Assembly (NCBI RefSeq): GCF_016616885.1
Contig: NZ_CP067102.1
Span: 4,678,501 to 4,742,500 of the forward strand
Direction of reading: 5' to 3'
Origin: Bradyrhizobium diazoefficiens
GTDB taxonomy: Bacteria; Pseudomonadota; Alphaproteobacteria; Rhizobiales; Xanthobacteraceae
DNA: 64,000 bases
The notes under the pieces are model-generated. The model saw only the letters and a list, made by a program, of their open reading frames with translations, was not told where the DNA came from and ran no database searches. This document shows positions 1-64,000 of the stretch, piece after piece; positions within the stretch are counted from its first letter, which is position 1, and the number at the start of each line of letters is the position of its first letter. A program made the translations under genes and the position numbers.

Positions 1-909
1 TTCCAGCTCTCGATCGGATTGTGCGTCGGAATCGGTGTTGCCTTCATCGGCAACGTGCCGAACTCGATCCTGCTCGGCCGCTGGTTCGGCCCGAAACTGC
101 CGACCGCGATGGCGGTCGTGTACTCGGCGATGGGCGGCGGCGTGCTGGCATTGTTGCCGGCCTCGCAGCTCCTGATCGATCGTCTCGGCTGGCGCGAGAC
201 CTATCAGGTCTACGGCTTCGCCGCGCTCGGTCTGCTGGTGCCGCTACTGCTGCTGCCCTGGCGCACATTTGCGGCCGGCTCGCCGTACGTTGCCAAGAAG
301 ACCGATCCTGATTTCATCGACAATGGCTGGACGCTTGTGAGCGCGATGCGCCACCATGCTTTCTGGGCGCTGTTCTCGACCTTCTTCTTCACCGCGGTCG
401 GCATGTACTGCATCGCCGCGCAGATCGTCGCCTATCTGATCGATGCCGGCTTCCCGCCCCTGCAGGCCGCGACCGCCTGGGGTTTTTCGGGTGTCGTGCT
501 GGTGTTCGGCATGATCGGCGTCTCCGCGCTCGACGGGCTGATCGGGCGCCGGCCGTCGGTGCTGCTGAGCTACGCGATCTCGATCCTCGGCATCTTCCTG
601 CTCTGGCTGCTTCAGTATTATCCGAATGTCATCCTGCTCACCGGCTTCGTCGTCTGCTTCGGCAGCATGATGGGCTCGCGCGGGCCGCTGATCACGGCAA
701 CGGCGATGAAGATCTTCAGGGGCAAACGGGTCGGGACCATCTACGGCACGATCTCGATCGGCAGCGGGCTCGGCTCGGCCTTCGGCTCCTGGAGCGGCGG
801 CCTGATCCACGATGCCACCCACAGCTATAACGCGCTGCTCGTCTTCGCACTTGCAAACGTGATCCTCGGAATGATCCCGTTCCTGATCGTGCCCGCCTTG
901 CGGCGCTAG
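1..909 (+). CDS. MFS transporter, 5' end outside window
   Basis: The reading frame is open from base 1, so the gene begins upstream; the visible 302 residues are about three quarters of a usual 400-residue major facilitator. It is very hydrophobic, with repeated membrane segments and a charged central loop around residues 95-110 (KKTDPD). That loop marks the junction between the two six-helix halves. It is a probable inner-membrane secondary transporter for a small organic anion or metabolite; the substrate cannot be read from the sequence. No neighbour helps: the next gene starts 220 bp downstream with its own ribosome binding site. Confidence 0.85.
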   Translation, partial: FQLSIGLCVGIGVAFIGNVPNSILLGRWFGPKLPTAMAVVYSAMGGGVLALLPASQLLIDRLGWRETYQVYGFAALGLLVPLLLLPWRTFAAGSPYVAKKTDPDFIDNGWTLVSAMRHHAFWALFSTFFFTAVGMYCIAAQIVAYLIDAGFPPLQAATAWGFSGVVLVFGMIGVSALDGLIGRRPSVLLSYAISILGIFLLWLLQYYPNVILLTGFVVCFGSMMGSRGPLITATAMKIFRGKRVGTIYGTISIGSGLGSAFGSWSGGLIHDATHSYNALLVFALANVILGMIPFLIVPALRR

Positions 910-1129
910 GTCTCCCGGAAGTAACCTGCGCTCATTCGTGTCACCGGGGAACTACGGGCGGATGTGGCGCGTAGACCAACAAAAAATGCGGACGGCACAC
1001 GGCTCAAATCACGGCCTGCGGTGTTTTGTCCGACATGACAAAATTGTCAGCGCAAATTGACCTGGCGCAGCTTGCAGGACGGAACCGAATGCGGTCCTAG
1101 TCGCAGCATTGGATGAAGGGCACAAACCA

Positions 1130-1567
1130 ATGAACTTTCTCTATCTCACTCGCTTTCAGCCGGTTCTCTTGAGCCTGTTTCGCTTCGTCACTGGACTGCT
1201 GCTGTTCCAGTACGGTGTCGCCAAGCTGTTCAAGTTTCCGGTGCTCCCCTACTTCGCCGACATTCCGCCGCTGATCTACGCGGCCGGCACGCTTGAGCTG
1301 GTTCTCGGCGCAGCCCTGATGCTCGGCTTGTTCACCCGGCTCTCGGCCTTCATCCTGTCGGGTGAAATGGCCTTCGCCTACTTCATGGGCCACATGCTCA
1401 AGACGGGCACGCCGGTGTTGCTACCGCTGCTCAACGGCGGCACCGCTGCGATCCTGTTCTGCTTCGCCTGCCTGTACATCTCGGCAGCGGGCGGCGGTGC
1501 AGTCAGCGTCGATGCGCTGATGGGCAAGGAGACCAATGCACCGGGCGGCGCCTTCGCGCGGCACTGA
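1130..1567 (+). CDS. DoxX family membrane protein
   Basis: A 145-residue protein with about four membrane segments and the DoxX-type arrangement RFVTGLLLFQYGVAKLF near the N-terminus, then an LGAALMLGLFTR segment. DoxX proteins are small inner-membrane proteins often linked to thiol or redox stress, but their biochemical role is poorly defined. I chose the ATG at 1130 because AAGGG lies 9 bases upstream; an in-frame TTG at 1109 has no such site. It looks monocistronic: a strong hairpin follows the stop. Family assignment is good, specific function unknown. Confidence 0.8.
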   Translation: MNFLYLTRFQPVLLSLFRFVTGLLLFQYGVAKLFKFPVLPYFADIPPLIYAAGTLELVLGAALMLGLFTRLSAFILSGEMAFAYFMGHMLKTGTPVLLPLLNGGTAAILFCFACLYISAAGGGAVSVDALMGKETNAPGGAFARH

Positions 1568-1590
1568 CGCGCGCAAACCGATCCCCAGAC

Positions 1591-1617
1591 CCGGCACTGG
1601 CGTTTCGCCGGTGCCGG
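1591..1617 (+). terminator. Stem-loop after the DoxX gene
   Basis: A 12-bp GC-rich stem (1591-1602 with 1606-1617, one G-T pair) closes a TTT loop 24 bp after the DoxX stop. There is no long T run, so it may be a weak intrinsic terminator or an mRNA-stabilising hairpin. Confidence 0.55.
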
Positions 1618-1618
1618 T

Positions 1619-1705
1619 TCAGCGCGAGCCCAGCACGTTCCAGATGAGGACGAGGGCCGCCACGAGCAGCACGGACATGATGAGGCGGTGAACGAATCGG
1701 TTCAT
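1619..1705 (-). CDS. Possible 28-residue membrane microprotein
   Basis: A complete minus-strand frame of 28 codons encodes a peptide beginning MNRFVHRLIM and followed by one strong hydrophobic helix (SVLLVAALVLIWNVLG), ending in SR. The arrangement, a short basic start and one membrane span, is typical of single-span microproteins. No clear Shine-Dalgarno sequence precedes the ATG, and the stop falls just beyond the DoxX hairpin. It could be a real small membrane protein or chance; conservation of the peptide would decide. Confidence 0.4.
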   Translation of the reverse strand: MNRFVHRLIMSVLLVAALVLIWNVLGSR

Positions 1706-1923
1706 TGCACGCTCAGCCAGGCTCGATCACCACCAGAGTCTGAGATCGTTTTCCTCCCGCAAAAATACCGACGCACGGCATCGCATCGCGATTTGCCTGC
1801 ACGATTGCGCATAGGGCTGCGAAGGATCACCCGCGCGGCAGGCCGCGGCACGTCTATCTTCATGATTGGTAAGAAGTTCATGTTACGGATGATGACAATA
1901 ACAACCATTCCGTAGGGACTGTG

Positions 1924-3618
1924 ATGAAGCTGCTGAGCCATCTGAATATCCACACCAAGCTTGCCAGCATGGTCTGCCTCGCAGCTCTCACAGTCACGGC
2001 CATCATCGCTGCATCGACCGTCCTCAGCAAGAGCCGCATGTTGGACGACCGGGTCCAGCAGATGAAGGCCGCAGTCGATCTGCTCCACGGCCTCGCGCAA
2101 ACGTTCCACGATGACGCCGCCGCCGGCAAGATGACGGTGGACGACGCCAAGCTGCAGTTTCGCCAGCGTGCCCGCAACATGAAGTTCGGCGGCGGCCAGG
2201 GCTATCCCGTCGTCTACAATTCCGACACCTCGATCCTGGTCAATGGCGCCAATCCGCAGCTCGAAGGCAAGATCACCGGCGCCACGGATTCAAATGGCGT
2301 CCTGATTGCCGATGCTCAGCTCAACGCCGCCAGGCAGGCGCCGCAAGGCGGCGTCACATCCTATCTCTACCCGCGCCCCGGCCAGACCGAGCCCGTCCGC
2401 AAGACCGTGTTCGTCCGCCAGTTCACGCCCTGGAATGCCACGATCAGCTACGGCCTCTATGTCGACGATATCGACGCCGACGTGCGCGCGCTCACGCTCG
2501 AGCTCGCCGCGATCGGCGCCGGCCTGATGCTGCTGATGGCGACGCTGTCCTGGCTGATCGCCCGCGACGTGCTCGGCGCGCTCGACCGCCAGAAGACTCG
2601 CATGCAGGACATCGCCGACGGCGCCATCGACAAGTCGGTGGACGAGACCGATCGCGGCGACGAGATCGGTCGAATGGCGGAAACGCTCGAAGTGTTGCGG
2701 CAGACTGCCTTGACGGCGCGTACGCTGGAGGCCGAGCAGGTCGCGGCCAAGGCCCGCGGCGAGCAGGAAAAGCGCGACGCTCTGATCTCCCTTGCCGATC
2801 GGTTCGATGCATCGGTCGGTCAGCTCGTGGGCCTGATGGCCTCGGGCTCCGGTGAGCTCGAAACCACGGCCAAGTCGATGTCGTCGACCGCCGAGGGCAC
2901 CAACCGCCGCGCCGCCGTGGTCGGCTCGGCTGCGACCGAAGCCAGCCAGCGCGTCCAGACGGTGGCGGCCGCAGCCGAAGAGCTCTCCTCCTCCATCACC
3001 GAAATCAGCCGCCAGGTCGCGCAATCGGCCGAAGTCACCGGCCGCGCGGTGGAAAGCGCACGCCACACCGACACCATCGTGCGCGCGCTGTCCGACGGCG
3101 CCCAGCAGATCGAGCACGTCGCCGAACTGATCTCCAGCATCGCCGCGCAGACCAATCTGCTGGCGCTCAACGCCACCATCGAGGCTGCGCGCGCCGGTGA
3201 GGCCGGCCGCGGCTTCGCCGTCGTCGCCTCCGAAGTGAAATCGCTGGCAAGCCAGACCGCCGAAGCCACGCGCGAGATCGGCGATAAGATCGCCCAGATC
3301 CAGGGCGCAACCAAGGAAGCCGTGGACGCCATCGGCGGCATCACCGCCACCATCGAGGAGGTCAGCCGCATCGCCACCTCGATCGGCGCCGCGATCGAGC
3401 AGCAAGGCGCGGCCACCGCCGAGATCGCCCGCAGCGTCTCGCAGACCGCCGAGGCGACCAAGGAGGTCACCACCAATATCGGCGGCGTCAGCTCGGCGGC
3501 CAACGAGACCGGCAACGCCGCCGGCATGGTGCTCGCAGCCGCGTCGAACCTCTCCAAGCAGGCCGAGCAGCTCTCGGGCGAAGTCGGCACATTCCTGGCG
3601 GGCGTGCGCGCGGCGTAG
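1924..3618 (+). CDS. Methyl-accepting chemotaxis protein with Cache sensor
   Basis: A 564-residue transducer. Order: membrane helix at about 12-32, a periplasmic single-Cache-type sensor at about 35-190, a second helix at about 193-213, a HAMP domain to about 270, then a long methyl-accepting coiled coil. The signalling hairpin is intact near residues 400-440 ([18 protein letters not shown]). It should control CheA in response to a periplasmic ligand, typically a small organic acid for this Cache class; the ligand here is unknown. There is no C-terminal CheR-binding pentapeptide. A GTG lies directly before the ATG (1921) and could be the start. It is a stand-alone gene, which is usual for chemoreceptors. 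Confidence 0.92.
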
Positions 3619-3791
3619 GCGGCGCGCGACCCAACTACTCACGAGAGGTCGTCATGGCCGGGCTTGGCCAGGCTTGGCGCGGGCATGCACGTTCTTGGTA
3701 CTGCAAGAGAAGGCGTGGATGGCCAGGACGAGCCGATCATGAAGCCGTGGCAACTTTCAGCGCGCACCTAAACGAACAGAACCGACGGACG

Positions 3792-6700
3792 CTAACGCCG
3801 CGCCAGGCTGCAACCGCTCGACAGCGGCCTTGCCGCTCCCGTCGGGCTGTCGCCGGACTGCGCCGACGGCAGCTCGTCGATCGGCGTGTTCTGTTTGCCG
3901 GTGTTGAACTCGAAGATCTTGCGGAACACGCCGGGCACCATCGCCGAGATCGGATTGACGCGCATCACGGGAGCCGCAGGCGTGCCGACGACCTCGTAGG
4001 TGACGCCGATCAACCCCTCCTTGTCGCCGCCGCCGAGAAAGAGGCCGAACAACGGGATCTGGCCGAAGATGTTGTTCACGCCATACATCGGCACGAAGGT
4101 GCCGCTCATGCAGACCTGGTTGCCGGGATAGTCAATCGACCCCTCGATGGTGGCGCCGATCATCGGCCCCTTGACCAGGCCATCGCGGACCGTGAGCGCG
4201 CCGTTCTGCCGGGTGAACTCCGCACGCAAGGCGCTGAAGGAAACGCCGCCGCCGCCCGGCGTGCCGTTCGGCGCGCCCGCGGCCACGCGCTCGAGCTGCG
4301 CCTCGCCCTTCACCGTGAAGTCGCGCACGTTGATGAGGCCCTCGCGCGCCGTGGTCGGCTCGGACGTCGGCGGCTCCATCGCCACCACCATCTGGCCGCC
4401 GATCGCCTTGGTATAGGTGTCGGTGAACTTCAGCAGCGATCCGGCATCATTGGTCTGGAGATAGATCACCTCGCGGCTGCCCTGCGCACGCCCGCCGCGC
4501 AGATCGGCGGCCACCTGCGTGTTCTGACCGATCCTGCCGCTCAGCGAGAACGCCTTGATCGCCCCGCTGCGTTTCGACATCTTGGCATCGACGCTGCGCA
4601 TCGCTTCGCCGTTGAAGCCCGCGACCGTACCGAGCTTCACGTCGATGTCGAAATCGACGTTCTTCAGCTTGCTCTTGCCGTCGTCCTTGGAATTGCCTGA
4701 GATCGCCGACTTCAGGAAGCCGCGGCCGTCGAATACGTCGCCACGCATCGTGCCGCGCACCACGCCGTCCTGACCGCGCTCCACCTTCAGCGACGTCTTG
4801 TCGCCGTCGGAGGGCGAATAGACCGGGAAGTTCGCGTTCATGAGGTCGCCGTTGGGGTCGACTTCCAGCGAGCCCTTGATCGAGGCGCCGCCGCCTTCGA
4901 TGACGATGTCCTCGAGCCGCGTCGATTGTGCCGTCGGCACCACCTTGAACGTCGCCTTGCTCGACTTGCCTGGCAGCTTGACCCAGCCGGGAAGAATGTT
5001 GTCGAGCTTGACTGAAGTCAGGTCCGCCTCGATGCCGAGCTTCGTTGTCTGCTCGGGTCCACCGGCAATCTTGCCGGATACCTTGACCGGGACTGACCCG
5101 CTGACGGCAGGACTGAGGTCGAAACCCAGGCGCGCACGGCCGGCATCATCAAGCGTCGTCTGCAGCTTGACATCCGCATCGCCATCGGTCGCCTTGCGGT
5201 AGTCGAGCGAGGCCGCCTGCCCGTTGATCTTGACGTCGCCCTTGACCTGGTAGCCCTGGTTGTTGGCGACGATCTTGAGATTGTTGGCCTCGAGCTTCTG
5301 GTTCATCACCAGCTTGTCGGCGGCAAAGCCGTTGAGGTCGGCGGTGACGGCGTAGACGGTGTCCGCCTTGGTCAGCTCGCCCTTGACCGGCAAGCCGAGC
5401 TGGATGTTGGCCGTGAACGTTCCCTTGCTGGTGTTGGGATCGACGACGGTCGACGACAGATCGCTCAGCCGATCATTGGAGAGCATTTCGGCCGCCGCCG
5501 GCACCGGACCATCGACACGGAAGCGGGTCCGCGAGGGCGAGGGTTTCGGCGCCATGTCCGGCACCTCGAAAGTGAAGTCGGAGATCGTGATCTTGCGGCC
5601 CGCAGGCGTATCGGCAATGCCTTGGGCGATATTCACGGTGGCGGTGCGTCCCGTCACGTGTGCCTTCAGATCGGCGTCGTGCACCACCGGCATGCCGTCC
5701 ACGGGACGAACCGCGACGCCGCTCGCCATGATGTTGACCGACAGGCCGTCATCGGGAATCGGCGGTCCCTTGCGCGGAAGGTTGCGCGTTGGCGAGTTGA
5801 TGCCGACCTCGATGCGCTGGAGCGTGCCGCGCTCGATCCGCTCGATCACCCATTGGCGCAATTCGGGCACCACCAGCGTCGGCCACATCCGCTTCAGTGC
5901 TGAGGCCGACATCGGCGTGCCCGCAAAGCCCAGCGTCAGGCGCGGCTCGCCGGAATAGTCGATCGCGCCGGTGCCGGCGACGCCGATCTCGCCGTTGGAG
6001 ATGTCGGCCTGCGTCAGCAGCATGCGCTTGTGATCGGTGTCGAAGCGGAAGCCGATCGCGATGCGGTTGAAGACCAGCGGCGGCTCGTTGTCGATACCGC
6101 CGAGCAGGATCGAGCCGCCGCTGAAGCCGAGCTGCCAGTCGTTGGTGGTGCCGTTGGGCGGCTCGAGATGGGCGAGCAGCGTCAGGCGATTGGCGCCCGC
6201 AAGGATCTTGAACGGTGCGACCAGCACCCGCCGTCCCGCATCCCACTCGACGTTGATCTCGGCCGAGTCGATCGCCATCGGATAATCGGGCGTATCGGTG
6301 TCGATGATGTTGCCCGCACCGATCGTGACCTTGCCGCGGAAGAATGTCGGCACGCCGTCGCGGCCGAGCTCGCCCTTGAGCTCGCCGGTCAAAGGCAGGT
6401 CGGCCGTATAGGTCAGGTCCTTCACCCGCAGCGCCAGCAGAATGTTGGCGGTCGACACCTTGTCGGCGCGGATATCGATCGAGCGCACGCCATTCTCGCT
6501 CGGTCCGATCGTGGCGCGCAGCGACCACGGGCGCGCGCCCTCTTCGCCGAAGCTGAGCGCGACGCCGCCATGGGTCGGCCGGCGCAGGCTGAGCGTGATG
6601 TTCTCAAACGTCCATTTGCTGCCGCGCTGCTGATCGTCGACGATCAGATTGCCGTTCTTGAGACCGATCTCGTTGAGGTTCTGGCCGTCGAGGCCGGTCA

Positions 6701-7508
6701 AGCTCAGGCTGTCGAGCCAGTCGAGGCCCTGAAGAATTCCACTTTGCGCGGCAGGTTGAGCTGCGGCCTGGGACGCGTCGGGGGTTGCAGGCGCCAACCC
6801 GAACGGCGGCGGGACGCCGTTACGCGGGAATGTCGGCGGCAGGCCCGCTTCCTTCTTGGACGCGACGCCGGTTGCGAGCGGCTTCGCCGTGTCGCCGGCC
6901 GACACCGTGACGGTCCCGTCAGGTGCGATCCGGATCGCGAGCTCGGCATCGACGAGGTTGAGGCTTTCGGCGCGCAGATGCCCGGTAAGAAGTGCGGCCC
7001 CTGACAGCCGCACCTCAGCCTTCGGCGCGCTGGCGACGATGGCACGATCATGATCGCGGACGATGATGTCGCGGATACGCACGGCAATCCGGACTCGCCC
7101 GGCGCGCTCGATCTGGGTGCCGCCGACCTCCACGGTGTTGCCGTGACCGATATTGTCCTCGATGGCAGCGGCGAGCCAGGGCGTCGCCATATCGAGGTTG
7201 ATGGGACCCGCGCCGAGCCGCCACCACAGCGCGCCAAAACAGCCGACGAAGATGACGATCAATGCGCCGAGGACGACGGCCACCCGGCGCAGCCAGCGGC
7301 CACCCGGAAACAGCCGCCGAAACAACGAGAAACCGTCACCGACGCGGATGCGCGAACTTGAACGCGACAACAGGCGGCGTGCGCGATGACCCGCCTCCTC
7401 TTCCTGGTCTTGATCCCAGTCGGCCTCGTCCCATTCCGGCGGCTCGTGACGGCCGCCGTGCCGATCGAAGTCCCGACTGTGATCCTGGGGCGACGTATTC
7501 CTTGCCAT
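3792..7508 (-). CDS. AsmA-like / DUF3971 envelope protein
   Basis: A 1238-residue protein with an acidic, disordered N-terminus (residues 20-40), a basic stretch, one membrane helix at about 75-96, and then a very long beta-rich periplasmic region. The region holds a DUF3971 section and a C-terminal AsmA-like section near the end (GLIGVTYEVVGTPAAPVMRVNP). This architecture matches the YhdP/TamB/AsmA class that bridges the inner and outer membranes and is linked to phospholipid transport; that role is inferred from the family. I placed the start at MARNTS (7508), preceded by GAGAGG; an upstream ATG at 7631 would add an unlikely 41-residue extension. It is divergent from the peroxiredoxin gene. 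Confidence 0.85.
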   Translation of the reverse strand: MARNTSPQDHSRDFDRHGGRHEPPEWDEADWDQDQEEEAGHRARRLLSRSSSRIRVGDGFSLFRRLFPGGRWLRRVAVVLGALIVIFVGCFGALWWRLGAGPINLDMATPWLAAAIEDNIGHGNTVEVGGTQIERAGRVRIAVRIRDIIVRDHDRAIVASAPKAEVRLSGAALLTGHLRAESLNLVDAELAIRIAPDGTVTVSAGDTAKPLATGVASKKEAGLPPTFPRNGVPPPFGLAPATPDASQAAAQPAAQSGILQGLDWLDSLSLTGLDGQNLNEIGLKNGNLIVDDQQRGSKWTFENITLSLRRPTHGGVALSFGEEGARPWSLRATIGPSENGVRSIDIRADKVSTANILLALRVKDLTYTADLPLTGELKGELGRDGVPTFFRGKVTIGAGNIIDTDTPDYPMAIDSAEINVEWDAGRRVLVAPFKILAGANRLTLLAHLEPPNGTTNDWQLGFSGGSILLGGIDNEPPLVFNRIAIGFRFDTDHKRMLLTQADISNGEIGVAGTGAIDYSGEPRLTLGFAGTPMSASALKRMWPTLVVPELRQWVIERIERGTLQRIEVGINSPTRNLPRKGPPIPDDGLSVNIMASGVAVRPVDGMPVVHDADLKAHVTGRTATVNIAQGIADTPAGRKITISDFTFEVPDMAPKPSPSRTRFRVDGPVPAAAEMLSNDRLSDLSSTVVDPNTSKGTFTANIQLGLPVKGELTKADTVYAVTADLNGFAADKLVMNQKLEANNLKIVANNQGYQVKGDVKINGQAASLDYRKATDGDADVKLQTTLDDAGRARLGFDLSPAVSGSVPVKVSGKIAGGPEQTTKLGIEADLTSVKLDNILPGWVKLPGKSSKATFKVVPTAQSTRLEDIVIEGGGASIKGSLEVDPNGDLMNANFPVYSPSDGDKTSLKVERGQDGVVRGTMRGDVFDGRGFLKSAISGNSKDDGKSKLKNVDFDIDVKLGTVAGFNGEAMRSVDAKMSKRSGAIKAFSLSGRIGQNTQVAADLRGGRAQGSREVIYLQTNDAGSLLKFTDTYTKAIGGQMVVAMEPPTSEPTTAREGLINVRDFTVKGEAQLERVAAGAPNGTPGGGGVSFSALRAEFTRQNGALTVRDGLVKGPMIGATIEGSIDYPGNQVCMSGTFVPMYGVNNIFGQIPLFGLFLGGGDKEGLIGVTYEVVGTPAAPVMRVNPISAMVPGVFRKIFEFNTGKQNTPIDELPSAQSGDSPTGAARPLSSGCSLARR

Positions 7509-7799
7509 TGCCTCTCGATACAGGCGCCCGTCATAGGATTGAGCGCCGCCGGGACCGCAGCCGTCGACGGGAATCGACGCTCCCCGCCCCGGCATTGCCG
7601 CCATACCTCGAATGTTCCTGCTGTTCGTCATTTCGCCCCGGGAGCGCGTTCAACGAGCAGTGGGGTGGTGCGTGGAATTCCTTGTAACCATACTCCGTCG
7701 CCGCCAAAATTGCCCAGCCGAGGGCGAGAATCCGGCACACCGGACGAGAGCTGCAATACCGCTTTGGTTGACCCGCCGAAAGCGACGAAAGGAAGGCGT

Positions 7800-8501
7800 A
7801 TGTCCAAGAAATCCCGAAAGAAATCGTCCAAAACGCCCTCCGGCAGTCCGACCGCTAAAAAGAAACCCGAGAAAACACGGGTGTCGACCCAAACACGTGG
7901 TGCGAAAACACAGCCGGTATCGGCAAGCAAATCAGGCAAAGCAGGCGCTAAGGCAGCATCGCACAAGGCCGCATCGAAACGGTTAAAATCTTCTGAAAAG
8001 ACCTCCAAGCCTGCCGCTGCGACGTCCGCCGTTTCGGCAAAGCCCCTCGAGGGCCAGACGGCGCCGGCTTTTCGCCTGCCGCGCGACGGCGGCAATGTCG
8101 TCACTCTGTCGGACTATACCGGCCAGAAACTCGTGCTGTTCTTCTATCCCCGCGCCGACACGCCGGGCTGCACCCGCGAGGCGATCGACTTCACCCGGCT
8201 CAAGGACGCCTTTACCGCTGCCGGCACCGCCGTGCTCGGCATTTCGGCCGATCCGTTAAAGGCCCAGGAGAAGTTCCGCGACAAGCACGGCCTCGGCATC
8301 CCCCTGATCTCAGACGAGCAGCACGAGATGCTGGAGGCGTATGGCGCCTGGGGCGAAAAATCCATGTATGGCAAGCGCTTCTTCGGGATTCTTCGCACGA
8401 CAGTGCTGATCGCGGCGGACGGCAAGGTGGCCAAGGTCTGGCGCAACGTTCGGGTCGATGGCCATGCCGACGAGGTGCTGGCTGCGGCAAGAAGTCTTTA
8501 A
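7800..8501 (+). CDS. bcp: Peroxiredoxin (Bcp type) with Lys/Ala-rich tail
   Basis: A 233-residue protein. Residues 1 to about 80 are a low-complexity tail rich in Lys, Ser and Ala that resembles a histone H1 tail; the rest is an AhpC/TSA thioredoxin fold of Bcp type. The peroxidatic cysteine is C124 in DTPGCTREA. The second cysteine that many Bcp proteins carry five residues later is replaced by isoleucine (TREAIDF), so it should act as a 1-Cys enzyme or use another thiol. It reduces peroxides in the cytoplasm. The start is supported by AAGGAAGG upstream. The tail could bind nucleic acid, which is inference only. Confidence 0.88.
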   Translation: MSKKSRKKSSKTPSGSPTAKKKPEKTRVSTQTRGAKTQPVSASKSGKAGAKAASHKAASKRLKSSEKTSKPAAATSAVSAKPLEGQTAPAFRLPRDGGNVVTLSDYTGQKLVLFFYPRADTPGCTREAIDFTRLKDAFTAAGTAVLGISADPLKAQEKFRDKHGLGIPLISDEQHEMLEAYGAWGEKSMYGKRFFGILRTTVLIAADGKVAKVWRNVRVDGHADEVLAAARSL

Positions 8502-8612
8502 CCAGTTCGTTAAAATCGAGCGTTCCCGTTTCCGGAAAATTAACCATGACCGGCCCAGATTGCTGCGGCAATTAGGCCGCAAGGAACCGTTCCGACCGGC
8601 ACAGGAGTGCCG

Positions 8613-9980
8613 ATGTCGAAAAGTTCTGCCCAATACTTGCAGCACCCCCAACATCACCCTCATGACCACGGACGGGCCTTCCATCGCCGGCCGGCCACCG
8701 CAATGGCAGCCGCTGCGATTCCCCTGCCCGACGCCGATGACGCCTACACCATCGTGCATCACGGCAAGCAGGTTCGCCTCGGACCCGTGGTGTTCTGGAT
8801 CGTGGTCGGCACCGTCGTGCTGCTCGGCCTGTGGTCGGCGGCGACGGCCACCTATTTCGCCTTCCGCGACGACGTCCTGACCCGGCTGATCGCCCGTCAG
8901 GCCGAGATGCAATACGCCTATGAGGATCGCATCGCCGAGCTGCGTGCCAAGGTCGACCGCACCACCAGCCGGCAATTGCTCGACCAGGAGCAGTTCGACC
9001 AGAAGCTCGACCAGATCATGAAGCGCCAGACGGCGCTGGAGTCCCGGGCCACGGCGCTTGGCGCCATGCCTGATGTCACGGGATCGATTCCCCGCTCGGC
9101 ACCGCAGCGCGGCGACGCGAACCAGACGACGACGCAAGGCACGCCAAAGCCATCGCCGATCAGCGACACCGTGGTCTTCGTGGCGCCGCCTGACCGCGAA
9201 GCGCGGCTCGAATCGCGCGCGCCGACCGTGATCGCGCCGCCGGTCAATCGATTCGCCAAGAACCAGGGTTTTGACAATGTCCTGGTCCGGCTGACGACCT
9301 CGCTCGATCAGGTCGAGCGCCGCCAGGTCGCGGCGCTCAGCGCCGTCGAGGAAGGCATGGATTCGCGGATGCGCCGCATGCGCGGCGTCGTCAGCGACCT
9401 CGGCCTGAACCTTTCCAATCTCGAGGCCGCCGTGCCGCGCGCCGCGATGGGTGGCCCGTTCGTACCGGTGAAGCTCACGGCCAACGCGGGTCCCTTCGAG
9501 AAGCAGCTCTATCGCATCAACACCACCCGTGCCGAGATGGATCGCCTCAGCCGCACGCTGGCGCAGGTGCCCTATCGCAAGCCAGTCGTCGGCGAAGTCG
9601 AATTCACCTCCGGCTTCGGCGTGCGCAGCGATCCCTTCCTCGGCAGGCCCGCGATGCACACCGGCCTTGATTTTCGCGCAGCGACCGGCGATCCCGCACG
9701 CGTCACCGCCAACGGCAAGGTGGTCTCGGCCGGCTGGTCCGGCGGTTATGGCCGCATGGTCGAGGTCGATCACGGCAACGGACTGTCGACCCGCTACGGC
9801 CATCTCTCCGAGATCAACGTCAAGGTCGGCGAGATCGTGAAGATCGGCCAGGTCATCGGCCTCGTCGGCTCGACCGGCCGCTCGACCGGCCCGCATCTGC
9901 ACTATGAAACCCGCATCGATGGCGAAGCCGTCGACCCGCAAAAGTTCTTGCGCGCTGGCGTGCGGCTCAGCGCGGGCTAA
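8613..9980 (+). CDS. M23 family peptidoglycan endopeptidase
   Basis: A 455-residue membrane-anchored protein. Residues about 60-90 form a single inner-membrane helix, about 90-150 a coiled coil (VDRTTSRQLLDQEQFDQKL), then a linker, and the C-terminus is an M23 (LytM) domain. Zinc ligands are visible: H349 and D353 in HTGLD, and H428-L-H430 near the end. Such proteins cut cross-links in peptidoglycan during growth or division, or regulate other hydrolases; with all ligands present it is probably catalytic. The start at ATG 8613 has AGGAG five bases upstream. It converges on the DUF5666 gene. Confidence 0.9.
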   Translation: MSKSSAQYLQHPQHHPHDHGRAFHRRPATAMAAAAIPLPDADDAYTIVHHGKQVRLGPVVFWIVVGTVVLLGLWSAATATYFAFRDDVLTRLIARQAEMQYAYEDRIAELRAKVDRTTSRQLLDQEQFDQKLDQIMKRQTALESRATALGAMPDVTGSIPRSAPQRGDANQTTTQGTPKPSPISDTVVFVAPPDREARLESRAPTVIAPPVNRFAKNQGFDNVLVRLTTSLDQVERRQVAALSAVEEGMDSRMRRMRGVVSDLGLNLSNLEAAVPRAAMGGPFVPVKLTANAGPFEKQLYRINTTRAEMDRLSRTLAQVPYRKPVVGEVEFTSGFGVRSDPFLGRPAMHTGLDFRAATGDPARVTANGKVVSAGWSGGYGRMVEVDHGNGLSTRYGHLSEINVKVGEIVKIGQVIGLVGSTGRSTGPHLHYETRIDGEAVDPQKFLRAGVRLSAG

Positions 9981-10004
9981 GCGTGCTTCCAGCGCCTCCG
10001 GCCT

Positions 10005-11189
10005 TCAGCGCCGACCGCCGCCCATCCCACCGCCGGGACCACCGAAGCCGCCACCACCCATTCCGCCACCGGGGCCCATCGGCCCACCGGGCGAGCCCAT
10101 GCCGCCGGGGCCTGACGGGCCACTCGGTGCCGTGGGCGCGGAGCCGGGATTGCCACCGGGATTCGATCCAGGCACAGACGGTCCGGCCGGTGGGCTGTTG
10201 CCCGGGCGCGGCGTGCCGCGATCCGGATGCATGATCGAACCGCCGGGCGACTGGCCGGGATGACCGCCGCCGGGCTGCGGCCCGCCCGGTGCTGGGCCGA
10301 TCGCCTGAGTCGACTCGACCTGCAGCCCGCGCGAGCGATCGAACACGCCATTGACGACCATGCGCGCTTCGCCCGCCGCCGGGCCAAAGCGTGAGCTGTC
10401 ACGGGCCATCAAGCCGGAGCCGAGCTGCAGGCTGGAGCCTGAGCGCTGCACATAGGCCTCGATCGAGAGGCGGCTCGCGCCGACGAGATCCGAGAAATCG
10501 TCGATGCGCGTGCGCGCGGCCTGCATCGCGCCCTGGCTCGCGCTGCCCTCGATCTGGACGCGCTGGCCGACCAGCAAGGGATCGACGCCGGCGAGTTTCA
10601 AGGCGCCAATATGCAGCCCGTCGGGTCCGCGCTCGACCAGGCCCGTGACGCGCTCGGCGGCGGCGTGGCGCGGCTCGACGAGGCTTGCAACGATCACACC
10701 ATCGGTCCGGCGCAGGCCGTAGACGGCAACCTGCGTGCCGACGCGAAGCTTGCTGTCCTTGCTGCCCGCGACGATCTTCTGGCCGAGCACAGTCAGTTCA
10801 TTGCCCTTCAGCGATTCGATCGGCCCGGAGACTTCGCTCGCGATCGCGATGTTGCGGGTGACGAGCGTGCCGTCGGCCTGCCGCGTCGCAACCACGCGGG
10901 CGAGCTGGCCGATGCGCAGCGCCTTCGGGCTTGCCGCCTCACCGTCGATCCGCACCGGCACGTCGCTCGCATAGCTGACGCGCTCGCCATTGACGTAGAT
11001 GCTGCCGAAACGCTGGATCACGCCGACGATGCCGGTGCCGCCGATGCCATGATCGTCACCGCGCGTGATTCCGGTGCCGCCGATGCCCTGGTCGGTGCCG
11101 CGCTTGACCTGCGCGCGCGCAATCGCCGTTCCGGCGAGCCAGAATCCGGTCAGCAGCAGACGGCGGGAGATCAGCGGCGGCCGGCTCAT
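10005..11189 (-). CDS. DUF5666 secreted protein with Gly/Pro-rich tail
   Basis: A 394-residue protein with a Tat-like signal (SRRLLLTGFWLAGTAIARA), a short repeat of GIGGTGI motifs at about 35-55, several tandem DUF5666 beta modules (about 60-290), and a Gly/Pro/Met-rich disordered tail. DUF5666 domains are small beta barrels of unknown function found in exported proteins. The start overlaps the stop of the DUF6502 gene by four bases (ATGA), so the two are translationally coupled and form an operon. The role is unknown; a cell-surface or periplasmic location is likely. Confidence 0.8.
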   Translation of the reverse strand: MSRPPLISRRLLLTGFWLAGTAIARAQVKRGTDQGIGGTGITRGDDHGIGGTGIVGVIQRFGSIYVNGERVSYASDVPVRIDGEAASPKALRIGQLARVVATRQADGTLVTRNIAIASEVSGPIESLKGNELTVLGQKIVAGSKDSKLRVGTQVAVYGLRRTDGVIVASLVEPRHAAAERVTGLVERGPDGLHIGALKLAGVDPLLVGQRVQIEGSASQGAMQAARTRIDDFSDLVGASRLSIEAYVQRSGSSLQLGSGLMARDSSRFGPAAGEARMVVNGVFDRSRGLQVESTQAIGPAPGGPQPGGGHPGQSPGGSIMHPDRGTPRPGNSPPAGPSVPGSNPGGNPGSAPTAPSGPSGPGGMGSPGGPMGPGGGMGGGGFGGPGGGMGGGRR

Positions 11190-12076
11190 GACGAGCTGCC
11201 CTCTTTGCCGCCGTCCTTACTGGCTTCCTTGGCCTCGCCCTCCTCATCGGCATCTTCGCTGTAGATGTAGATGCCGAAATTCCAGCGGGCGTCACCGCCC
11301 TTGTCTTTGGCGAGCGCACGGTTGGCCTCGCGGTTGGCAGTCTTCAGCGCATCCATCGCTAGCTCGCGCGAGCGCGCTTCGAGCCGCTTCGCAAGCTTCG
11401 GCGAGATATTGTTGTAATGGACCGCGCGTTCGAGGAAGCGCGGCGCCGGCCCCGATACGTTCTCGGCGGCGGCCGCGATATGGTCGTGCAGATTGCGGCC
11501 GAGATAATGCCATTTGCTGTCATCCGCGCCACTCGGGACGAACGCCGCCTCCACCAGCTCGATCTCGTCGGCCGCGTTGATGGTGACGAGCTGGCGGTCG
11601 ACCCATTCGTCGAGCACCGCACGCGGGCGCACGTCCTTGGTGACGGAGGCCACGAGTTGCTCGAATGACGGCGCATCGCCCTCGGCGGTGCGCGGCAAAG
11701 CCAGCGGCTCGCCCTTCGCGTCGGTGAATTCGGGCGCGGCGAGCCAGCGCGCGATCACCGCGCTCGTCAGCGACAGCGCCGCCGGGGTCTCGTGCACGGG
11801 CGCGCCGGCGCCGCGCAGCCGCGCCACCTCCTTGCGGTGGATGCCGGTAAGAAGGCTGACGCGGCTGTCGGTCTGCTCTTTGCCTTCGAGCGCGAAATCA
11901 TGCTCGGCGACGTTGACGAAGAGCTCGCGGAGCAGCTGCGCCAGGGCCGGAAAGGTCATGCCGCTGCGGATGCAGAGCCGCACGAGCGGTCGCAGCAGCC
12001 GCGCCAGCGGCGCGTGCAGCTTCGCGGCGGCATTCGGCTCTGGAGCCGCCGCTTTGGGCCCGGACTTGGCATTCAT
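11186..12076 (-). CDS. DUF6502 family protein
   Basis: A 296-residue soluble protein recognised as DUF6502 from its N-terminal helical part (LLRPLVRLCIRSGMTFPALAQ, then QTDSRVSLLTGIHRKEV), which reads like a winged-helix or HTH arrangement. No function is established for the family; the HTH-like start suggests a regulator, which is inference. It is the first gene of a two-gene operon with the DUF5666 gene. The start at MNAKSG was preferred over an upstream GTG-type extension that would cover the divergent promoter region. Confidence 0.72.
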   Translation of the reverse strand: MNAKSGPKAAAPEPNAAAKLHAPLARLLRPLVRLCIRSGMTFPALAQLLRELFVNVAEHDFALEGKEQTDSRVSLLTGIHRKEVARLRGAGAPVHETPAALSLTSAVIARWLAAPEFTDAKGEPLALPRTAEGDAPSFEQLVASVTKDVRPRAVLDEWVDRQLVTINAADEIELVEAAFVPSGADDSKWHYLGRNLHDHIAAAAENVSGPAPRFLERAVHYNNISPKLAKRLEARSRELAMDALKTANREANRALAKDKGGDARWNFGIYIYSEDADEEGEAKEASKDGGKEGSSS

Positions 12077-12100
12077 GTCTGAAGTGTACCTGCGCCATCC

Positions 12101-12160
12101 GTGGGACACAATCCCACATTTCTTCAGTTCGCGATTGACGTGGTAAATTTTCCCACATAT
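12101..12160. promoter_or_regulatory. Repeated TGTGGGA sites in divergent intergenic region
   Basis: Between the DUF6502 gene and the polysaccharide operon, a GTGGGA/TCCCAC inverted repeat (12101-12117) continues into CCCACAT, and TCCCACATAT recurs at 12151. On the minus strand this reads as two ATGTGGGA direct repeats about 39 bp apart. Placed just upstream of the DUF6502 start, it could be an operator for that gene or its divergent neighbour. Confidence 0.35.
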
Positions 12161-12202
12161 ACGGAACCCCACTGAGGGCGCGACTTGAAGGGACAAACAC
12201 CC

Positions 12203-12367
12203 ATGGCTGACCGCTTGGTCTGCAATTCCAGTTCACTGCGCGCTGTGCGGTTTCCCGACCGGAGCCGGGCCGGCGCGATCGAGCCGATGCTGCCGGCGCT
12301 GCTGCGCGGCGTGATCTTCATCTTGGTGCTGGCCGCACCGTTCGTCGCAGCACTGCTCGCGGGCTGA
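12203..12367 (+). CDS. Small single-span membrane protein
   Basis: A 54-residue protein with a polar N-terminus and one C-terminal hydrophobic helix (LLRGVIFILVLAAPFVAALLAG). GAAGGGA lies about 10 bases before the ATG. It ends only seven bases before the start of the glycosyltransferase-permease gene, which itself has no convincing ribosome binding site, so this frame may serve as a translational coupler as well as encode a membrane peptide. No family recognised. Confidence 0.55.
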   Translation: MADRLVCNSSSLRAVRFPDRSRAGAIEPMLPALLRGVIFILVLAAPFVAALLAG

Positions 12368-12374
12368 CACCATC

Positions 12375-14303
12375 ATGCATCACACCAGCTCTCCCCCGCG
12401 CCGTCTGTCGGTGCTGCATATCTTCAAGGTCTACTATCCCGACCTGTTCGGCGGCACACTCACGGCGATCCGCGACATCTGCGCCAGCCTGAAGGACACC
12501 TTCGCCTCCGCCGTGCTGACCTGCTCGCAATCGGCCGACCAGCGCGAGATCATCGTCAACGACGTGCCGGTGGAGCGCGTCCGCTCGTTCGGCAATGTGA
12601 TGTCGCTGCCGGCCGCCCCCGCCTATCCCTGGCGGCTGTGGCGAAAGATTGCCGAGCACGATCTGCTGGCGCTGCATGCGCCCTTCCCGCTCGCGGACCT
12701 CGTCTTCGCCCTCGGCTTCGGCCGCAACCGGCCGCTGGTCGTGCACTGGCACGCCGACATCGTCACCCATGCGGGCCTGCGCTGGTTCATCGAGCCCCTG
12801 ATGCGGCGGACGCTGCGCCGCGCCAAGGCGATCATCGTCTCCGATCGCGTGCTGGTCGACGAGACGCCGCTGCTGCGGGAGTTCGAAGACAAATGCCATG
12901 TCGTTCCGTTCGGCATCGACACCAGTGTCTATGACTGGCCGAAGATCGATCCGCACCACGTCAACGATCGCGGCCGCCTCGTGCTCGCCTGCGGCCGGCT
13001 CGTGCCCTACAAGGGCTACGACGTGCTGATCCGCGCCGCCGTCAATCGCAAGTTCGAGGCCTGGATTATCGGCGAAGGTGCCGAGCGGCCCCGGCTCGAG
13101 CAGCTGATCGGCGAGCTTGGCCTCGGCGACCGCGTTCGCCTGCTCGGCTCCGTCAGTGATTGCGAACGCATCAAGCTGATGTGCCTGGCCGACGTCTTCG
13201 TGATGCCGTCCATCACCAGTGCCGAGACGTTCGGCCTCTCCCAGCTCGAGGCCATGGCCGCCGGCCGCCCCGTGGTGAACACCGCACTCGACACGGCGGT
13301 GCCGCGTGTCGCCCGCCACGGCATGGAGGCGATCACTGTGCCGCCGGCCGACGCCGAGAAGCTCGGTGAAGCCATCGATGCACTGATCAGTGATCCCGAG
13401 CGCCGCCGCCGCATGGGGCTTTCGGCCCGGACCCGCGCGGTGAGCCGCTATTCCGCCACCGCCTTCAAGAACGGCATGGAGACAGTCTACCGCAATGCCG
13501 TCGCCGTGCCCTCCCATGAGGCGGCGCCCGTCGCCGAGGCGCCGCAGGCAACGGGTTGGCTGGACAGCTTGCGAATTGCGGCGGCGCTGGCCTGGTCCGA
13601 TATGCGCCACCGCTATGTGCGCTCGCTGCTCGGTCCGTTCTGGATGTCGCTGCAGATGGCGATCGTGGTCGCGGTGCTCGGCTCGGTCATCGGCCAGATG
13701 TCGAATTCCGACACGATGGCGCGGCTGCCGATGCTGGCCCTGTCGATGACGGCCTGGACCTTTCTCAACAGTGTGGTGCTCGATGCGACCACGGCGCTGC
13801 AGAACTCAGCAAGCCTGATCCGAGACCGGGCACTGCCGCCGGTGATCTTCCTTCTGCAGTGCACGTTCCGCCAGGGCCTGTTCGCCCTGCACAATGCCTG
13901 CGTCCCCCTCCTGCTCTGGCTGCTGCTCACGCCGCACGATCTCTCCGGCGCGCTCGCGGCGCTCCCGGGCCTCTCGCTGTTCGTGATCTGCACCTTCGGC
14001 CTCAGCCTCGTCCTCGGCGCGCTGGCGACGCGGTATCGCGACCTCAAGCCGATCATCGAATCCACGCTGATGCTCGCCTTCCTCGCCTCGCCCGTGATCT
14101 GGTCCGCCGACATGATCAATCACCGCTCGACCGTGATGCGGCTCAACCCGCTGACCCATCTGTTCGCGGTGTGGCGCGAGCCGCTGGCCGGCGGCCATGT
14201 CGATGCGACCAGCATCATCTATGTCCTCGTCGCGCTGGCGCTGCTGCTCTGCGCGAGCGTGCTGACGCTGGTCCATCTGCGTAAAGCTGCGTTCTGGATC
14301 TGA
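12375..14303 (+). CDS. GT4 glycosyltransferase fused to ABC-2 polysaccharide export permease
   Basis: A 642-residue fusion. Residues 1 to about 375 form a GT-B glycosyltransferase of family 4, with the usual acceptor-side start (LHIFKVYYPDLFGG) and the nucleotide-sugar motif ETFGLSQLEAMAAGRPVV. After a short linker, residues about 394-642 are an ABC-2 permease of the Wzm/KpsM type, starting at WSDMRHRYVRSLLGPFW, with six hydrophobic segments. It would add a sugar and form the membrane channel for a lipid-linked glycan. The matching ATPase gene starts three bases after its stop. The frame is continuous, so this is a real fusion unless the assembly is wrong. Confidence 0.9.
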   Translation: MHHTSSPPRRLSVLHIFKVYYPDLFGGTLTAIRDICASLKDTFASAVLTCSQSADQREIIVNDVPVERVRSFGNVMSLPAAPAYPWRLWRKIAEHDLLALHAPFPLADLVFALGFGRNRPLVVHWHADIVTHAGLRWFIEPLMRRTLRRAKAIIVSDRVLVDETPLLREFEDKCHVVPFGIDTSVYDWPKIDPHHVNDRGRLVLACGRLVPYKGYDVLIRAAVNRKFEAWIIGEGAERPRLEQLIGELGLGDRVRLLGSVSDCERIKLMCLADVFVMPSITSAETFGLSQLEAMAAGRPVVNTALDTAVPRVARHGMEAITVPPADAEKLGEAIDALISDPERRRRMGLSARTRAVSRYSATAFKNGMETVYRNAVAVPSHEAAPVAEAPQATGWLDSLRIAAALAWSDMRHRYVRSLLGPFWMSLQMAIVVAVLGSVIGQMSNSDTMARLPMLALSMTAWTFLNSVVLDATTALQNSASLIRDRALPPVIFLLQCTFRQGLFALHNACVPLLLWLLLTPHDLSGALAALPGLSLFVICTFGLSLVLGALATRYRDLKPIIESTLMLAFLASPVIWSADMINHRSTVMRLNPLTHLFAVWREPLAGGHVDATSIIYVLVALALLLCASVLTLVHLRKAAFWI

Positions 14304-14306
14304 CCG

Positions 14307-15047
14307 ATGGCCTCGATCACCCTGCGCAATGTCTGTCTCGATTATCCCCTCTACGGCGCCTACGACTTCTCGCTGAAGCGGCGGCTGCTCGGCCACCTCA
14401 TCCGCGAAAAGGGCGAGATGCGGATCATCCGCGCTGTCGACAACGTCACCATCGAAGCCGAAGCCGGTGCGCGCATCGGGCTCGCCGGTCCCAACGGCTC
14501 CGGCAAGTCGACGCTGCTGCGGCTGATCGCAGGCGTCTATCCGCCGAGCAGCGGCTGCGTCGCGATCAGCGGCAATGTCGTGCCCCTGCTCGGCCTCAAT
14601 GCCGGTGTGAATCTCGACTTCATCGCCGAGGACAACATCGCCCTGTTGCTGCGGATCAGCGGCCGCAAGCCGACCCGCACGGTGATCGACGAGATCTGGG
14701 CGTTCACCGAGCTCGAAGAGCGCATGCAGCGGCTGCCGTTGCGGATGTTCTCCTCGGGCATGCTGATGCGCGTGCTGTTTGCGACCGCGACCGCCTTTCC
14801 GGCCGACATCCTCCTGCTCGACGAATGGCTGAGCGTGGTCGACGAGCACTTTGCCGAGAAGGCCGAGCGGCGGCTGCAGAACCTGGTCTCGCAGGCCGCG
14901 ATCGTGATCATCGCCTCGCACGACCAGCCGCTGTTGCGCCGCACCTGCACCAGCATCATCAATCTCGATCACGGCCGCATCGCCTCGACCGTCACGGTCG
15001 AGCCGCCGTCGCCCCTTTCCTTCGAGCTCCGCGAGAAACGCGCATGA
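14307..15047 (+). CDS. ABC transporter ATP-binding protein, polysaccharide export (Wzt/KpsT-like)
   Basis: A 246-residue nucleotide-binding domain. Walker A is GPNGSGKST (61-69), the signature is the FSSGM variant (148-152) seen in polysaccharide exporters, and Walker B is ILLLDE (168-173). The protein lacks the extra C-terminal carbohydrate-binding domain of Wzt proteins that recognise O-antigen, so it resembles the short KpsT type. It should power the permease half of the preceding fusion protein. Its stop overlaps the next start (ATGA). Confidence 0.92.
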   Translation: MASITLRNVCLDYPLYGAYDFSLKRRLLGHLIREKGEMRIIRAVDNVTIEAEAGARIGLAGPNGSGKSTLLRLIAGVYPPSSGCVAISGNVVPLLGLNAGVNLDFIAEDNIALLLRISGRKPTRTVIDEIWAFTELEERMQRLPLRMFSSGMLMRVLFATATAFPADILLLDEWLSVVDEHFAEKAERRLQNLVSQAAIVIIASHDQPLLRRTCTSIINLDHGRIASTVTVEPPSPLSFELREKRA

Positions 15048-16423
15048 AGCAGAACATCCTTGTCGTCTCCGAGGCGCTCGGCGAGCCCAACCACAAGCGC
15101 GGCATCTTCCATTTCACCCGCGAATTGATGCGCTCGCTCGCCGCCGAGGGCCATGACCTCACCCTGCTGGTCGAGACCACGCGGCGCTACCGCAAGCTGC
15201 GCCGGCGCGAGCGCCGCACCAAACTGTTCCCGACGCAGTCGCGCAATATCGAGCTTTTGGCGCTCTATCGGTTCCTCGACGAAATCAATATGAGCGAGCC
15301 GGTGACGCGCAGCGGCCTGCGGCGCACGCTCGACTGGCTCCGCCACAAGGCCACCATGTCGGTGTCGTGGGACTATGTCGCCTGCTTCCTGCGTGCGGTC
15401 GGCCTGCGCGGCCTGCACGCGCGGCTGATCGAGAACAGGACCGCGGCGCTCGAATACATCCCGCCGGATCTGCGCCACCTCGAACTGTTCCGCGACTTCC
15501 AGCTCGAGCCTGGATTCTACAGCTATCAGGACTCCTCGGCCTTCCTGCTGCTGCCGCCGCCGCGGATCGACGCGCGCGACTATGACGTCATCGTCATCGA
15601 CACGCCGACACGGGTGACGGTGAGGCGCAGGCCGGATGCCAAGGTGATCTGCGTCGTGCACGATCTGCTGCCGCTCACCGATCTCAAGCTGAGCGATGTG
15701 GCCACGCGGCTGTTCCTGTCACGGCTACTCACCAGCCTGCGTCAGGCCGACGAGCTCGCCTTCGTTTCAAACTATAGCATGATGCGGTTCAGGGACCTGT
15801 TACCGCAATTTGCGCACCTGCCGGCGCGGGTCGTGTATCCCCGCACCCGGTTCGACGCCCCGGATGTCCTGCACCTCCCAGCCCCGTCGGGGCGTCCGGG
15901 GCGGCCGAGCTTTGTCGTCATCGTCTCGAACGAGCCGCGCAAGAATGTCGCGACCGTCATTCGCGCGTTCCGCAACATCCCCCAGGCCGATCTGGTGGTG
16001 ATCGGCCTGGCCGGCCAGATCAACCGGATGCGCAATCTTCCGCCAAACGTTCGTTTCGCCGGCTATGTCGACGAGCAGGAGAAGGCTGCGCTGATCGCGG
16101 AGGCACATGGGCTGATCATGCCGAGTTTCGCCGAAGGTTTTGGCGTGCCGATCATCGAGGCGCTGGCTGCGAACACGCCGGTGCTCTGCTCCGACATCGC
16201 CGTGTTCCGCGAGGTCGCGGGCGAGCTCGCCGATTATTTCGATCCGTTCGCGACCGAGTCGATCGTGGCCTCCGTCACCCGCGTGATGGCGCGGCAGGAG
16301 GAGTGTCGTGGCCGAATCCGGGCGCGCCGCTCCGAGCTTGCCGAGCGTTTCGGCTACCAGACCCAGGCCCGCGATTTCCTCGGACAATACCTGGCCCCGG
16401 AACGCCTCGTCGCGGCACAATAG
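15044..16423 (+). CDS. GT4 family glycosyltransferase
   Basis: A 459-residue soluble or peripheral GT-B glycosyltransferase. The C-terminal half carries a clear family 4 signature (PSFAEGFGVPIIEALAANTPV), preceded by the nucleotide-binding fold around VIVSNEPRKNVATVIRAF. The N-terminal half (SEALGEPNHKRGIFHFTREL) fits an acceptor-binding domain, with a long Arg-rich insertion at about 45-80. The start is coupled to the ATPase by a four-base overlap. It probably adds a residue to the glycan exported by this operon; donor and acceptor are unknown. Confidence 0.88.
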   Translation: MKQNILVVSEALGEPNHKRGIFHFTRELMRSLAAEGHDLTLLVETTRRYRKLRRRERRTKLFPTQSRNIELLALYRFLDEINMSEPVTRSGLRRTLDWLRHKATMSVSWDYVACFLRAVGLRGLHARLIENRTAALEYIPPDLRHLELFRDFQLEPGFYSYQDSSAFLLLPPPRIDARDYDVIVIDTPTRVTVRRRPDAKVICVVHDLLPLTDLKLSDVATRLFLSRLLTSLRQADELAFVSNYSMMRFRDLLPQFAHLPARVVYPRTRFDAPDVLHLPAPSGRPGRPSFVVIVSNEPRKNVATVIRAFRNIPQADLVVIGLAGQINRMRNLPPNVRFAGYVDEQEKAALIAEAHGLIMPSFAEGFGVPIIEALAANTPVLCSDIAVFREVAGELADYFDPFATESIVASVTRVMARQEECRGRIRARRSELAERFGYQTQARDFLGQYLAPERLVAAQ

Positions 16424-16494
16424 CATGATCGCCGAATCCGCGACGTGCGATCGCCGTTGCCGCAAGCTGAAGGCGAAGGCCGCCGGCCCCCTGA

Positions 16495-17730
16495 CTACTG
16501 GCCGCGTTCGTGACCGACCTCGCCGGTGATGACGTCGCCGAACAGCTCCCACGCCTGCCCGTTGAAGCGCATCAATTGCATCTGCTCGATCGGAAAATAA
16601 TCATCGGCTGAGGTATTGACCATGATGCCGGGCAGCATCAGGTCGGTGTGGAAATTCTTCAGGCTTGCGGCCTGCTTCATGACGTTGTCGCGCGTGAGAT
16701 TATCGCCGCACTGCTTCAGAACCTGCGCCATCGCCTCGGCCTGCACGTATCCGTAGACGTTGTTGGAATTGGCCTTGTCGCCGTCAGGGTAATATTTGTC
16801 CATGAACTCGCGCCATTTGACGATGGCCGGATCCTTGTCCCAGGTCGGATCGGTCGGGTCCTTCAGATAGATGGTCGAGATGATACCCTTGGAATAGTCG
16901 AGGCCGGCAGGCTTCAGGACCGAGGCGACCGAGGTTGCGGTGTTGGCCAGGAAGAATTTCGGCTTCCAGCCGAGTTCGCCTACCTTCCGGATGGCCTGCG
17001 CCGAACCCTTCGGCGCGGCCCATGAGAAGAAGATGTCGGCACCGGAATCGTGCAACGCGACGATCTGCGAGTCGATCGAGGGATCGCTGACCTCATAGGA
17101 TTTGTCGGCGATGATCATGTTGGCCTTGTCGCCGAGTCCGTCCTTCAGGCCCTTGAACTGGTCCTTGCCGGCATCGTCGTTCTGCCAGAACACCGCGATC
17201 TTGCCGTTCGGGAAATTGTCGCGGATGTACTTTGCGTAGATCCGGCCCTCGCTCTGGTAGTTGGGCTGAAAGCCCATGGTCCACGGAAAGTTCTTCGGGT
17301 CCCCGAACTTGGTGCCGCCGGAGGCGACAAATAGCTGCGGCACCTTCTTGGCGTTCATGTATTTCATGATCGCGGAGTTCGAGGGCGTGCCGAGCGCCTG
17401 GAAGATCAACAGCACCTCGTCGCTCTCGACCAGCTTGCGCGCCTGCTCGATCGCCTTCGGCGGTGAATAGGCGTCGTCATAACTGATGAAGTTGACCTTG
17501 CGGCCGTTGATGCCGCCTTGATCGTTGATCATCTTGAAGAATGCGGCCTCGGTCTTGCCGATCACGCCGTAGGACGACGCTGGTCCGCTATAGGGCATGA
17601 TGTTGCCGATCTTGATCTCGGTGTCGCTGGCGCCGGGATCGTATTTCTTTTGTGCCAAGGCCGGTGTCGTGACGAGCACTCCGGCAGCAAGCATGGCGAG
17701 GGCAGCAAGGCTTTTGCGACGACCCGGCAT
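16495..17730 (-). CDS. ABC transporter substrate-binding protein, branched-chain amino acid type
   Basis: A 411-residue periplasmic binding protein of the LivK/type 1 fold. It has a signal peptide (LAALAMLAAGVLVTTPALA, cleaved before QKK) and the family start EIKIGNIMPYSGPASSYG. Such proteins bind amino acids, amides, urea or aromatic acids for a high-affinity ABC importer. No permease or ATPase genes lie next to it, so it is an orphan that must share a transporter elsewhere. The 278-bp region upstream probably contains its promoter. Confidence 0.9.
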   Translation of the reverse strand: MPGRRKSLAALAMLAAGVLVTTPALAQKKYDPGASDTEIKIGNIMPYSGPASSYGVIGKTEAAFFKMINDQGGINGRKVNFISYDDAYSPPKAIEQARKLVESDEVLLIFQALGTPSNSAIMKYMNAKKVPQLFVASGGTKFGDPKNFPWTMGFQPNYQSEGRIYAKYIRDNFPNGKIAVFWQNDDAGKDQFKGLKDGLGDKANMIIADKSYEVSDPSIDSQIVALHDSGADIFFSWAAPKGSAQAIRKVGELGWKPKFFLANTATSVASVLKPAGLDYSKGIISTIYLKDPTDPTWDKDPAIVKWREFMDKYYPDGDKANSNNVYGYVQAEAMAQVLKQCGDNLTRDNVMKQAASLKNFHTDLMLPGIMVNTSADDYFPIEQMQLMRFNGQAWELFGDVITGEVGHERGQ

Positions 17731-18008
17731 CGTTCTCTCCCCTATGTTTTATCGTCTTGTTTTGCGGAGAGTGTCGCAAGGCGGCCGGCGACTGGCAAGC
17801 GGCAGGATTTTCCGCAGAGTGAAACGCTGGCTCAGGAACTTAACCGACGCGCTGCGGCACGGCTGCTCAACCGCACCGGCGACGACCGCCATCATCGCCG
17901 TTGATGCCATCAGTTGAAATGTCGCCGTCCCAAGCGGCGACGAGTCCGTAGGTCAAGGCAGAGTCCGGCGCGATGAAGATTGCCACCGATTTCCGGATCC
18001 GGCGTAAT

Positions 18009-18884
18009 TTAAGACCGCTCGCGTGACCGGGCATCCCAGGCGATATCGGCTACGACCGCCCCGATCACCAGCGCGCCGCCAACGAGCGCATGCACGGCCG
18101 GCACTTCGCGAAAGCCGACCCAGATCCAGAACGCCATCAGCGGCGTCTCCAGCGTGGCGATCAGCGAGGCCTGCCCTGACGGCAACAGCCGCGAGCCGAG
18201 CATGTAGAAGGTCAGGCCGAGCGCGACCTGGAGGCAGCCGAACATTGCGAGGATCGCGAGGTTATGGCCGCTGACATGGGCGACGTCGTGGGCGAACGGC
18301 AGGCTGACGAGGCTGCCGATGAAATTCGACAGAGCGGCGGCCGCGACCATCGACGTCTCGCGATGGCGTCGAACGACGACCGTCATCGCCGAGATGGCGA
18401 GCACCATCAGGCAGCTCAGCGCCACACCGCTGATATCGGCGCCTGCTCGGACGCCGCCAACGGTGATAGCCACGCCGGCAAACGCAACGAGACTCGCGAT
18501 CAGGGTGCGCCATGTCGCGGCTTCGCCAAGCCACAGCCATGCCAGCGCCGCCGCGACGAACGGCTGGGTCGCGATCAGCACCGCGACATTCATGACATCA
18601 GTCATCTGAAGCGCGGGGATGAACGAGATCATGCCGAGCGCGGACAATGACGCCACGAGCAAGCCGCCGCGCCCCGGCACCAGCAATTGCCGCAGCGCGC
18701 CCGGCCCCTGCATCAGGACGAGAAGCACCGAGATCAGGCTGCCGCCGAACAGGCCGCGCCAGAACAGGATGGTCCAGGGGTCGAACGGCAGCAGCCGCGT
18801 GAAAAACGGGGCGGTGCTCCAGGCAATTGCCGCCGCGGTAACGAGGGCAATGCCGAGACCGCGTTCCGAGCGAGGCTGCCCCAT
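18009..18884 (-). CDS. DMT superfamily (EamA) transporter
   Basis: A 291-residue membrane protein with ten predicted helices in two EamA repeats. The first repeat starts GIALVTAAAIAWSTAPFF, and the second has the conserved QVALGLTFYMLGSRLLP and LIATLETPLMAFW parts. It is an inner-membrane exporter or importer of small metabolites; substrate unknown. The start was placed at MGQPRS (18884), with AGGG upstream, because longer frames run into the dehydrogenase gene. It lies 14 bp after that gene on the same strand and is probably cotranscribed. Confidence 0.87.
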   Translation of the reverse strand: MGQPRSERGLGIALVTAAAIAWSTAPFFTRLLPFDPWTILFWRGLFGGSLISVLLVLMQGPGALRQLLVPGRGGLLVASLSALGMISFIPALQMTDVMNVAVLIATQPFVAAALAWLWLGEAATWRTLIASLVAFAGVAITVGGVRAGADISGVALSCLMVLAISAMTVVVRRHRETSMVAAAALSNFIGSLVSLPFAHDVAHVSGHNLAILAMFGCLQVALGLTFYMLGSRLLPSGQASLIATLETPLMAFWIWVGFREVPAVHALVGGALVIGAVVADIAWDARSRERS

Positions 18885-18898
18885 ATCAGAGTGCCCTA

Positions 18899-19780
18899 TT
18901 AAGACGGCTTCTTCGGCCGTGACACCAGCTCGATCATCTTGCCTTCGTCGTCGTCGGGCATCGCGGCCTTCGCCTGCGCGTAGGACTCGACCGCGGCGCG
19001 CGACACCAGCGGCTTGTCGGCCAGCAGGCTCTCGGCGAGTTTTACCGCGTAGGTTGCATCCTTGTGCCGCAGCGCCGCTGTAAACGTCGCGCCACTGAAA
19101 TCGCGGGCGACCATGCGCTTGGAGTGACGCTGCACCTGCGGGCTGGCAGCGACGCCCGCCTGGATCGACTCCAGCACCAGCTTCATGTCGAGCCCGGCCT
19201 GCTCGGCGATCGCGAGGCCCTCGGCGAGGCCGGCGATCTGGATCGCGCCCAGGAGATTGTTGATGAGCTTGTAGACCGTGCCGGAGCCGACCGCGCCGAA
19301 ATGGCGGATGGTCGAGCCGATCGGTTCGAGGAACGCCCGCGCCCGCTCGAGGTCGGCCGCATCCGCTCCGGCGAGCAGCGTCAGTTTTCCGGCCGCCGCG
19401 GCATCCGGCAATCCCGTCACGGGGCAATCGATATAGATGAGGCCGCGCGCATTGAGCTCGCGGCCCATCTCGCGGGCATGATCATAGGAGACGGTCGAGC
19501 ACTCGATCGCGATGGTGCCGGCCTTCGCCGTCTTGGCCGCACCGTTGAGCCCGAGCCAGACGGCGCGCGAGGCTTCGTCGTCGGCGACCATGGTCACCAC
19601 GGCGTCGGCATCGATCGCGGCATCCTCAGGCGACGTCGCCCAATTTGCGCCGCGCAGGATCAGGTCTTCTGCCTTTGCCTTGCTGCGATTCCACAGCGTC
19701 ACCGTAAAGCCGGCATCGAGATAGCGGCCGGCCATGCCATGGCCCATCCGACCCAACCCGATGAAGGCGACACGGGGCAT
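18899..19780 (-). CDS. NAD(P)-dependent beta-hydroxyacid dehydrogenase (3-hydroxyisobutyrate dehydrogenase family)
   Basis: A 293-residue cytosolic oxidoreductase. The N-terminal Rossmann motif is VAFIGLGRMGHGMAGRYLDAG, the family substrate motif is DCPVTGLPDAAAAGKLTLL, and the catalytic lysine region reads GSGTVYKLINNLLG. It should oxidise a beta-hydroxyacid such as 3-hydroxyisobutyrate, tartronate semialdehyde or a related compound; the exact substrate is not clear. The start at MPRVAF (19780) was preferred since upstream residues overlap the end of prfB. It lies directly downstream of prfB on the same strand. Confidence 0.88.
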   Translation of the reverse strand: MPRVAFIGLGRMGHGMAGRYLDAGFTVTLWNRSKAKAEDLILRGANWATSPEDAAIDADAVVTMVADDEASRAVWLGLNGAAKTAKAGTIAIECSTVSYDHAREMGRELNARGLIYIDCPVTGLPDAAAAGKLTLLAGADAADLERARAFLEPIGSTIRHFGAVGSGTVYKLINNLLGAIQIAGLAEGLAIAEQAGLDMKLVLESIQAGVAASPQVQRHSKRMVARDFSGATFTAALRHKDATYAVKLAESLLADKPLVSRAAVESYAQAKAAMPDDDEGKMIELVSRPKKPS

Positions 19781-19781
19781 G

Positions 19782-20913
<1,132 letters not shown>

Positions 20914-21022
20914 GTCGTTCTCTGGTCTCGCGGAATTGCTCCGCGTTTGATTTGCAACGCGGATGTAACGGCGGCGGCGCCAAAGCGCAACCGCCCGCCT
21001 CGCCTGCATCAGGCGTTATCCG

Positions 21023-23530
21023 CTACCACAGCCCGCCGGTGCCCGGCCGCATGAGGAAGCCGGAATCCGGCTGCTGCTGCGAAGACGGCATGCCGCCGCG
21101 CCCGTCTGCGTCGGCGACCCCGATGACCGAGTAATTATCCGGCGGCGCCGTGCCCGGCTTGAAGGCCTCGAGGATGGTTCCACCGGACTCGCCGGGGCCA
21201 GCGCGCATGCCGGTCTTGGCGACGACGCGAACCAGCTTGATGCCGGCCGGCACCTTGAACGGGACCGCGGGCTTGTCGGCAAGCGCGAGCTTGAAGAAGT
21301 CGCGAGCGATCGGGGCAGAGAGATGGCCGCCGGTTGCGGCATTGCCTCTGCCGAGCGAGCGCGGCTTGTCGTAGCCCATATAGATGGCGACCGCGACATC
21401 GGGCGAGAAGCCGACGAACCAGGCGTCCTTGGCCTCGTTGGTGGTGCCGGTCTTGCCGGCGATCGGCTTGCCGACTTCCCTCACGACGGTCGCGGTACCG
21501 GCCTGAACCACGCCTTCCAGCAGCTCGGTGATCTGATAGGCCGTCATGGAGTCCAGCACCTGCTCGCGGCGATCGATCAGCTGCGGCTCGGTCTGGTTCT
21601 TCCAGCCGCCGGGCGCGTCGCAGCCGCGGCATTCGCGCTGGTCATGCTTGAAGATGGTGTGGCCGTAGCGGTCCTGGATACGGTCGATCAGGGTCGGCTT
21701 CACCCGGCGGCCGCCATTGGCGAGCATCGAATAGGCCGTGACCATGCGCATCGCCGTGGTCTCGCCGGCACCGAGCGCGTAGGAGAGATAGTTCGGCAAT
21801 TCATCATAGACGCCAAAGCGGCGCGCATATTCGCCGATCAGGGGCATGCCGATGTCTTGCGCAAGCCGTACCGTCACCGTGTTGCGCGATAGCCTCAGCG
21901 CATTGCGCAAAGTCATCGGCCCCATATACTTGCCGGCATCAAAGTTTTCCGGACGCCACACGCCGGCGCCCTGGCCCTGGTCGATTTCGATCGGCGCGTC
22001 GAGCACGACGGTCGACGGCGTGTACCCGTTGTCGAGCGCTGCCGAATAGACGATCGGCTTGAACGACGAACCCGGCTGCCGATAGGCCTGCGTGGCGCGG
22101 TTGAACTGGCTCTGGTCGAACGAGAAGCCGCCGACCATGGCGAGAACGCGGCCGGTCCAGGGGTCCATCACCACCATCGCGCCCGACACTTCGGGGATCT
22201 GGCGCAGACGGTACTGACCTTCGACCGGCTGTCCCTCCTTGCTGTAGAGCGGATCGGCATAGATCACGTCGCCGGGCTGCAGCACCTGCGCCACCGACGT
22301 CGCCGCCCTGCCCTTTGCAGCGCCCTGGGCCGCCTTCGCCCATTTGACGCCGTCGAGCGTGATCAGACCGGTCTCCCGCTGCTTGCTGACGGCGCCGCCG
22401 AGTTCGCGGTTCGGCTGGAAGCCGATGCGCGCGGACTGGTCGCTGGTCTCCAGCACCACCGCCATGCGCCACGGCGAGATGTCGGAGAGCGACTTGATCT
22501 CGGCGAGCTTCACGCCCCAGTCACCCGAAATATCGAGCTTGCTGATGGCGCCGCGATAACCCTGCTGCTCGTCATAATTCACGAGGCCGGTGACCATGGT
22601 CTTGCGCGCCATGACCTGGATCTTCGGATCGAGCGTGGTGCGCACCGAGAGGCCGCCCTCATACAGCTTCTTCTCGCCATAGCGCTCGAAAATGTCGCGG
22701 CGGACTTCCTCGGCAAAATATTCGCCGGCGAAGGTGTGGGCACCGTTGGAACGGTTGGTGACGGCCAGCGGCTCCTTGCGCGCCTTCTCGGCGTCGGCCT
22801 GCTTGATCCAGCCGTTCTCCTGGAGACGGTCAATCACGTAGTTGCGGCGTTCGATAGCGCGGTCGCGGTTACGCACCGGATGCAGCGTCGCCGGCATTTT
22901 CGGCAGCGCCGCGAGGTAGGAAGCTTCCGCCACGGTGAGTTCGTTCACCGACTTGTCGAAATAGACCAGCGAAGCCGCCGCGATGCCGTAGGCGCCGAGA
23001 CCGAGATAGATTTCGTTGAGATAGAGCTCGAGGATCTTGTCCTTCGAATAGGTCTTCTCGATGCGCATCGCGAGCAAGGCTTCCTTGATCTTGCGCGCGA
23101 AGGAGACCTCGTTGGTCAGAAGGAAGTTCTTGGCGACCTGCTGGGTGATGGTCGACGCACCCTGCGGGCGGCGGTTGGAGCCGTAGTTCTGGAGATAGAC
23201 CAGGCCGGCGCGCGCCATGCCGGTGTAGTCGATGCCACCGTGCTCGTAGAAATTCTTGTCTTCGGCGGCGAGGAACGCGTTGATCACGAGCTTCGGCACC
23301 GCCTGGATCGGCAAGTACAGCCGCCGCTCCTTGGCGTACTCACCGAGCAGCGAGCCGTCGACCGCGTGCACGCGGGTCATCACCGGCGGCTCGTAATCCT
23401 GAAGCTGAGAGTAATCGGGCAAGTCCTTGGAGAAATGCCAGATCAGGCCTGCCACGGCACCGACACCGACAAGGAACATCACCGTTCCCGCGGCGAACAG
23501 GAAGCCCATGAACCGCACAAGCAAGCGCAT
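21023..23530 (-). CDS. mrcA: Penicillin-binding protein 1A
   Basis: An 835-residue bifunctional peptidoglycan synthase. A short cytoplasmic N-terminus and membrane helix (about 7-30) precede a GT51 glycosyltransferase domain with the catalytic EDKNFYEHGG motif near residue 90. An OB-like insert follows, then the transpeptidase domain with S488-x-x-K491 (SSFK), an SRN motif and KTG at 693-695. It polymerises and cross-links lipid II in the periplasm. The Pro/Gly-rich C-terminus is disordered. It sits between amiC and prfB, an order typical of Rhizobiales, and starts 231 bp from amiC, so it may also have its own promoter. Confidence 0.95.
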   Translation of the reverse strand: MRLLVRFMGFLFAAGTVMFLVGVGAVAGLIWHFSKDLPDYSQLQDYEPPVMTRVHAVDGSLLGEYAKERRLYLPIQAVPKLVINAFLAAEDKNFYEHGGIDYTGMARAGLVYLQNYGSNRRPQGASTITQQVAKNFLLTNEVSFARKIKEALLAMRIEKTYSKDKILELYLNEIYLGLGAYGIAAASLVYFDKSVNELTVAEASYLAALPKMPATLHPVRNRDRAIERRNYVIDRLQENGWIKQADAEKARKEPLAVTNRSNGAHTFAGEYFAEEVRRDIFERYGEKKLYEGGLSVRTTLDPKIQVMARKTMVTGLVNYDEQQGYRGAISKLDISGDWGVKLAEIKSLSDISPWRMAVVLETSDQSARIGFQPNRELGGAVSKQRETGLITLDGVKWAKAAQGAAKGRAATSVAQVLQPGDVIYADPLYSKEGQPVEGQYRLRQIPEVSGAMVVMDPWTGRVLAMVGGFSFDQSQFNRATQAYRQPGSSFKPIVYSAALDNGYTPSTVVLDAPIEIDQGQGAGVWRPENFDAGKYMGPMTLRNALRLSRNTVTVRLAQDIGMPLIGEYARRFGVYDELPNYLSYALGAGETTAMRMVTAYSMLANGGRRVKPTLIDRIQDRYGHTIFKHDQRECRGCDAPGGWKNQTEPQLIDRREQVLDSMTAYQITELLEGVVQAGTATVVREVGKPIAGKTGTTNEAKDAWFVGFSPDVAVAIYMGYDKPRSLGRGNAATGGHLSAPIARDFFKLALADKPAVPFKVPAGIKLVRVVAKTGMRAGPGESGGTILEAFKPGTAPPDNYSVIGVADADGRGGMPSSQQQPDSGFLMRPGTGGLW

Positions 23531-23761
23531 TATGTGTTTATCCGTTTAATCCCTGGATCAGCCCAAGATCAGCCTCAAGGCGCCCCAAACGGACGCCATC
23601 CTCACGTCGCGAATTCACCGGCCTACTCAATACCATCAATGCCGGACCGAAAGACGCTTGCCGAACGGGATTCTCATCGATTCAGGAACCCCCTGCGCCG
23701 TTTTTATAAAGCGTCCGCTGTGGCCAAACTAGGGCTTAACATCGGAACCGGCATTCCCTGC

Positions 23762-25060
23762 CTAATTGCCGGCCCCCGCCGTCGCCATCCGCTTGGCCAG
23801 GAACGTGTCGATCGCCTGGGCCATCGAGCCCACCGCGCGTGACCGCCAGCCCTCGGACACGAGGTGCTCGAGGTCGCCCTTGTTGGAGACGTAGCCGATC
23901 TCGACCAGCACGGAGGGCACGTCGGGGGCTTTCAGCACCCGAAAACCGGCCGACTTCAGGGGGTGCTTGTGCATCCGCACGGTCGACTTCATTTCGCCCA
24001 TCAGCAAATGCGCAAAACGGTTTGAAAAGGTGCGTGTTTCCCGCTGCGTGAGGTCGATCAGGATGTCGGCGACATCGGTCGGCTCCTCCGCAAGATTGAA
24101 GCCAGCAATCGCATCGGCGCGGTTTTCGGCATCGGCCAGGCGCTGGGCCTCGGCATCGGAGGCCTTGTCCGAGAGCGTGTAGATGGTGGCGCCCTGCGCA
24201 TCGCCTTCGGCCTTCGGCAGCGCGTCGGCGTGAATCGAGACGAATAGCGCGGCGTTCAGATTGCGGGCGATCTTGCTCCGGTCATTGAGCGGAATGAAGG
24301 TGTCGTCGTCCCGCGTCATCACCACCCGGTATTTGCCGGCCTTTTCCAGCCGGTCGCGCAGCGCCAGTCCAAAGGCGAGCACCAGGTTCTTCTCGCTCTC
24401 GCCGCTCGACTGGGTGCCGTTGTCGATGCCGCCATGGCCGGGATCGATCACGACGACAGGACGGCCATCGACCGGCGCCCCTGGCTTCTGCTGCGCCGAG
24501 TCAGGAGCGGCAGGAATTGTCGCCGGCGGCGCGGCAGCGATCGTCGGCCGCAGCTCGGGGCGATTCTCCGGGGCGGGCGTCGGCACGAAAGCCGCGCGGT
24601 CGACCTCCTCCAGCTCGAGCACCAGTCGGGCCGGCTGGCCGTTGGCCGCCTCGAGCACATAGGAATTGGTGATGTTGGCGGGCCCGGTCAGGTCGAACAC
24701 GATTCGGGAGCCGCCGGGCATCACCAGGCCGTAGCGGAAGGCCTTGACCAGCCCTCGTCCGGCTCCGGAGCCCGGCGCCAGCTGAAAATTCACCTGGGGA
24801 ACATCGACCACGACCCGGTAGGGGTCGGCGAGAGTCGTGGCGCGGAAGCTGACGGTCTGGTCGAGGTCGAGAATGAAGCGGGTCTGCTTGCCGTCGCCGG
24901 CCAGCCGCGCGGCTGTGGCAATCGGAAAATTCGCCGCCGCAACAGAGGATTGCGATGGGCTCTCGGCCGCGCTCAGACGCGAGGAATCGGCGCACGGCAA
25001 TGCCGCGGCGCACAGAAGCGCAATCCCCAGCAAAACCCGTTGATTTGTGCGGCTCGCCAC
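23762..25060 (-). CDS. amiC: N-acetylmuramoyl-L-alanine amidase with AMIN domain
   Basis: A 432-residue periplasmic amidase. It has a signal peptide (VLLGIALLCAAALPCA), an AMIN domain at about 45-150 for envelope targeting, a Pro/Ala linker, then an Amidase_3 domain with zinc ligands in VVIDPGHGG, a Glu in GESEKN and SIHADALP. It cleaves the amide bond between MurNAc and the stem peptide, mainly for daughter cell separation. The catalytic Glu region near the C-terminus (SVLVEIGYVSN) is present. It is divergent from rne across about 700 bp. Confidence 0.94.
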   Translation of the reverse strand: MASRTNQRVLLGIALLCAAALPCADSSRLSAAESPSQSSVAAANFPIATAARLAGDGKQTRFILDLDQTVSFRATTLADPYRVVVDVPQVNFQLAPGSGAGRGLVKAFRYGLVMPGGSRIVFDLTGPANITNSYVLEAANGQPARLVLELEEVDRAAFVPTPAPENRPELRPTIAAAPPATIPAAPDSAQQKPGAPVDGRPVVVIDPGHGGIDNGTQSSGESEKNLVLAFGLALRDRLEKAGKYRVVMTRDDDTFIPLNDRSKIARNLNAALFVSIHADALPKAEGDAQGATIYTLSDKASDAEAQRLADAENRADAIAGFNLAEEPTDVADILIDLTQRETRTFSNRFAHLLMGEMKSTVRMHKHPLKSAGFRVLKAPDVPSVLVEIGYVSNKGDLEHLVSEGWRSRAVGSMAQAIDTFLAKRMATAGAGN

Positions 25061-25764
25061 CGAATCCGTGCCTCCGAGCAGCCCTCTTTAACGCAATAGA
25101 ACCACAGGGTTAATCGATCCTTGATGACGGAGATGCGAAACTCTCAGACTGTGACCGGCGTGCGACGCTCCTTGCACCAATGGCCCATTCCTCGTATGTA
25201 CGGATTGCTGACGGCCAATAATTTCCGGTTGTGTCGCATTCAGCCTCCCGGTGCAGCGCCGGAACTCCCAAGGTTTGGGAATTCCAGCGTTTTTCCGTTC
25301 CCTTCTACGACCAGCGCGGTGCGCGGCAGCGAGGTGGAACGGGGCAAGCCCCGGCGGCGGACGGTTTCCGGTTACCACAGTGTTTCCGGGACGGTTTTGA
25401 CAGCGACGCGGCCAGTTGCCCGGTCCCTTAATCCCAAGGGGGCGGTTCGATATCCCAAGGCGAGCGCTCACGCGCCATGCCTGGCCAGCAGCAGCTGATT
25501 AGGGGCGGCCCCGCCGCCCAATGTTTCATACGGGCCGACGCTTGATGCGCCAGACTGTGCCGACGAATTCTGAAGGACAATTCGCGACGCTGCGGAGTGA
25601 AAATCCCGCGCGCCGCTTCGGTCCTGAAGCTTCCGATTCGGCAAGGCGCGAGAGACGGCGTTTCGGCCTTCCCCTCACCCCCGAATCAGGTGGACCGTCG
25701 CGTCACCCGGCAGCGCTCTTCGCGCCCACGGTCGATCGCGCCCGCCGCCGCCAAGAGTTAAGAC
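25061..25764. other. Long amiC/rne intergenic region, probable rne leader
   Basis: No convincing gene lies here. It holds GC-rich structure on the rne strand: a 10-bp stem with one mismatch (25261-25270 with 25276-25285), followed four bases later by a T5 run, and a perfect 7-bp GC hairpin at 25503-25519. RNase E is known in enteric bacteria to regulate itself through a long structured 5' leader; the length and hairpins here would suit that, but the promoter position is unknown. Confidence 0.45.
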
Positions 25765-28700
25765 ATGCCCAACAAGATGTTGATCGATGCCACCCACCCG
25801 GAAGAGACCCGGGTCGTCGTGGTCCGCGGCAATCGTGTCGAAGAGTTTGACTTCGAGACCGCGCAACGCAAGCAACTGCGCGGGAATATCTACCTCGCCA
25901 AGGTCACAAGGGTCGAACCCTCGCTCCAGGCCGCTTTCGTTGAATATGGTGGCAACCGCCACGGCTTCCTCGCCTTCAGCGAAATCCATCCCGACTACTA
26001 CCAGATCCCGGTCGCCGACCGGCAGGCGCTGATCGAGGCCGAAGAACAGGCCCATCGCGAGGCCGAGGAAGAGAGCGAGAACCGCTCTCACGGCCGCCGG
26101 CGCTCGCGCCACCGCAACTCCCGCCGCCGCAGTCATGGCGAGCGCGTCCGCAGCGACATCGTCGAGGGCCTCGACGCCGGCGCCGATCCGGTCGCTCAGC
26201 CGGTCGAGGGCCAGGCCCTGCCGGAGCATGCCGACGGCACTGCGCATGAGGGCGAGCACCTGCACGCCGATGCCGAGCATCACGGCGAGCACGAAGGTCA
26301 CGACCACGATCATCATGATCACGAGCATGACGATCATGAGCACGCCCATGATGACGAGGATCATCACACTCACGGTCATGACGATCATGGTCATGACCAC
26401 GAGCACGATCATCACGACCATGATCACGCCGACGAGACGCCCGCGCCCGTCGCAGCGATCGGCGCCGAGCCCGCTGTTGCGGCCGAGACCGTCGCCGAGT
26501 CGCAAGAGGCCGCCGCTTCTGAAACGCATGCCGAGGCTCTTGCCGAAGCCGTGACCTCCGTTGCCGAGCCGGCCGACGCCGTCTATGCCGCCGGTGAGAG
26601 CACTGAAGCTTCGCATCAGGATGCGGAAGCGAGGGCCGACGAAGACGACGAGGACGATGAAGACGGCGAGGAAGCCGAAGAGGAGCACGTCGAATCCGTC
26701 GGCGGCGACGATGTGATGGAGGAAGTGCCGGAGCGCACCTTCCGTCCGCGCCGCCAGTACAAGATCCAGGAAGTCATCAAGCGCCGCCAGGTGATGCTGG
26801 TACAGGTGGTCAAGGAAGAGCGCGGCAACAAGGGCGCGGCGCTGACGACCTACCTCTCGCTCGCCGGCCGCTACGCCGTGTTGATGCCGAACACCGCCCG
26901 TGGCGGCGGCATCAGCCGCAAGATCACCAGCGCCCAGGACCGTTCGCGCCTGAAGGAAGTGGTGCAGGATCTCGACGTGCCCGAGGGCATGGGCATCATC
27001 CTGCGCACCGCGGGTGCCGCCCGCACCAAGCCTGAGATCAAGCGCGACTTCGAGTACCTGATCCGGATGTGGGAGACGGTGCGCGACCTGACGCTGAAGT
27101 CGCAGGCCCCGACGCTGGTCTACGAGGAAGGCTCGCTGATCAAGCGCTCGCTGCGCGACCTCTACAACAAGGAGATCGACGAGATCTCAGTCGCCGGTGA
27201 ATCCGGCTACCGCGAAGCGCGCGACTTCATGAAGATGCTGATGCCCGCCAATGTCAGTGCGGTAAAGCAGTATCGCGACGGCCAGCCGCTGTTCTCGCGG
27301 ATGGGTGTCGAAAGCCAGCTGGATGCGATGTTCTCGCCGACCGTCCAGCTACGCTCCGGCGGCTACATCGTGATCAACCAGACCGAGGCGCTGGTCTCGA
27401 TCGACGTCAACTCCGGACGGTCGACACGCGAGCACCATATCGAGGACACCGCGCTCAAGACCAATCTGGAGGCGGCCGAAGAGGTCGCCCGCCAGCTCCG
27501 CCTGCGCGACCTCGCCGGCCTGATCGTCATCGACTTCATCGACATGGACGAGAAGCGCAACAACCGCGCGGTCGAGCGCAAGTTGTCCGACTGCCTGCGC
27601 CAGGATCGCGCGCGCATCCAGGTCGGCCGCATCTCGCATTTCGGCCTGCTCGAGATGTCGCGCCAGCGCATCCGCGCCAGCGTGCTGGAATCCTCCACCG
27701 ATCCCTGCCCGCATTGCGGCGGCACCGGCCACGTCCGCTCGGTCTCCTCGGTGGCGCTGCAGTTGCTGCGCGGCCTCGAAGAGATCCTGATGAAGGGCGC
27801 GACCCACAATCTCGTGGTCCGCACCCGCACCGACGTCGCGCTTTATGTGCTGAACCATAAGCGCGGCCATCTGCGCGATCTCGAAAACGGCTTCAAGGTC
27901 ACGCTGGCGGTGATCGCTGATGCCAGCGTCAGCGGACCGCAGGCCTATGTGATCGATCGTGGCGAGCAGGTGCACACGCTGGAAGCCGCCAAGGCGCTGC
28001 TCGCAGCGCAGGCAGCCGCAAGCCCGCCGCCGCTGGCTGAAGAAGCCTATGACGACGAGGAATTCGATTCCGAACTGGAATCCGAGGTCGAGACCGAGGA
28101 AACCGAAGGTCTCACCGAAGAACAGGCCGCAGGCGATGCCGCGCCCGAGCAGGATGGCCAGCGCGGCCGCAAGCGCCGCCGGCGTCGTCGCGGTCGCGGC
28201 GGTCAGCGCGATGGTGAGGCGCGCGAGGATGGCGCTCCAACGTCTCCTGAAGGGACCGTAGCGGCAGCCAGCGAAGGCGAAGAGGACGCCGAGTCCGAAC
28301 AGGACGGCGAGGAAGGCGAGGAACAGGCAGCCCGTGGCGAACAGCAGGGCGCAGACGCGCGCCGCCGCCGGCGTGGCCGCAGGGGCGGACGCCGTCGGCG
28401 CGGCGGTGGCGAGGAAGGTCTCGCCGGATCGATCGGCGACGAGCTCGGTGGCAATCCGCCGTCGGAAGCAACCGACGCGGTGGCCGATTTCGACAGCGCC
28501 GGCAGCGAGACGGCGCCGTCGATTGCGCATTCGGAGCACGTCGCCCCGGTTGCGCCGCAGATGTCTCAGCCTGAGCCCTATGCGCCAGCACCGGTTGAAA
28601 CGCCGGTCCAGCCCGCGCCTTCTGCTGCTGTCGTCGAGGAAGAAACCGCAGCCGACGAAAAGGCAGCACGACGCCGCTCCACCGTCCGCGAGAAGGTGAG

Positions 28701-28854
28701 CTTCCTGTCGAGCAGCCCGAGCGAGCCGGCGGCCGCAGCGCCGGAGCCGGTTGCTCCGCCCGCGCCTGAGCCCGCGCCGGAAGCGGCAAACGAGACGCCG
28801 GCCGCGCCGCGTCGCGCCGGCTGGTGGTCGCGCCGTTTCGGCGGCGGCGAATAG
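25765..28854 (+). CDS. rne: Ribonuclease E with His/Asp-rich insertion in S1 domain
   Basis: A 1029-residue endoribonuclease. The S1 RNA-binding domain starts near residue 36 but is split by an insertion (about 84-330) that contains a basic part (110-123), a His/Asp/Glu-rich run (154-222, 28 histidines) and an acidic part (290-320). The S1 fold resumes at about 331. Catalytic aspartates are D547 (SIDVNSG) and D590 (VIDFIDM), with the same 43-residue spacing as in E. coli. The Zn-link is C648-P-H-C651. The tail has two Arg-rich RNA-binding patches and ends with GWWSRRFGG, a motif that in other Alphaproteobacteria recruits polynucleotide phosphorylase. It is the core of the RNA degradosome. Confidence 0.95.
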   Translation: MPNKMLIDATHPEETRVVVVRGNRVEEFDFETAQRKQLRGNIYLAKVTRVEPSLQAAFVEYGGNRHGFLAFSEIHPDYYQIPVADRQALIEAEEQAHREAEEESENRSHGRRRSRHRNSRRRSHGERVRSDIVEGLDAGADPVAQPVEGQALPEHADGTAHEGEHLHADAEHHGEHEGHDHDHHDHEHDDHEHAHDDEDHHTHGHDDHGHDHEHDHHDHDHADETPAPVAAIGAEPAVAAETVAESQEAAASETHAEALAEAVTSVAEPADAVYAAGESTEASHQDAEARADEDDEDDEDGEEAEEEHVESVGGDDVMEEVPERTFRPRRQYKIQEVIKRRQVMLVQVVKEERGNKGAALTTYLSLAGRYAVLMPNTARGGGISRKITSAQDRSRLKEVVQDLDVPEGMGIILRTAGAARTKPEIKRDFEYLIRMWETVRDLTLKSQAPTLVYEEGSLIKRSLRDLYNKEIDEISVAGESGYREARDFMKMLMPANVSAVKQYRDGQPLFSRMGVESQLDAMFSPTVQLRSGGYIVINQTEALVSIDVNSGRSTREHHIEDTALKTNLEAAEEVARQLRLRDLAGLIVIDFIDMDEKRNNRAVERKLSDCLRQDRARIQVGRISHFGLLEMSRQRIRASVLESSTDPCPHCGGTGHVRSVSSVALQLLRGLEEILMKGATHNLVVRTRTDVALYVLNHKRGHLRDLENGFKVTLAVIADASVSGPQAYVIDRGEQVHTLEAAKALLAAQAAASPPPLAEEAYDDEEFDSELESEVETEETEGLTEEQAAGDAAPEQDGQRGRKRRRRRRGRGGQRDGEAREDGAPTSPEGTVAAASEGEEDAESEQDGEEGEEQAARGEQQGADARRRRRGRRGGRRRRGGGEEGLAGSIGDELGGNPPSEATDAVADFDSAGSETAPSIAHSEHVAPVAPQMSQPEPYAPAPVETPVQPAPSAAVVEEETAADEKAARRRSTVREKVSFLSSSPSEPAAAAPEPVAPPAPEPAPEAANETPAAPRRAGWWSRRFGGGE

Positions 28855-28870
28855 AACGAAACATCCAAAT

Positions 28871-28905
28871 AAAAAAACGCCCGGCCTGGCCGGGCGTTTT
28901 TCATT
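28871..28905. terminator. Bidirectional intrinsic terminator after rne
   Basis: A 9-bp GC stem (28878-28886 with 28888-28896) is flanked by seven A on the left and five T on the right, so it should terminate both rne and the convergent cupin remnant. Confidence 0.92.
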
Positions 28906-28923
28906 TCAAGCCTCGCCTGAGCG

Positions 28924-29280
28924 TTACGGCGGTGGCTCGTCGTCACCGAGCGGCGTCGCCTCGCGCGATGCGATCTGGCGAAGCTGGTCATAGAGATCGG
29001 GCGCCTCGCTGGTGCAGAGACAGACGCCCTTGGCGGACGGGCCCTCGCCGGCGTTGAGGTAGGCGTGGCCCATGGTGCTGTCGAGATAGATGCCGTCGCC
29101 CGCGCCAAGGATCTCCGGCGCGTAGAACTCGGTGTGAACGGCGACGCGTCCGCTCGTCACCAGAAAATACTCTTCGTCGGCATGGCGCAGCAGCGGACCG
29201 AATTCGTCCAGCGAGCCCACCACGTTCTTTGCCGAGCGCGAAAAATATCTCCTGATCAGCAGCTCGGCGTTGACCGGCAT
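28924..29280 (-). pseudogene. Truncated cupin-domain transcriptional regulator
   Basis: Only the C-terminal cupin part of a regulator remains: NVVGSLDEFGPL, then EEYFLVTSGRVAVHTEFYAP and a conserved GDGIYLDSTMGHAYLNAG. In complete relatives this follows an N-terminal XRE-type helix-turn-helix, which is missing here. The first dozen or so codons belong to sequence beyond the break. It runs head to head into the truncated MFS gene on the other strand, so both lost their 5' ends together. The cupin core is intact, but there is no ribosome binding site or promoter of its own. Confidence 0.75.
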
Positions 29281-29614
29281 CTTCCTCTACGCCATGTACA
29301 AGGTGGAGACGATCACGGTGCTGATCGTCTATCAGTCGCTGGTCTACTTCTTCAAATCCTTCGTGCTAGCTGCGGTGGTTGCGCTCCCGACCAAACTGCT
29401 CCGCGACGATCAGATCGGGTCGGGAGTCGGCATGGTCAATCTCGGTGGCCAGAGCGCAGGCTTCGTCGCACCGGCCGTCATTGGCTTCATCGTGGCGGGA
29501 ACCGGATCATTTGACGCGGCCTTCGGATTCCTGGTCGCCATGACGGCGATGTCGGTCGTGGTCGCCACGACCATCAATACGGCGCAGCCCAAGCTTGCGC
29601 CGAAGCCGGCCTGA
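29240..29614 (+). pseudogene. MFS transporter remnant (C-terminal part)
   Basis: About 120 residues of a major facilitator remain, covering roughly the last four membrane helices (LLISSSALTGIFLYAM, then VYQSLVYFFKSFVLAAVV and MVNLGGQSAGFVAPAVIG). The reading frame fades out near 29240, where it meets the cupin remnant on the other strand. The gene body of about 300 further residues is gone. It ends 16 bp before the FAD oxidoreductase gene, so the two were probably an operon for uptake and oxidation of an amino acid. Confidence 0.8.
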
Positions 29615-29630
29615 CAGGAGAGTTCTGCCG

Positions 29631-30863
29631 ATGCGAAGCGCAATCATTCTCGGCGGCGGCATGGTGGGCGTCGGTGCCGCCTTGCATCTGCGGCAGCGCG
29701 GCTGGACCGTCACGCTGGTCGACCGCAGGGAGCCCGGCCGCGAGACCAGCTACGGCAATGCCGGGATGATCCAGGCGGAAGCGGTGCGGCCCTATCCGAT
29801 GCCGCGCGATCTCGCCTCGCTCGTGAAGATCGCGACCGGCCGCACCAACGACGTGCGCTACAGCTTGTCCTCTCTGCATCGCCACGTCGAGCCCCTGCTC
29901 CGCTATTGGTGGCACTCGGCGCCGAAGCGGCATCGCGAGGCAATCGCCGCGTGGGCGCAGCTCATCGCCTACGCGACGCCCGAGCACGACATCCTGATCC
30001 GCGAGGCCCATGCCGACAATCTGATTCGGCGCGCCGGTTACCGTGTGCTGCATCGCGACCCCGCCTCGTTCGATCTGGCGATCAAAACGGCAGAGGAAGA
30101 CCGCCGCGAGTTCGGGGTGAATTTTCGCGTGCTCTCGGGCAGCGAACTGACCAAGGCCGAGCCGATTTTGCGCGACGACCTCCCGGGTGCGATCCATTGG
30201 CTCGACACCTGGACCGTGTCCGATCCCGGCGCCCTGGTCACGGCCTACGCCAATCTGTTCGAGCGCCTCGGCGGCATCATCGTGCTCGGCGATGCGCAAT
30301 CGCTGCAGCAGACCGCGACCGGATGGTCGGTCGACACCGACAATGGCCGCATCGATGCCGCCAATGCCGTCGTGACGCTCGGACCGTGGTCCCCGGATCT
30401 CCTGCACAAGTTCGGCTATCGCATCCCGCTGGTGCGCAAGCGCGGCTACCACATGCATTACAGCGGCGGCGCCTCGCTCGATTTGCCGCTGGTCGACAAG
30501 GGCCGCGGCTATGCCATGGGGCCGATGGCCAAGGGCATCCGCATCACCACCGGCGCGGAGCTGACGGGGCCGGATGCACTGGCAACGCTGGTGCAACTCG
30601 CAAGTGCCGAAGCCTCAGCGCGCGAGCTGATCGATCTCGGCAAGCGCGCCGAACCGGAGCCATGGTTCGGCACCCGCCCCTGCACGCCGGACATGGTGCC
30701 GGTGCTCGGGCGCGCCCCGCGCCACCCCGGCCTCTGGATGAACTTCGGCCACGGTCACCAGGGCTTTACGCTCGGCCCCGCCACAGGACGCCTGCTCGCG
30801 GAGATGATGAACGGCGAGACGCCGTCAATCGATCCGACGCCGTACCGCCCGGAGCGGTTCTAG
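29631..30863 (+). CDS. FAD-dependent D-amino-acid oxidoreductase (DadA-like)
   Basis: A 410-residue DAO-family flavoenzyme. The N-terminal dinucleotide motif is IILGGGMVGVGAALHLRQRG, followed by RETSYGNAGMIQ, typical of DadA; a C-terminal FAD contact reads FGHGHQGFTLGPATG. It should oxidatively deaminate a D-amino acid or related amine at the membrane. The start at 29631 is set by CAGGAGA upstream. Its upstream partner, an MFS gene, is truncated, so expression may be reduced or may depend on a new promoter. Confidence 0.85.
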   Translation: MRSAIILGGGMVGVGAALHLRQRGWTVTLVDRREPGRETSYGNAGMIQAEAVRPYPMPRDLASLVKIATGRTNDVRYSLSSLHRHVEPLLRYWWHSAPKRHREAIAAWAQLIAYATPEHDILIREAHADNLIRRAGYRVLHRDPASFDLAIKTAEEDRREFGVNFRVLSGSELTKAEPILRDDLPGAIHWLDTWTVSDPGALVTAYANLFERLGGIIVLGDAQSLQQTATGWSVDTDNGRIDAANAVVTLGPWSPDLLHKFGYRIPLVRKRGYHMHYSGGASLDLPLVDKGRGYAMGPMAKGIRITTGAELTGPDALATLVQLASAEASARELIDLGKRAEPEPWFGTRPCTPDMVPVLGRAPRHPGLWMNFGHGHQGFTLGPATGRLLAEMMNGETPSIDPTPYRPERF

Positions 30864-30883
30864 CTCTCCGCTTTCGCGGCGAG

Positions 30884-30916
30884 AAAAAGGGCTGATCAAG
30901 GATCTCGACCAGCCCT
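30884..30916 (-). terminator. Intrinsic terminator of dctA
   Basis: On the minus strand a 10-bp stem (30916-30907 with 30897-30888, one G-T pair) with a nine-base loop is followed by five T. It ends dctA transcription and may act partly on the convergent oxidoreductase gene. Confidence 0.85.
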
Positions 30917-30966
30917 ATTACTTCAAAGTCTGACGGCGCAGTGCGCCGTGAGATGCAGCTTGCAGA

Positions 30967-32301
30967 TCAGTCCGTCGTTACAGCGGTTTCCATGTCGGTC
31001 GGATCGATCTGCTGGCTCAGCCGCGCGTTGAGCTTGTCCCGATCGAGCTCGCCTTCCCACCAGGCGACGATCACGCAGGCCACGCCGTTGCCGCAGAGAT
31101 TGGTCAGCGCACGGCACTCGCTCATGAACTTGTCGATGCCGAGCACGATCGCCATGCCCGGCACGAGCCGCGGGTCGACCACTGCGAGCGTCGCCGCCAG
31201 CGTGATGAAGCCCGCACCGGTGATGCCGGAGGCGCCCTTCGAGGTCAGCATCGCCACGACGAGGATCGTGAGCTGCTGGCCGAAGGTGAGATCGAAGCCG
31301 AGCGCCTGTGCGATGAACAGGGTCGCCAGCGTCATGTAGATGTTGGTGCCGTCGAGGTTGAACGAATAACCCGTGGGCACCACGAGGCCAACCACCGACT
31401 TCGAGCAGCCGAGCCGCTCCAGCTTCTCCATCAAGGACGGCAGCGCGCTTTCCGACGACGAGGTGCCGAGCACGATCAGCAGCTCGTCCTTGATGTAGGC
31501 GAGGAACTTGAAAATCGAGAAACCGGCGACGCGCGCGATGATGCCAAGCACCACGAAGACGAACAGCGCCGCGGTCAAATAGAACGTCGCGATCAGGCCC
31601 ATCAGATTGAGGATCGCGCCGGTGCCGAACTTGCCGATGGTATAGGCCATCGCACCGAACGCACCGAGCGGCGCCGCGCGCATCACGATGGAGATGACGC
31701 CGAACACCGCATGCGCGGCATCGTCGATGAAGCTGCGGATGGTGTGGCCGCGCTCGCCGAGCCCCATGATGGCGAAGCCGAACAGCACCGAAAACAGCAG
31801 CACCTGCAGGATCTCGCCTTGCGCAAAGGCACCGACAACGGTGTCGGGAATGATGTGCAGGATGAAGTCGACGCTCCTCTGGCTCTCAGCCTGCTTGGCG
31901 AAGTTGGCAACCGCATTGGCATTCGCAGCCGCACTGCCGAAGCCTGCACCCGGCTTCACGACGTTGCCGATGATGAGGCCGATGACGAGCGCGAAGGTGG
32001 AGACGATCTCGAAATAGACCAGCGCCTTGACGCCGATGCGCCCGACCTTCTTGGCGTCCTGGATGTGGGCGATGCCGGAGACCACGGTGCAGAAGATGAT
32101 CGGGGCGATCACCATCTTGATCAGCTTGATGAAGCCGTCGCCGAGCGCCTTGATCCAGTCGTTGGTGGCAACCGTCGGCCAGAGCCAGCCGACGATCGCG
32201 CCGAGCACGATGGCGATCAGCACCTGGACGTAGAGAATTTTATACCACGGCTTGGCCGCACTCCGTGCGGCCGGCGCGCCGGCCATCGTTGTCGTTGTCA
32301 T
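30967..32301 (-). CDS. dctA: C4-dicarboxylate/cation symporter DctA
   Basis: A 444-residue DAACS family transporter. Eight membrane helices and two re-entrant loops are expected; the family marks are a serine-rich loop ([14 protein letters not shown]) and [15 protein letters not shown], which form the cation and substrate sites. It imports succinate, fumarate and malate with protons or Na+, a key carbon source for rhizobia, including inside nodules. The start at 32301 is fixed by GGGGAG eight bases upstream. No dctBD sensor pair is adjacent. Confidence 0.93.
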
Positions 32302-32385
32302 TGTTTCACTCCCCCTCAAAATTTAGAGCCAGCCAAGATCAACTTGGCCGGCCCTGTCAATTGGAACCATTCCGTATGGTGAGTT

Positions 32386-33000
32386 CTAGACGCGGCGGTC
32401 GACGATCCGCCGTACCGCCGGCATCAGCGCAGCGCCCAGCGCGTTCTTGACCACCGAGGCCGCAATGAACGGCGCGACGCCAACCAGCCAGGCCTTGGTC
32501 GCGCCAAGGCCGATGCCGTAGGCCAGCCAGCCGAAACCGGCGATGAAAATAACGACATGGCCGACCGCCATTGCCGCAAACAGCAGCACGACGTTGCGAT
32601 CCCAGCCCCGTTCGGCGAACCAGCCAATGACGAAGGCAGCCAGCACGAAGCCGTAGAGATAACCGGCGGTCGGGCCGACCAGCGGTGCAATTCCACCGAT
32701 CGGACCGGCGAACACCGGCAGCCCCATCGCGCCTTCGGCGAGGTAGGCGATCATGGTTGCGCTGCCAAGGCGCCAGCCATAGGCCGCGCCGATCATCAGC
32801 ACGACCAGGGTCTGCAACGTCATGGGCACGTAAGGCAGCGGCAGATTCACCTTGGCCGACAACGCCATCAGCGCCGAGCCGAGCGCCACAAGGACGACAG
32901 CGCGCAAGGCGCCGACGGTCTCGCCCGGTCGGATCGGCCACATCACTGCGGCAAGAGGAGAATGCGACGTGGCGGCGGACTGTACGGTTCGGTCAGACAA
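32386..33000 (-). CDS. bioY: Biotin transporter BioY
   Basis: A 204-residue S-component of an ECF biotin importer with six membrane helices and the family motifs VPMTLQTLVVLMIGAAYG and GAMGLPVFAGPIGGIAPLVG. The start is a TTG at 33000 with CGGAG six bases upstream; no better start precedes the first helix. BioMN genes are not adjacent, so it either acts alone, as some BioY proteins do, or uses a distant energy module. It lies about 85 bp upstream of dctA, on the same strand. Confidence 0.92.
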   Translation of the reverse strand: MSDRTVQSAATSHSPLAAVMWPIRPGETVGALRAVVLVALGSALMALSAKVNLPLPYVPMTLQTLVVLMIGAAYGWRLGSATMIAYLAEGAMGLPVFAGPIGGIAPLVGPTAGYLYGFVLAAFVIGWFAERGWDRNVVLLFAAMAVGHVVIFIAGFGWLAYGIGLGATKAWLVGVAPFIAASVVKNALGAALMPAVRRIVDRRV

Positions 33001-33033
33001 GATGCACTCCGGAAGGCTGTTCGAAACTGGCGG

Positions 33034-34221
33034 CTATTTAAGCCAGTGAGCGATCCGGTCAACTGCCTCCCGCATCTCCGCAGCCGAGCGTGCATAGGAG
33101 AATCGGATGAACGAACGGCCATGGATCGGATCGAAATCGACGCCCGGCGTTGCCGCAACGTGGGCCTTCTCCAGCATCTGCTTGGCGAAGTCGAAACTGT
33201 CCGAGGTGAAGTCCGAGACGTCGGCATAGAGATAGAACGCGCCGTCCGCCGGCAAAAACTTGCTGAGGCCCGCCTTCGGCAATCCCTCGATCAAAATGCG
33301 CCGGTTCTCCTGATAGCCGTGCTTGATCTCCTCCATCTCCGCCGCGCCGTCAAAGGCGGCTTCGGCCGCGATTTGTGACAATGACGGCACCGAGATCGAG
33401 AGGTTCTGCTGCAGCCGTTCGATCGGGCGCACCAGGATGTCGGGCACGACCATCCAGCCGACGCGCCAGCCCGTCATGCAAAAATACTTCGAGAACGAGT
33501 TGATCACGAGTGCGTGGTCGGACAGCGCCGCCGCCGTCACCGCCGGAAAGGCATAATCGAGCCCGTGATAGATCTCGTCGGAGATGAAGCGGATGCCCGC
33601 ATCCTCGGAGGCCGCGATCAGCCCAGCAAGCGCTTCCCGGGACATCATCGTTCCCGTCGGATTGGCGGGGCTGCCGACCAGCACGCCCTTCAGCGGCGCT
33701 TTGCGATGAGCGGCGAGCAGCGCCTCGCCGGTCAGCGCGTGACGCGTCTCGTTGGTGGTCTCGATCAGCACCGGCTCGCAGCCGAGCGCGGTGAGGATGT
33801 GACGGTACGGCGGATAGCCCGGCACCGTCACCGCGACGCGATCGCCGGGCTCGAACATCGACAGGAAAGCGAGGATGAACCCGCCGGAGGAACCCGTGGT
33901 CACCACGATTCGCTCCGGGCTGATGGTGCAGCCATAGGCATCGCGATAATGCCGCGCGATGCGCTCGCGCAAGGAGGGGATGCCGAGCGCCGACGTGTAG
34001 TCGATCCGCCCCGCTTCGAGCGCGGCATGGGCAGCCGCGATCGCGGTCTTAGGCGCGCCGGCCGCTGGCTGGCCGACCTCCATGTGAATGACGTGGCCGC
34101 CGGCCGCCTCGATCCGGGCCGCAGCCGCCATCACGTCCATCACCATGAACGGGGGAACATCACTGCGGCGGGAAGGCTCGAGCCACTGCCCCACCCGGTT
34201 CCTCAATGTCGCATCGTGCAT
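33034..34221 (-). CDS. PLP-dependent class I/II aminotransferase
   Basis: A 395-residue fold-type I enzyme of the aspartate aminotransferase superfamily. Visible cofactor residues are N187 (SPANPTG), D215 (SDEIYHG), K245 for the Schiff base (NSFSKYF) and a C-terminal Arg (FIRFSYA). It transfers an amino group between an amino acid and a 2-oxoacid in the cytoplasm; the substrate cannot be told from sequence. It is divergent from the M48 protease gene, with 189 bp between them, and follows bioY's start by only 33 bp on the same strand. Confidence 0.9.
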   Translation of the reverse strand: MHDATLRNRVGQWLEPSRRSDVPPFMVMDVMAAAARIEAAGGHVIHMEVGQPAAGAPKTAIAAAHAALEAGRIDYTSALGIPSLRERIARHYRDAYGCTISPERIVVTTGSSGGFILAFLSMFEPGDRVAVTVPGYPPYRHILTALGCEPVLIETTNETRHALTGEALLAAHRKAPLKGVLVGSPANPTGTMMSREALAGLIAASEDAGIRFISDEIYHGLDYAFPAVTAAALSDHALVINSFSKYFCMTGWRVGWMVVPDILVRPIERLQQNLSISVPSLSQIAAEAAFDGAAEMEEIKHGYQENRRILIEGLPKAGLSKFLPADGAFYLYADVSDFTSDSFDFAKQMLEKAHVAATPGVDFDPIHGRSFIRFSYARSAAEMREAVDRIAHWLK

Positions 34222-34410
34222 CGATTTCTGCTATTTCGCTGGCGGACCGGTCCTTCGGTCCGGAAAACAGGGCGCTTGCGCCCCAGACTAGCCGCATTAT
34301 ACGGCTCATAAGGGCATATCGCGTATCCGGTCCGCCGCCAATCGCCAAAACCAATCACAAAAACTGCATTCCAAATCCGCTTGCAAAGCCCGTTTGACCC
34401 AGACCGTTTG

Positions 34411-35814
34411 ATGTCGCTCCAGATCGCATTGCGCAAGAAGGCCTCCGCCCTCACCGCTCTCGTCACGGCGGCTGCGATCGCGCTGCTGCCGGTCCCGGCG
34501 ACACAGGCGCAGGAAGGCCGCGGACCGCCCGTCCTGCGCGACACCGAAACCGAGCAGCTGTTGCGCGAATATACCCGCCCGATCCTGCGGGTTGCCGGTC
34601 TGGAGAAGCAGAACATCCAGATGGTGATCATCAACGACGGCTCGTTCAACGCGTTCGTCGCCGATGGTCGCCGTATCTTCGTCAATTTCGGCGCGATCCT
34701 GCAGTCGGAGACGCCGAACCAGCTGATCGGCGTGCTCGCGCACGAGACCGGGCATCTAGCCGGCGGCCATCTGTCCAAGCTGCGCGAGCAGCTCGCCAAT
34801 GCCCAGACCCAGATGATCATCGCCATGCTGCTCGGCGCCGGCGCGCTCGTCGCGGGTGCGAGCCGCGGCTCCAGCAGTGGCAATAACGGGCTCGCCAATG
34901 CCGGCGCGGCTGCGATCGCCGGACCGCAGGAGATGATCCGTCGCTCGCTGTTGTCCTACCAGCGCCAGCAAGAAGAGAACGCCGACCGCGCCGGCGTGAA
35001 ATTCCTGACCGCGACCCAGCAGTCGCCGAAGGGCATGTACGAGACCTTCAAGCGCTTCACCAGCGAGGGCCTGTTCGCGGCCCGCGGCGCCGATCCCTAT
35101 CTGCAATCGCACCCGATGCCCGCCGAGCGCGTCGCGGCGCTCCAGGAATTCGCCAGCACCAGCCCGTATTGGGACAAGAAGGACGATCCCGCGCTGCAGC
35201 TCCGCCACGACATGGTGCGTGCCAAGATCTCCGCCTTCATGGAGCGGCCGGAGCTGGTGTATCGCCGCTATCCCCTGACCAATGACAGCATGCCGGCGCG
35301 CTATGCCCGCGCCATCAGCACCTATCTGCACGGCGATCTGCGCAGCGCGCTGACCCAGATCGACGCGCTGATCGCGGTGCAGCCGAACAACCCGTACTTC
35401 TACGAGGTCCGCGGCCAGGCCCTGCTGGAGAGCGGCAAGCCGGCCGACGCGATCGCCCCCCTGCGAAAGGCTGTCGCCCTCTCGAACAATGCGCCCCTCA
35501 TCGAGATGTTACTTGGGCAGGCTCTGGTTGGAACCGATAATAAGGCCTACACGGACGACGCCATTCGGATTCTCCGGGCCGCCGTGGCACGCGAGCCTGA
35601 GGCCCCTCTCGGCTACATGCAGCTCGCGATGGCCTACGGCCGGAAGGGAGACTATGCCGAGGCGGATCTCGCCTCCGCCCAGGCCGCTTACTTGCGCGGC
35701 GACAACAAGACCGCTCGCGAGCTCGCTACGCGCGCGAAAACCCGTTTCGCCGTCGGCACGCCCGGATGGGTCAAGGCCGACGACATCGTGGCGTCGAAAC
35801 CGCCGCGCAACTAG
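34411..35814 (+). CDS. M48 family metalloprotease with TPR repeats (BepA-like)
   Basis: A 467-residue periplasmic protease. It has a signal peptide (ALTALVTAAAIALLPVPATQAQ), an M48 domain with H111-E-x-x-H115 (HETGH) and third zinc ligand E189 in ENAD, and a C-terminal TPR region (about 300-440). This matches BepA/YfgC, which degrades or chaperones misassembled outer-membrane proteins such as LptD and BAM clients. The start at MSLQ (34411) gives the best signal peptide. It lies 38 bp before the dsbA-like gene and probably shares its mRNA, so the two form an envelope quality-control pair. Confidence 0.9.
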   Translation: MSLQIALRKKASALTALVTAAAIALLPVPATQAQEGRGPPVLRDTETEQLLREYTRPILRVAGLEKQNIQMVIINDGSFNAFVADGRRIFVNFGAILQSETPNQLIGVLAHETGHLAGGHLSKLREQLANAQTQMIIAMLLGAGALVAGASRGSSSGNNGLANAGAAAIAGPQEMIRRSLLSYQRQQEENADRAGVKFLTATQQSPKGMYETFKRFTSEGLFAARGADPYLQSHPMPAERVAALQEFASTSPYWDKKDDPALQLRHDMVRAKISAFMERPELVYRRYPLTNDSMPARYARAISTYLHGDLRSALTQIDALIAVQPNNPYFYEVRGQALLESGKPADAIAPLRKAVALSNNAPLIEMLLGQALVGTDNKAYTDDAIRILRAAVAREPEAPLGYMQLAMAYGRKGDYAEADLASAQAAYLRGDNKTARELATRAKTRFAVGTPGWVKADDIVASKPPRN

Positions 35815-35852
35815 CCTGATCACGACATCCGCCACTTTAAGAGGATTTGCCA

Positions 35853-36620
35853 ATGCCTTCGCTGCGCCTGCTCGCTCCCGCGCTGTTTGCGCTCGCCATG
35901 TTCGGCGCAACGGCACCGGCTTCGGCCGACAGCTTCTCGGATGCCCAGCGCACCGACATCGAGGCGATCATCAAGAACTACCTCGTCAGCCACCCCGAGG
36001 TGCTCGAGGAGGCCATGACCGAGCTCAGCAAGCGCCAGGCTGACGCCGAAACGAAGAAGCACGAGGCCAGCATCGCGCAGAATTCGGATGCGATCTTCAA
36101 CTCGCCGCGCCAGGTCGTGCTCGGCAACAAGGACGGCGACGTCACCTTCGTCGAGTTCTTCGATTACAATTGCGGCTACTGCAAGCGCGCGATGGGCGAC
36201 ATGCTCGACCTGATGAAGTCCGATCCCAAGCTGAAGGTCGTGCTGAAGGAGTTTCCGGTGCTGAGCCAGGGCTCGGTCGAGGCCGCACAGGTCGCGGTCG
36301 CCGTGCGCATGCAGGACCCCTCCGGCAAGAAATATCTCGACTTCCACCAGAAGCTGCTCGGTGGTCGTGGCGCCGCCGACAAGGCGCGCGCGCTGCAGGC
36401 GGCCAAGGAAGCCGGCCTCGACACCGCTAGAATCGAGAAGGACATCGCCAGCCCCGAGGTGCGCGCCACTATCGAAGAGAACTTCAAGCTCGCCGAAGCG
36501 ATGGGCATGAACGGCACGCCGAGCTACGTAATCGGCAAGCAGATCGTGGTCGGCGCCGTCGGCCTCGAGGGCCTCAAGGAAAAGATCGGTGTCGCCCGCT
36601 GCGGCAAGGCGACCTGCTAA
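35853..36620 (+). CDS. DsbA family thiol:disulfide protein
   Basis: A 255-residue periplasmic thioredoxin-fold protein. It has a signal peptide (LLAPALFALAMFGATAPASA), a helical N-terminal extension (about 28-75), and a DSBA domain with active site C107-G-Y-C110 and cis-Pro loop GTPSYVIG. The extension and CGYC motif match the Rhizobiales DsbA/ScsC-like group, which can act as isomerase or oxidase. Two further cysteines near the C-terminus (ARCGKATC) could form a structural disulfide. The start at 35853 has AGAGGA seven bases upstream. Confidence 0.9.
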   Translation: MPSLRLLAPALFALAMFGATAPASADSFSDAQRTDIEAIIKNYLVSHPEVLEEAMTELSKRQADAETKKHEASIAQNSDAIFNSPRQVVLGNKDGDVTFVEFFDYNCGYCKRAMGDMLDLMKSDPKLKVVLKEFPVLSQGSVEAAQVAVAVRMQDPSGKKYLDFHQKLLGGRGAADKARALQAAKEAGLDTARIEKDIASPEVRATIEENFKLAEAMGMNGTPSYVIGKQIVVGAVGLEGLKEKIGVARCGKATC

Positions 36621-36666
36621 AACGGCAACTTGCCGATCGCGCCTCTTACAACTCAAGCACGCAACG

Positions 36667-36692
36667 AGGCCGACTGAAAAGCCGGCCTTTTT
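36667..36692 (+). terminator. Intrinsic terminator after dsbA-like gene
   Basis: A stem AGGCCG/CGGCCT (36667-36672 with 36683-36688) is followed by a five-T run. It separates the envelope pair from the stress-type promoter downstream. Confidence 0.85.
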
Positions 36693-36774
36693 CGTTGGCC
36701 AAATCTGGCACGAATCCGGCGCGCGCGTTCATCGCGCGTTTAGGAAACAAATACCTCGGAACATCAGATGTTCC

Positions 36775-36799
36775 GGAACAACTCAAATCTCCTTTCGTT
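36775..36799 (+). promoter_or_regulatory. EcfG (general stress sigma) promoter for DUF1236 gene
   Basis: The bipartite sequence GGAAC (36775-36779), 16-base spacer, CGTT (36796-36799) matches the alphaproteobacterial EcfG consensus exactly and lies 44 bp before the DUF1236 start. DUF1236 genes are often in this regulon. A 7-bp inverted repeat (GGAACAT...ATGTTCC, 36758-36774) abuts the -35. Confidence 0.8.
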
Positions 36800-36843
36800 G
36801 GTGGCGCGGGCAATGACGCGAAGAAACACGTGAGGAGAATACG

Positions 36844-37698
36844 ATGTCGAACCGCTTTATGATTTCGGTTGCTGCACTCGCACTCGTCGCAGGCACCGGT
36901 CTGGCGAACGCACAAGGCACGATGAAGAACGAGAGCGGCGGCGCCGGCGCTCAGCCGATGCAGCACTCGCAGTCTTCGGGCGGCGCCGCCGAGCGCGGCG
37001 GCTCGATGGGCAAGGAATCCGCTCAGGAGAAGGGCACCGTCGGCCAGGCTGGCGGCTCCAGCACCATGAAGTCCGGCACCTCGGCCGAGGAGAAGTCCTC
37101 GGGCGCTGCCAAGGACGAGCGCTCCGGCCGTGAGATGAACAAGAACGCGGCCGAGGAGAAGTCCGGCGCCACCAAGAGCCAGCGCACTGACGAACATGCG
37201 CAGGGTCAGCAGGACAAGTCCAAGAGCATGAGCCAAGACACCAAGTCCGGCGCCAAGGACCAGAAGGACATGAAGGCTGAGGGCAGCAAGAGCGGCACCT
37301 CGACCAACAATGCCGAGAACCAGAAGGGCACCGAGACGCGCACCAACCAGAATGCCCAGGGCCAGACCGGCACCAGCACCAACCAGAATGCGCAGGGTCA
37401 GAGCAGCACCAACACGACGGTCGGCCAGGCCGGCGCCGGAGCCAAGCTCTCGACCGAGCAGCGCACCCAGATCACCTCGGTGATCCGCGAGGAGCACGTG
37501 CGTCCGGTGACCAACGTGAACTTCTCGATCTCGGTCGGCACCCGCATCCCGCGTGAGGGCATCGAGCTGCATGCCCTGCCGTCACGGGTCGTGACGATCT
37601 ATCCGGAGTGGCGGACCTACAAGTACGTCCTCGTCAAGGAAGAGATCGTGATCATCAATCCGGACACCTACGAGATCGTGGCAGTCCTGAACGCCTAA
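36844..37698 (+). CDS. DUF1236 domain stress protein
   Basis: A 284-residue exported protein. It has a signal peptide (ISVAALALVAGTGLANAQ), a long low-complexity, hydrophilic region rich in Ser, Gly, Lys, Gln and Asn (about 25-205), including a repeated TNQNAQGQ unit near 170, and a C-terminal DUF1236 domain (about 210-284; ITSVIREEHVRPVTNVNFSI). The family is common and often multicopy in Bradyrhizobium; its function is unknown. The hydrophilic repeat region resembles desiccation-protective proteins, which fits the EcfG-type promoter. GAGGAG precedes the ATG. Confidence 0.88.
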   Translation: MSNRFMISVAALALVAGTGLANAQGTMKNESGGAGAQPMQHSQSSGGAAERGGSMGKESAQEKGTVGQAGGSSTMKSGTSAEEKSSGAAKDERSGREMNKNAAEEKSGATKSQRTDEHAQGQQDKSKSMSQDTKSGAKDQKDMKAEGSKSGTSTNNAENQKGTETRTNQNAQGQTGTSTNQNAQGQSSTNTTVGQAGAGAKLSTEQRTQITSVIREEHVRPVTNVNFSISVGTRIPREGIELHALPSRVVTIYPEWRTYKYVLVKEEIVIINPDTYEIVAVLNA

Positions 37699-37721
37699 GG
37701 CCGGACGACAGCAACCTCGGA

Positions 37722-37747
37722 GGGCGGGCAGCGATGCCCGCCCCCTT
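37722..37747 (+). terminator. Intrinsic terminator after DUF1236 gene
   Basis: A perfect 9-bp stem (37722-37730 with 37735-37743) with a GCGA tetraloop is followed by a short pyrimidine tract, 24 bp after the stop codon. Confidence 0.75.
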
Positions 37748-37925
37748 TGCGTTTGGCCGGCAGCCATGCTTCGGACTGGTTAACAAGCAATTTCCGTAGT
37801 TTCCGCACAGGTTTTTGCCCACTGGATGAGGTACCTGATGCGGTCCCGGAGGCCCTTCAAGGCTTCCCCTAGGTCACTTTGTTACCTATAACCCCGCCAC
37901 GCCGAAACACCTTTCCGGGACAGGA

Positions 37926-38393
37926 ATGGCCGAACCAGCAACCGACACGATCCTCGTTCTCAACGGGCCCAACCTCAACATGCTGGGGACGCGCGAGCCC
38001 GAGAAATATGGCCACGCGACGCTGGCCGACGTCGAGGCGCTGTGCCAGGAGACGGCCGCGACCTTCGGCCTCAAGGCCGACTGCCGGCAGTCCAATCGCG
38101 AAGGCGAGCTGATCGACTTCATCCACGAGGCTCACGCCCGCAAGATGAAGGGCATCATCATCAACGCCGGCGGCTATTCGCACACCTCGATCGCACTGCA
38201 CGACGCGCTGCTCGCGGTGCAGATCCCGACCGTCGAAGTGCACGTGACCAACATCCACGCCCGCGAGAGTTTCCGCCACCACTCCTACACCGCGCGCGCG
38301 GCCTTCGCCTCGCTCTGCGGCTTCGGCATCGAGGGCTACCGCCTCGCCATCCAGGGTCTTGCCGCCAAGGTCGGCATCAAGCCCAAAGCCTGA
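37926..38393 (+). CDS. aroQ: 3-dehydroquinate dehydratase, type II
   Basis: A 155-residue enzyme that dehydrates 3-dehydroquinate to 3-dehydroshikimate in the shikimate pathway. Type II motifs are complete: [14 protein letters not shown] with the catalytic Tyr loop (EKYGHATL), [20 protein letters not shown] and the final Arg region. Normal family length; a dodecamer is expected. It lies 37 bp before accB, an order shared widely by Rhizobiales. Confidence 0.96.
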
Positions 38394-38430
38394 CGCTCCC
38401 TCCTCACACAGAATATTCGGATCAAAGAAC

Positions 38431-38922
38431 ATGGCGCGCCAGCCAGACGACAAAGCAGCCGCAAAGTTTTCCAGCGAGGATTCCGCGCTCGTCCGCGAGC
38501 TTGCTTTGCTGCTCGATGAGACCAGCCTCACCGAGATCGAGATCGAGCGCGCCGGCCTGCGCCTGCGCGTCGCCCGCAACATCAGCGTCGCCGCCACCAT
38601 GCCCGTTCCGGTCGCGCATGCGGCCCCCGCGCCGGTCGCCGTTGCGGCGGCCGCACCCGCCACTACAGCTGCAGACATGTCGAAGCATCCGGGCGCCGTG
38701 ACCTCGCCGATGGTCGGCACCGCCTATTGGGCGCCGGAGCCCGGCGCCAAGCCGTTCGTCGAGGTCGGCTCGAAGGTCTCGGTCGGCCAGACTCTGCTGA
38801 TCATCGAAGCGATGAAGACCATGAACCAGATCCCCTCGACGCGCGCCGGTACGGTGACCCAGATCCTGGTCGAGGACGGCCAGCCGGTCGAGTTCGGCGA
38901 GCCGCTGGTGATCATTGAATAA
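38431..38922 (+). CDS. accB: Biotin carboxyl carrier protein of acetyl-CoA carboxylase
   Basis: A 163-residue carrier. A helical N-terminus and a Pro/Ala linker (about 55-85) lead to a biotinyl domain with the acceptor K129 in EAMKTMN. It carries CO2 from AccC to the carboxyltransferase in the first step of fatty acid synthesis. The start at 38431 is the first Met of the family N-terminus. It forms an operon with accC, but an unusual palindromic repeat sits between them. Confidence 0.96.
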
Positions 38923-38923
38923 C

Positions 38924-38993
38924 GCGAATGGGGAGTAGCGAATAGCGAATGGTATCATCCTTCCCTACTCGCTATTCGCCACTCGCCATTCGC
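38924..38993. repeat. Palindromic REP-like repeat between accB and accC
   Basis: Two 24-base arms (38924-38947 and 38970-38993) are reverse complements at 22 of 24 positions, separated by 22 bases. Each arm contains internal GCGAAT repeats (GCGAATGG, GCGAATAGCG). In mRNA it would fold into a long hairpin just 11 bases before the accC start. Confidence 0.85.
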
Positions 38994-39004
38994 TGCAGGA
39001 CACA

Positions 39005-40363
39005 ATGTTCGACAAGATCCTCATAGCCAATCGCGGCGAGATCGCCCTTCGCATCCTGCGAGCCTGCAAGGAGCTCGGGATCGCGACCGTCGCCGTGCAC
39101 TCCACTGCCGACGCCGACGCCATGCATGTGCGCCTGTCGGACGAGAGCGTCTGCATCGGGCCGCCGCCGTCGAAGGACAGCTATCTCAACGTGCCCGCGC
39201 TGCTCGCGGCCTGCGAGATCACCGGCGCGGACGCCGTGCATCCCGGCTACGGCTTCCTGTCTGAGAATGCGCGCTTCGCCGAGATCCTCGGCGAGCACAA
39301 TCTGCAGTTCATCGGCCCGAAGGCCGAGCATATCCGCCTGATGGGCGACAAGATCGAGGCCAAGAAGACCGCCAAGAAGCTCGGCATCCCCGTGGTGCCC
39401 GGCTCGGACGGTGCGGTTGGTCCCAACGATGATGCGATGGCGATCGCCAGGACAATCGGCTTTCCCGTGCTGGTGAAGGCGGCTGCCGGCGGCGGTGGCC
39501 GCGGCATGAAGGTCGCGCAGACCGAGGCGGATCTCCAGGTGGCGCTGTCGACGGCGGCGAACGAAGCCAAATCGGCCTTCGGCGACGCCTCCGTCTACCT
39601 CGAAAAATACCTCCAGAAGCCGCGCCACATCGAGATCCAGATTCTCGGCGACGGCCGCGGCGGCGCGATCCATCTCGGCGAGCGCGACTGCTCACTGCAG
39701 CGCCGTCACCAGAAGGTCTGGGAAGAAGGTCCCTCGCCCGTGCTGGCTGCGGCTGCGCGCGCCAGGATCGGCGAGACCTGTGCCAAGGCGATGCGCGAGA
39801 TGAAATATCTCGGCGTCGGCACCATCGAGTTCCTGTTCGAGGACGGCGAGTTCTACTTCATCGAGATGAACACGCGCATCCAGGTCGAGCATCCCGTCAC
39901 CGAGAGCATCACCGACATCGATCTCGTGCTGGAGCAGATCCGCATCGCCGCAGGCGGCGAGCTGCCGGCCAAGCAGAGCGAGATTCAGATCATCGGCCAT
40001 GCGATCGAGTGCCGCATCAATGCGGAGAACCCGCAGACCTTCCGTCCCTCGCCGGGCCGCATCACGCAGTATCATCCGCCGGGCGGCCTCGGCGTCCGCA
40101 TCGATTCCGCGGTCTATCAGGGCTACACGATCCCGCCTTATTACGATTCCCTTGTCGGCAAGCTGATCGTCCACGGCAAGACCCGCGCCGAATGCCTGAT
40201 GCGGCTGCGCCGGGCACTGGACGAGATGGTGGTCGAGGGCATCGAGACCACGCTGCCCCTGTTCCGCGACCTGGTGCGTCAGGACGACATCATCAACGGC
40301 GACTACCACATCCACTGGCTGGAGCAGTATCTCGCCGGCAAGCAGGACCCGACTCCGAAATAA
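39005..40363 (+). CDS. accC: Acetyl-CoA carboxylase, biotin carboxylase subunit
   Basis: A 452-residue ATP-grasp enzyme that carboxylates biotin on AccB. Visible are the N-terminal [16 protein letters not shown] motif, the glycine-rich ATP lid ([13 protein letters not shown]), the [12 protein letters not shown] biotin/bicarbonate site and the [14 protein letters not shown] metal site. Length is normal. It acts in the cytoplasm in fatty acid synthesis. GCAGGA lies just upstream of the ATG. Confidence 0.97.
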
Positions 40364-40378
40364 TTTCGCTCCGGTCAT

Positions 40379-40403
40379 GGAACCCTTTGGCCCCCACCGC
40401 GTT
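40379..40403 (+). promoter_or_regulatory. EcfG-type promoter upstream of phosphorelay operon
   Basis: GGAAC (40379-40383), a 16-base spacer and CGTT (40400-40403) match the EcfG consensus exactly, 16 bp after the accC stop and 69 bp before the kinase start. It would place the three-gene signalling operon in the general stress regulon. Confidence 0.72.
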
Positions 40404-40471
40404 CTGGACGGTTGGGAGCTGTTCCAAGGGGGCGCTTTGAACTTCGCCACGCGTAACAAGGCGGGACCGTC

Positions 40472-41989
40472 GTGACGGCTGGGGAACAGCGGCGGCGCGC
40501 ATTTTGGCAGATCCTGCTATTTGCGGCAGGACTGGTGGTGCTGACCGTGATCAGCGCCGGCTCCGTCTATCTCGTCAACGAGGCGCGGCAAGACAGCAAA
40601 TCGATCATCCACACCATCGAGGTGGAGAATCAGATCAACACCCTGTTGCTCGAAGTCCGGCGCGCAGAGAGCAGCGCCCGCGGCTTTCTCTTGACGCAGG
40701 GACCGGATTTCCAGTCGGATCACGAGAAGGCCGTCGCAGCAATCATTCCGGCGCTCGACAAGCTCACGCGCCAGATCGGCGACAATCCGGCGCAACGCGA
40801 GAGTATCGAGAAGCTGAGTGCGGCGATCGAGACCCGTCTCGGCCAGTTCTCGCGCGAGATGAATTACGTCAAACAGGGTCAGCCCGACATGGCCACGGCG
40901 CTCATCCGCGAGGCCGCTGCCGGCGATACCACAACCACGATCAATAACTTCGCCAACGCGATGATCCGCGAAGAGGAACGACTGTTCCGGATCCGCACCT
41001 TCAACTCCGACCGCAGCCAGACGCTGGCCGCATCGATGACCGGCATCGGCTCAGGTCTCGTCGTGCTGCTGGCGCTGATCTCGGTCTGGCTGGTGCGGCG
41101 CTCTGCCGGCGCCCGCGACGACGCCGAGACCCGCCTGCGCGACGCCAATCTCAATCTGGAGGCCACCGTCGGCGAACGCACGGCAGACCTGCGCGAAGCC
41201 AACGACGAGATCCAGCGCTTTGCCTATATCGTCAGCCATGACCTACGCTCGCCGCTGGTCAACATCATGGGCTTCACCAGCGAGCTCGAAGAATTGGGCA
41301 AGGACATCTTTCGCCGGATCGGGGGGCTCACAGGCGTGCCGGCCGGCGGCCCGCCGGTCGATGTCGCTGACATCCCGCTCGACGGCCCCGACAAGCAGCT
41401 TTCAGCGGATTTTTCCGAAGCGCTCGGCTTCATCAAATCCTCGATCGCCCGGATGGACCGGCTGATCTCGGCAATCCTCAACCTCACCCGCGAGGGTCGG
41501 CGCGAGTTCCAGCCCGAGAAGATCGATGCCCGCGATTTCGTTGAGACCATCGTCTCGTCGGTGGCCCATCAGGCGGCCGAAGCGCAGGCCGCGATCCACA
41601 TCGAACCGCTGCCGAATATCGTCAGCGACCGCCTTGCGCTGGAGCAGATCTTCTCCAATCTGATCGATAATGCGATTAAATATCTGAAGAACGGCGTGCC
41701 CGGCGAGATCAGAATTCGCGGGCGCACCAAGCTCGGCTACGCTATCTTCGAAATCAGCGATAACGGCCGCGGCATCGATCCGAAGGATCATCAGCGGATT
41801 TTCGACCTGTTTCGCCGTGCGGGAACCCAGGACAAGCCCGGCCAGGGTATCGGTCTTGCCCATGTACGTGCACTTGTGCGCCGCCTCGGCGGCACGATGT
41901 CGGTATCGTCGGAACTGAACGCGGGCAGCACCTTCACGATCACGCTGCCCATCAACTGGAACGCCAGCAACCGGAACGCGGACCGATGA
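40472..41989 (+). CDS. CHASE3-domain sensor histidine kinase
   Basis: A 505-residue membrane kinase. A helix at about 11-32, a periplasmic CHASE3 helical sensor (about 35-185), a second helix (about 190-210), a coiled coil, then a phytochrome-type HisKA domain with H256 (YIVSHDLRSPL) and an HATPase with N, G1 (SDNGRGID) and G2 (GQGIGLAHV) boxes. The start is a GTG. It overlaps the response-regulator gene by four bases (ATGA). It probably phosphorylates that regulator; the signal is unknown. Confidence 0.92.
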   Translation: MTAGEQRRRAFWQILLFAAGLVVLTVISAGSVYLVNEARQDSKSIIHTIEVENQINTLLLEVRRAESSARGFLLTQGPDFQSDHEKAVAAIIPALDKLTRQIGDNPAQRESIEKLSAAIETRLGQFSREMNYVKQGQPDMATALIREAAAGDTTTTINNFANAMIREEERLFRIRTFNSDRSQTLAASMTGIGSGLVVLLALISVWLVRRSAGARDDAETRLRDANLNLEATVGERTADLREANDEIQRFAYIVSHDLRSPLVNIMGFTSELEELGKDIFRRIGGLTGVPAGGPPVDVADIPLDGPDKQLSADFSEALGFIKSSIARMDRLISAILNLTREGRREFQPEKIDARDFVETIVSSVAHQAAEAQAAIHIEPLPNIVSDRLALEQIFSNLIDNAIKYLKNGVPGEIRIRGRTKLGYAIFEISDNGRGIDPKDHQRIFDLFRRAGTQDKPGQGIGLAHVRALVRRLGGTMSVSSELNAGSTFTITLPINWNASNRNADR

Positions 41990-42426
41990 CACTGCCCGTC
42001 ACCATCATCATGATCGAGGACGACGAGGGCCACGCCCGGCTGATCGAGCGCAATATCCGCCGCTCCGGCGTCAACAACGAGATCGTGTCGTTCGCCAACG
42101 GCACCGAGGCGATGAGGCATTTGTTCGGCGCGGACGGCACCGGCCTGGCGCAGAAGGGCAACGCGCTCCTGATCCTGCTCGACCTCAACCTGCCCGACAT
42201 GAGCGGCATCGATATCCTGAAGCAGATCAAGGAGAACAAATATCTCAAGGCCTCGCCCGTGGTGGTGCTGACGACCACCGACGACAGCCAGGAGATCAAG
42301 CGCTGCTACGAGCTCGGCTGCAACGTCTACATCACCAAGCCCGTCAATTACGAGAATTTCGCCAATGCCATCCGGCAACTGGGCCTGTTCTTCTCGGTCA
42401 TCCAGGTCCCGCCCGCCGCCACATGA
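41986..42426 (+). CDS. Single-domain response regulator (Rcp1-like)
   Basis: A 146-residue receiver with no output domain. Acidic pocket EDDE near residue 12, phospho-acceptor D66 (LLDLNLPDMSG), conserved Thr (LTTTDD) and Lys (ITKPVNY). This Rcp1-like group is typically paired with phytochrome-type HisKA kinases and acts as a phosphate shuttle. Both ends overlap neighbours by four bases, so the three genes are tightly coupled. Confidence 0.92.
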   Translation: MTLPVTIIMIEDDEGHARLIERNIRRSGVNNEIVSFANGTEAMRHLFGADGTGLAQKGNALLILLDLNLPDMSGIDILKQIKENKYLKASPVVVLTTTDDSQEIKRCYELGCNVYITKPVNYENFANAIRQLGLFFSVIQVPPAAT

Positions 42427-43538
42427 CCCAGCGCACGCCAACACTGCTTTACATCGATGACGACGACGCGCTGGCGCGCCTGGTCGATCGCGGCCTGACG
42501 CGGCGCGGCTACAAAGTCGTCCATGCCGCGAGCGGCGAGGAAGGCCTCGAGCGCATCCGCAACGCAGGCAGCCAAAGCTCCATCGAAGGCTGCATCGATG
42601 TCGTGGCGCTCGATCAATATATGCCAGGCCTCGACGGGCTGGAGACGCTCGAGCAGATCATGGCGATCCCGGACGCTCCGCCGGTGGTGTTCGTCACGGC
42701 CTCGCAGGATTCCAGCATCGCCGTCACTGCGCTGAAGGCAGGTGCGGCGGACTATCTGGTCAAGGACGTCAAAGGCGACTTCATCCCGCTGCTGCATGTC
42801 GCGGCCGAAGGCGCGCTGCGCCAGGCCGAGCTGCAACGGGCACGCGAGGAAGCCGAGGCCGAGATCCATGCCTCGCGCGACCGCTATGCGGCCTTGGCCG
42901 CCGAGCGCGAACTGCTGCTGCGCGAGGTCAATCACCGCGTCGGCAATTCGCTGCAGATCATCGCCTCGCTGTTGCATCTGCAGGCGAGCTCCGCCGCACA
43001 GGAGGAGGTCAAGGCCGCGCTGACCAACGCGATGGGCCGCGTCGCCGCCGTCGCCCAGGTGCACCGTCGCCTCTACACCTCGCAGGATCTGAAGAGCGTC
43101 GTGCTCAACCAGTATCTGGACTCCCTGCTCGAGGATCTCCGTCGCTCCGCCGAAGGCAACCGGATGTCGCGCCTGACGGTGAAGGCCGAGCCGATCGAGA
43201 TCGATCCGGACCGCGCGGTCGCCGTCGGCATCATCGTCAACGAGCTGGTGATGAACGCGGTGAAATACGCCTATCCGGATGGCGCCGGCCCCATTCATGT
43301 CGAGCTGAGCTCGACCGGAGACGATCTGCTGCTGTCGATCACCGACGATGGCGTCGGCGACAACGTCAAGGCCGATCCGCGCTCCACCGGCATGGGCCAG
43401 CGCATCGTCGCGGCGATGGCCGCCAAGCTCGATGCCACCGTCGAGCGCGATCCCAACCATTCCGGAACCCGCATCATCCTGCGGTTCCGCCGCACCCCCG
43501 CCGCACCCGGCAATACGAACAGCGCCGTGGCGGGTTGA
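42423..43538 (+). CDS. Receiver-HWE/HisKA_2 histidine kinase
   Basis: A 371-residue soluble protein: an N-terminal receiver with D64 (VALDQYMPGLDG), a short coiled coil (about 130-165), then a HisKA_2/HWE dimerisation domain with H171 (LLREVNHRVGNSLQ) and an HATPase (NELVMNAVKYAYP). Receiver-kinase fusions of this class can feed the PhyR-NepR-EcfG stress pathway in Alphaproteobacteria, which agrees with the promoter type upstream. Output partner unknown; PhyR itself is not in this window. Confidence 0.9.
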   Translation: MTQRTPTLLYIDDDDALARLVDRGLTRRGYKVVHAASGEEGLERIRNAGSQSSIEGCIDVVALDQYMPGLDGLETLEQIMAIPDAPPVVFVTASQDSSIAVTALKAGAADYLVKDVKGDFIPLLHVAAEGALRQAELQRAREEAEAEIHASRDRYAALAAERELLLREVNHRVGNSLQIIASLLHLQASSAAQEEVKAALTNAMGRVAAVAQVHRRLYTSQDLKSVVLNQYLDSLLEDLRRSAEGNRMSRLTVKAEPIEIDPDRAVAVGIIVNELVMNAVKYAYPDGAGPIHVELSSTGDDLLLSITDDGVGDNVKADPRSTGMGQRIVAAMAAKLDATVERDPNHSGTRIILRFRRTPAAPGNTNSAVAG

Positions 43539-43601
43539 TCTCTCCGCATCCGGAATTGCCCCCATCGCACGTCCATCGCGATCCTGCTATGATCAGGGAT
43601 T

Positions 43602-44282
43602 ATGACTTCGCGCGACTCCGCCTCGTCTGAAATCACGCCCGCCGTGCTGCTGCGCGCCTATGCCTGCGGCATCTTTCCGATGGCCGAGAGCGCCGACGAC
43701 CCGACCCTGTTCTGGGTCGAGCCGGAAATGCGCGGGCTGATCCCGCTCGACGGCTTTCGCGTCGCCTCGCGGCTCGCACGCACCGTGCGCTCCGATGCGT
43801 TTCGCGTCACCGTCAACACCGCGTTCAAGGCGACGATCGCCGGCTGTGCCGCGCCGCAGGCCGGCCGCGAGGACACCTGGATCAACAAGCGCATCCGCGA
43901 CCTCTATGGCGGTCTCTACGAGCTCGGCCATTGCCACAGCGTCGAGGCCTGGCAGGGCGACGACCTCGTCGGCGGTCTCTATGGCGTGAGCCTGGGGCGC
44001 GCCTTCTTCGGCGAGAGCATGTTTCACACCGTGCGCGACGCCTCGAAGGTCGCGCTGGTGCATCTGGTCGCGCGGCTGATCCACGGCGGCTTCGAGCTGC
44101 TCGACACGCAATATGTCACCGAGCATTTGAAGAGCTTTGGTGCGGCCGAGATCTCGCGGCGGCGCTACACCGGCCTGCTCGACAAGGCGCTCGCCGGCGA
44201 GCCCGGCGATTTCCTGAGACTGTCTTCGGGGGATTCTATCCCGGGCACGCGCGCGCTCGAGATCATCGCCTCACGGCAATAG
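43602..44282 (+). CDS. aat: Leucyl/phenylalanyl-tRNA-protein transferase
   Basis: A 226-residue N-end rule enzyme that adds Leu or Phe to proteins with N-terminal Arg or Lys, marking them for ClpAP. Family motifs are clear: the N-terminal [27 protein letters not shown], then [18 protein letters not shown] and [15 protein letters not shown]. Length is normal. In many Rhizobiales it follows accC directly; here the phosphorelay operon lies between them. Confidence 0.95.
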
Positions 44283-44285
44283 GGC

Positions 44286-45308
44286 CTAGCGGCCAAACCC
44301 GGGAATACCGAACAGACCCGGCCGTTGCTCCGGCGGCGGAGGTGGCGGGGCCGCCTGCGGCTGCTGCGGTGGCGGCAAAGGCTGCGGCGGACGCTGCTGC
44401 ACGGCCTGCTTGGGCGCGGCCTTCTTCTGTGCCGGAGGCGGTGGCGGCGGCGCGGGCTTGGTCGCGGGATCGGGTGCCGCGGTCGCAATGGTCTGCTGCG
44501 GCTCTTTGCAGTCGGTGAGCCAGATGTCGTAGATCGGGTGCTCGACGCCGTGCAGGCCGGGGCTTGCGGCATACATCCAGCCGGAGAAGATCCGCTTCAC
44601 CTCGCCTTGCAGGGTGATCTCGTCGACCTCGACGAAGGCGTCGGTATTTGCGGCTTCCGTGGCAGGCCGCGTATAGCACGCGTCGGTCTTCACCCGCAGC
44701 GCGCCGAACTGCACGGTCTCGCCGATATCCTCGTCGAAATTGATGATGCGCCCGGTGATCTTGTCGAGGCCGGAGAAGGTCGCCTTCTTGTTCACGATCT
44801 TCTGGGCCGGCGGCTCGGTGACGACCTCGTCGCCCGGCTGGAGGCTCGCAGGCACCTGCGGCACGGCGCCCTGCTGGGGTCCGCCCTTCTGCGGCTGACG
44901 TTGGCCTGGGGCAGCTGCGCCCGGCTGGGCAGGCGCGCCCGGCGGTGCCACCGCGACGGCCGGGGGTTGGTTCTGCGGCGCGATGGTGGTGCCCGGCGGC
45001 GGCGCCAGCGGCTGGGTCTCGACCGGCCCGGGCATGACGTTCCCAGGAATATTTCCTTGCCGGCCCGGCGGCGGCATCGGGCGCGACGGCAGCACGCGGC
45101 CCTGCGGCGGCAGCTCCGGCACCTCTTCGTCGTCTTCGGGGGTCGGCAGCGGTTGCGGCTGTCCGCCACGAGGGATCGTCCCCGGCGGCCGCAGCGGCGG
45201 CGGATCGGAGAAGATCGTGCCGATCTGCGCCTGCGCCGGCGTCGCCACCGTCAAAGCGGTAGCGGCCAAAAGCGCCGCAAGACCTGTCAGGGTAATGGTT
45301 CGAAACAT
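44286..45308 (-). CDS. DUF2155 domain protein with Pro-rich flanks
   Basis: A 340-residue exported protein with a signal peptide (LAALLAATALTVATPAQA), a Pro/Gly/Gln-rich low-complexity stretch (about 30-165), the conserved DUF2155 core (about 170-270; SGLDKITGRIINFDEDIGE and IFSGWMYAASPGLHGVEHPIYDIW), and a Pro/Lys-rich tail. DUF2155 proteins are conserved next to aat and an NDUFA12 gene in Alphaproteobacteria, but their function is unknown; the two cysteines in the core could form a disulfide. It is convergent with aat, three bases apart. Confidence 0.88.
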   Translation of the reverse strand: MFRTITLTGLAALLAATALTVATPAQAQIGTIFSDPPPLRPPGTIPRGGQPQPLPTPEDDEEVPELPPQGRVLPSRPMPPPGRQGNIPGNVMPGPVETQPLAPPPGTTIAPQNQPPAVAVAPPGAPAQPGAAAPGQRQPQKGGPQQGAVPQVPASLQPGDEVVTEPPAQKIVNKKATFSGLDKITGRIINFDEDIGETVQFGALRVKTDACYTRPATEAANTDAFVEVDEITLQGEVKRIFSGWMYAASPGLHGVEHPIYDIWLTDCKEPQQTIATAAPDPATKPAPPPPPPAQKKAAPKQAVQQRPPQPLPPPQQPQAAPPPPPPEQRPGLFGIPGFGR

Positions 45309-45567
45309 ATCTCGCGCGGCTTCAACAGCGAATCGGGCTTGTTGGACATTCTACAGGGGATACCGCCGCTCGCAGGCCATCCGGTTAACACGGGGAATAC
45401 GGCGGGGAAAGGGCGGCATTCCTCCCCTGCCCACCGCCGGCGTGACAGGCTGGCGCCCGAATGGGATAGTTGGCGGCCTCCTCCCGCGGCGGAAGCGGGC
45501 ATTGCTCCCCGAAAATGACGCCCAACGATACCAGAACCCCAAGGGGTCTGGCACCACCATCATCCGA

Positions 45568-46575
45568 ATGTCGTCTGTGCTTCGAACCATCTTCGCCCTT
45601 CCCCTTCGCGGCCTGACCTGGCTTGGCAGCCAGGGCACGCGCGCGGTCGCCGCCGTCGTGTTTATCGCGGCCGCAGTGCCGCCACTCGGCGCGCTGCTGC
45701 GGCCCTACGTCACCGAGGCGATCCTCGTCCTGCTCTGCATCTCCTTCATGCGGGTGGATCTGGCGGCGCTGTACGGACATCTGCGCCGGCCGGCGCTGGT
45801 GGCGACTGCCACCGCCTGGACCACGATCGGCGTGCCCCTGATCGTCGGACTGATCGCGCACGCGACCGGTGTCACCGACCGCGCGCCCGGCCTGGCTCTC
45901 GCGCTGATGCTCCAGAGCATGGCCTCGCCGATGATGGCCTCTCCGGCGCTCGCGGCGCTGATGGGCCTCGACGCCACGCTCGTGCTGGTCACGCTGGTGA
46001 CCGCAACCGCGATCGTGCCGTTCACCGCGTCGCTGTTCGCGAGCCTCTTCCTCGGCGGCATGCTGAGCATCTCGCCGCTCACGCTCGGGCTGAAGCTGCT
46101 CGGCATCCTGGCAGCGTCGCTGCTGGCCGCGACCGCCATCCGCCGGATTTTCGGCGCCACTGCGATCCAGCGCCACAAGCAGCCGATCGACGGCTTCAAC
46201 ATCGTCATCCTCTTGATCTTCGCGTCCGCGATTATGGGCGATGTCGTCAGCGATCTGGTGGCGCGGCCGGTGTTCACGATCAGCCTCGCAGCTCTCGCCT
46301 TCGCGATCTATTTCACGCTGCTCGCCGTCACGACCTTGCTGTTCCGCCGCATCGGTTACGAGCGCGCGCTGGCGCTCGGGCTGATGGTGTCACAGCGCAA
46401 TCTCGGCCTGATGCTGGCCGCAACCGCCGGCGCGCTGCCAGCAACGACCTGGCTCTATTTCGCGATGACGCAGTTTCCGATCCATCTTTCGCCGTACCTG
46501 CTGACGCCGATCGCGCGGCGGCTGACGTCAAGGACGGACAGGTCCGGCGCGGCGGCTCCGGGCAGCGTAACTTAA
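45568..46575 (+). CDS. BASS/SBF-like sodium-dependent transporter
   Basis: A 335-residue membrane protein with about ten helices and the layout of bile acid:sodium symporter relatives: paired inverted repeats, with MLQSMASPMMASPALAALMG in the first crossover and LGLMVSQRNLGLMLAATAG in the second. It probably moves an organic anion with Na+. The start at ATG 45568 is the first Met before the first helix; no clear ribosome binding site is seen. It is divergent from DUF2155. Confidence 0.78.
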   Translation: MSSVLRTIFALPLRGLTWLGSQGTRAVAAVVFIAAAVPPLGALLRPYVTEAILVLLCISFMRVDLAALYGHLRRPALVATATAWTTIGVPLIVGLIAHATGVTDRAPGLALALMLQSMASPMMASPALAALMGLDATLVLVTLVTATAIVPFTASLFASLFLGGMLSISPLTLGLKLLGILAASLLAATAIRRIFGATAIQRHKQPIDGFNIVILLIFASAIMGDVVSDLVARPVFTISLAALAFAIYFTLLAVTTLLFRRIGYERALALGLMVSQRNLGLMLAATAGALPATTWLYFAMTQFPIHLSPYLLTPIARRLTSRTDRSGAAAPGSVT

Positions 46576-46586
46576 AGCCTGCAGCG

Positions 46587-47489
46587 TCATGGATTGCGCG
46601 GTGTCTTTTTCTTGCACTCAGCCAACATCCAGTCGCGGAAGGCTTTCATCGCGTGCGAAGGCCTTTTCGACTTGAGGGACGCGAGCCAATACGATCCGAG
46701 ATAGACGTGGCTGTCATAGGGACAGACCAGCCGCTTGCGCGAGAGATCGTCCGAAAATAACACGACCGGCAACAACGCGACTCCAGCGCCTTGAGCTGCT
46801 GCGTGCGCCAAAGAGACCGAGGAGTCGAATGTCGGACCGGTCATCCGAGGTTGCCGGCATTGCACCACATCGAACCATTGTGCCCACTCGCCCACCCGAT
46901 AGGACCGCAACAGCACCTCCTCATGGAGATCGGTGGGGGCCTTAAGTCGTTTCGCAACGGCTGGCGCGCACATCGGCGTGAAATGGGCATCGACCAGACG
47001 CTCGGCGTTCGTTCCGTGCCACGCGCCGTCGCCAAATCGAATGGCGTAGTCCAGTCCTTCGCCGCCGAGGTCTACGCGATTGTTATTGGCGAAGATCCTG
47101 ATATCGATGTTCGGATGGCTCGCGGTGAAGCTCCCCAGACGCGGGAGGAGCCAGCCGGACGCGAATGTTCCGACCGCGCCAACGGTCAGCATTTCGCGCA
47201 TACGACCGTTCTCGAACCGGTCCAGCACCTGGTTGATCTGGCCAAAGGCGTCCGAGATTGCAGGCTGCAATGCCTCGCCTTCTTCCGTAAGCGCGAGCCC
47301 GCGGGTCAATCGCCTGAAGAGCTTCACGCGCAGACTATCTTCCAGAATCCGCACCTGCTGGCTCACGGCGGCCTGCGACACGCGAAGTTCCAGCCCGGCC
47401 TTGGTGAAGCTGAGATGGCGAGCGGCCGCTTCGAAAGAGCGGAGCGCGTTCAGCGGCAGACTGGAAATATCGGCAGGGCGGCGGGCCAC
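46587..47489 (-). CDS. ampR: LysR-type regulator AmpR
   Basis: A 300-residue LysR regulator. The N-terminal winged helix reads LPLNALRSFEAAARHLSFTKAG, then SQAAVSQQVRILED. The effector domain has the AmpR/GcvA hallmarks ANNNRVDLGGEGLDYAIRFG, LLRSYRVGEWAQWF and FDSSVSLAHAAAQGAGVALLP. AmpR senses cell-wall muropeptides and activates a divergent beta-lactamase. The start is a GTG at 47489. It lies 99 bp from the beta-lactamase start in the classic divergent layout. Confidence 0.88.
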   Translation of the reverse strand: MARRPADISSLPLNALRSFEAAARHLSFTKAGLELRVSQAAVSQQVRILEDSLRVKLFRRLTRGLALTEEGEALQPAISDAFGQINQVLDRFENGRMREMLTVGAVGTFASGWLLPRLGSFTASHPNIDIRIFANNNRVDLGGEGLDYAIRFGDGAWHGTNAERLVDAHFTPMCAPAVAKRLKAPTDLHEEVLLRSYRVGEWAQWFDVVQCRQPRMTGPTFDSSVSLAHAAAQGAGVALLPVVLFSDDLSRKRLVCPYDSHVYLGSYWLASLKSKRPSHAMKAFRDWMLAECKKKTPRNP

Positions 47490-47490
47490 G

Positions 47491-47541
47491 TCTGATCCAA
47501 GTTTTGCTTATGCATGGCCTTACGAACCATCGTTTGTCAAT
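47491..47541. promoter_or_regulatory. Probable AmpR operator and divergent promoters
   Basis: The short intergenic region holds GAACCATCGTTTGTCA (47524-47539), which resembles the AACC...GTTTGTCA core known upstream of enterobacterial ampC, and several T-N11-A pairs typical of LysR sites. This is similarity by eye. Confidence 0.45.
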
Positions 47542-47588
47542 TGCTCGAGCGCGACCCAAAACCTTCCCGCAATTCACGGGAGTTCTCG

Positions 47589-48473
47589 ATGCTTACACGA
47601 CGTCAATTCGCCTCATCGGCATTTGCGGCCGCAGGAAGTCTCATTCTGCCGAACATTTCGGGTGCTGCACCGAACGGAACAGCACCGCTCATCAAAGCCA
47701 TTCAACAGCTGGAACTGAAGAGCGGCGGCCGGCTCGGCGTCTCCGTGCTCGACACGACAACGGGTGTTCCGATCCATCACAAGGGAGACGAACGTTTTCC
47801 CATGTGCAGCACATTCAAGCTGCTGGCGTCGGCAGCAATCCTCAAGGACGCCGGCGACAAGCTGGACCGCCTTGAGCGGCGCGTTCGTATTGAGCAGGCC
47901 GACATTGTCGAGAACTCGCCCGTGACCCGCGAGCATGTCGGTGGAGAAGGAATGTCGCTCCGCGAACTCTGTGATGCAGCCATCACCATGAGTGACAACA
48001 CGGCCGGCAACGCGCTTCTGAAGAATATTGGTGGTCCCGCCGGGTTGACCAGCTTTGCACGTAGCCTCGGCGACAACATGACACGATTGGATCGGACTGA
48101 AACCGAACTGAACGAGGCTACGCCGGGCGACCCCCGCGACACGACAACCCCAAAAGCGATGGCCGCAAATCTGAAACGCTTGTTGCTCGGTGATGCCCTC
48201 CTCCCGGAAGGCCGCGATCAACTCGCCAAATGGCTCATCGCGAACAAGACGGGAAACAGTCGTTTGCGCGCTGGCCTGCCGCAAGGCTGGCGTGTCGGCG
48301 ACAAGACTGGAGCTGGCGAACATGGCACTACCAATGATGTCGCCATCGTATGGCCGCCTGAGCGTGCGCCGATCATAGTCGCAGTCTACCTCACCGGCGC
48401 ATCACTCGATCCAAATGGACGAAATGATGTGATCGCGTCTGTCGGTCGCGAGGTCGGCAAGGCCTTTGGCTGA
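47589..48473 (+). CDS. bla: Class A beta-lactamase with Tat signal
   Basis: A 294-residue serine beta-lactamase. A twin-arginine signal (LTRRQFASSAF) leads to the periplasm. Catalytic motifs are complete: S74-T-F-K77 (with C73 before it), S135-D-N137, E171-x-x-x-N175 on the omega loop, and K239-T-G241. It hydrolyses penicillins and possibly cephalosporins. The start at 47589 has GGGAG seven bases upstream. Its expression should be controlled by the divergent AmpR. Unlike the best-known AmpR target, ampC, the enzyme is class A. Confidence 0.93.
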   Translation: MLTRRQFASSAFAAAGSLILPNISGAAPNGTAPLIKAIQQLELKSGGRLGVSVLDTTTGVPIHHKGDERFPMCSTFKLLASAAILKDAGDKLDRLERRVRIEQADIVENSPVTREHVGGEGMSLRELCDAAITMSDNTAGNALLKNIGGPAGLTSFARSLGDNMTRLDRTETELNEATPGDPRDTTTPKAMAANLKRLLLGDALLPEGRDQLAKWLIANKTGNSRLRAGLPQGWRVGDKTGAGEHGTTNDVAIVWPPERAPIIVAVYLTGASLDPNGRNDVIASVGREVGKAFG

Positions 48474-48488
48474 CAATCGTAGTCCCAC

Positions 48489-49427
48489 CTACCCCGCCCG
48501 CGCCGCGCGCCGCAGTGCCTGCGGCGGCTGGCCGAAGGCGCGGATAAAGGCGCGGCGCATGCGCTCGGGATCGCCGAAGCCGGTCGTCTCCGCGACACGC
48601 TCGATGGCCTCGCGCGAGGACTGCACGCGCTCGCGGGCAACCTCGATCCGCAGCCGCTCGATCGCCTTCGACGGCGTCGTGCCGGTCTCGGCGGCAAAGG
48701 CACGCGCGAAGTGCCGCGCGCTCATGCCGGCGCGATCGGCGAGGTTTTCCACCGTCAACGGCGCGTCGAGATTTTCGCGCGCCCATGATAGCAACGCACC
48801 GAAGCGACCGTTCGGCGTCTTCAACTCCAGGAGCGATGAGAACTGCGACTGGCCGCCGCTGCGGCGATGATAGAGCACGAGCTGGCGCGCGGTCTGTTGC
48901 GCGATCTCCTCACCATGGTCTTCGGTGACCATCGCCAGCGCGAGGTCGATGCCGGCGCTGATGCCCGCCGATGTCCAGACATTGCCGTCGCGGGTGAAAA
49001 TCTGGTCAGGCTCGAACTTCACCTTCGGATAGCGCGCGACGAATTCGCGCGTCCGGCCCCAATGCGTGGTGGCGCGGCGGCCGTCGAGCAGCCCTGCCTC
49101 GGCAAGCACATAGGCGCCCGAGCAGACGCTGGCGATCCGCACGCCGCGCCTGGCCAGCCGTTGCACGAAGGCGAGTGTAACAGGACAGCGCGCCGCCTCG
49201 GTCACGCCAGAGCCTCCGGCCACGACCAGCGTCGTGATCGCATTCGCCGATCTGAAATCGCGCGCCATCATCTCGACGCCGGAGGACGACCGCACGGCGC
49301 CTGCGTTCAGCGCCAGCACTCGCAGCGCAAGCGGCTTGTCGCTGGCGCGCGCCGCGATCTCGAACACCGAGATCGGGCCCGCCGCATCGAGCAGCTGGAA
49401 GTCGGGGAAGATCAGGATGCCGATCAT
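48489..49427 (-). CDS. GlxA family transcriptional regulator
   Basis: A 312-residue regulator with an N-terminal DJ-1/PfpI domain (about 1-165; nucleophile-elbow Cys in SVCSGAYVLAEAG) and a C-terminal AraC-type double helix-turn-helix (about 205-305; NLADRAGMSARHFARAFAAE). Such proteins are activators whose DJ-1 part is thought to sense a small molecule. It is divergent from another DJ-1 gene, its probable target, and converges with the beta-lactamase gene with only 15 bp between. Confidence 0.9.
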   Translation of the reverse strand: MIGILIFPDFQLLDAAGPISVFEIAARASDKPLALRVLALNAGAVRSSSGVEMMARDFRSANAITTLVVAGGSGVTEAARCPVTLAFVQRLARRGVRIASVCSGAYVLAEAGLLDGRRATTHWGRTREFVARYPKVKFEPDQIFTRDGNVWTSAGISAGIDLALAMVTEDHGEEIAQQTARQLVLYHRRSGGQSQFSSLLELKTPNGRFGALLSWARENLDAPLTVENLADRAGMSARHFARAFAAETGTTPSKAIERLRIEVARERVQSSREAIERVAETTGFGDPERMRRAFIRAFGQPPQALRRAARAG

Positions 49428-49434
49428 TGCTCAT

Positions 49435-49467
49435 GTCCTAAAATGAGGGAAATACGCCATTTTGGAC
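49435..49467. promoter_or_regulatory. Inverted repeat operator between glxA-like and DJ-1 genes
   Basis: GTCCTAAAATG (49435-49445) and CATTTTGGAC (49458-49467) form an imperfect palindrome with a 12-base centre, eight bp from the regulator start and about 50 bp before the DJ-1 start. The position suits an autoregulated AraC-type operator. Confidence 0.55.
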
Positions 49468-49519
49468 AGAAGGGCATCATGCCAGTCTGCCGGCGTCAAG
49501 CTTTTCATTGGAGGTTCTC

Positions 49520-50206
49520 ATGTCGGCGCCGCTTCAGATCGGACTTCTGGTGTTTCCGCACGTCACCCAGCTCGACTTCACCGGTCCGTTGCAGGTGTTC
49601 TCGTCCGTCCCCGGCGCGACCGTACACTTGATCTGGAAGACGCTTGCTCCGGTACCGAGCGATTCCGTGCTGATGCTGACCCCGACTGTGACATTCGCCG
49701 ACTGCCCGCAACTGGATGTGATCTGCGTTCCCGGCGGCTTCGGCACCGACGCTCTCCTCAATGACGAGGAGACGCTCGACTTCGTCCGCAGGCAGGCTGC
49801 GAGCGCCAAATTCGTCACCTCGGTCTGCACAGGATCGCTGGTGCTGGGCGCGGCCGGACTGTTGAAAGGCTACAATGCCGCCACCCATTGGAGCGCGATG
49901 GAGATGCTGGCCCTGTTCGGCGCGACGCCCACGAAGACACGCGTCTGCATCGATCGAAACCGCGTGACCGGCGGCGGCGTCACCGCGGGGATTGATTTCG
50001 CATTGAAGCTGGTCTCGCTGCTGGTCGATCGCACCACCGCAGAGGCCATCCAGCTCCGCCTCGAATACAATCCCGCGCCGCCGTTCAATGCCGGCTCGCC
50101 GGATACCGCTCCGGCCGAGGTGCTCGCGCTCATGAAGGAGCGGGTCGCGCCATCGCAGGCCCGCCGCCTCGATGCCGCCAAGAGCGCCGCCGCGCGAATA
50201 ATATAG
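49520..50206 (+). CDS. DJ-1/PfpI family protein (isonitrile hydratase-like)
   Basis: A 228-residue single-domain DJ-1 superfamily protein. The conserved N-terminal GLLVFPHVTQLDFTGPLQVF, the nucleophile elbow with Cys in TSVCTGSLVLGAAGLL and the downstream THWSAMEML match the isonitrile hydratase (InhA)/ThiJ subgroup. It may hydrate isonitriles or detoxify reactive carbonyls. GGAGG lies five bases before the ATG at 49520. It is divergent from the GlxA regulator, its probable controller. Confidence 0.88.
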   Translation: MSAPLQIGLLVFPHVTQLDFTGPLQVFSSVPGATVHLIWKTLAPVPSDSVLMLTPTVTFADCPQLDVICVPGGFGTDALLNDEETLDFVRRQAASAKFVTSVCTGSLVLGAAGLLKGYNAATHWSAMEMLALFGATPTKTRVCIDRNRVTGGGVTAGIDFALKLVSLLVDRTTAEAIQLRLEYNPAPPFNAGSPDTAPAEVLALMKERVAPSQARRLDAAKSAAARII

Positions 50207-50445
50207 CTCCGCGCGTCATATCACCGCATGTGTCCCGGACGCGCTGCAGCGTGCAACGCTGCTGCGCAGCGCCGGGACCCAGGAAGCCACAAGGATCGCT
50301 GCTCCACAGGCCCCCGCTCTGCACCGCGGCGCGTCTTCAACGCTGCACTGCTGACAAGACGCTGTCAGGAGCCGGTCGCGACAATCAGGATCGCGACAGG
50401 CGGTCACTGCCTCTTGCCGGTCGCGTGCGCACAGGAGGACTGACC

Positions 50446-51093
50446 ATGGCGCGATACCGGCTGCACTGTGTCGGAGCTTCGGGCAACTCGTTCAAGGTCG
50501 CGCTGTTCCTCAACTGTGCCGGGCTCGACTGGGAACCGGTCGGCATCGACTTCGCCGGCGGCGAGACCCGCGCCCCTGACTGGCGGACCGCAACCAACGT
50601 CATGGGCGAAGTCCCCGTCCTCGAGGGCAATGGCCGGTACATGAGCCAGTCAGGTGCAATCCTGATCTGGCTCGCCGAGGCCCACGGCATGTTTGGTCCG
50701 ACCCGCGAAGAGGCCTTCGAGGCGACGCGCTGGCTGCTGTTCGACAACCACAAATTCACGTCGAGCTTTGCACAGCACCGGTTTCAGCGCTGTTTCATGC
50801 CGGAGCCGGCCCATCCGGCGGTGCTCACCTATTTGCGGGCGCGGACCGAGAGCGCCTTCTCGATCGTCGACAGGCACCTCTCCGACCGCCGGTTCATTCT
50901 GGGCAACCGGCCGACGATCGTCGATTTCTCGCTGCTCGGCTATTTGTACTATCCGACGGAGGAGACCGGTTTCGATCTCGCCGCGTCCTTCCCGGCCATT
51001 GATGCCTGGCGCCGGCGCGTCGCCGAACTGCCGGGCTGGAAGCCGCCCTACGAGATGATGCCGGTCGGCAACTCGCCAACCCTCCATCTCTGA
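50446..51093 (+). CDS. Glutathione S-transferase family protein
   Basis: A 215-residue cytosolic protein with an N-terminal thioredoxin-like domain (YRLHCVGASGNSFKVALFLN, cis-Pro in MGEVPVLE, glutathione contact SQSGAILIWLA) and a C-terminal all-helical domain (about 90-205). It likely conjugates glutathione to electrophiles or has a peroxidase role. AGGAGGA lies six bases before ATG 50446. A terminator follows, so it is monocistronic. Confidence 0.9.
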   Translation: MARYRLHCVGASGNSFKVALFLNCAGLDWEPVGIDFAGGETRAPDWRTATNVMGEVPVLEGNGRYMSQSGAILIWLAEAHGMFGPTREEAFEATRWLLFDNHKFTSSFAQHRFQRCFMPEPAHPAVLTYLRARTESAFSIVDRHLSDRRFILGNRPTIVDFSLLGYLYYPTEETGFDLAASFPAIDAWRRRVAELPGWKPPYEMMPVGNSPTLHL

Positions 51094-51125
51094 GAAGCGA
51101 GCAACGAACAGCGCATCAGATCAAG

Positions 51126-51158
51126 AAAAAGGCCGCTCGGTTTCCCAAGCGGCCTTTC
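51126..51158 (+). terminator. Intrinsic terminator after GST gene
   Basis: A 10-bp stem (51128-51137 with 51148-51157) is preceded by an A run and includes T residues on its 3' side, so it could work in both directions. Confidence 0.82.
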
Positions 51159-51444
51159 CTGTCTCACGGCAGCGCACATTCTCATCGGGCGATTTCGGAG
51201 CTTCCAGACCGGGGGCCTATCTCCCGATCGAGTCCTTCCTCGGCGGCCGCTGCATTTCGGGACAGTCGCGAACTGTTGCCCGAACCGAACGCGATGGTCT
51301 CCCATCTCCGTAAGATGGGTTCATTGAGCCGCATCGCCCGCGCAGGCGCAACCCCCGCGCAAACGGCGTCCCCGCTGTTCCCGTTGTCCACAGCAATGCG
51401 AGGCGGATGCCTGTGCATCCATTCCAATGATGGAAGAAGCGCGG
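51159..51444. other. Gap between terminator and NDUFA12 gene
   Basis: No supported gene. Open frames exist on the minus strand but lack family features, and their composition is that of noncoding GC-rich DNA. Confidence 0.5.
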
Positions 51445-51852
51445 CTAGCCGGGCGTCCAGGGCTGGTAGTCGCCGGTCGCCTTCGGCCGCTTGCCGCTGG
51501 CGAGGGTCGAGCCTGAGGGCCGGTAGGCCTTCGCCGTGCCGGTCAGATTCGGCTGGTGCGGCTTTTCCCACTCGCGCGGCTGGTAATTGAGCTCGGTCGG
51601 CGGCACGTCGACGACGTGATGGATCCAACCATGCCACTCCGGCGGAATGCGGCTCGCTTCGGCGTAACCGTTGTAGATCACCCAGCGCCGCTCGAAGCCC
51701 AGCGTCGGGTCGATCTTGCCACCAGCCGTCCGATAGTAGCGGTTGCCCTGTCCGTCCTCACCGACCAGCTCCCCGAACCGGCGGGTCCAGAGTTGCGTGC
51801 CAAAGGTCTGGCCGTTCCACCAGGTGAAGAGCTTCAGGAAGAATTGTTTCAT
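51445..51852 (-). CDS. NADH:ubiquinone oxidoreductase subunit NDUFA12
   Basis: A 135-residue accessory subunit of complex I (17.2 kDa type). The family marks are GTQLWTRRFGELVGEDGQGN, YYRTAGG, RRWVIYNGYAEASRIPPEWH and a C-terminal PYQPW-like ending (DYQPWTPG). It sits on the matrix/cytoplasm-facing arm of complex I. The start is at MKQFF (51852); upstream residues in the same frame have no support. In many Alphaproteobacteria it directly follows DUF2155; here six genes lie between. Confidence 0.93.
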   Translation of the reverse strand: MKQFFLKLFTWWNGQTFGTQLWTRRFGELVGEDGQGNRYYRTAGGKIDPTLGFERRWVIYNGYAEASRIPPEWHGWIHHVVDVPPTELNYQPREWEKPHQPNLTGTAKAYRPSGSTLASGKRPKATGDYQPWTPG

Positions 51853-52099
51853 GCGGCAAGGGCCCTGCTTCGTCGGGTCCTGATGCCATCCGGACGGCCA
51901 AATGTCCAGTTCGCCCAGTGCGGCCGTGCCTTGGCCCAAACGCGGAGACACAGGCACCTCGGGCTGCCGCAAATCGGTCGCGATCCATTCATGCCCGGTA
52001 CAGCGTTGGCATGAAAATCTGCCCGTTATGCGCAAACCGGCGTGATCCCAGGAACTGCAGCCCTTTCAAGGGATTTGCTTCCGGGAGAGGAGTTTGAAC

Positions 52100-52780
52100 A
52101 TGAACAGTCTGAGAATTTTGAGTGCAGCCGCAGCGCTGGCACTGGTACTCCCGGTGGCGACGCCGAGCTTCGCCCAGGGCCATGGCGGTGGCGGCCATAT
52201 CGGCGGCGGTGGTGGCGGCGCGCATTTCGGCGGCGGCGGTGGCGGCGCGCATTTCGGCGGCGGTGGTGGTGGTGCTCACTTCGGCGGCGGCGGTGGTGGT
52301 GCTCACTTCGGCGGCGGCGGCGCCCACATGGGCGGTGGCGGCTTCAGCGCCGGCCCCCGGATCGGTGGCGGTGGCGGCAGTTTCGCAGCAGCTGCGCGCC
52401 CGAGCGCCGGACCCGCCTTTAGCGGCGGTGGCCGCAACTTCAGCGGCGGTGGCCGCAACTTCGCAGCAGCCGGAGCCACCTGGAATGGCGGCGGCGGCAA
52501 CTGGCACGGCGGCGGCTGGCACCACCGTCACGGTGGCTTCTGGCCCGGCTTCGCGGCGGGCGCCGCGATCGGCGGGCTCGGCTCTTACGCCTATTACGGC
52601 GGCGACTACTACAACGATCCCTACTACGACGACAGCTACTATGACGACAGCGCGACCGTCGCCGTGGTGCCTGACAGTGGCGGCGATTCGTCGGCCTATT
52701 GCGCTCAGCGCTACCGGTCCTACGACCCGGCCTCCGGCACGTATCTCGGCTATGACGGCCTGCGCCATCCCTGTCCGTAA
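52100..52780 (+). CDS. Glycine-rich BA14K-like exported protein
   Basis: A 226-residue exported protein. It has a signal peptide (LRILSAAAALALVLPVATPSFA), a run of near-identical GGGGGGAHF repeats (about 30-75), further Gly/Phe/Ala-rich sequence, a hydrophobic segment (FAAGAAIGGLGSYAYYGG), a Tyr/Asp-rich strip, and a C-terminal BA14K signature (YCAQRYRSYDPASGTYLGYD). BA14K proteins were described as immunoreactive, lectin-like Brucella proteins. GAGAGGAG precedes the ATG at 52100. It is probably at the cell surface. Confidence 0.88.
   Translation: MNSLRILSAAAALALVLPVATPSFAQGHGGGGHIGGGGGGAHFGGGGGGAHFGGGGGGAHFGGGGGGAHFGGGGAHMGGGGFSAGPRIGGGGGSFAAAARPSAGPAFSGGGRNFSGGGRNFAAAGATWNGGGGNWHGGGWHHRHGGFWPGFAAGAAIGGLGSYAYYGGDYYNDPYYDDSYYDDSATVAVVPDSGGDSSAYCAQRYRSYDPASGTYLGYDGLRHPCP
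52195..52325 (+). repeat. 24-bp tandem repeat in glycine-rich gene
   Basis: At least four near-identical 24-bp units encode GGGGGAHF; the first two differ from the next two only at silent sites, which suggests recent duplication and possible length variation between strains. Confidence 0.85.
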
Positions 52781-52800
52781 CACGGCGTGAAGACCAACAT

Positions 52801-52829
52801 TCATGGGCGACGCCGACAATCGGCGCCGC
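52801..52829. terminator. Weak hairpin between convergent genes
   Basis: GCGACGCCG and CGGCGCCGC pair around ACAAT, with one mismatch, followed by a T-rich stretch (CATTTGTTTT). It could end the glycine-rich gene. Confidence 0.35.
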
Positions 52830-53012
52830 TCATTTGTTTTGGCCGCCTCTCGGCGAATTTCCAGTTTCGGACACGGATTGAGCGACCATGACGGTGTGGT
52901 CGTGAAGCCAGAAACCGGCGAACAAGACGGCGAGAACGATGGCATAGACCGCGCATGATCGGCGCGCCCATCGTCGATACGTCCTGCGATCTTCCGCGCT
53001 CAGGTCTTGCAC
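52830..53012 (-). CDS. Small membrane protein, unknown
   Basis: A single-span protein of about 60 residues: a charged N-terminus (AEDRRTYRRWARRS), one helix (CAVYAIVLAVLFAGFWLH) and a polar tail. I placed the start at a GTG (53012) just before QDLSAEDR; the frame is open to an ATG at 53078, which would add a Cys-rich stretch. The R-rich segment next to the helix fits a positive-inside membrane protein. No family recognised. Confidence 0.5.
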   Translation of the reverse strand: MQDLSAEDRRTYRRWARRSCAVYAIVLAVLFAGFWLHDHTVMVAQSVSETGNSPRGGQNK

Positions 53013-53242
53013 ATCCTGTCGCGAACGCAGTCCATCAGGCCCGAAGCAGCAGCTATGGATCGCGTGGATTTGTCTCAACCTGTCATTGAAATCCGACGAA
53101 ATTCACCTGCCACGTGGAACCTGCAGAGGCGCTATGCATTGCGCCATGCATATCTAATTTCGGTCCAATCCAAAATTGACCCGGCGCACGATTCGCCTAT
53201 ATCACCAATCGCTGTGGGGACTTCGATCTACTGGGAAAGGTC

Positions 53243-53656
53243 ATGCCGCGTATTCTCGTGGTCGATGACGATCCGATGGTCGGCGCGACCATCGAGGTCC
53301 TCCTCCTGCGACAGGGCTTCGATGTCACGCTGACTGACGGCGGCGAAACAGGGCTTGCTGCGCTCGAAGCGCAGACGTTTGATGTGATGCTGGTTGATAT
53401 CTTCATGCCGCATATGCGCGGCTTCGAATCCATCCGCATCTTTCACGAGCGTGCGCCGGCGATCCCGTTGATTGCCATGTCGGGTTACGCCTTCGCCTCA
53501 TCCGCATCGCCCTCCCCGGACTTCCTCCGCATGGCGCTGGAGCTCGGCGCATCGCGCTGCCTGCGCAAGCCATTCACGCCCGAGACGCTGTTGACGACCA
53601 TCCGGGAATGCCTCGGCGAGAACGCGCCGCCGAAGGACCAGAAAGAGGCCCCTTGA
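53243..53656 (+). CDS. Single-domain response regulator
   Basis: A 137-residue receiver. Acidic pocket VVDDD (6-10), phospho-acceptor D52 (LVDIFMPHMRG), conserved Ser (AMSGYAF) and Lys (RKPF). It has no output domain. Its stop overlaps the TTG start of the hybrid kinase (TTGA), so the two are translationally coupled and probably exchange phosphate. Confidence 0.9.
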   Translation: MPRILVVDDDPMVGATIEVLLLRQGFDVTLTDGGETGLAALEAQTFDVMLVDIFMPHMRGFESIRIFHERAPAIPLIAMSGYAFASSASPSPDFLRMALELGASRCLRKPFTPETLLTTIRECLGENAPPKDQKEAP

Positions 53657-55911
53657 TCCCCTCGCAGCGCGTCATTCTCGGTGCTGGACTTGCCATCCTC
53701 CTGCTCATCACCGCCGCTTCGATCGGTCTCGACGTCAAGTCGCGGTCGGACGCGGCGTGGGTCAACCACACTGTCGAGGTGCTGAAGAAGATCTCGGATG
53801 TGCGCCTGCAGGTCCGCGGCGCCGAGAGCGCGGCGCGCGGCTACGAGATCTTCCGCAGCAACGGCTTTATCGAGGAATTCCAGGCATCCCGGAGCCGGAT
53901 CGCACCGGCATTGGCCGACCTCAAGCTCGCCCTTCGCGACAATCCGGACCAGATGGCGCTGCTGGAGGCCACGGAGCCTCTCGTCCTCCGCCGCTTCGAG
54001 GTCGCAGCCGAAGCGCTGCGGCTGCGCGCAAGCGACGATGCCGACGGCACCAAGGCGCTGCGGGGGCGCGCCGAGGGTCGCGGCCTGATGGAAACTCTCA
54101 CGGGAAATCTGGAGCGGCTCGCCGGCGGAGAAGAGAAGCTGCTGGCCAGCCGCGAAGCCGACTCCCGCCGGACCGGGATCGTGCTGCTCGGCATCGACGT
54201 GATTGGCGCGCTGGTGATCCTGCTGCTCTTCCTGATGTTGATGCGCGAAAGCCGGCGCACCCAGGTCGCGCTCAAGAGCACGCTGCACGAGACCCAGGCC
54301 GCCAATGAGGCGCTCGAGGCCGCCGTCGCCGAGCGCACCGAGCACCTCGTCACCGCTCACGACGAGCTGCGCCTGTCGGTCAACGTGCTCCAGAGCACGT
54401 TCCGCAGCATGGCGGAGGCGGTGCTGGTGATCGACCCCGAAGGCAACGTGCTGCTGTCCAATCCGGCGGCCGAGCGCATGCTGCTGCATCGGACCGGCAT
54501 GAACCTGCGCAATCTGCGCGCCCTGTCCGATGTGTTCCACGGCGACGGCGTCACGCGGCTCAAGACAGAAGAGCTGCCGTCGGTGCGCGTGCTGCGCGGC
54601 GACGCGTTCGAAAATCTGGAGATGATCGTCCGCCCGCACAGCGGCAACAATACGCGCCATCTGATGATCAGCGGCCGGCCGATGCGCGACGGGCAAGGCA
54701 ACATCTCCGGCGCCGTGCTGGTCTATCACGACGCGACCTCGTCGCGCGAAACCGAGCGGCAGTTGCATCAGTCGCAGAAGCTCGACTCGATCGGAAAGCT
54801 GACCGGCGGCGTCGCGCACGACTTCAACAACATGCTGACCGTGATCTCGGGCAACACCGAGACGCTGGTGGCGAGCCTGAAGGATCAGCCGGAGCTGCAG
54901 CGCACGGCGCGCCTGATCGACGAAGCCGCCGAACGCTGCGCCGAGCTGATCCAGCATCTGCTGGCGTTTGCGCGCAAGCAGCCGCTGCAGCCGCGCGACG
55001 TCGAGATCAACGCCGCCATCGTCGACATCGCAAAGCTCCTGCGCCCCACCCTGGGCGAGCAGATCCAGATCGAGACCGTGCTCGAGCAGGGGCCGATGAC
55101 CTCGCACATCGATCCGTCGCGGCTCACCAATGCCGTGCTCAACATGGCGATCAACGCCCGTGACGCCATGCCGAACGGCGGCAAGCTGCTGCTGGAGACT
55201 CACCGCGTCGTGCTGGACGAAGCCTATGCGCAGGCCAATGCGGAGGTGCGGCCCGGCCCTTACGTGATGCTCGCGGTCAGCGACACCGGCACCGGCATGC
55301 CGCTCAGCGTCCAGGACAAGGCCTTCGAGCCATTCTTCACCACCAAGGAGGTCGGCAAGGGCTCCGGTCTCGGCCTCTCCATGGTCTACGGCTTCGTCAA
55401 GCAATCCGGCGGCCACATCAAGATCTACAGCGAGCAAGGCCACGGCACCACGATCAAGCTCTATCTGCCACCGGGCGAAGGCGTGGCGGAAGAGACAGCC
55501 GCGATCGCGCCCCAGGCCGAAGGCGGCGCCGAGATCATTTTCGTGGTCGAGGACGACACGCTGGTGCGCAATTTCGTCACCGCCCAGCTCCAGAGCCTCG
55601 GCTACAAGACGGTCGCTGCCGCGGACAGCCGTGCCGCGCTGCAGCTGATCGAGGCCGGCCAGGCCTTCGACCTGCTATTCACCGACGTCGTCATCCCCGG
55701 CGGCATGAGCGGCCGCGAGCTCGCCGACGAGGTCGCAAAGCGCCGGCCGGGCGTCAAGGTGCTCTACACCTCCGGCTACACCGACAACGCCATCGTCCAC
55801 CACGGCAAGCTCGACGACGGCGTGATGCTGCTGACAAAACCGTATCGCCGCAACCAGCTCGCGGAGATGATCCGGAAGGCGTTGAATGGCGGGGGGATGG
55901 CGGCGGGCTAA
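53653..55911 (+). CDS. CHASE3-PAS hybrid histidine kinase
   Basis: A 752-residue hybrid kinase. Order: helix (about 10-28), CHASE3 sensor (about 30-180), helix (about 180-200), coiled coil, PAS (about 250-370), HisKA with H389 ([11 protein letters not shown]), HATPase ([23 protein letters not shown]), and a C-terminal receiver with D678 ([12 protein letters not shown]). The HDFNN H-box is typical of hybrid kinases that pass phosphate to a partner receiver, probably the gene upstream. The start is the TTG that overlaps the regulator's stop; GAGG precedes it. Confidence 0.88.
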
Positions 55912-56804
55912 CGCGTCGCCAGCACCACCGCGGCAAGCGTGAAGATCAGCCCGGCGATCTGGCCCGGCCCGAGCGGCTCGCGCAGCGCCAGCGCTGACGC
56001 GACCACGCCGATGACCGGCACGGCCATCGTCCCGATCGCGGCGACGGAGGCCGGCAAACGCGCTAGCGCTGCAAACCAGCTGACATAGGCGATGCAGAAC
56101 TGCACCACGGTCGAATAGACCAGCAGCCACCAGCCGACCGGCGTCACCTTGTCCAGATGCGAGGTCTCGATCAGGAGGCCGACGATCGAGATGGGCAGGC
56201 AGCCGATCCCGATCTGCCAGGCGGCAGCGGTGATCGGCGGCAGGTGGATCGGGTACTTCTTGGAGAATACCGTGCCGACGGCAAAGCCGATCGCGCCGCA
56301 CAGCGCCATGATGATTCCCGGCAGCTTCTCTGCGCTGGCGGCAATGCCGTTGCCGCCCATGATCGAGGCGAGCCCGGCAAAGGCCATCACCAGCCCGAGC
56401 GTGCGCAGCACCGTCGGCCGCTCGCCGAGCACGGGCCAGGCGATCAGCGAGGCCCAGACCGGCATGGTGTAGGCGATCAGCGCCGCCTCGCTCGCCGGCA
56501 GCCAGAGCAGCGCCAGCCCCATCAGCACCATCCAGCCGGTGACGTTGAGGATTGCGGCGGTCGCCAGCCGCGGCCAGATCCCGGGCGCGACCTTCAGGCT
56601 GTCGCCGCGGACCAGCGCAAGTGCTGCCAGCAGCACGGCGCCGAGCACGCCGGTCACCCCGCGAAGGGTGAGCGGCGGCAATTCGCCGAGCAGGAATTTC
56701 GTGACCGGCCAGTTGAAACCCCAGCCGATCGAGGTGATCGCGAGGAACATCAGCCCGGCCGGGGCGATGCGCGGCCGCGCATCCCGACGAGTCGAATCAA
56801 GCAT
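55908..56804 (-). CDS. DMT superfamily (EamA) transporter
   Basis: A 298-residue protein with ten helices in two EamA repeats (TSIGWGFNWPVTKFLLGE at the start, PVIGVVASALALREPLGPGQ in the second). It is an inner-membrane metabolite exporter or importer of unknown substrate. It converges with the hybrid kinase gene and their ends overlap by four bases. The other EamA protein in the window, at about 18 kb, is only distantly similar. Confidence 0.9.
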   Translation of the reverse strand: MLDSTRRDARPRIAPAGLMFLAITSIGWGFNWPVTKFLLGELPPLTLRGVTGVLGAVLLAALALVRGDSLKVAPGIWPRLATAAILNVTGWMVLMGLALLWLPASEAALIAYTMPVWASLIAWPVLGERPTVLRTLGLVMAFAGLASIMGGNGIAASAEKLPGIIMALCGAIGFAVGTVFSKKYPIHLPPITAAAWQIGIGCLPISIVGLLIETSHLDKVTPVGWWLLVYSTVVQFCIAYVSWFAALARLPASVAAIGTMAVPVIGVVASALALREPLGPGQIAGLIFTLAAVVLATR

Positions 56805-57569
56805 GGGGGTAGTCCGGCAAAATCGAGGTCAGCTTGGCGCGGATTCGCAGGCGCGACCACCACCCCGGCGGGCATGCCTGCCCCCTTCTTCCGTACCCCT
56901 ACGTGAGTCCCGTTTGCGCAACCCCGTTGCCCAAAAATATACCTGCCCTGTGAAGAGCGGGAGGAAGGCTCCGGATGGTCACGGCATGCAAATTTTTTCG
57001 GTTGGGAATCCCTGAGGACTCACTGATACTTGGCTCAACAACAGGTGAGGGCTTGCCCCCTGTTATCCCCCGCAATCCACCATATTTAGTATTTGATTCA
57101 GGAACTCGCACTAGTTCTTGACGGGCGCAACGGAGAGTCCTAGCTTTCGGTCCGTTCGGCGCGAGTGTGTTTGCGTCCCGCCGGCACTCCCCCAAAGGGT
57201 CCGCATAACTGCACTCCGCCAAGCCAGACGAAGGCAGCGGGATGAGGGCTTGTCTGCCCTCGGAAAGCGGATTTTTCGGGCGCCAGAACGGGCCGGCAAC
57301 AGGCTCGGAAGGCATGAGTAGACGTTGTGACGGTGTGGGGCGTTTGAACGCATGTCGGGCTCATCGCTTTGGGGCGGATGGGCCTGGACATGCCGGCGGA
57401 TGATCGGTGCGCGCATCGAGGAATCGCGTCGGGAGAAACTGGGCCGGATCCACCGGCTGAACTGCGGTGCCTTTGGGCCGATCGGGCCTGGGTGGAAACG
57501 CGAAACGAAATGTCGACCGGGACGCCTGAACGGAGGCGCTTCGGTCAAAGAATAGGACGGGGCAAGACC
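56805..57569. other. Long nrdJ upstream region
   Basis: A 765-bp region between divergent genes with no supported ORF. An AT-rich island at 57077-57092 (CCACCATATTTAGTAT) matches 12 of 16 positions of the NrdR box pattern as I remember it, and GAACT-CGCACT-AGTTC (57102-57117) forms a nearby inverted repeat. The remaining 450 bp before nrdJ could be a long 5' leader. I did not find a convincing cobalamin riboswitch. Confidence 0.4.
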
Positions 57570-60500
57570 ATGCGGATTGAGCGGCGCCACACCACTTCGG
57601 GACAGTCACCTTACGCCGGGATCGATTTCCGGCTGACCACGTCGGAGATCAGGAATCCCGACGGCTCGGTCGTGTTCAAAATGGACGGCGTCGAGGTCCC
57701 GACCGAATGGTCGCAGGTCGCCTCCGACGTGCTCGCCCAGAAGTATTTCCGCAAAGCCGGCGTCGCCGCGCGCCTGAAGAAGGTCGAGGAAGAGTCCGTC
57801 CCCTCCTTCCTGTGGCGCTCCGTGCCCGACACCGAGGCGCTAAGCCTCCTGCCCGAGAAGGAGCGCTATGTCAGCGAGCTCTCATCCAAGCAGGTGTTCG
57901 ACCGGTTGGCCGGCTGCTGGACCTATTGGGGCTGGAAGGGCGGCTACTTCACGTCCGACGAAGACGCCCAGACCTTCTATGACGAGCTCCGCTACATGCT
58001 CGCCATGCAGATGGTCGCGCCGAACTCGCCGCAATGGTTCAACACCGGTCTGCATTGGGCCTATGGCATCGACGGCCCCGGCCAGGGCCACTATTACGTC
58101 GACCCCTTCACCGGCAAGCTGACCAAGTCCAAGTCGGCCTACGAGCATCCGCAGCCGCACGCCTGCTTCATCCAGGGCGTCGGTGACGACCTCGTCAACG
58201 AAGGCGGCATCATGGACCTCTGGGTCCGCGAAGCCCGCCTGTTCAAGTACGGCTCCGGCACCGGCTCCAACTTCTCCCGCCTGCGCGGCGAAGGCGAAAA
58301 GCTCTCCGGCGGCGGCCGCTCGTCCGGCCTGATGAGCTTTCTCAAGATCGGCGACCGCGCTGCCGGCGCGATCAAGTCGGGCGGCACCACGCGCCGCGCC
58401 GCCAAGATGGTCGTCGTCGACGTCGATCACCCCGATATCGAGACCTATATCGACTGGAAGGTGAAGGAGGAGCAGAAGGTCGCCGCTCTCGTCACCGGAT
58501 CCAAGATCAACCAGAAGCACCTCAAGCTGGTGCTGAAGGCCTGCGTGAATTGCGAAGGCTCGGGCGATGATTGCTTCGACCCCGAGAAGAACCCAGCGCT
58601 CCGCCGGGAAATCAAGCTGGCTCGCCGTAGCTTGGTCCCCGACAACTACATCAAGCGGGTCATCCAATTTGCAAAACAGGGCTACAAGGACATCCAGTTC
58701 GACGTCTACGACACCGACTGGGATTCGGAAGCCTACCTCACCGTCTCCGGCCAGAACTCCAACAATTCGGTCTCGCTGAAGGACGACTTCCTCCGCGCCG
58801 TGGAAACCGATGGCGACTGGAATCTGAACGCCCGCACCTCCAAGAAGGTGACGAAGACGCTGAAGGCGCGCGACCTCTGGGAGAAAATCGGCTACGCCGC
58901 CTGGGCGTCGGCCGACCCGGGCCTGCACTTCAACACCACGATGAACGATTGGCACACCTGCAAGGCATCCGGCGACATCCGCGCGTCCAATCCGTGCTCG
59001 GAATACATGTTCCTGGACGACACGGCGTGCAACCTGGCGTCCGCCAACCTGCTGACGTTCTACAACACCACGACCAAGCAGTTCGACACCGCCGGCTATG
59101 AGCACCTCTGCCAGCTCTGGACCATCGTGCTCGAAATCTCCGTCATGATGGCGCAGTTCCCGTCCCGCGCGATCGCCGAGCTCTCCTACGAGTTCCGCAC
59201 GCTCGGCCTCGGCTACGCCAATATCGGCGGCCTCTTGATGACGATGGGTCTCTCTTATGACTCGAAGGAAGGCCGTGCGCTCTGCGGCGCGCTGACCGCC
59301 GTGATGACCGGCATCACTTACAAGACCTCGGCGGAGATGGCGGCCGAGCTCGGCACCTTCCCCGGCTACAAGAAGAACGCCGCGCACATGCTGCGCGTCA
59401 TCCGCAACCACCGCCGCGCCGCCCACGGCCAGTCCAATGGCTACGAGGCGCTCAGCGTCAACCCGGTGCCGCTCGACCTCGTCTCCTGCCCGCAAGGAGA
59501 CATCGTCACGCGTGCCCAGGCGGCCTGGGATGCGGCGCTCGAGCTCGGCGAGAAGCACGGCTATCGCAACGCCCAGACCACGGTGATCGCGCCGACCGGC
59601 ACGATCGGCCTCGTCATGGATTGCGACACCACCGGCATCGAGCCCGACTTCGCGCTGGTCAAATTCAAGAAGCTCGCCGGCGGCGGCTACTTCAAGATCA
59701 TCAACCGCGCGGTCCCCGCGGCGCTGCGCGCGCTCGGCTATCGCGAGAGCGAGATCGCGGAGATCGAGGCCTACGCCGTCGGCCACGGCTCGCTGTCCAA
59801 CGCGCCGGGCATCAACGCCTCGACGCTGAAGGCCAAGGGCTTTACCGATGAGGCCATTGCCAAGGTCGAGAAAGCCCTGCCGACCGCCTTCGACATCAAG
59901 TTCGCCTTCAACAGGTGGACCTTTGGCGAGGACTTTATCCGCGACCAGTTGGGCATCGGTGCCGAAGCGATCGCCGCCCCCGGCTTCGACCTGCTCCAGG
60001 CCGTGGGCTTCACCAAGCGCGAGATCGAGGCGGCCAACGTCCACATCTGCGGCGCGATGACGGTGGAAGGGGCCCCGCATCTGAAGGCGGAACATTACTC
60101 CGTGTTCGACTGCGCCAATCCCTGCGGCAAAATTGGAAAACGCTATCTGTCGGTCGAGAGCCACATCCGCATGATGGCGGCGGCCCAGCCCTTTATCTCG
60201 GGTGCGATCTCCAAGACCATCAACATGCCGAACGACGCAACTGTAGAGGACTGCAAGTCCGCCTACATGCTGTCGTGGAAGCTGGCGCTGAAGGCCAACG
60301 CGCTCTATCGCGACGGCTCCAAGCTCAGCCAGCCGCTCAACTCGCAGCTCATCAGCGATGACGACGACGAGGAGGATGCGGTCGAGGCGCTCTACGAGAA
60401 GCCGATGGCCGCGCGTGCCACCCAGGTCTCGGAGAAGATCGTCGAGAAGCTGGTCGAGCGCATCATCGTGATGCGCGAGCGCGAGAAGATGCCGGATCGC

Positions 60501-61343
60501 CGCAAGGGCTACACCCAGAAGGCGGTCGTCGGCGGCCACAAGGTCTATCTCCGTACCGGCGAATATGACGACGGCCGTCTCGGCGAGATCTTCATCGACA
60601 TGCACAAGGAAGGTGCGGCGCTGCGCTCCTTCATCAACAACTTCGCCATCGCGGTGTCGCTGGGCCTCCAGTACGGCGTGCCGCTCGACGAATATGTCGA
60701 TGCCTTCACCTTCACCCGCTTCGAGCCGGCGGGCCCGGTGCAGGGCAACGACAGCATCAAATACGCGACCTCGATCCTCGACTATGTCTTCCGCGAGCTG
60801 GCGGTGAGCTACATGTCGCGCTTCGATCTCGCCCATGTCGATCCGACCGAGTCGAACTTCGACGCGCTCGGCAAGGGCGTCGAGGAGGGCAAGGAGCCGG
60901 AGGAGCCGAACCACCAGGCGACCAGGCTGGTCTCGCGCGGCCTCACCCGCTCCCGCACCGACAACCTCGTGGTGATGCGCGGCGGCTCGGCCGCGGTCGT
61001 CTCCGGCAGCGACAACGCGCCTGCCGGCGGCAGCCGCGTCACCTCGCTCGCCTCGCACGGCGCCACCGCCCGCGGCGCCGGCGACGCGCTGGAAGGCGCG
61101 GTCGCGCTGAAGCAGGAAGCGAGCCACGACCTCTCGCCCACCGAGAAGCTGGAAGCCCTCCAGTGGAGCAAGGCCGGCAGCGCCGCAACGGTCGCCGCCC
61201 CCAGCAAGGCCGAGCGCCGCGCGGAAGCGAAAGCAAAAGGCTACGAAGGCGAGATGTGCAGCGAGTGCGGCAACTTCACGCTGGTGCGGAATGGCACCTG
61301 CATGAAGTGCGATACTTGCGGCAGCACGACGGGGTGTTCGTGA
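57570..61343 (+). CDS. nrdJ: Adenosylcobalamin-dependent (class II) ribonucleotide reductase
   Basis: A 1257-residue class II RNR that reduces ribonucleotides using a B12-derived radical and needs no oxygen. Visible are the N-terminal substrate-side cysteine ([10 protein letters not shown]), the radical-site motif [18 protein letters not shown], the P-loop-like [19 protein letters not shown] and a C-terminal reductant tail with paired cysteines ([13 protein letters not shown], ending TGCS) that may also bind zinc. It is longer than simple NrdJ, with an insert of unknown role between about 900 and 1010, typical of this Rhizobiales type. The start at 57570 is the family Met; a longer open frame upstream has no support. 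Confidence 0.95.
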
Positions 61344-61398
61344 GGGGTAGAGCGCGAGACGATAGTTTGGCTTGGGCGGCATGGCCCAGCCATCTGCG

Positions 61399-61425
61399 AA
61401 GGGCGGCCCAAAAGGCCGCCCTTTC
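61399..61425 (+). terminator. Intrinsic terminator after nrdJ
   Basis: A perfect 10-bp stem (61399-61408 with 61414-61423) with a CAAAA loop is followed by a short T-rich run. Confidence 0.82.
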
Positions 61426-61537
61426 TGTTGCAATATCCACGAGAGGAATCCGCTTCCCTCGACGCCTCGCTATTGTTTCACAAGTTGAAAAGGTTGGATC
61501 ATTTTTCGAAGTCGGCCAGGAGCTGGGTTTACGCCGC

Positions 61538-61834
61538 GTGACAGCCCTGTCCATCAAAACATCCAAAGTAGGAAGTGAAGAAGTGCCAGTAGCCGAGATT
61601 GAAGTTGCCGGGCACGTGCTCGACTTCGGCGTTGGCAGCAAAGTTACTGCAATCCATAGCAAGAAGGCATTGATTCCTGCTTTCGCAAGAACCATGAAGG
61701 ACGCCAATTGTTCGATGTTTGATTTCACATACCAACCGAACAATTTCTCGTTTGTCGCCATCAGCGTTGATCACGTCAACGTCCCTGCGCAGGAGATCAC
61801 TTTGGTGATTTGCTTAGCAAGCTATAGAAAATAA
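61538..61834 (+). CDS. Hypothetical protein, AT-richer than neighbours
   Basis: A 98-residue frame from a GTG start. It has no membrane segment and reads like a soluble beta-rich protein (VPVAEIEVAGHVLDFGVGSKV, then FVAISVDHVNVPAQ). GC content is clearly lower than in flanking genes, which suggests recent acquisition. There is no convincing ribosome binding site, and the frame is open further upstream, so the start is uncertain and it could be a gene fragment. No family recognised. Confidence 0.4.
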   Translation: MTALSIKTSKVGSEEVPVAEIEVAGHVLDFGVGSKVTAIHSKKALIPAFARTMKDANCSMFDFTYQPNNFSFVAISVDHVNVPAQEITLVICLASYRK

Positions 61835-61858
61835 TTCGGGGCCTGCTAACTCAAGCAA

Positions 61859-62004
61859 CCCGTAGGATGGGTAGAGCGTTTGCGAAACCCATCATTCCGC
61901 GACGGCTATTGATGAACTCCGCTCTGCCATCCTACACGCTTCCTCGTACATTGGAGCTTGCAGCCCGTAGGATGGGTTGAGCCCGTGCGAAACCCATCCT
62001 ACGC
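61859..62004. repeat. Two copies of a GTAGGATGGGT dispersed repeat
   Basis: Copy one (61859-61901) and copy two (61963-62004) share GTAGGATGGGT-GAGC and GCGAAACCCATC parts. Copy two has perfect 12-bp inverted arms (61967-61978 with 61991-62002) and would form a hairpin. A third copy lies at 62733. Such units are common in intergenic DNA of this group. Confidence 0.85.
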
Positions 62005-62136
62005 GCCGCTGGCCCTCGATATGGTCGATGACGCGGATCATCGTCAGCATCGACTCGGTTTGTTGGCTCCATCTGCGTGAGGTCCCTGCAAGCGTGGCCC
62101 GGATGTCGCCCGCGCTCCATCCGGGCCACTCGCTCC

Positions 62137-62340
62137 TCACCGCTCATCATTGGCCACCGCTTTGCAGCGTGCCCGTCTTGCAGCTTGCCTTGCCGCTCTC
62201 CTCGCAACCCAGCGCGCGCGAAACTGTTTTGCGGCACGAAAGGTCCGCGGTGCCACCACCTGAAAGGCCAAAGAGGCTATTCCGGCGACCACCCCTTTCA
62301 CCACGTCGAAAGCGAAATCGGGTCCAAAATACTCCCACAC
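62137..62340 (-). CDS. Small basic protein with hydrophobic N-terminal half
   Basis: A 67-residue protein from a GTG start with an ideal AAGGAGG seven bases upstream. The N-terminal half is hydrophobic (FDVVKGVVAGIASLAF) and the C-terminal half is Arg/Ala-rich (ARWVARRAARQAARRAR), so it may be membrane-attached and bind nucleic acid or acidic lipids. No family recognised. The strong ribosome binding site is the main support. Confidence 0.55.
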   Translation of the reverse strand: MWEYFGPDFAFDVVKGVVAGIASLAFQVVAPRTFRAAKQFRARWVARRAARQAARRARCKAVANDER

Positions 62341-62398
62341 GACCCTGCCTCCTTCTCGCGAAGGCTCCGCCGGGCGGAATGGGCAGATTGCGAACATG

Positions 62399-62426
62399 AA
62401 AAAGCCCCGTCCGTCACCGGCGGGGC
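62399..62426 (-). terminator. Minus-strand intrinsic terminator
   Basis: On the minus strand GCCCCG (62426-62421) pairs with CGGGGC (62409-62404), followed by five T (62403-62399). It implies a transcript entering from the right, though no secure gene lies there. Confidence 0.75.
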
Positions 62427-62452
62427 CTCGGGAAACTCTCTGTGCGCCTTGT

Positions 62453-62542
62453 TCAGCGCACGCGAAATCTCTCGGTACACCCGCTCATGGTGGACTCGAT
62501 GAACCAGCTGCAAAGCATGGCCGTGAGATGAAAAACGCCCAT
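62453..62542 (-). CDS. Possible 29-residue peptide or small RNA
   Basis: A short frame starting MGVFHLTAMLCSWF ends 27 bp before the minus-strand terminator. It has one mildly hydrophobic stretch and no clear ribosome binding site. The terminated transcript could equally be a noncoding RNA. Confidence 0.25.
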   Translation of the reverse strand: MGVFHLTAMLCSWFIESTMSGCTERFRVR

Positions 62543-62842
62543 AGCGATCACCCAGAAATTTCGAAATGCGAAGGCGCCAGATGCGCAATGCCAAACGTGC
62601 GCATGAGAGGCCTGATGGCGGCAGATAAACAGACGGGACGGCGGCCGTCTGTAGCGTAATTCACAATTGCTGTATGACATTTTTTGGGCGCAGTGCGGTT
62701 GGCCCTGCCGCTGCGCCCGCCAACACCCGCATAGCCCGTAGGATGGGTGGAGCGGAGCGATACCCATCATCAGTCGTTCGGCAAAGCGATGGGTTTCGCA
62801 AGGGCTCAACCCATCCTACGAGCCGCGCAAGACAAAACCGGA
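62543..62842. repeat. Gap holding third dispersed repeat copy
   Basis: No supported gene. It contains a third GTAGGATGGGT unit, expanded to 62733-62822 with inverted arms at 62738-62748 and 62809-62819 and an internal GATGGGTTTCGCAAGGGC part, plus an 8-bp GC hairpin (GGGCGCAG/CTGCGCCC) just before it. Confidence 0.7.
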
Positions 62843-63139
62843 TCACGGCTGTTCCTGCAGGATCGGTGCACCGAGTTCGTCGAAACGGAAGAGCTGAAAG
62901 ACCCGCTGGCCGTTGAAGTCGAGGATTCTCAAATCATCGGTCTCGTGCAGATTGCTTTCGACCGCATGAAAATGCCCGCCATAGCGCTCCCTGGCGAGCG
63001 ACAACGGAACCTCAAACGCGACGAACTTGCCGATCCCTTTCTGACTGAGCACCTCAAGAACCTTCTGATCCTGTAGGGACTCATGCGAGGTGAGAATGAG
63101 CAGCGGACCGCTCGCCGTAAGCAGCAAAAGCGACTTCAT
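62843..63139 (-). CDS. Conserved hypothetical protein
   Basis: A 98-residue soluble protein beginning MKSLLLLTASGPLLILTS, with a conserved-looking HAVESNLHETDDLRILDFNG segment and an FRFDELG ending. I recognise it as a Bradyrhizobium-type conserved hypothetical protein but know no function. A strong AAGGAGG lies six bases before the ATG. It sits alone between repeats. Confidence 0.75.
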   Translation of the reverse strand: MKSLLLLTASGPLLILTSHESLQDQKVLEVLSQKGIGKFVAFEVPLSLARERYGGHFHAVESNLHETDDLRILDFNGQRVFQLFRFDELGAPILQEQP

Positions 63140-63167
63140 CGGGGCCTCCTTCGCAATTGCGGTGCCA

Positions 63168-63250
63168 GTGCACTAAATTGATCCGCTATCGCCGCCCTGC
63201 TGGATTTCCGGCATCGGCTCACGTTTGGTGGGCGGCATAATTTAGTGCAC
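63168..63250. repeat. Short element with perfect 12-bp terminal inverted repeats
   Basis: GTGCACTAAATT (63168-63179) and its exact complement (63239-63250) enclose 59 bp, which itself contains a 7-bp GC inverted pair (63191-63197 with 63230-63236). It resembles a miniature inverted-repeat element or a long structured RNA. Confidence 0.7.
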
Positions 63251-63356
63251 CGTCACCGTATACCGCAGCTCGACGAGCGCGCGCGGTCTTGTCTCGCCGA
63301 AGCTCGGCGAGTGAATGCGGACAAGTCCTCGAGCACCTGAATTTGAGTATCGGACT

Positions 63357-63650
63357 TCAGTACCCGGACTTTGTGCTCGAGCCAGTGGCTGGCCTCGTGC
63401 TTGCGCCGGTGGTTTGACCTGGAGCGTAGTTGGACGCGCCGGCGTGGGTCTTCTTCGAGGATTTCGCGTGGTGCATCGCGTGATGCATCTTATGTCCGGG
63501 AGCGTAGCTGGAAGCGCCCGGCTCGCCTTTCTTGGAACCCGTTTGCTGCATCTCCTGGCCAGGCGCCTTGCTCGATACGCCCTGAGCCAGCACGGCCGGT
63601 GCCATGGCCATGGCAACAGCAGCAGAGAGCGCGATGATCGTCGTTTTCAT
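63357..63650 (-). CDS. Small exported protein with APGQ/APGH repeats
   Basis: A 97-residue protein with a signal peptide (TIIALSAAVAMAMAPAVLAQ) and a hydrophilic mature part built on SxYAPGxxM-type units (SKAPGQEM, SSYAPGHKMHH, SNYAPGQ) and a His/Lys-rich centre. The function is unknown; such small hydrophilic periplasmic proteins are common stress products in Bradyrhizobium. GGAGGAGG precedes the ATG at 63650, and an EcfG promoter lies just upstream. Confidence 0.8.
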   Translation of the reverse strand: MKTTIIALSAAVAMAMAPAVLAQGVSSKAPGQEMQQTGSKKGEPGASSYAPGHKMHHAMHHAKSSKKTHAGASNYAPGQTTGASTRPATGSSTKSGY

Positions 63651-63680
63651 GATGTCCTCCTCCGACAAGCCCCCCAATGC

Positions 63681-63706
63681 AACGAAATGATCCCGATGCC
63701 CGTTCC
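63681..63706 (-). promoter_or_regulatory. EcfG-type promoter for small exported protein
   Basis: On the minus strand GGAAC (63706-63702), a 17-base spacer and CGTT (63684-63681) match the EcfG consensus and lie 30 bp before the start codon. Confidence 0.78.
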
Positions 63707-63872
63707 TTCGAACGAATGTTCATGAGTGTAGGATTCCCAGCCGGGAGCGCAGGGAGGAAGACGGTTGGCCTGTGGAATGACGCGTTTGGAGGGAGAGGAA
63801 CCAATCAACCTCCATTGCTTTGGGATGTGCTGCCCTCCATTGCCGATGGTAGTGGCAGGTTGAGAGGCGAAA

Positions 63873-64000
63873 ATGTTCCTGATGGGACTTGGCGCGCTGC
63901 TCATCTTCGGCGGACTGCTCTACATGGTGCGCGCCACGATTTGGCGGGGCCCCCTTAGCGGTCGGGATTCGTCTCGACCCGTTCGCGGCACGCTTGAACC
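63873..64000 (+). CDS. Small membrane protein, cut by window end
   Basis: An open frame beginning MFLMGLGALLIFGGLLYMVR continues past base 64000. It has one membrane helix and a polar tail (RATIWRGPLSGRDSSRPVRG). GAGAGG lies just upstream of the ATG. No family recognised; the rest of the gene is outside the window. Confidence 0.6.
   Translation, partial: MFLMGLGALLIFGGLLYMVRATIWRGPLSGRDSSRPVRGTLE

Follow-up and report, generated by a model that had tools for sequence, protein, structure and literature searches.

Genes and features of the locus

The locus described here lies in a stretch of 64,000 nucleotides of Bradyrhizobium diazoefficiens DNA, which we refer to as the window, and is made up of four plus strand genes that form an operon. 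The first of these (12203..12367) is a small open reading frame of 54 amino acids without a family assignment, in which hydropathy predicts a single hydrophobic membrane segment at residues 36–54. The second (12375..14303) is one continuous reading frame of 642 amino acids in which Pfam recognises both a GT4 glycosyltransferase (GT) domain and an ABC-2 permease domain. The GT4 half, of the GT-B type, takes up residues 1–377 (12375..13505), with the domain itself spanning approximately residues 8–377, and carries a conserved E284-x7-E292 pair together with conserved R208 and K213. A linker of residues 378–394 (13506..13556), disordered in the structural model and variable in length, leads to the Wzm-type permease half at residues 395–642 (13557..14303), in which a helix at 395–415 is followed by L419-G420...W423. 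The third gene (14307..15047) encodes a Wzt-type ATPase of 246 amino acids, while the fourth (15044..16423) encodes a second GT4 enzyme of 459 amino acids, GTb, a conserved neighbour whose inferred start overlaps the stop codon of the ATPase gene (ATGA).

A preliminary description of this DNA had proposed the same arrangement and it holds up well: a full GT4 enzyme and a full permease in one frame are confirmed by the open reading frame, by Pfam and by fold prediction, the export ATPase and the second GT4 behind them by Pfam, and the membrane protein in front of them by the hydropathy of the small open reading frame. The same description noted that the ATPase is without the carbohydrate-recognition domain of Wzt, which agrees with its short length and with Pfam, where only families of the ABC and P-loop type were returned.

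On the minus strand a divergent DUF6502 gene (11186..12076, start codon inferred) encodes a candidate local regulator, and behind it is a gene for a DUF5666 protein (10005..11189), a co-conserved neighbour. Downstream of the operon a gene for a periplasmic binding protein is found on the opposite strand. By family none of these flanking genes is a glycan gene, and no enzymes for the first sugar or for nucleotide sugars were recognised among the eight window genes examined. The operon genes and DUF6502 are adjacent in 16 of 16 long loci, and the binding-protein gene is downstream in 13 of these. The small open reading frame is recognisable in 32 of 36 fused loci; approximately 500 bases separate it from the fusion in L037 (5103–5603) and L038 (8795–9311), compared to about ten in most others. 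The genome from which the window is taken also carries nodC, nodI and nodJ.

Spread and origin of the fused frame

The fused frame is present in 92 of 265 Bradyrhizobium genomes and contains an internal stop in none of them, the 92 full-length orthologues including one (G393) that is cut by a contig end. A strong match was obtained in 94 of the 265 genomes, 92 with both halves and two with the GT half only. A scan of named records confirmed 93 stretches, and the best 80 of these 93 were kept to give 69 loci; 63 are fused, all of them open over at least 595 codons, and six are unfused. The preliminary description had named a stop or frameshift at the linker in relatives as a sign of two genes merged by error, and none was encountered in the 92 orthologues or in the 63 named fused loci. 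That a sequencing or assembly error has merged two genes, or that internal initiation generates a separate permease, is hardly credible: codon 410 is capable of acting as a start in 33 of 34 rows (ATG, with one GTG), so that a separate permease of 233 amino acids is possible by sequence in most rows, and a few records (P0133, P0145, P0152) are annotated as such, but the identical fusion recurs in 92 of the 265 genomes, codon 410 falls inside the predicted interface helix at 395–415 and L040 has a non-GTG valine codon there, and a conserved start is absent from the linker. The assembly error in particular was rejected on the basis of the 92 full-length orthologues without a stop. Taken together, the sequence comparisons support a fusion that is real and old, with two halves that look functional.

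The search for GT4–ABC2 fusions and their neighbours suggested in the preliminary description returned the fusion with conserved neighbours in the genus and in Methylocapsa. The laboratory strain BTAi1 (L189) is one of the Bradyrhizobium carriers of the locus. In Methylocapsa sp. S129 (L191) the fusion, ATPase, second GT and DUF6502 are in the same order as in the window, and the ATPase, GTb and DUF6502 are 62%, 54% and 66% identical respectively. Other fused loci that are not named as Bradyrhizobium include a Bradyrhizobiaceae MAG (L171) and a record titled Frankia sp. RB7 (L166); the latter carries a Bradyrhizobium locus and is probably mislabelled. In a sample of 341 genomes from the family 18 are fused, including one with another genus label (G153), and 35 more have only distant matches, nearly all to the GT half; one of these 35 (G307) matches both halves with a single TGA between them, that is, as two genes in one frame. 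In a sample of 397 genomes from the order the fusion was found only in members of the genus. A sample of 398 genomes from the phylum gave a Wzm match in 44, the window's own included, and GTa or GTb matched none of the four other Wzm matches with a frame above 400 amino acids (L133, L134, L135, L141), in a test that would miss GTs of other families. A length-restricted permease search gave PF00534 with PF01061 throughout the 120 of 307 matches listed, and among those 120 the matches that name an organism are all from Bradyrhizobium.

In other genera of the family the GT half has its homologue in a gene of its own ahead of wzm and wzt, with exceptions such as L077, where wzm and wzt precede the GT; in L084, L089, L091 and L093 no Wzm match was found beside the GT. 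In unfused relatives gt and wzm are adjacent, with gaps of −4, 27, 31, 38, 48, 114, 116 and 121 nt in eight of ten loci, a set of ten in which L090 has a doubtful start and L083 yielded none. L074 has both genes in a shared frame, separated by one TGA and 27 nt.

A tree of the GT half with 52 rows places the 36 fused rows and the two GT-only rows in one clade (100/100), apart from the 14 unfused rows, and would need one origin of the fusion followed by two losses of the transporter half. The end branches of the GT-only rows, at 0.67 and 0.47 against a median of 0.082, suggest that the GT half loses constraint once the transporter is lost, an argument that is weak for L136 because the fused rows L081 (0.41) and L137 (0.35) are also long-branched. 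In the permease and ATPase trees the fused rows stay together, and the transporter genes that accompany the unfused GTs are not placed next to them; the fused-operon ATPase falls in with L116 and L117, which belong to other families. Since the transporter half is not closest to the Wzm and Wzt of the unfused GT relatives, the two halves may have come from different gene clusters. All of these trees were built from tblastn-matched stretches in which internal stops were read as X, with unfused rows picked by their matches to the GT half, and the tree program warned of long branches in the GT-half, permease and ATPase trees.

Two genomes keep the GT half alone in this slot as an open frame (L042 6852–8069 and L136 5597–6853), so that it may have a use of its own. 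Read by eye, the end of the GT in L042 runs into sequence that the window has past the second GT. A third genome (G023, L119 6082–6864) holds a decayed remnant of the operon consisting of DUF6502, the small open reading frame and the broken start of a GT. Conversely, P0133 (233 amino acids, B. liaoningense, long contig) is a permease without an intact GT, and the metagenomic P0150, P0153 and P0158 are permeases with a degraded GT remnant; it seems that the GT half was broken in some lineages, and the fusion is therefore not indispensable everywhere. P0150, P0153, P0158 and P0159 are 67–71% identical to the window permease, and the degraded GT remnant in front of them is arginine-rich. In GC and GC3 content the operon differs little from the neighbour genes compared, and hence gives no sign of a recent transfer of the operon in the window's genome.

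The two halves, the linker and known exporters

In 34 aligned orthologues the linker varies in both length and sequence while its frame stays open, and there is no conserved in-frame start codon within it. Median pairwise dN/dS values (Nei–Gojobori, pairs with dS of 0.05–0.8) are 0.186 for the GT half (427 of 561 pairs), 0.786 for the linker (168 of 561 pairs) and 0.174 for the permease half (492 of 561 pairs). Both halves are therefore kept by purifying selection, while the linker, nearly free yet in frame, looks like a flexible tether. Using a diverse alignment of 31 sequences, AlphaFold2 predicted two largely confident domains, with residues 381–392 at a pLDDT below 50; a model from a too uniform alignment (mean pLDDT 53.9) was set aside. 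The permease half of the model superposes on Mycobacterium abscessus Wzm and the GT half on GT-B enzymes, from a list of structural matches that is dominated by the GT half and says little on other relatives of the permease.

The GT half has the two-domain GT-B fold with its E-x7-E motif, and residues G26, G27, H124, H126, R208, K213, E284 and E292 are invariant across all 64 sequences, and this speaks for an enzyme rather than a mere receptor. The permease half has the predicted fold of a Wzm-type ABC-2 permease, with L419 in 63 of 64 sequences (isoleucine in one) and G420, P421, F422 and W423 in all 64. By analogy with Leu23 and Trp27 of AaWzm, as described in the accessible part of PMC6379404, the leucine of the LG-loop and the tryptophan that follows it before TM1 are both present. 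In the ATPase the Walker A (GPNGSGKST), signature (FSSGM) and Walker B (ILLLDEW) motifs are kept at each position in at least 97% of 35 rows, and a conserved stretch, DYPLYGAYD.S.KRR, sits where the gate helix would be expected. The ABC domain spans residues 45–175 and PF00005 is the only family above its cut-off; by Pfam a C-terminal carbohydrate-binding domain (CBD) is absent from the 246 residues, and the ATPase is not of the CBD type.

The best NCBIfam matches of both transporter subunits are the galactan-type Wzm and Wzt of Klebsiella pneumoniae O1/O2 (NF050109 and NF050108), at 141.3 and 176.4 bits, which is far below the cut-offs of 380 and 400 bits for these equivalogs. The tested features of the broad Wzm/Wzt family are present, and the galactan equivalog cut-offs are not reached. 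The Klebsiella system and the window are alike in having an ATPase without a CBD, and differ in that the GT is part of the permease chain in the window only. The closest known kind is that of the galactan-type Wzm/Wzt exporters without a CBD. Within the accessible text of PMC11231755 the Klebsiella O1/O2 transporter is reported to work without this domain, with chain extension coupled to export. The permease chain of the M. abscessus Wzm–Wzt (9qfx) comprises 307 amino acids and its match covers only residues 402–637 of the fusion. The Aquifex aeolicus WzmWzt and E. coli O9a-type exporters have the IF helix, LG-loop and ATPase layout in common with the window (PMC6379404), but recognise a capped chain through the CBD of Wzt (PMC9445017), the domain absent in the window; both sources are cited here for their accessible parts.

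The unfused gt-wzm-wzt loci L074, L075, L080 and L092 have the same gene order, GTs that are 40–43% identical to that of the window and, in L074, a short ATPase, but here the genes are separate and the Wzm and Wzt are only 27–31% and 35–37% identical. The three of these loci that were tested (L074, L080, L092) adjoin genes of the GDP-mannose-dehydratase/epimerase families. In cellulose synthase and NodC-type synthases the polymerising enzyme and the channel also share one chain, which is of the GT2 type and works without an ABC ATPase. The window by contrast combines a GT4 with an ABC exporter, and is at most analogous to these channel-forming synthases rather than one of them.

A literature search, mostly of papers outside subscription, found no description of a GT–Wzm fusion, which fits the statement in the preliminary description that no described system with such a layout was known to it. 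The architecture is already visible in database names (“ABC-type polysaccharide/polyol phosphate export permease/glycosyltransferase ...”); no experiment was found.

Possible functions and local control

The reading that we favour, at a probability of roughly 0.55, is that the locus encodes an exporter whose permease is covalently joined to one of the two GT4 enzymes that assemble the glycan, a lipid-linked chain with undecaprenyl-PP as its probable carrier. For transporters of this family the accessible part of PMC6379404 describes a lipid-linked glycan that is assembled to full length on the cytoplasmic side and proposed to enter Wzm at the gate helix and LG-loop. By homology the complex would consist of two Wzm halves and two Wzt ATPases and would carry two tethered GT domains on its cytoplasmic side, each on a flexible linker of approximately 20–30 residues placed just before the interface helix and LG-loop, the proposed site of chain entry. 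The tethered GT would add sugar to the carrier-linked chain at the channel entrance and GTb would add the other residue or residues; among the NCBIfam matches of the GTs that might name a substrate, EpsE and BshA included, none comes near its cut-off. A GT-to-channel ratio fixed at 1:1 would tie elongation to export, in parallel to what is reported for the CBD-less Klebsiella O2a system, and the fusion would make this tie permanent. Coupling by tethering is likely, and the simplest reading would be a galactan-like coupled system with the 1:1 ratio fixed by the fusion, for which we infer the dimer, the orientation and the coupling itself.

In CBD-less ABC glycan export the coupling of growth to export has so far rested on complexes and stoichiometry, and a natural covalent fusion fixes the stoichiometry. 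The arrangement could tie the making of a sugar chain to its export. The fusion is a ready construct for biochemistry and cryo-EM, and splitting it can put the coupling model to the test. The fusion further draws attention to a surface-glycan locus, apparently uncharacterised, in about a third of the genomes (92 of 265) of a genus of plant symbionts.

More tentatively, the locus could encode an integrated synthase-translocase, in which two tethered GT4 domains sit at the channel mouth and elongate the lipid-linked chain as it enters, so that polymerisation and export would be obligatorily one process; this would be a counterpart of the channel-forming synthases, under local control by DUF6502 acting on a unique palindrome. 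It is possible, but somewhat doubtful, that the fusion is passive, with genes of one pathway merged by the loss of a stop and a soluble-type GT4 held in ratio and place without mechanistic coupling. Such a merger is consistent with the adjacent gt and wzm genes of unfused relatives, with the shared frame in L074, with a linker that evolves almost freely and with the two genomes that keep the GT alone. However, a stop in a free linker would seem easy to acquire if the fusion were neutral, yet none of the 92 orthologues is split, and the GT-only copies are long-branched.

We consider it unlikely that the locus is the ordinary O-antigen exporter of the strain and the fusion a detail of it. Searched with its Wzm half, the window's genome indeed gave no match at E ≤ 1 apart from this locus. 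Of the five other PF01061 loci three are above the cut-offs of other NCBIfam families (NodJ, alcohol ABC permease, PRK15066); of the remaining two, one is RbbA-like but under the cut-off and the other is without an NCBIfam match. Against this, a second Wzm-like match that lacks a GT match lies elsewhere in at least 9 of 18 fused genomes, which means that O-antigen export need not run through this locus, and G153 has an unfused gt-wzm-wzt locus beside GDP-mannose-dehydratase family genes in addition to the fused one. The gene set of the operon beside DUF6502 is constant over the 16 long loci, whereas, according to the accessible part of PMC4070871, two Bradyrhizobium strains do not have the same genes in their O-antigen clusters. 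Seven Wzy_C (PF04932) matches above cut-off in the window's genome make a Wzx/Wzy route possible.

It is quite improbable that the GT domain is mainly a module for substrate recognition or gating that replaces the CBD of Wzt. The preliminary description had suggested, from the missing recognition domain of the ATPase, that recognition could sit in the fused GT, and the short ATPase with PF00005 alone above cut-off, together with a GT placed ahead of the helix running to the channel entrance, would suit such a role. This idea is weakened by the short ATPases of the unfused L074 (258 amino acids) and L116 (248 amino acids) and by the Klebsiella O1/O2 transporter, also without a CBD in the accessible text of PMC11231755, from which it follows that the absence of this domain calls for no substitute; the conserved catalytic residues also speak against it.

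For the control of the operon, the region between it and the divergent DUF6502 gene offers a candidate. An exact inverted repeat, GTGGGA-N5-TCCCAC (12101..12117), occurs only once in the 8,085,095-base (8.09-Mb) genome, where the reversed control pattern occurs 0 times. A second copy with one mismatch (12140..12156) falls inside the 17-nt spacer between TTGACG (12135–12140) and TATACG (12158–12163), a putative promoter that was read by eye and was not returned by a consensus scan. Of the 63 named fused loci, 62 contain both palindromes, in 50 cases at a distance of 39 bases, while L169 has neither within its 500-base flank. The exact palindrome persists in loci reduced to DUF6502 and remnants (L042, L119, L136). 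As the palindrome at 12101..12117 scores as terminator-like, one of 4 such sites where shuffled sequences predict 1.7, it could be a terminator; we prefer a candidate operator in view of its position between two divergent genes and its repetition at a constant distance.

DUF6502 is single-copy in the window's genome and is absent from 16 of 18 congeners without a full-length fusion; the same literature search, mostly of papers outside subscription, found no mention of it. We propose DUF6502 as a candidate local transcription regulator, and the divergent gene and the once-only palindrome together suggest local regulation of the operon. Two loci have two exact copies of the palindrome approximately 690 bases apart upstream of the fusion, at 4310 and 4995 in L039 and at 4150 and 4840 in L040. 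The DUF6502 domain, of unknown function, accompanies the fusion operon, in Methylocapsa as well as in Bradyrhizobium.
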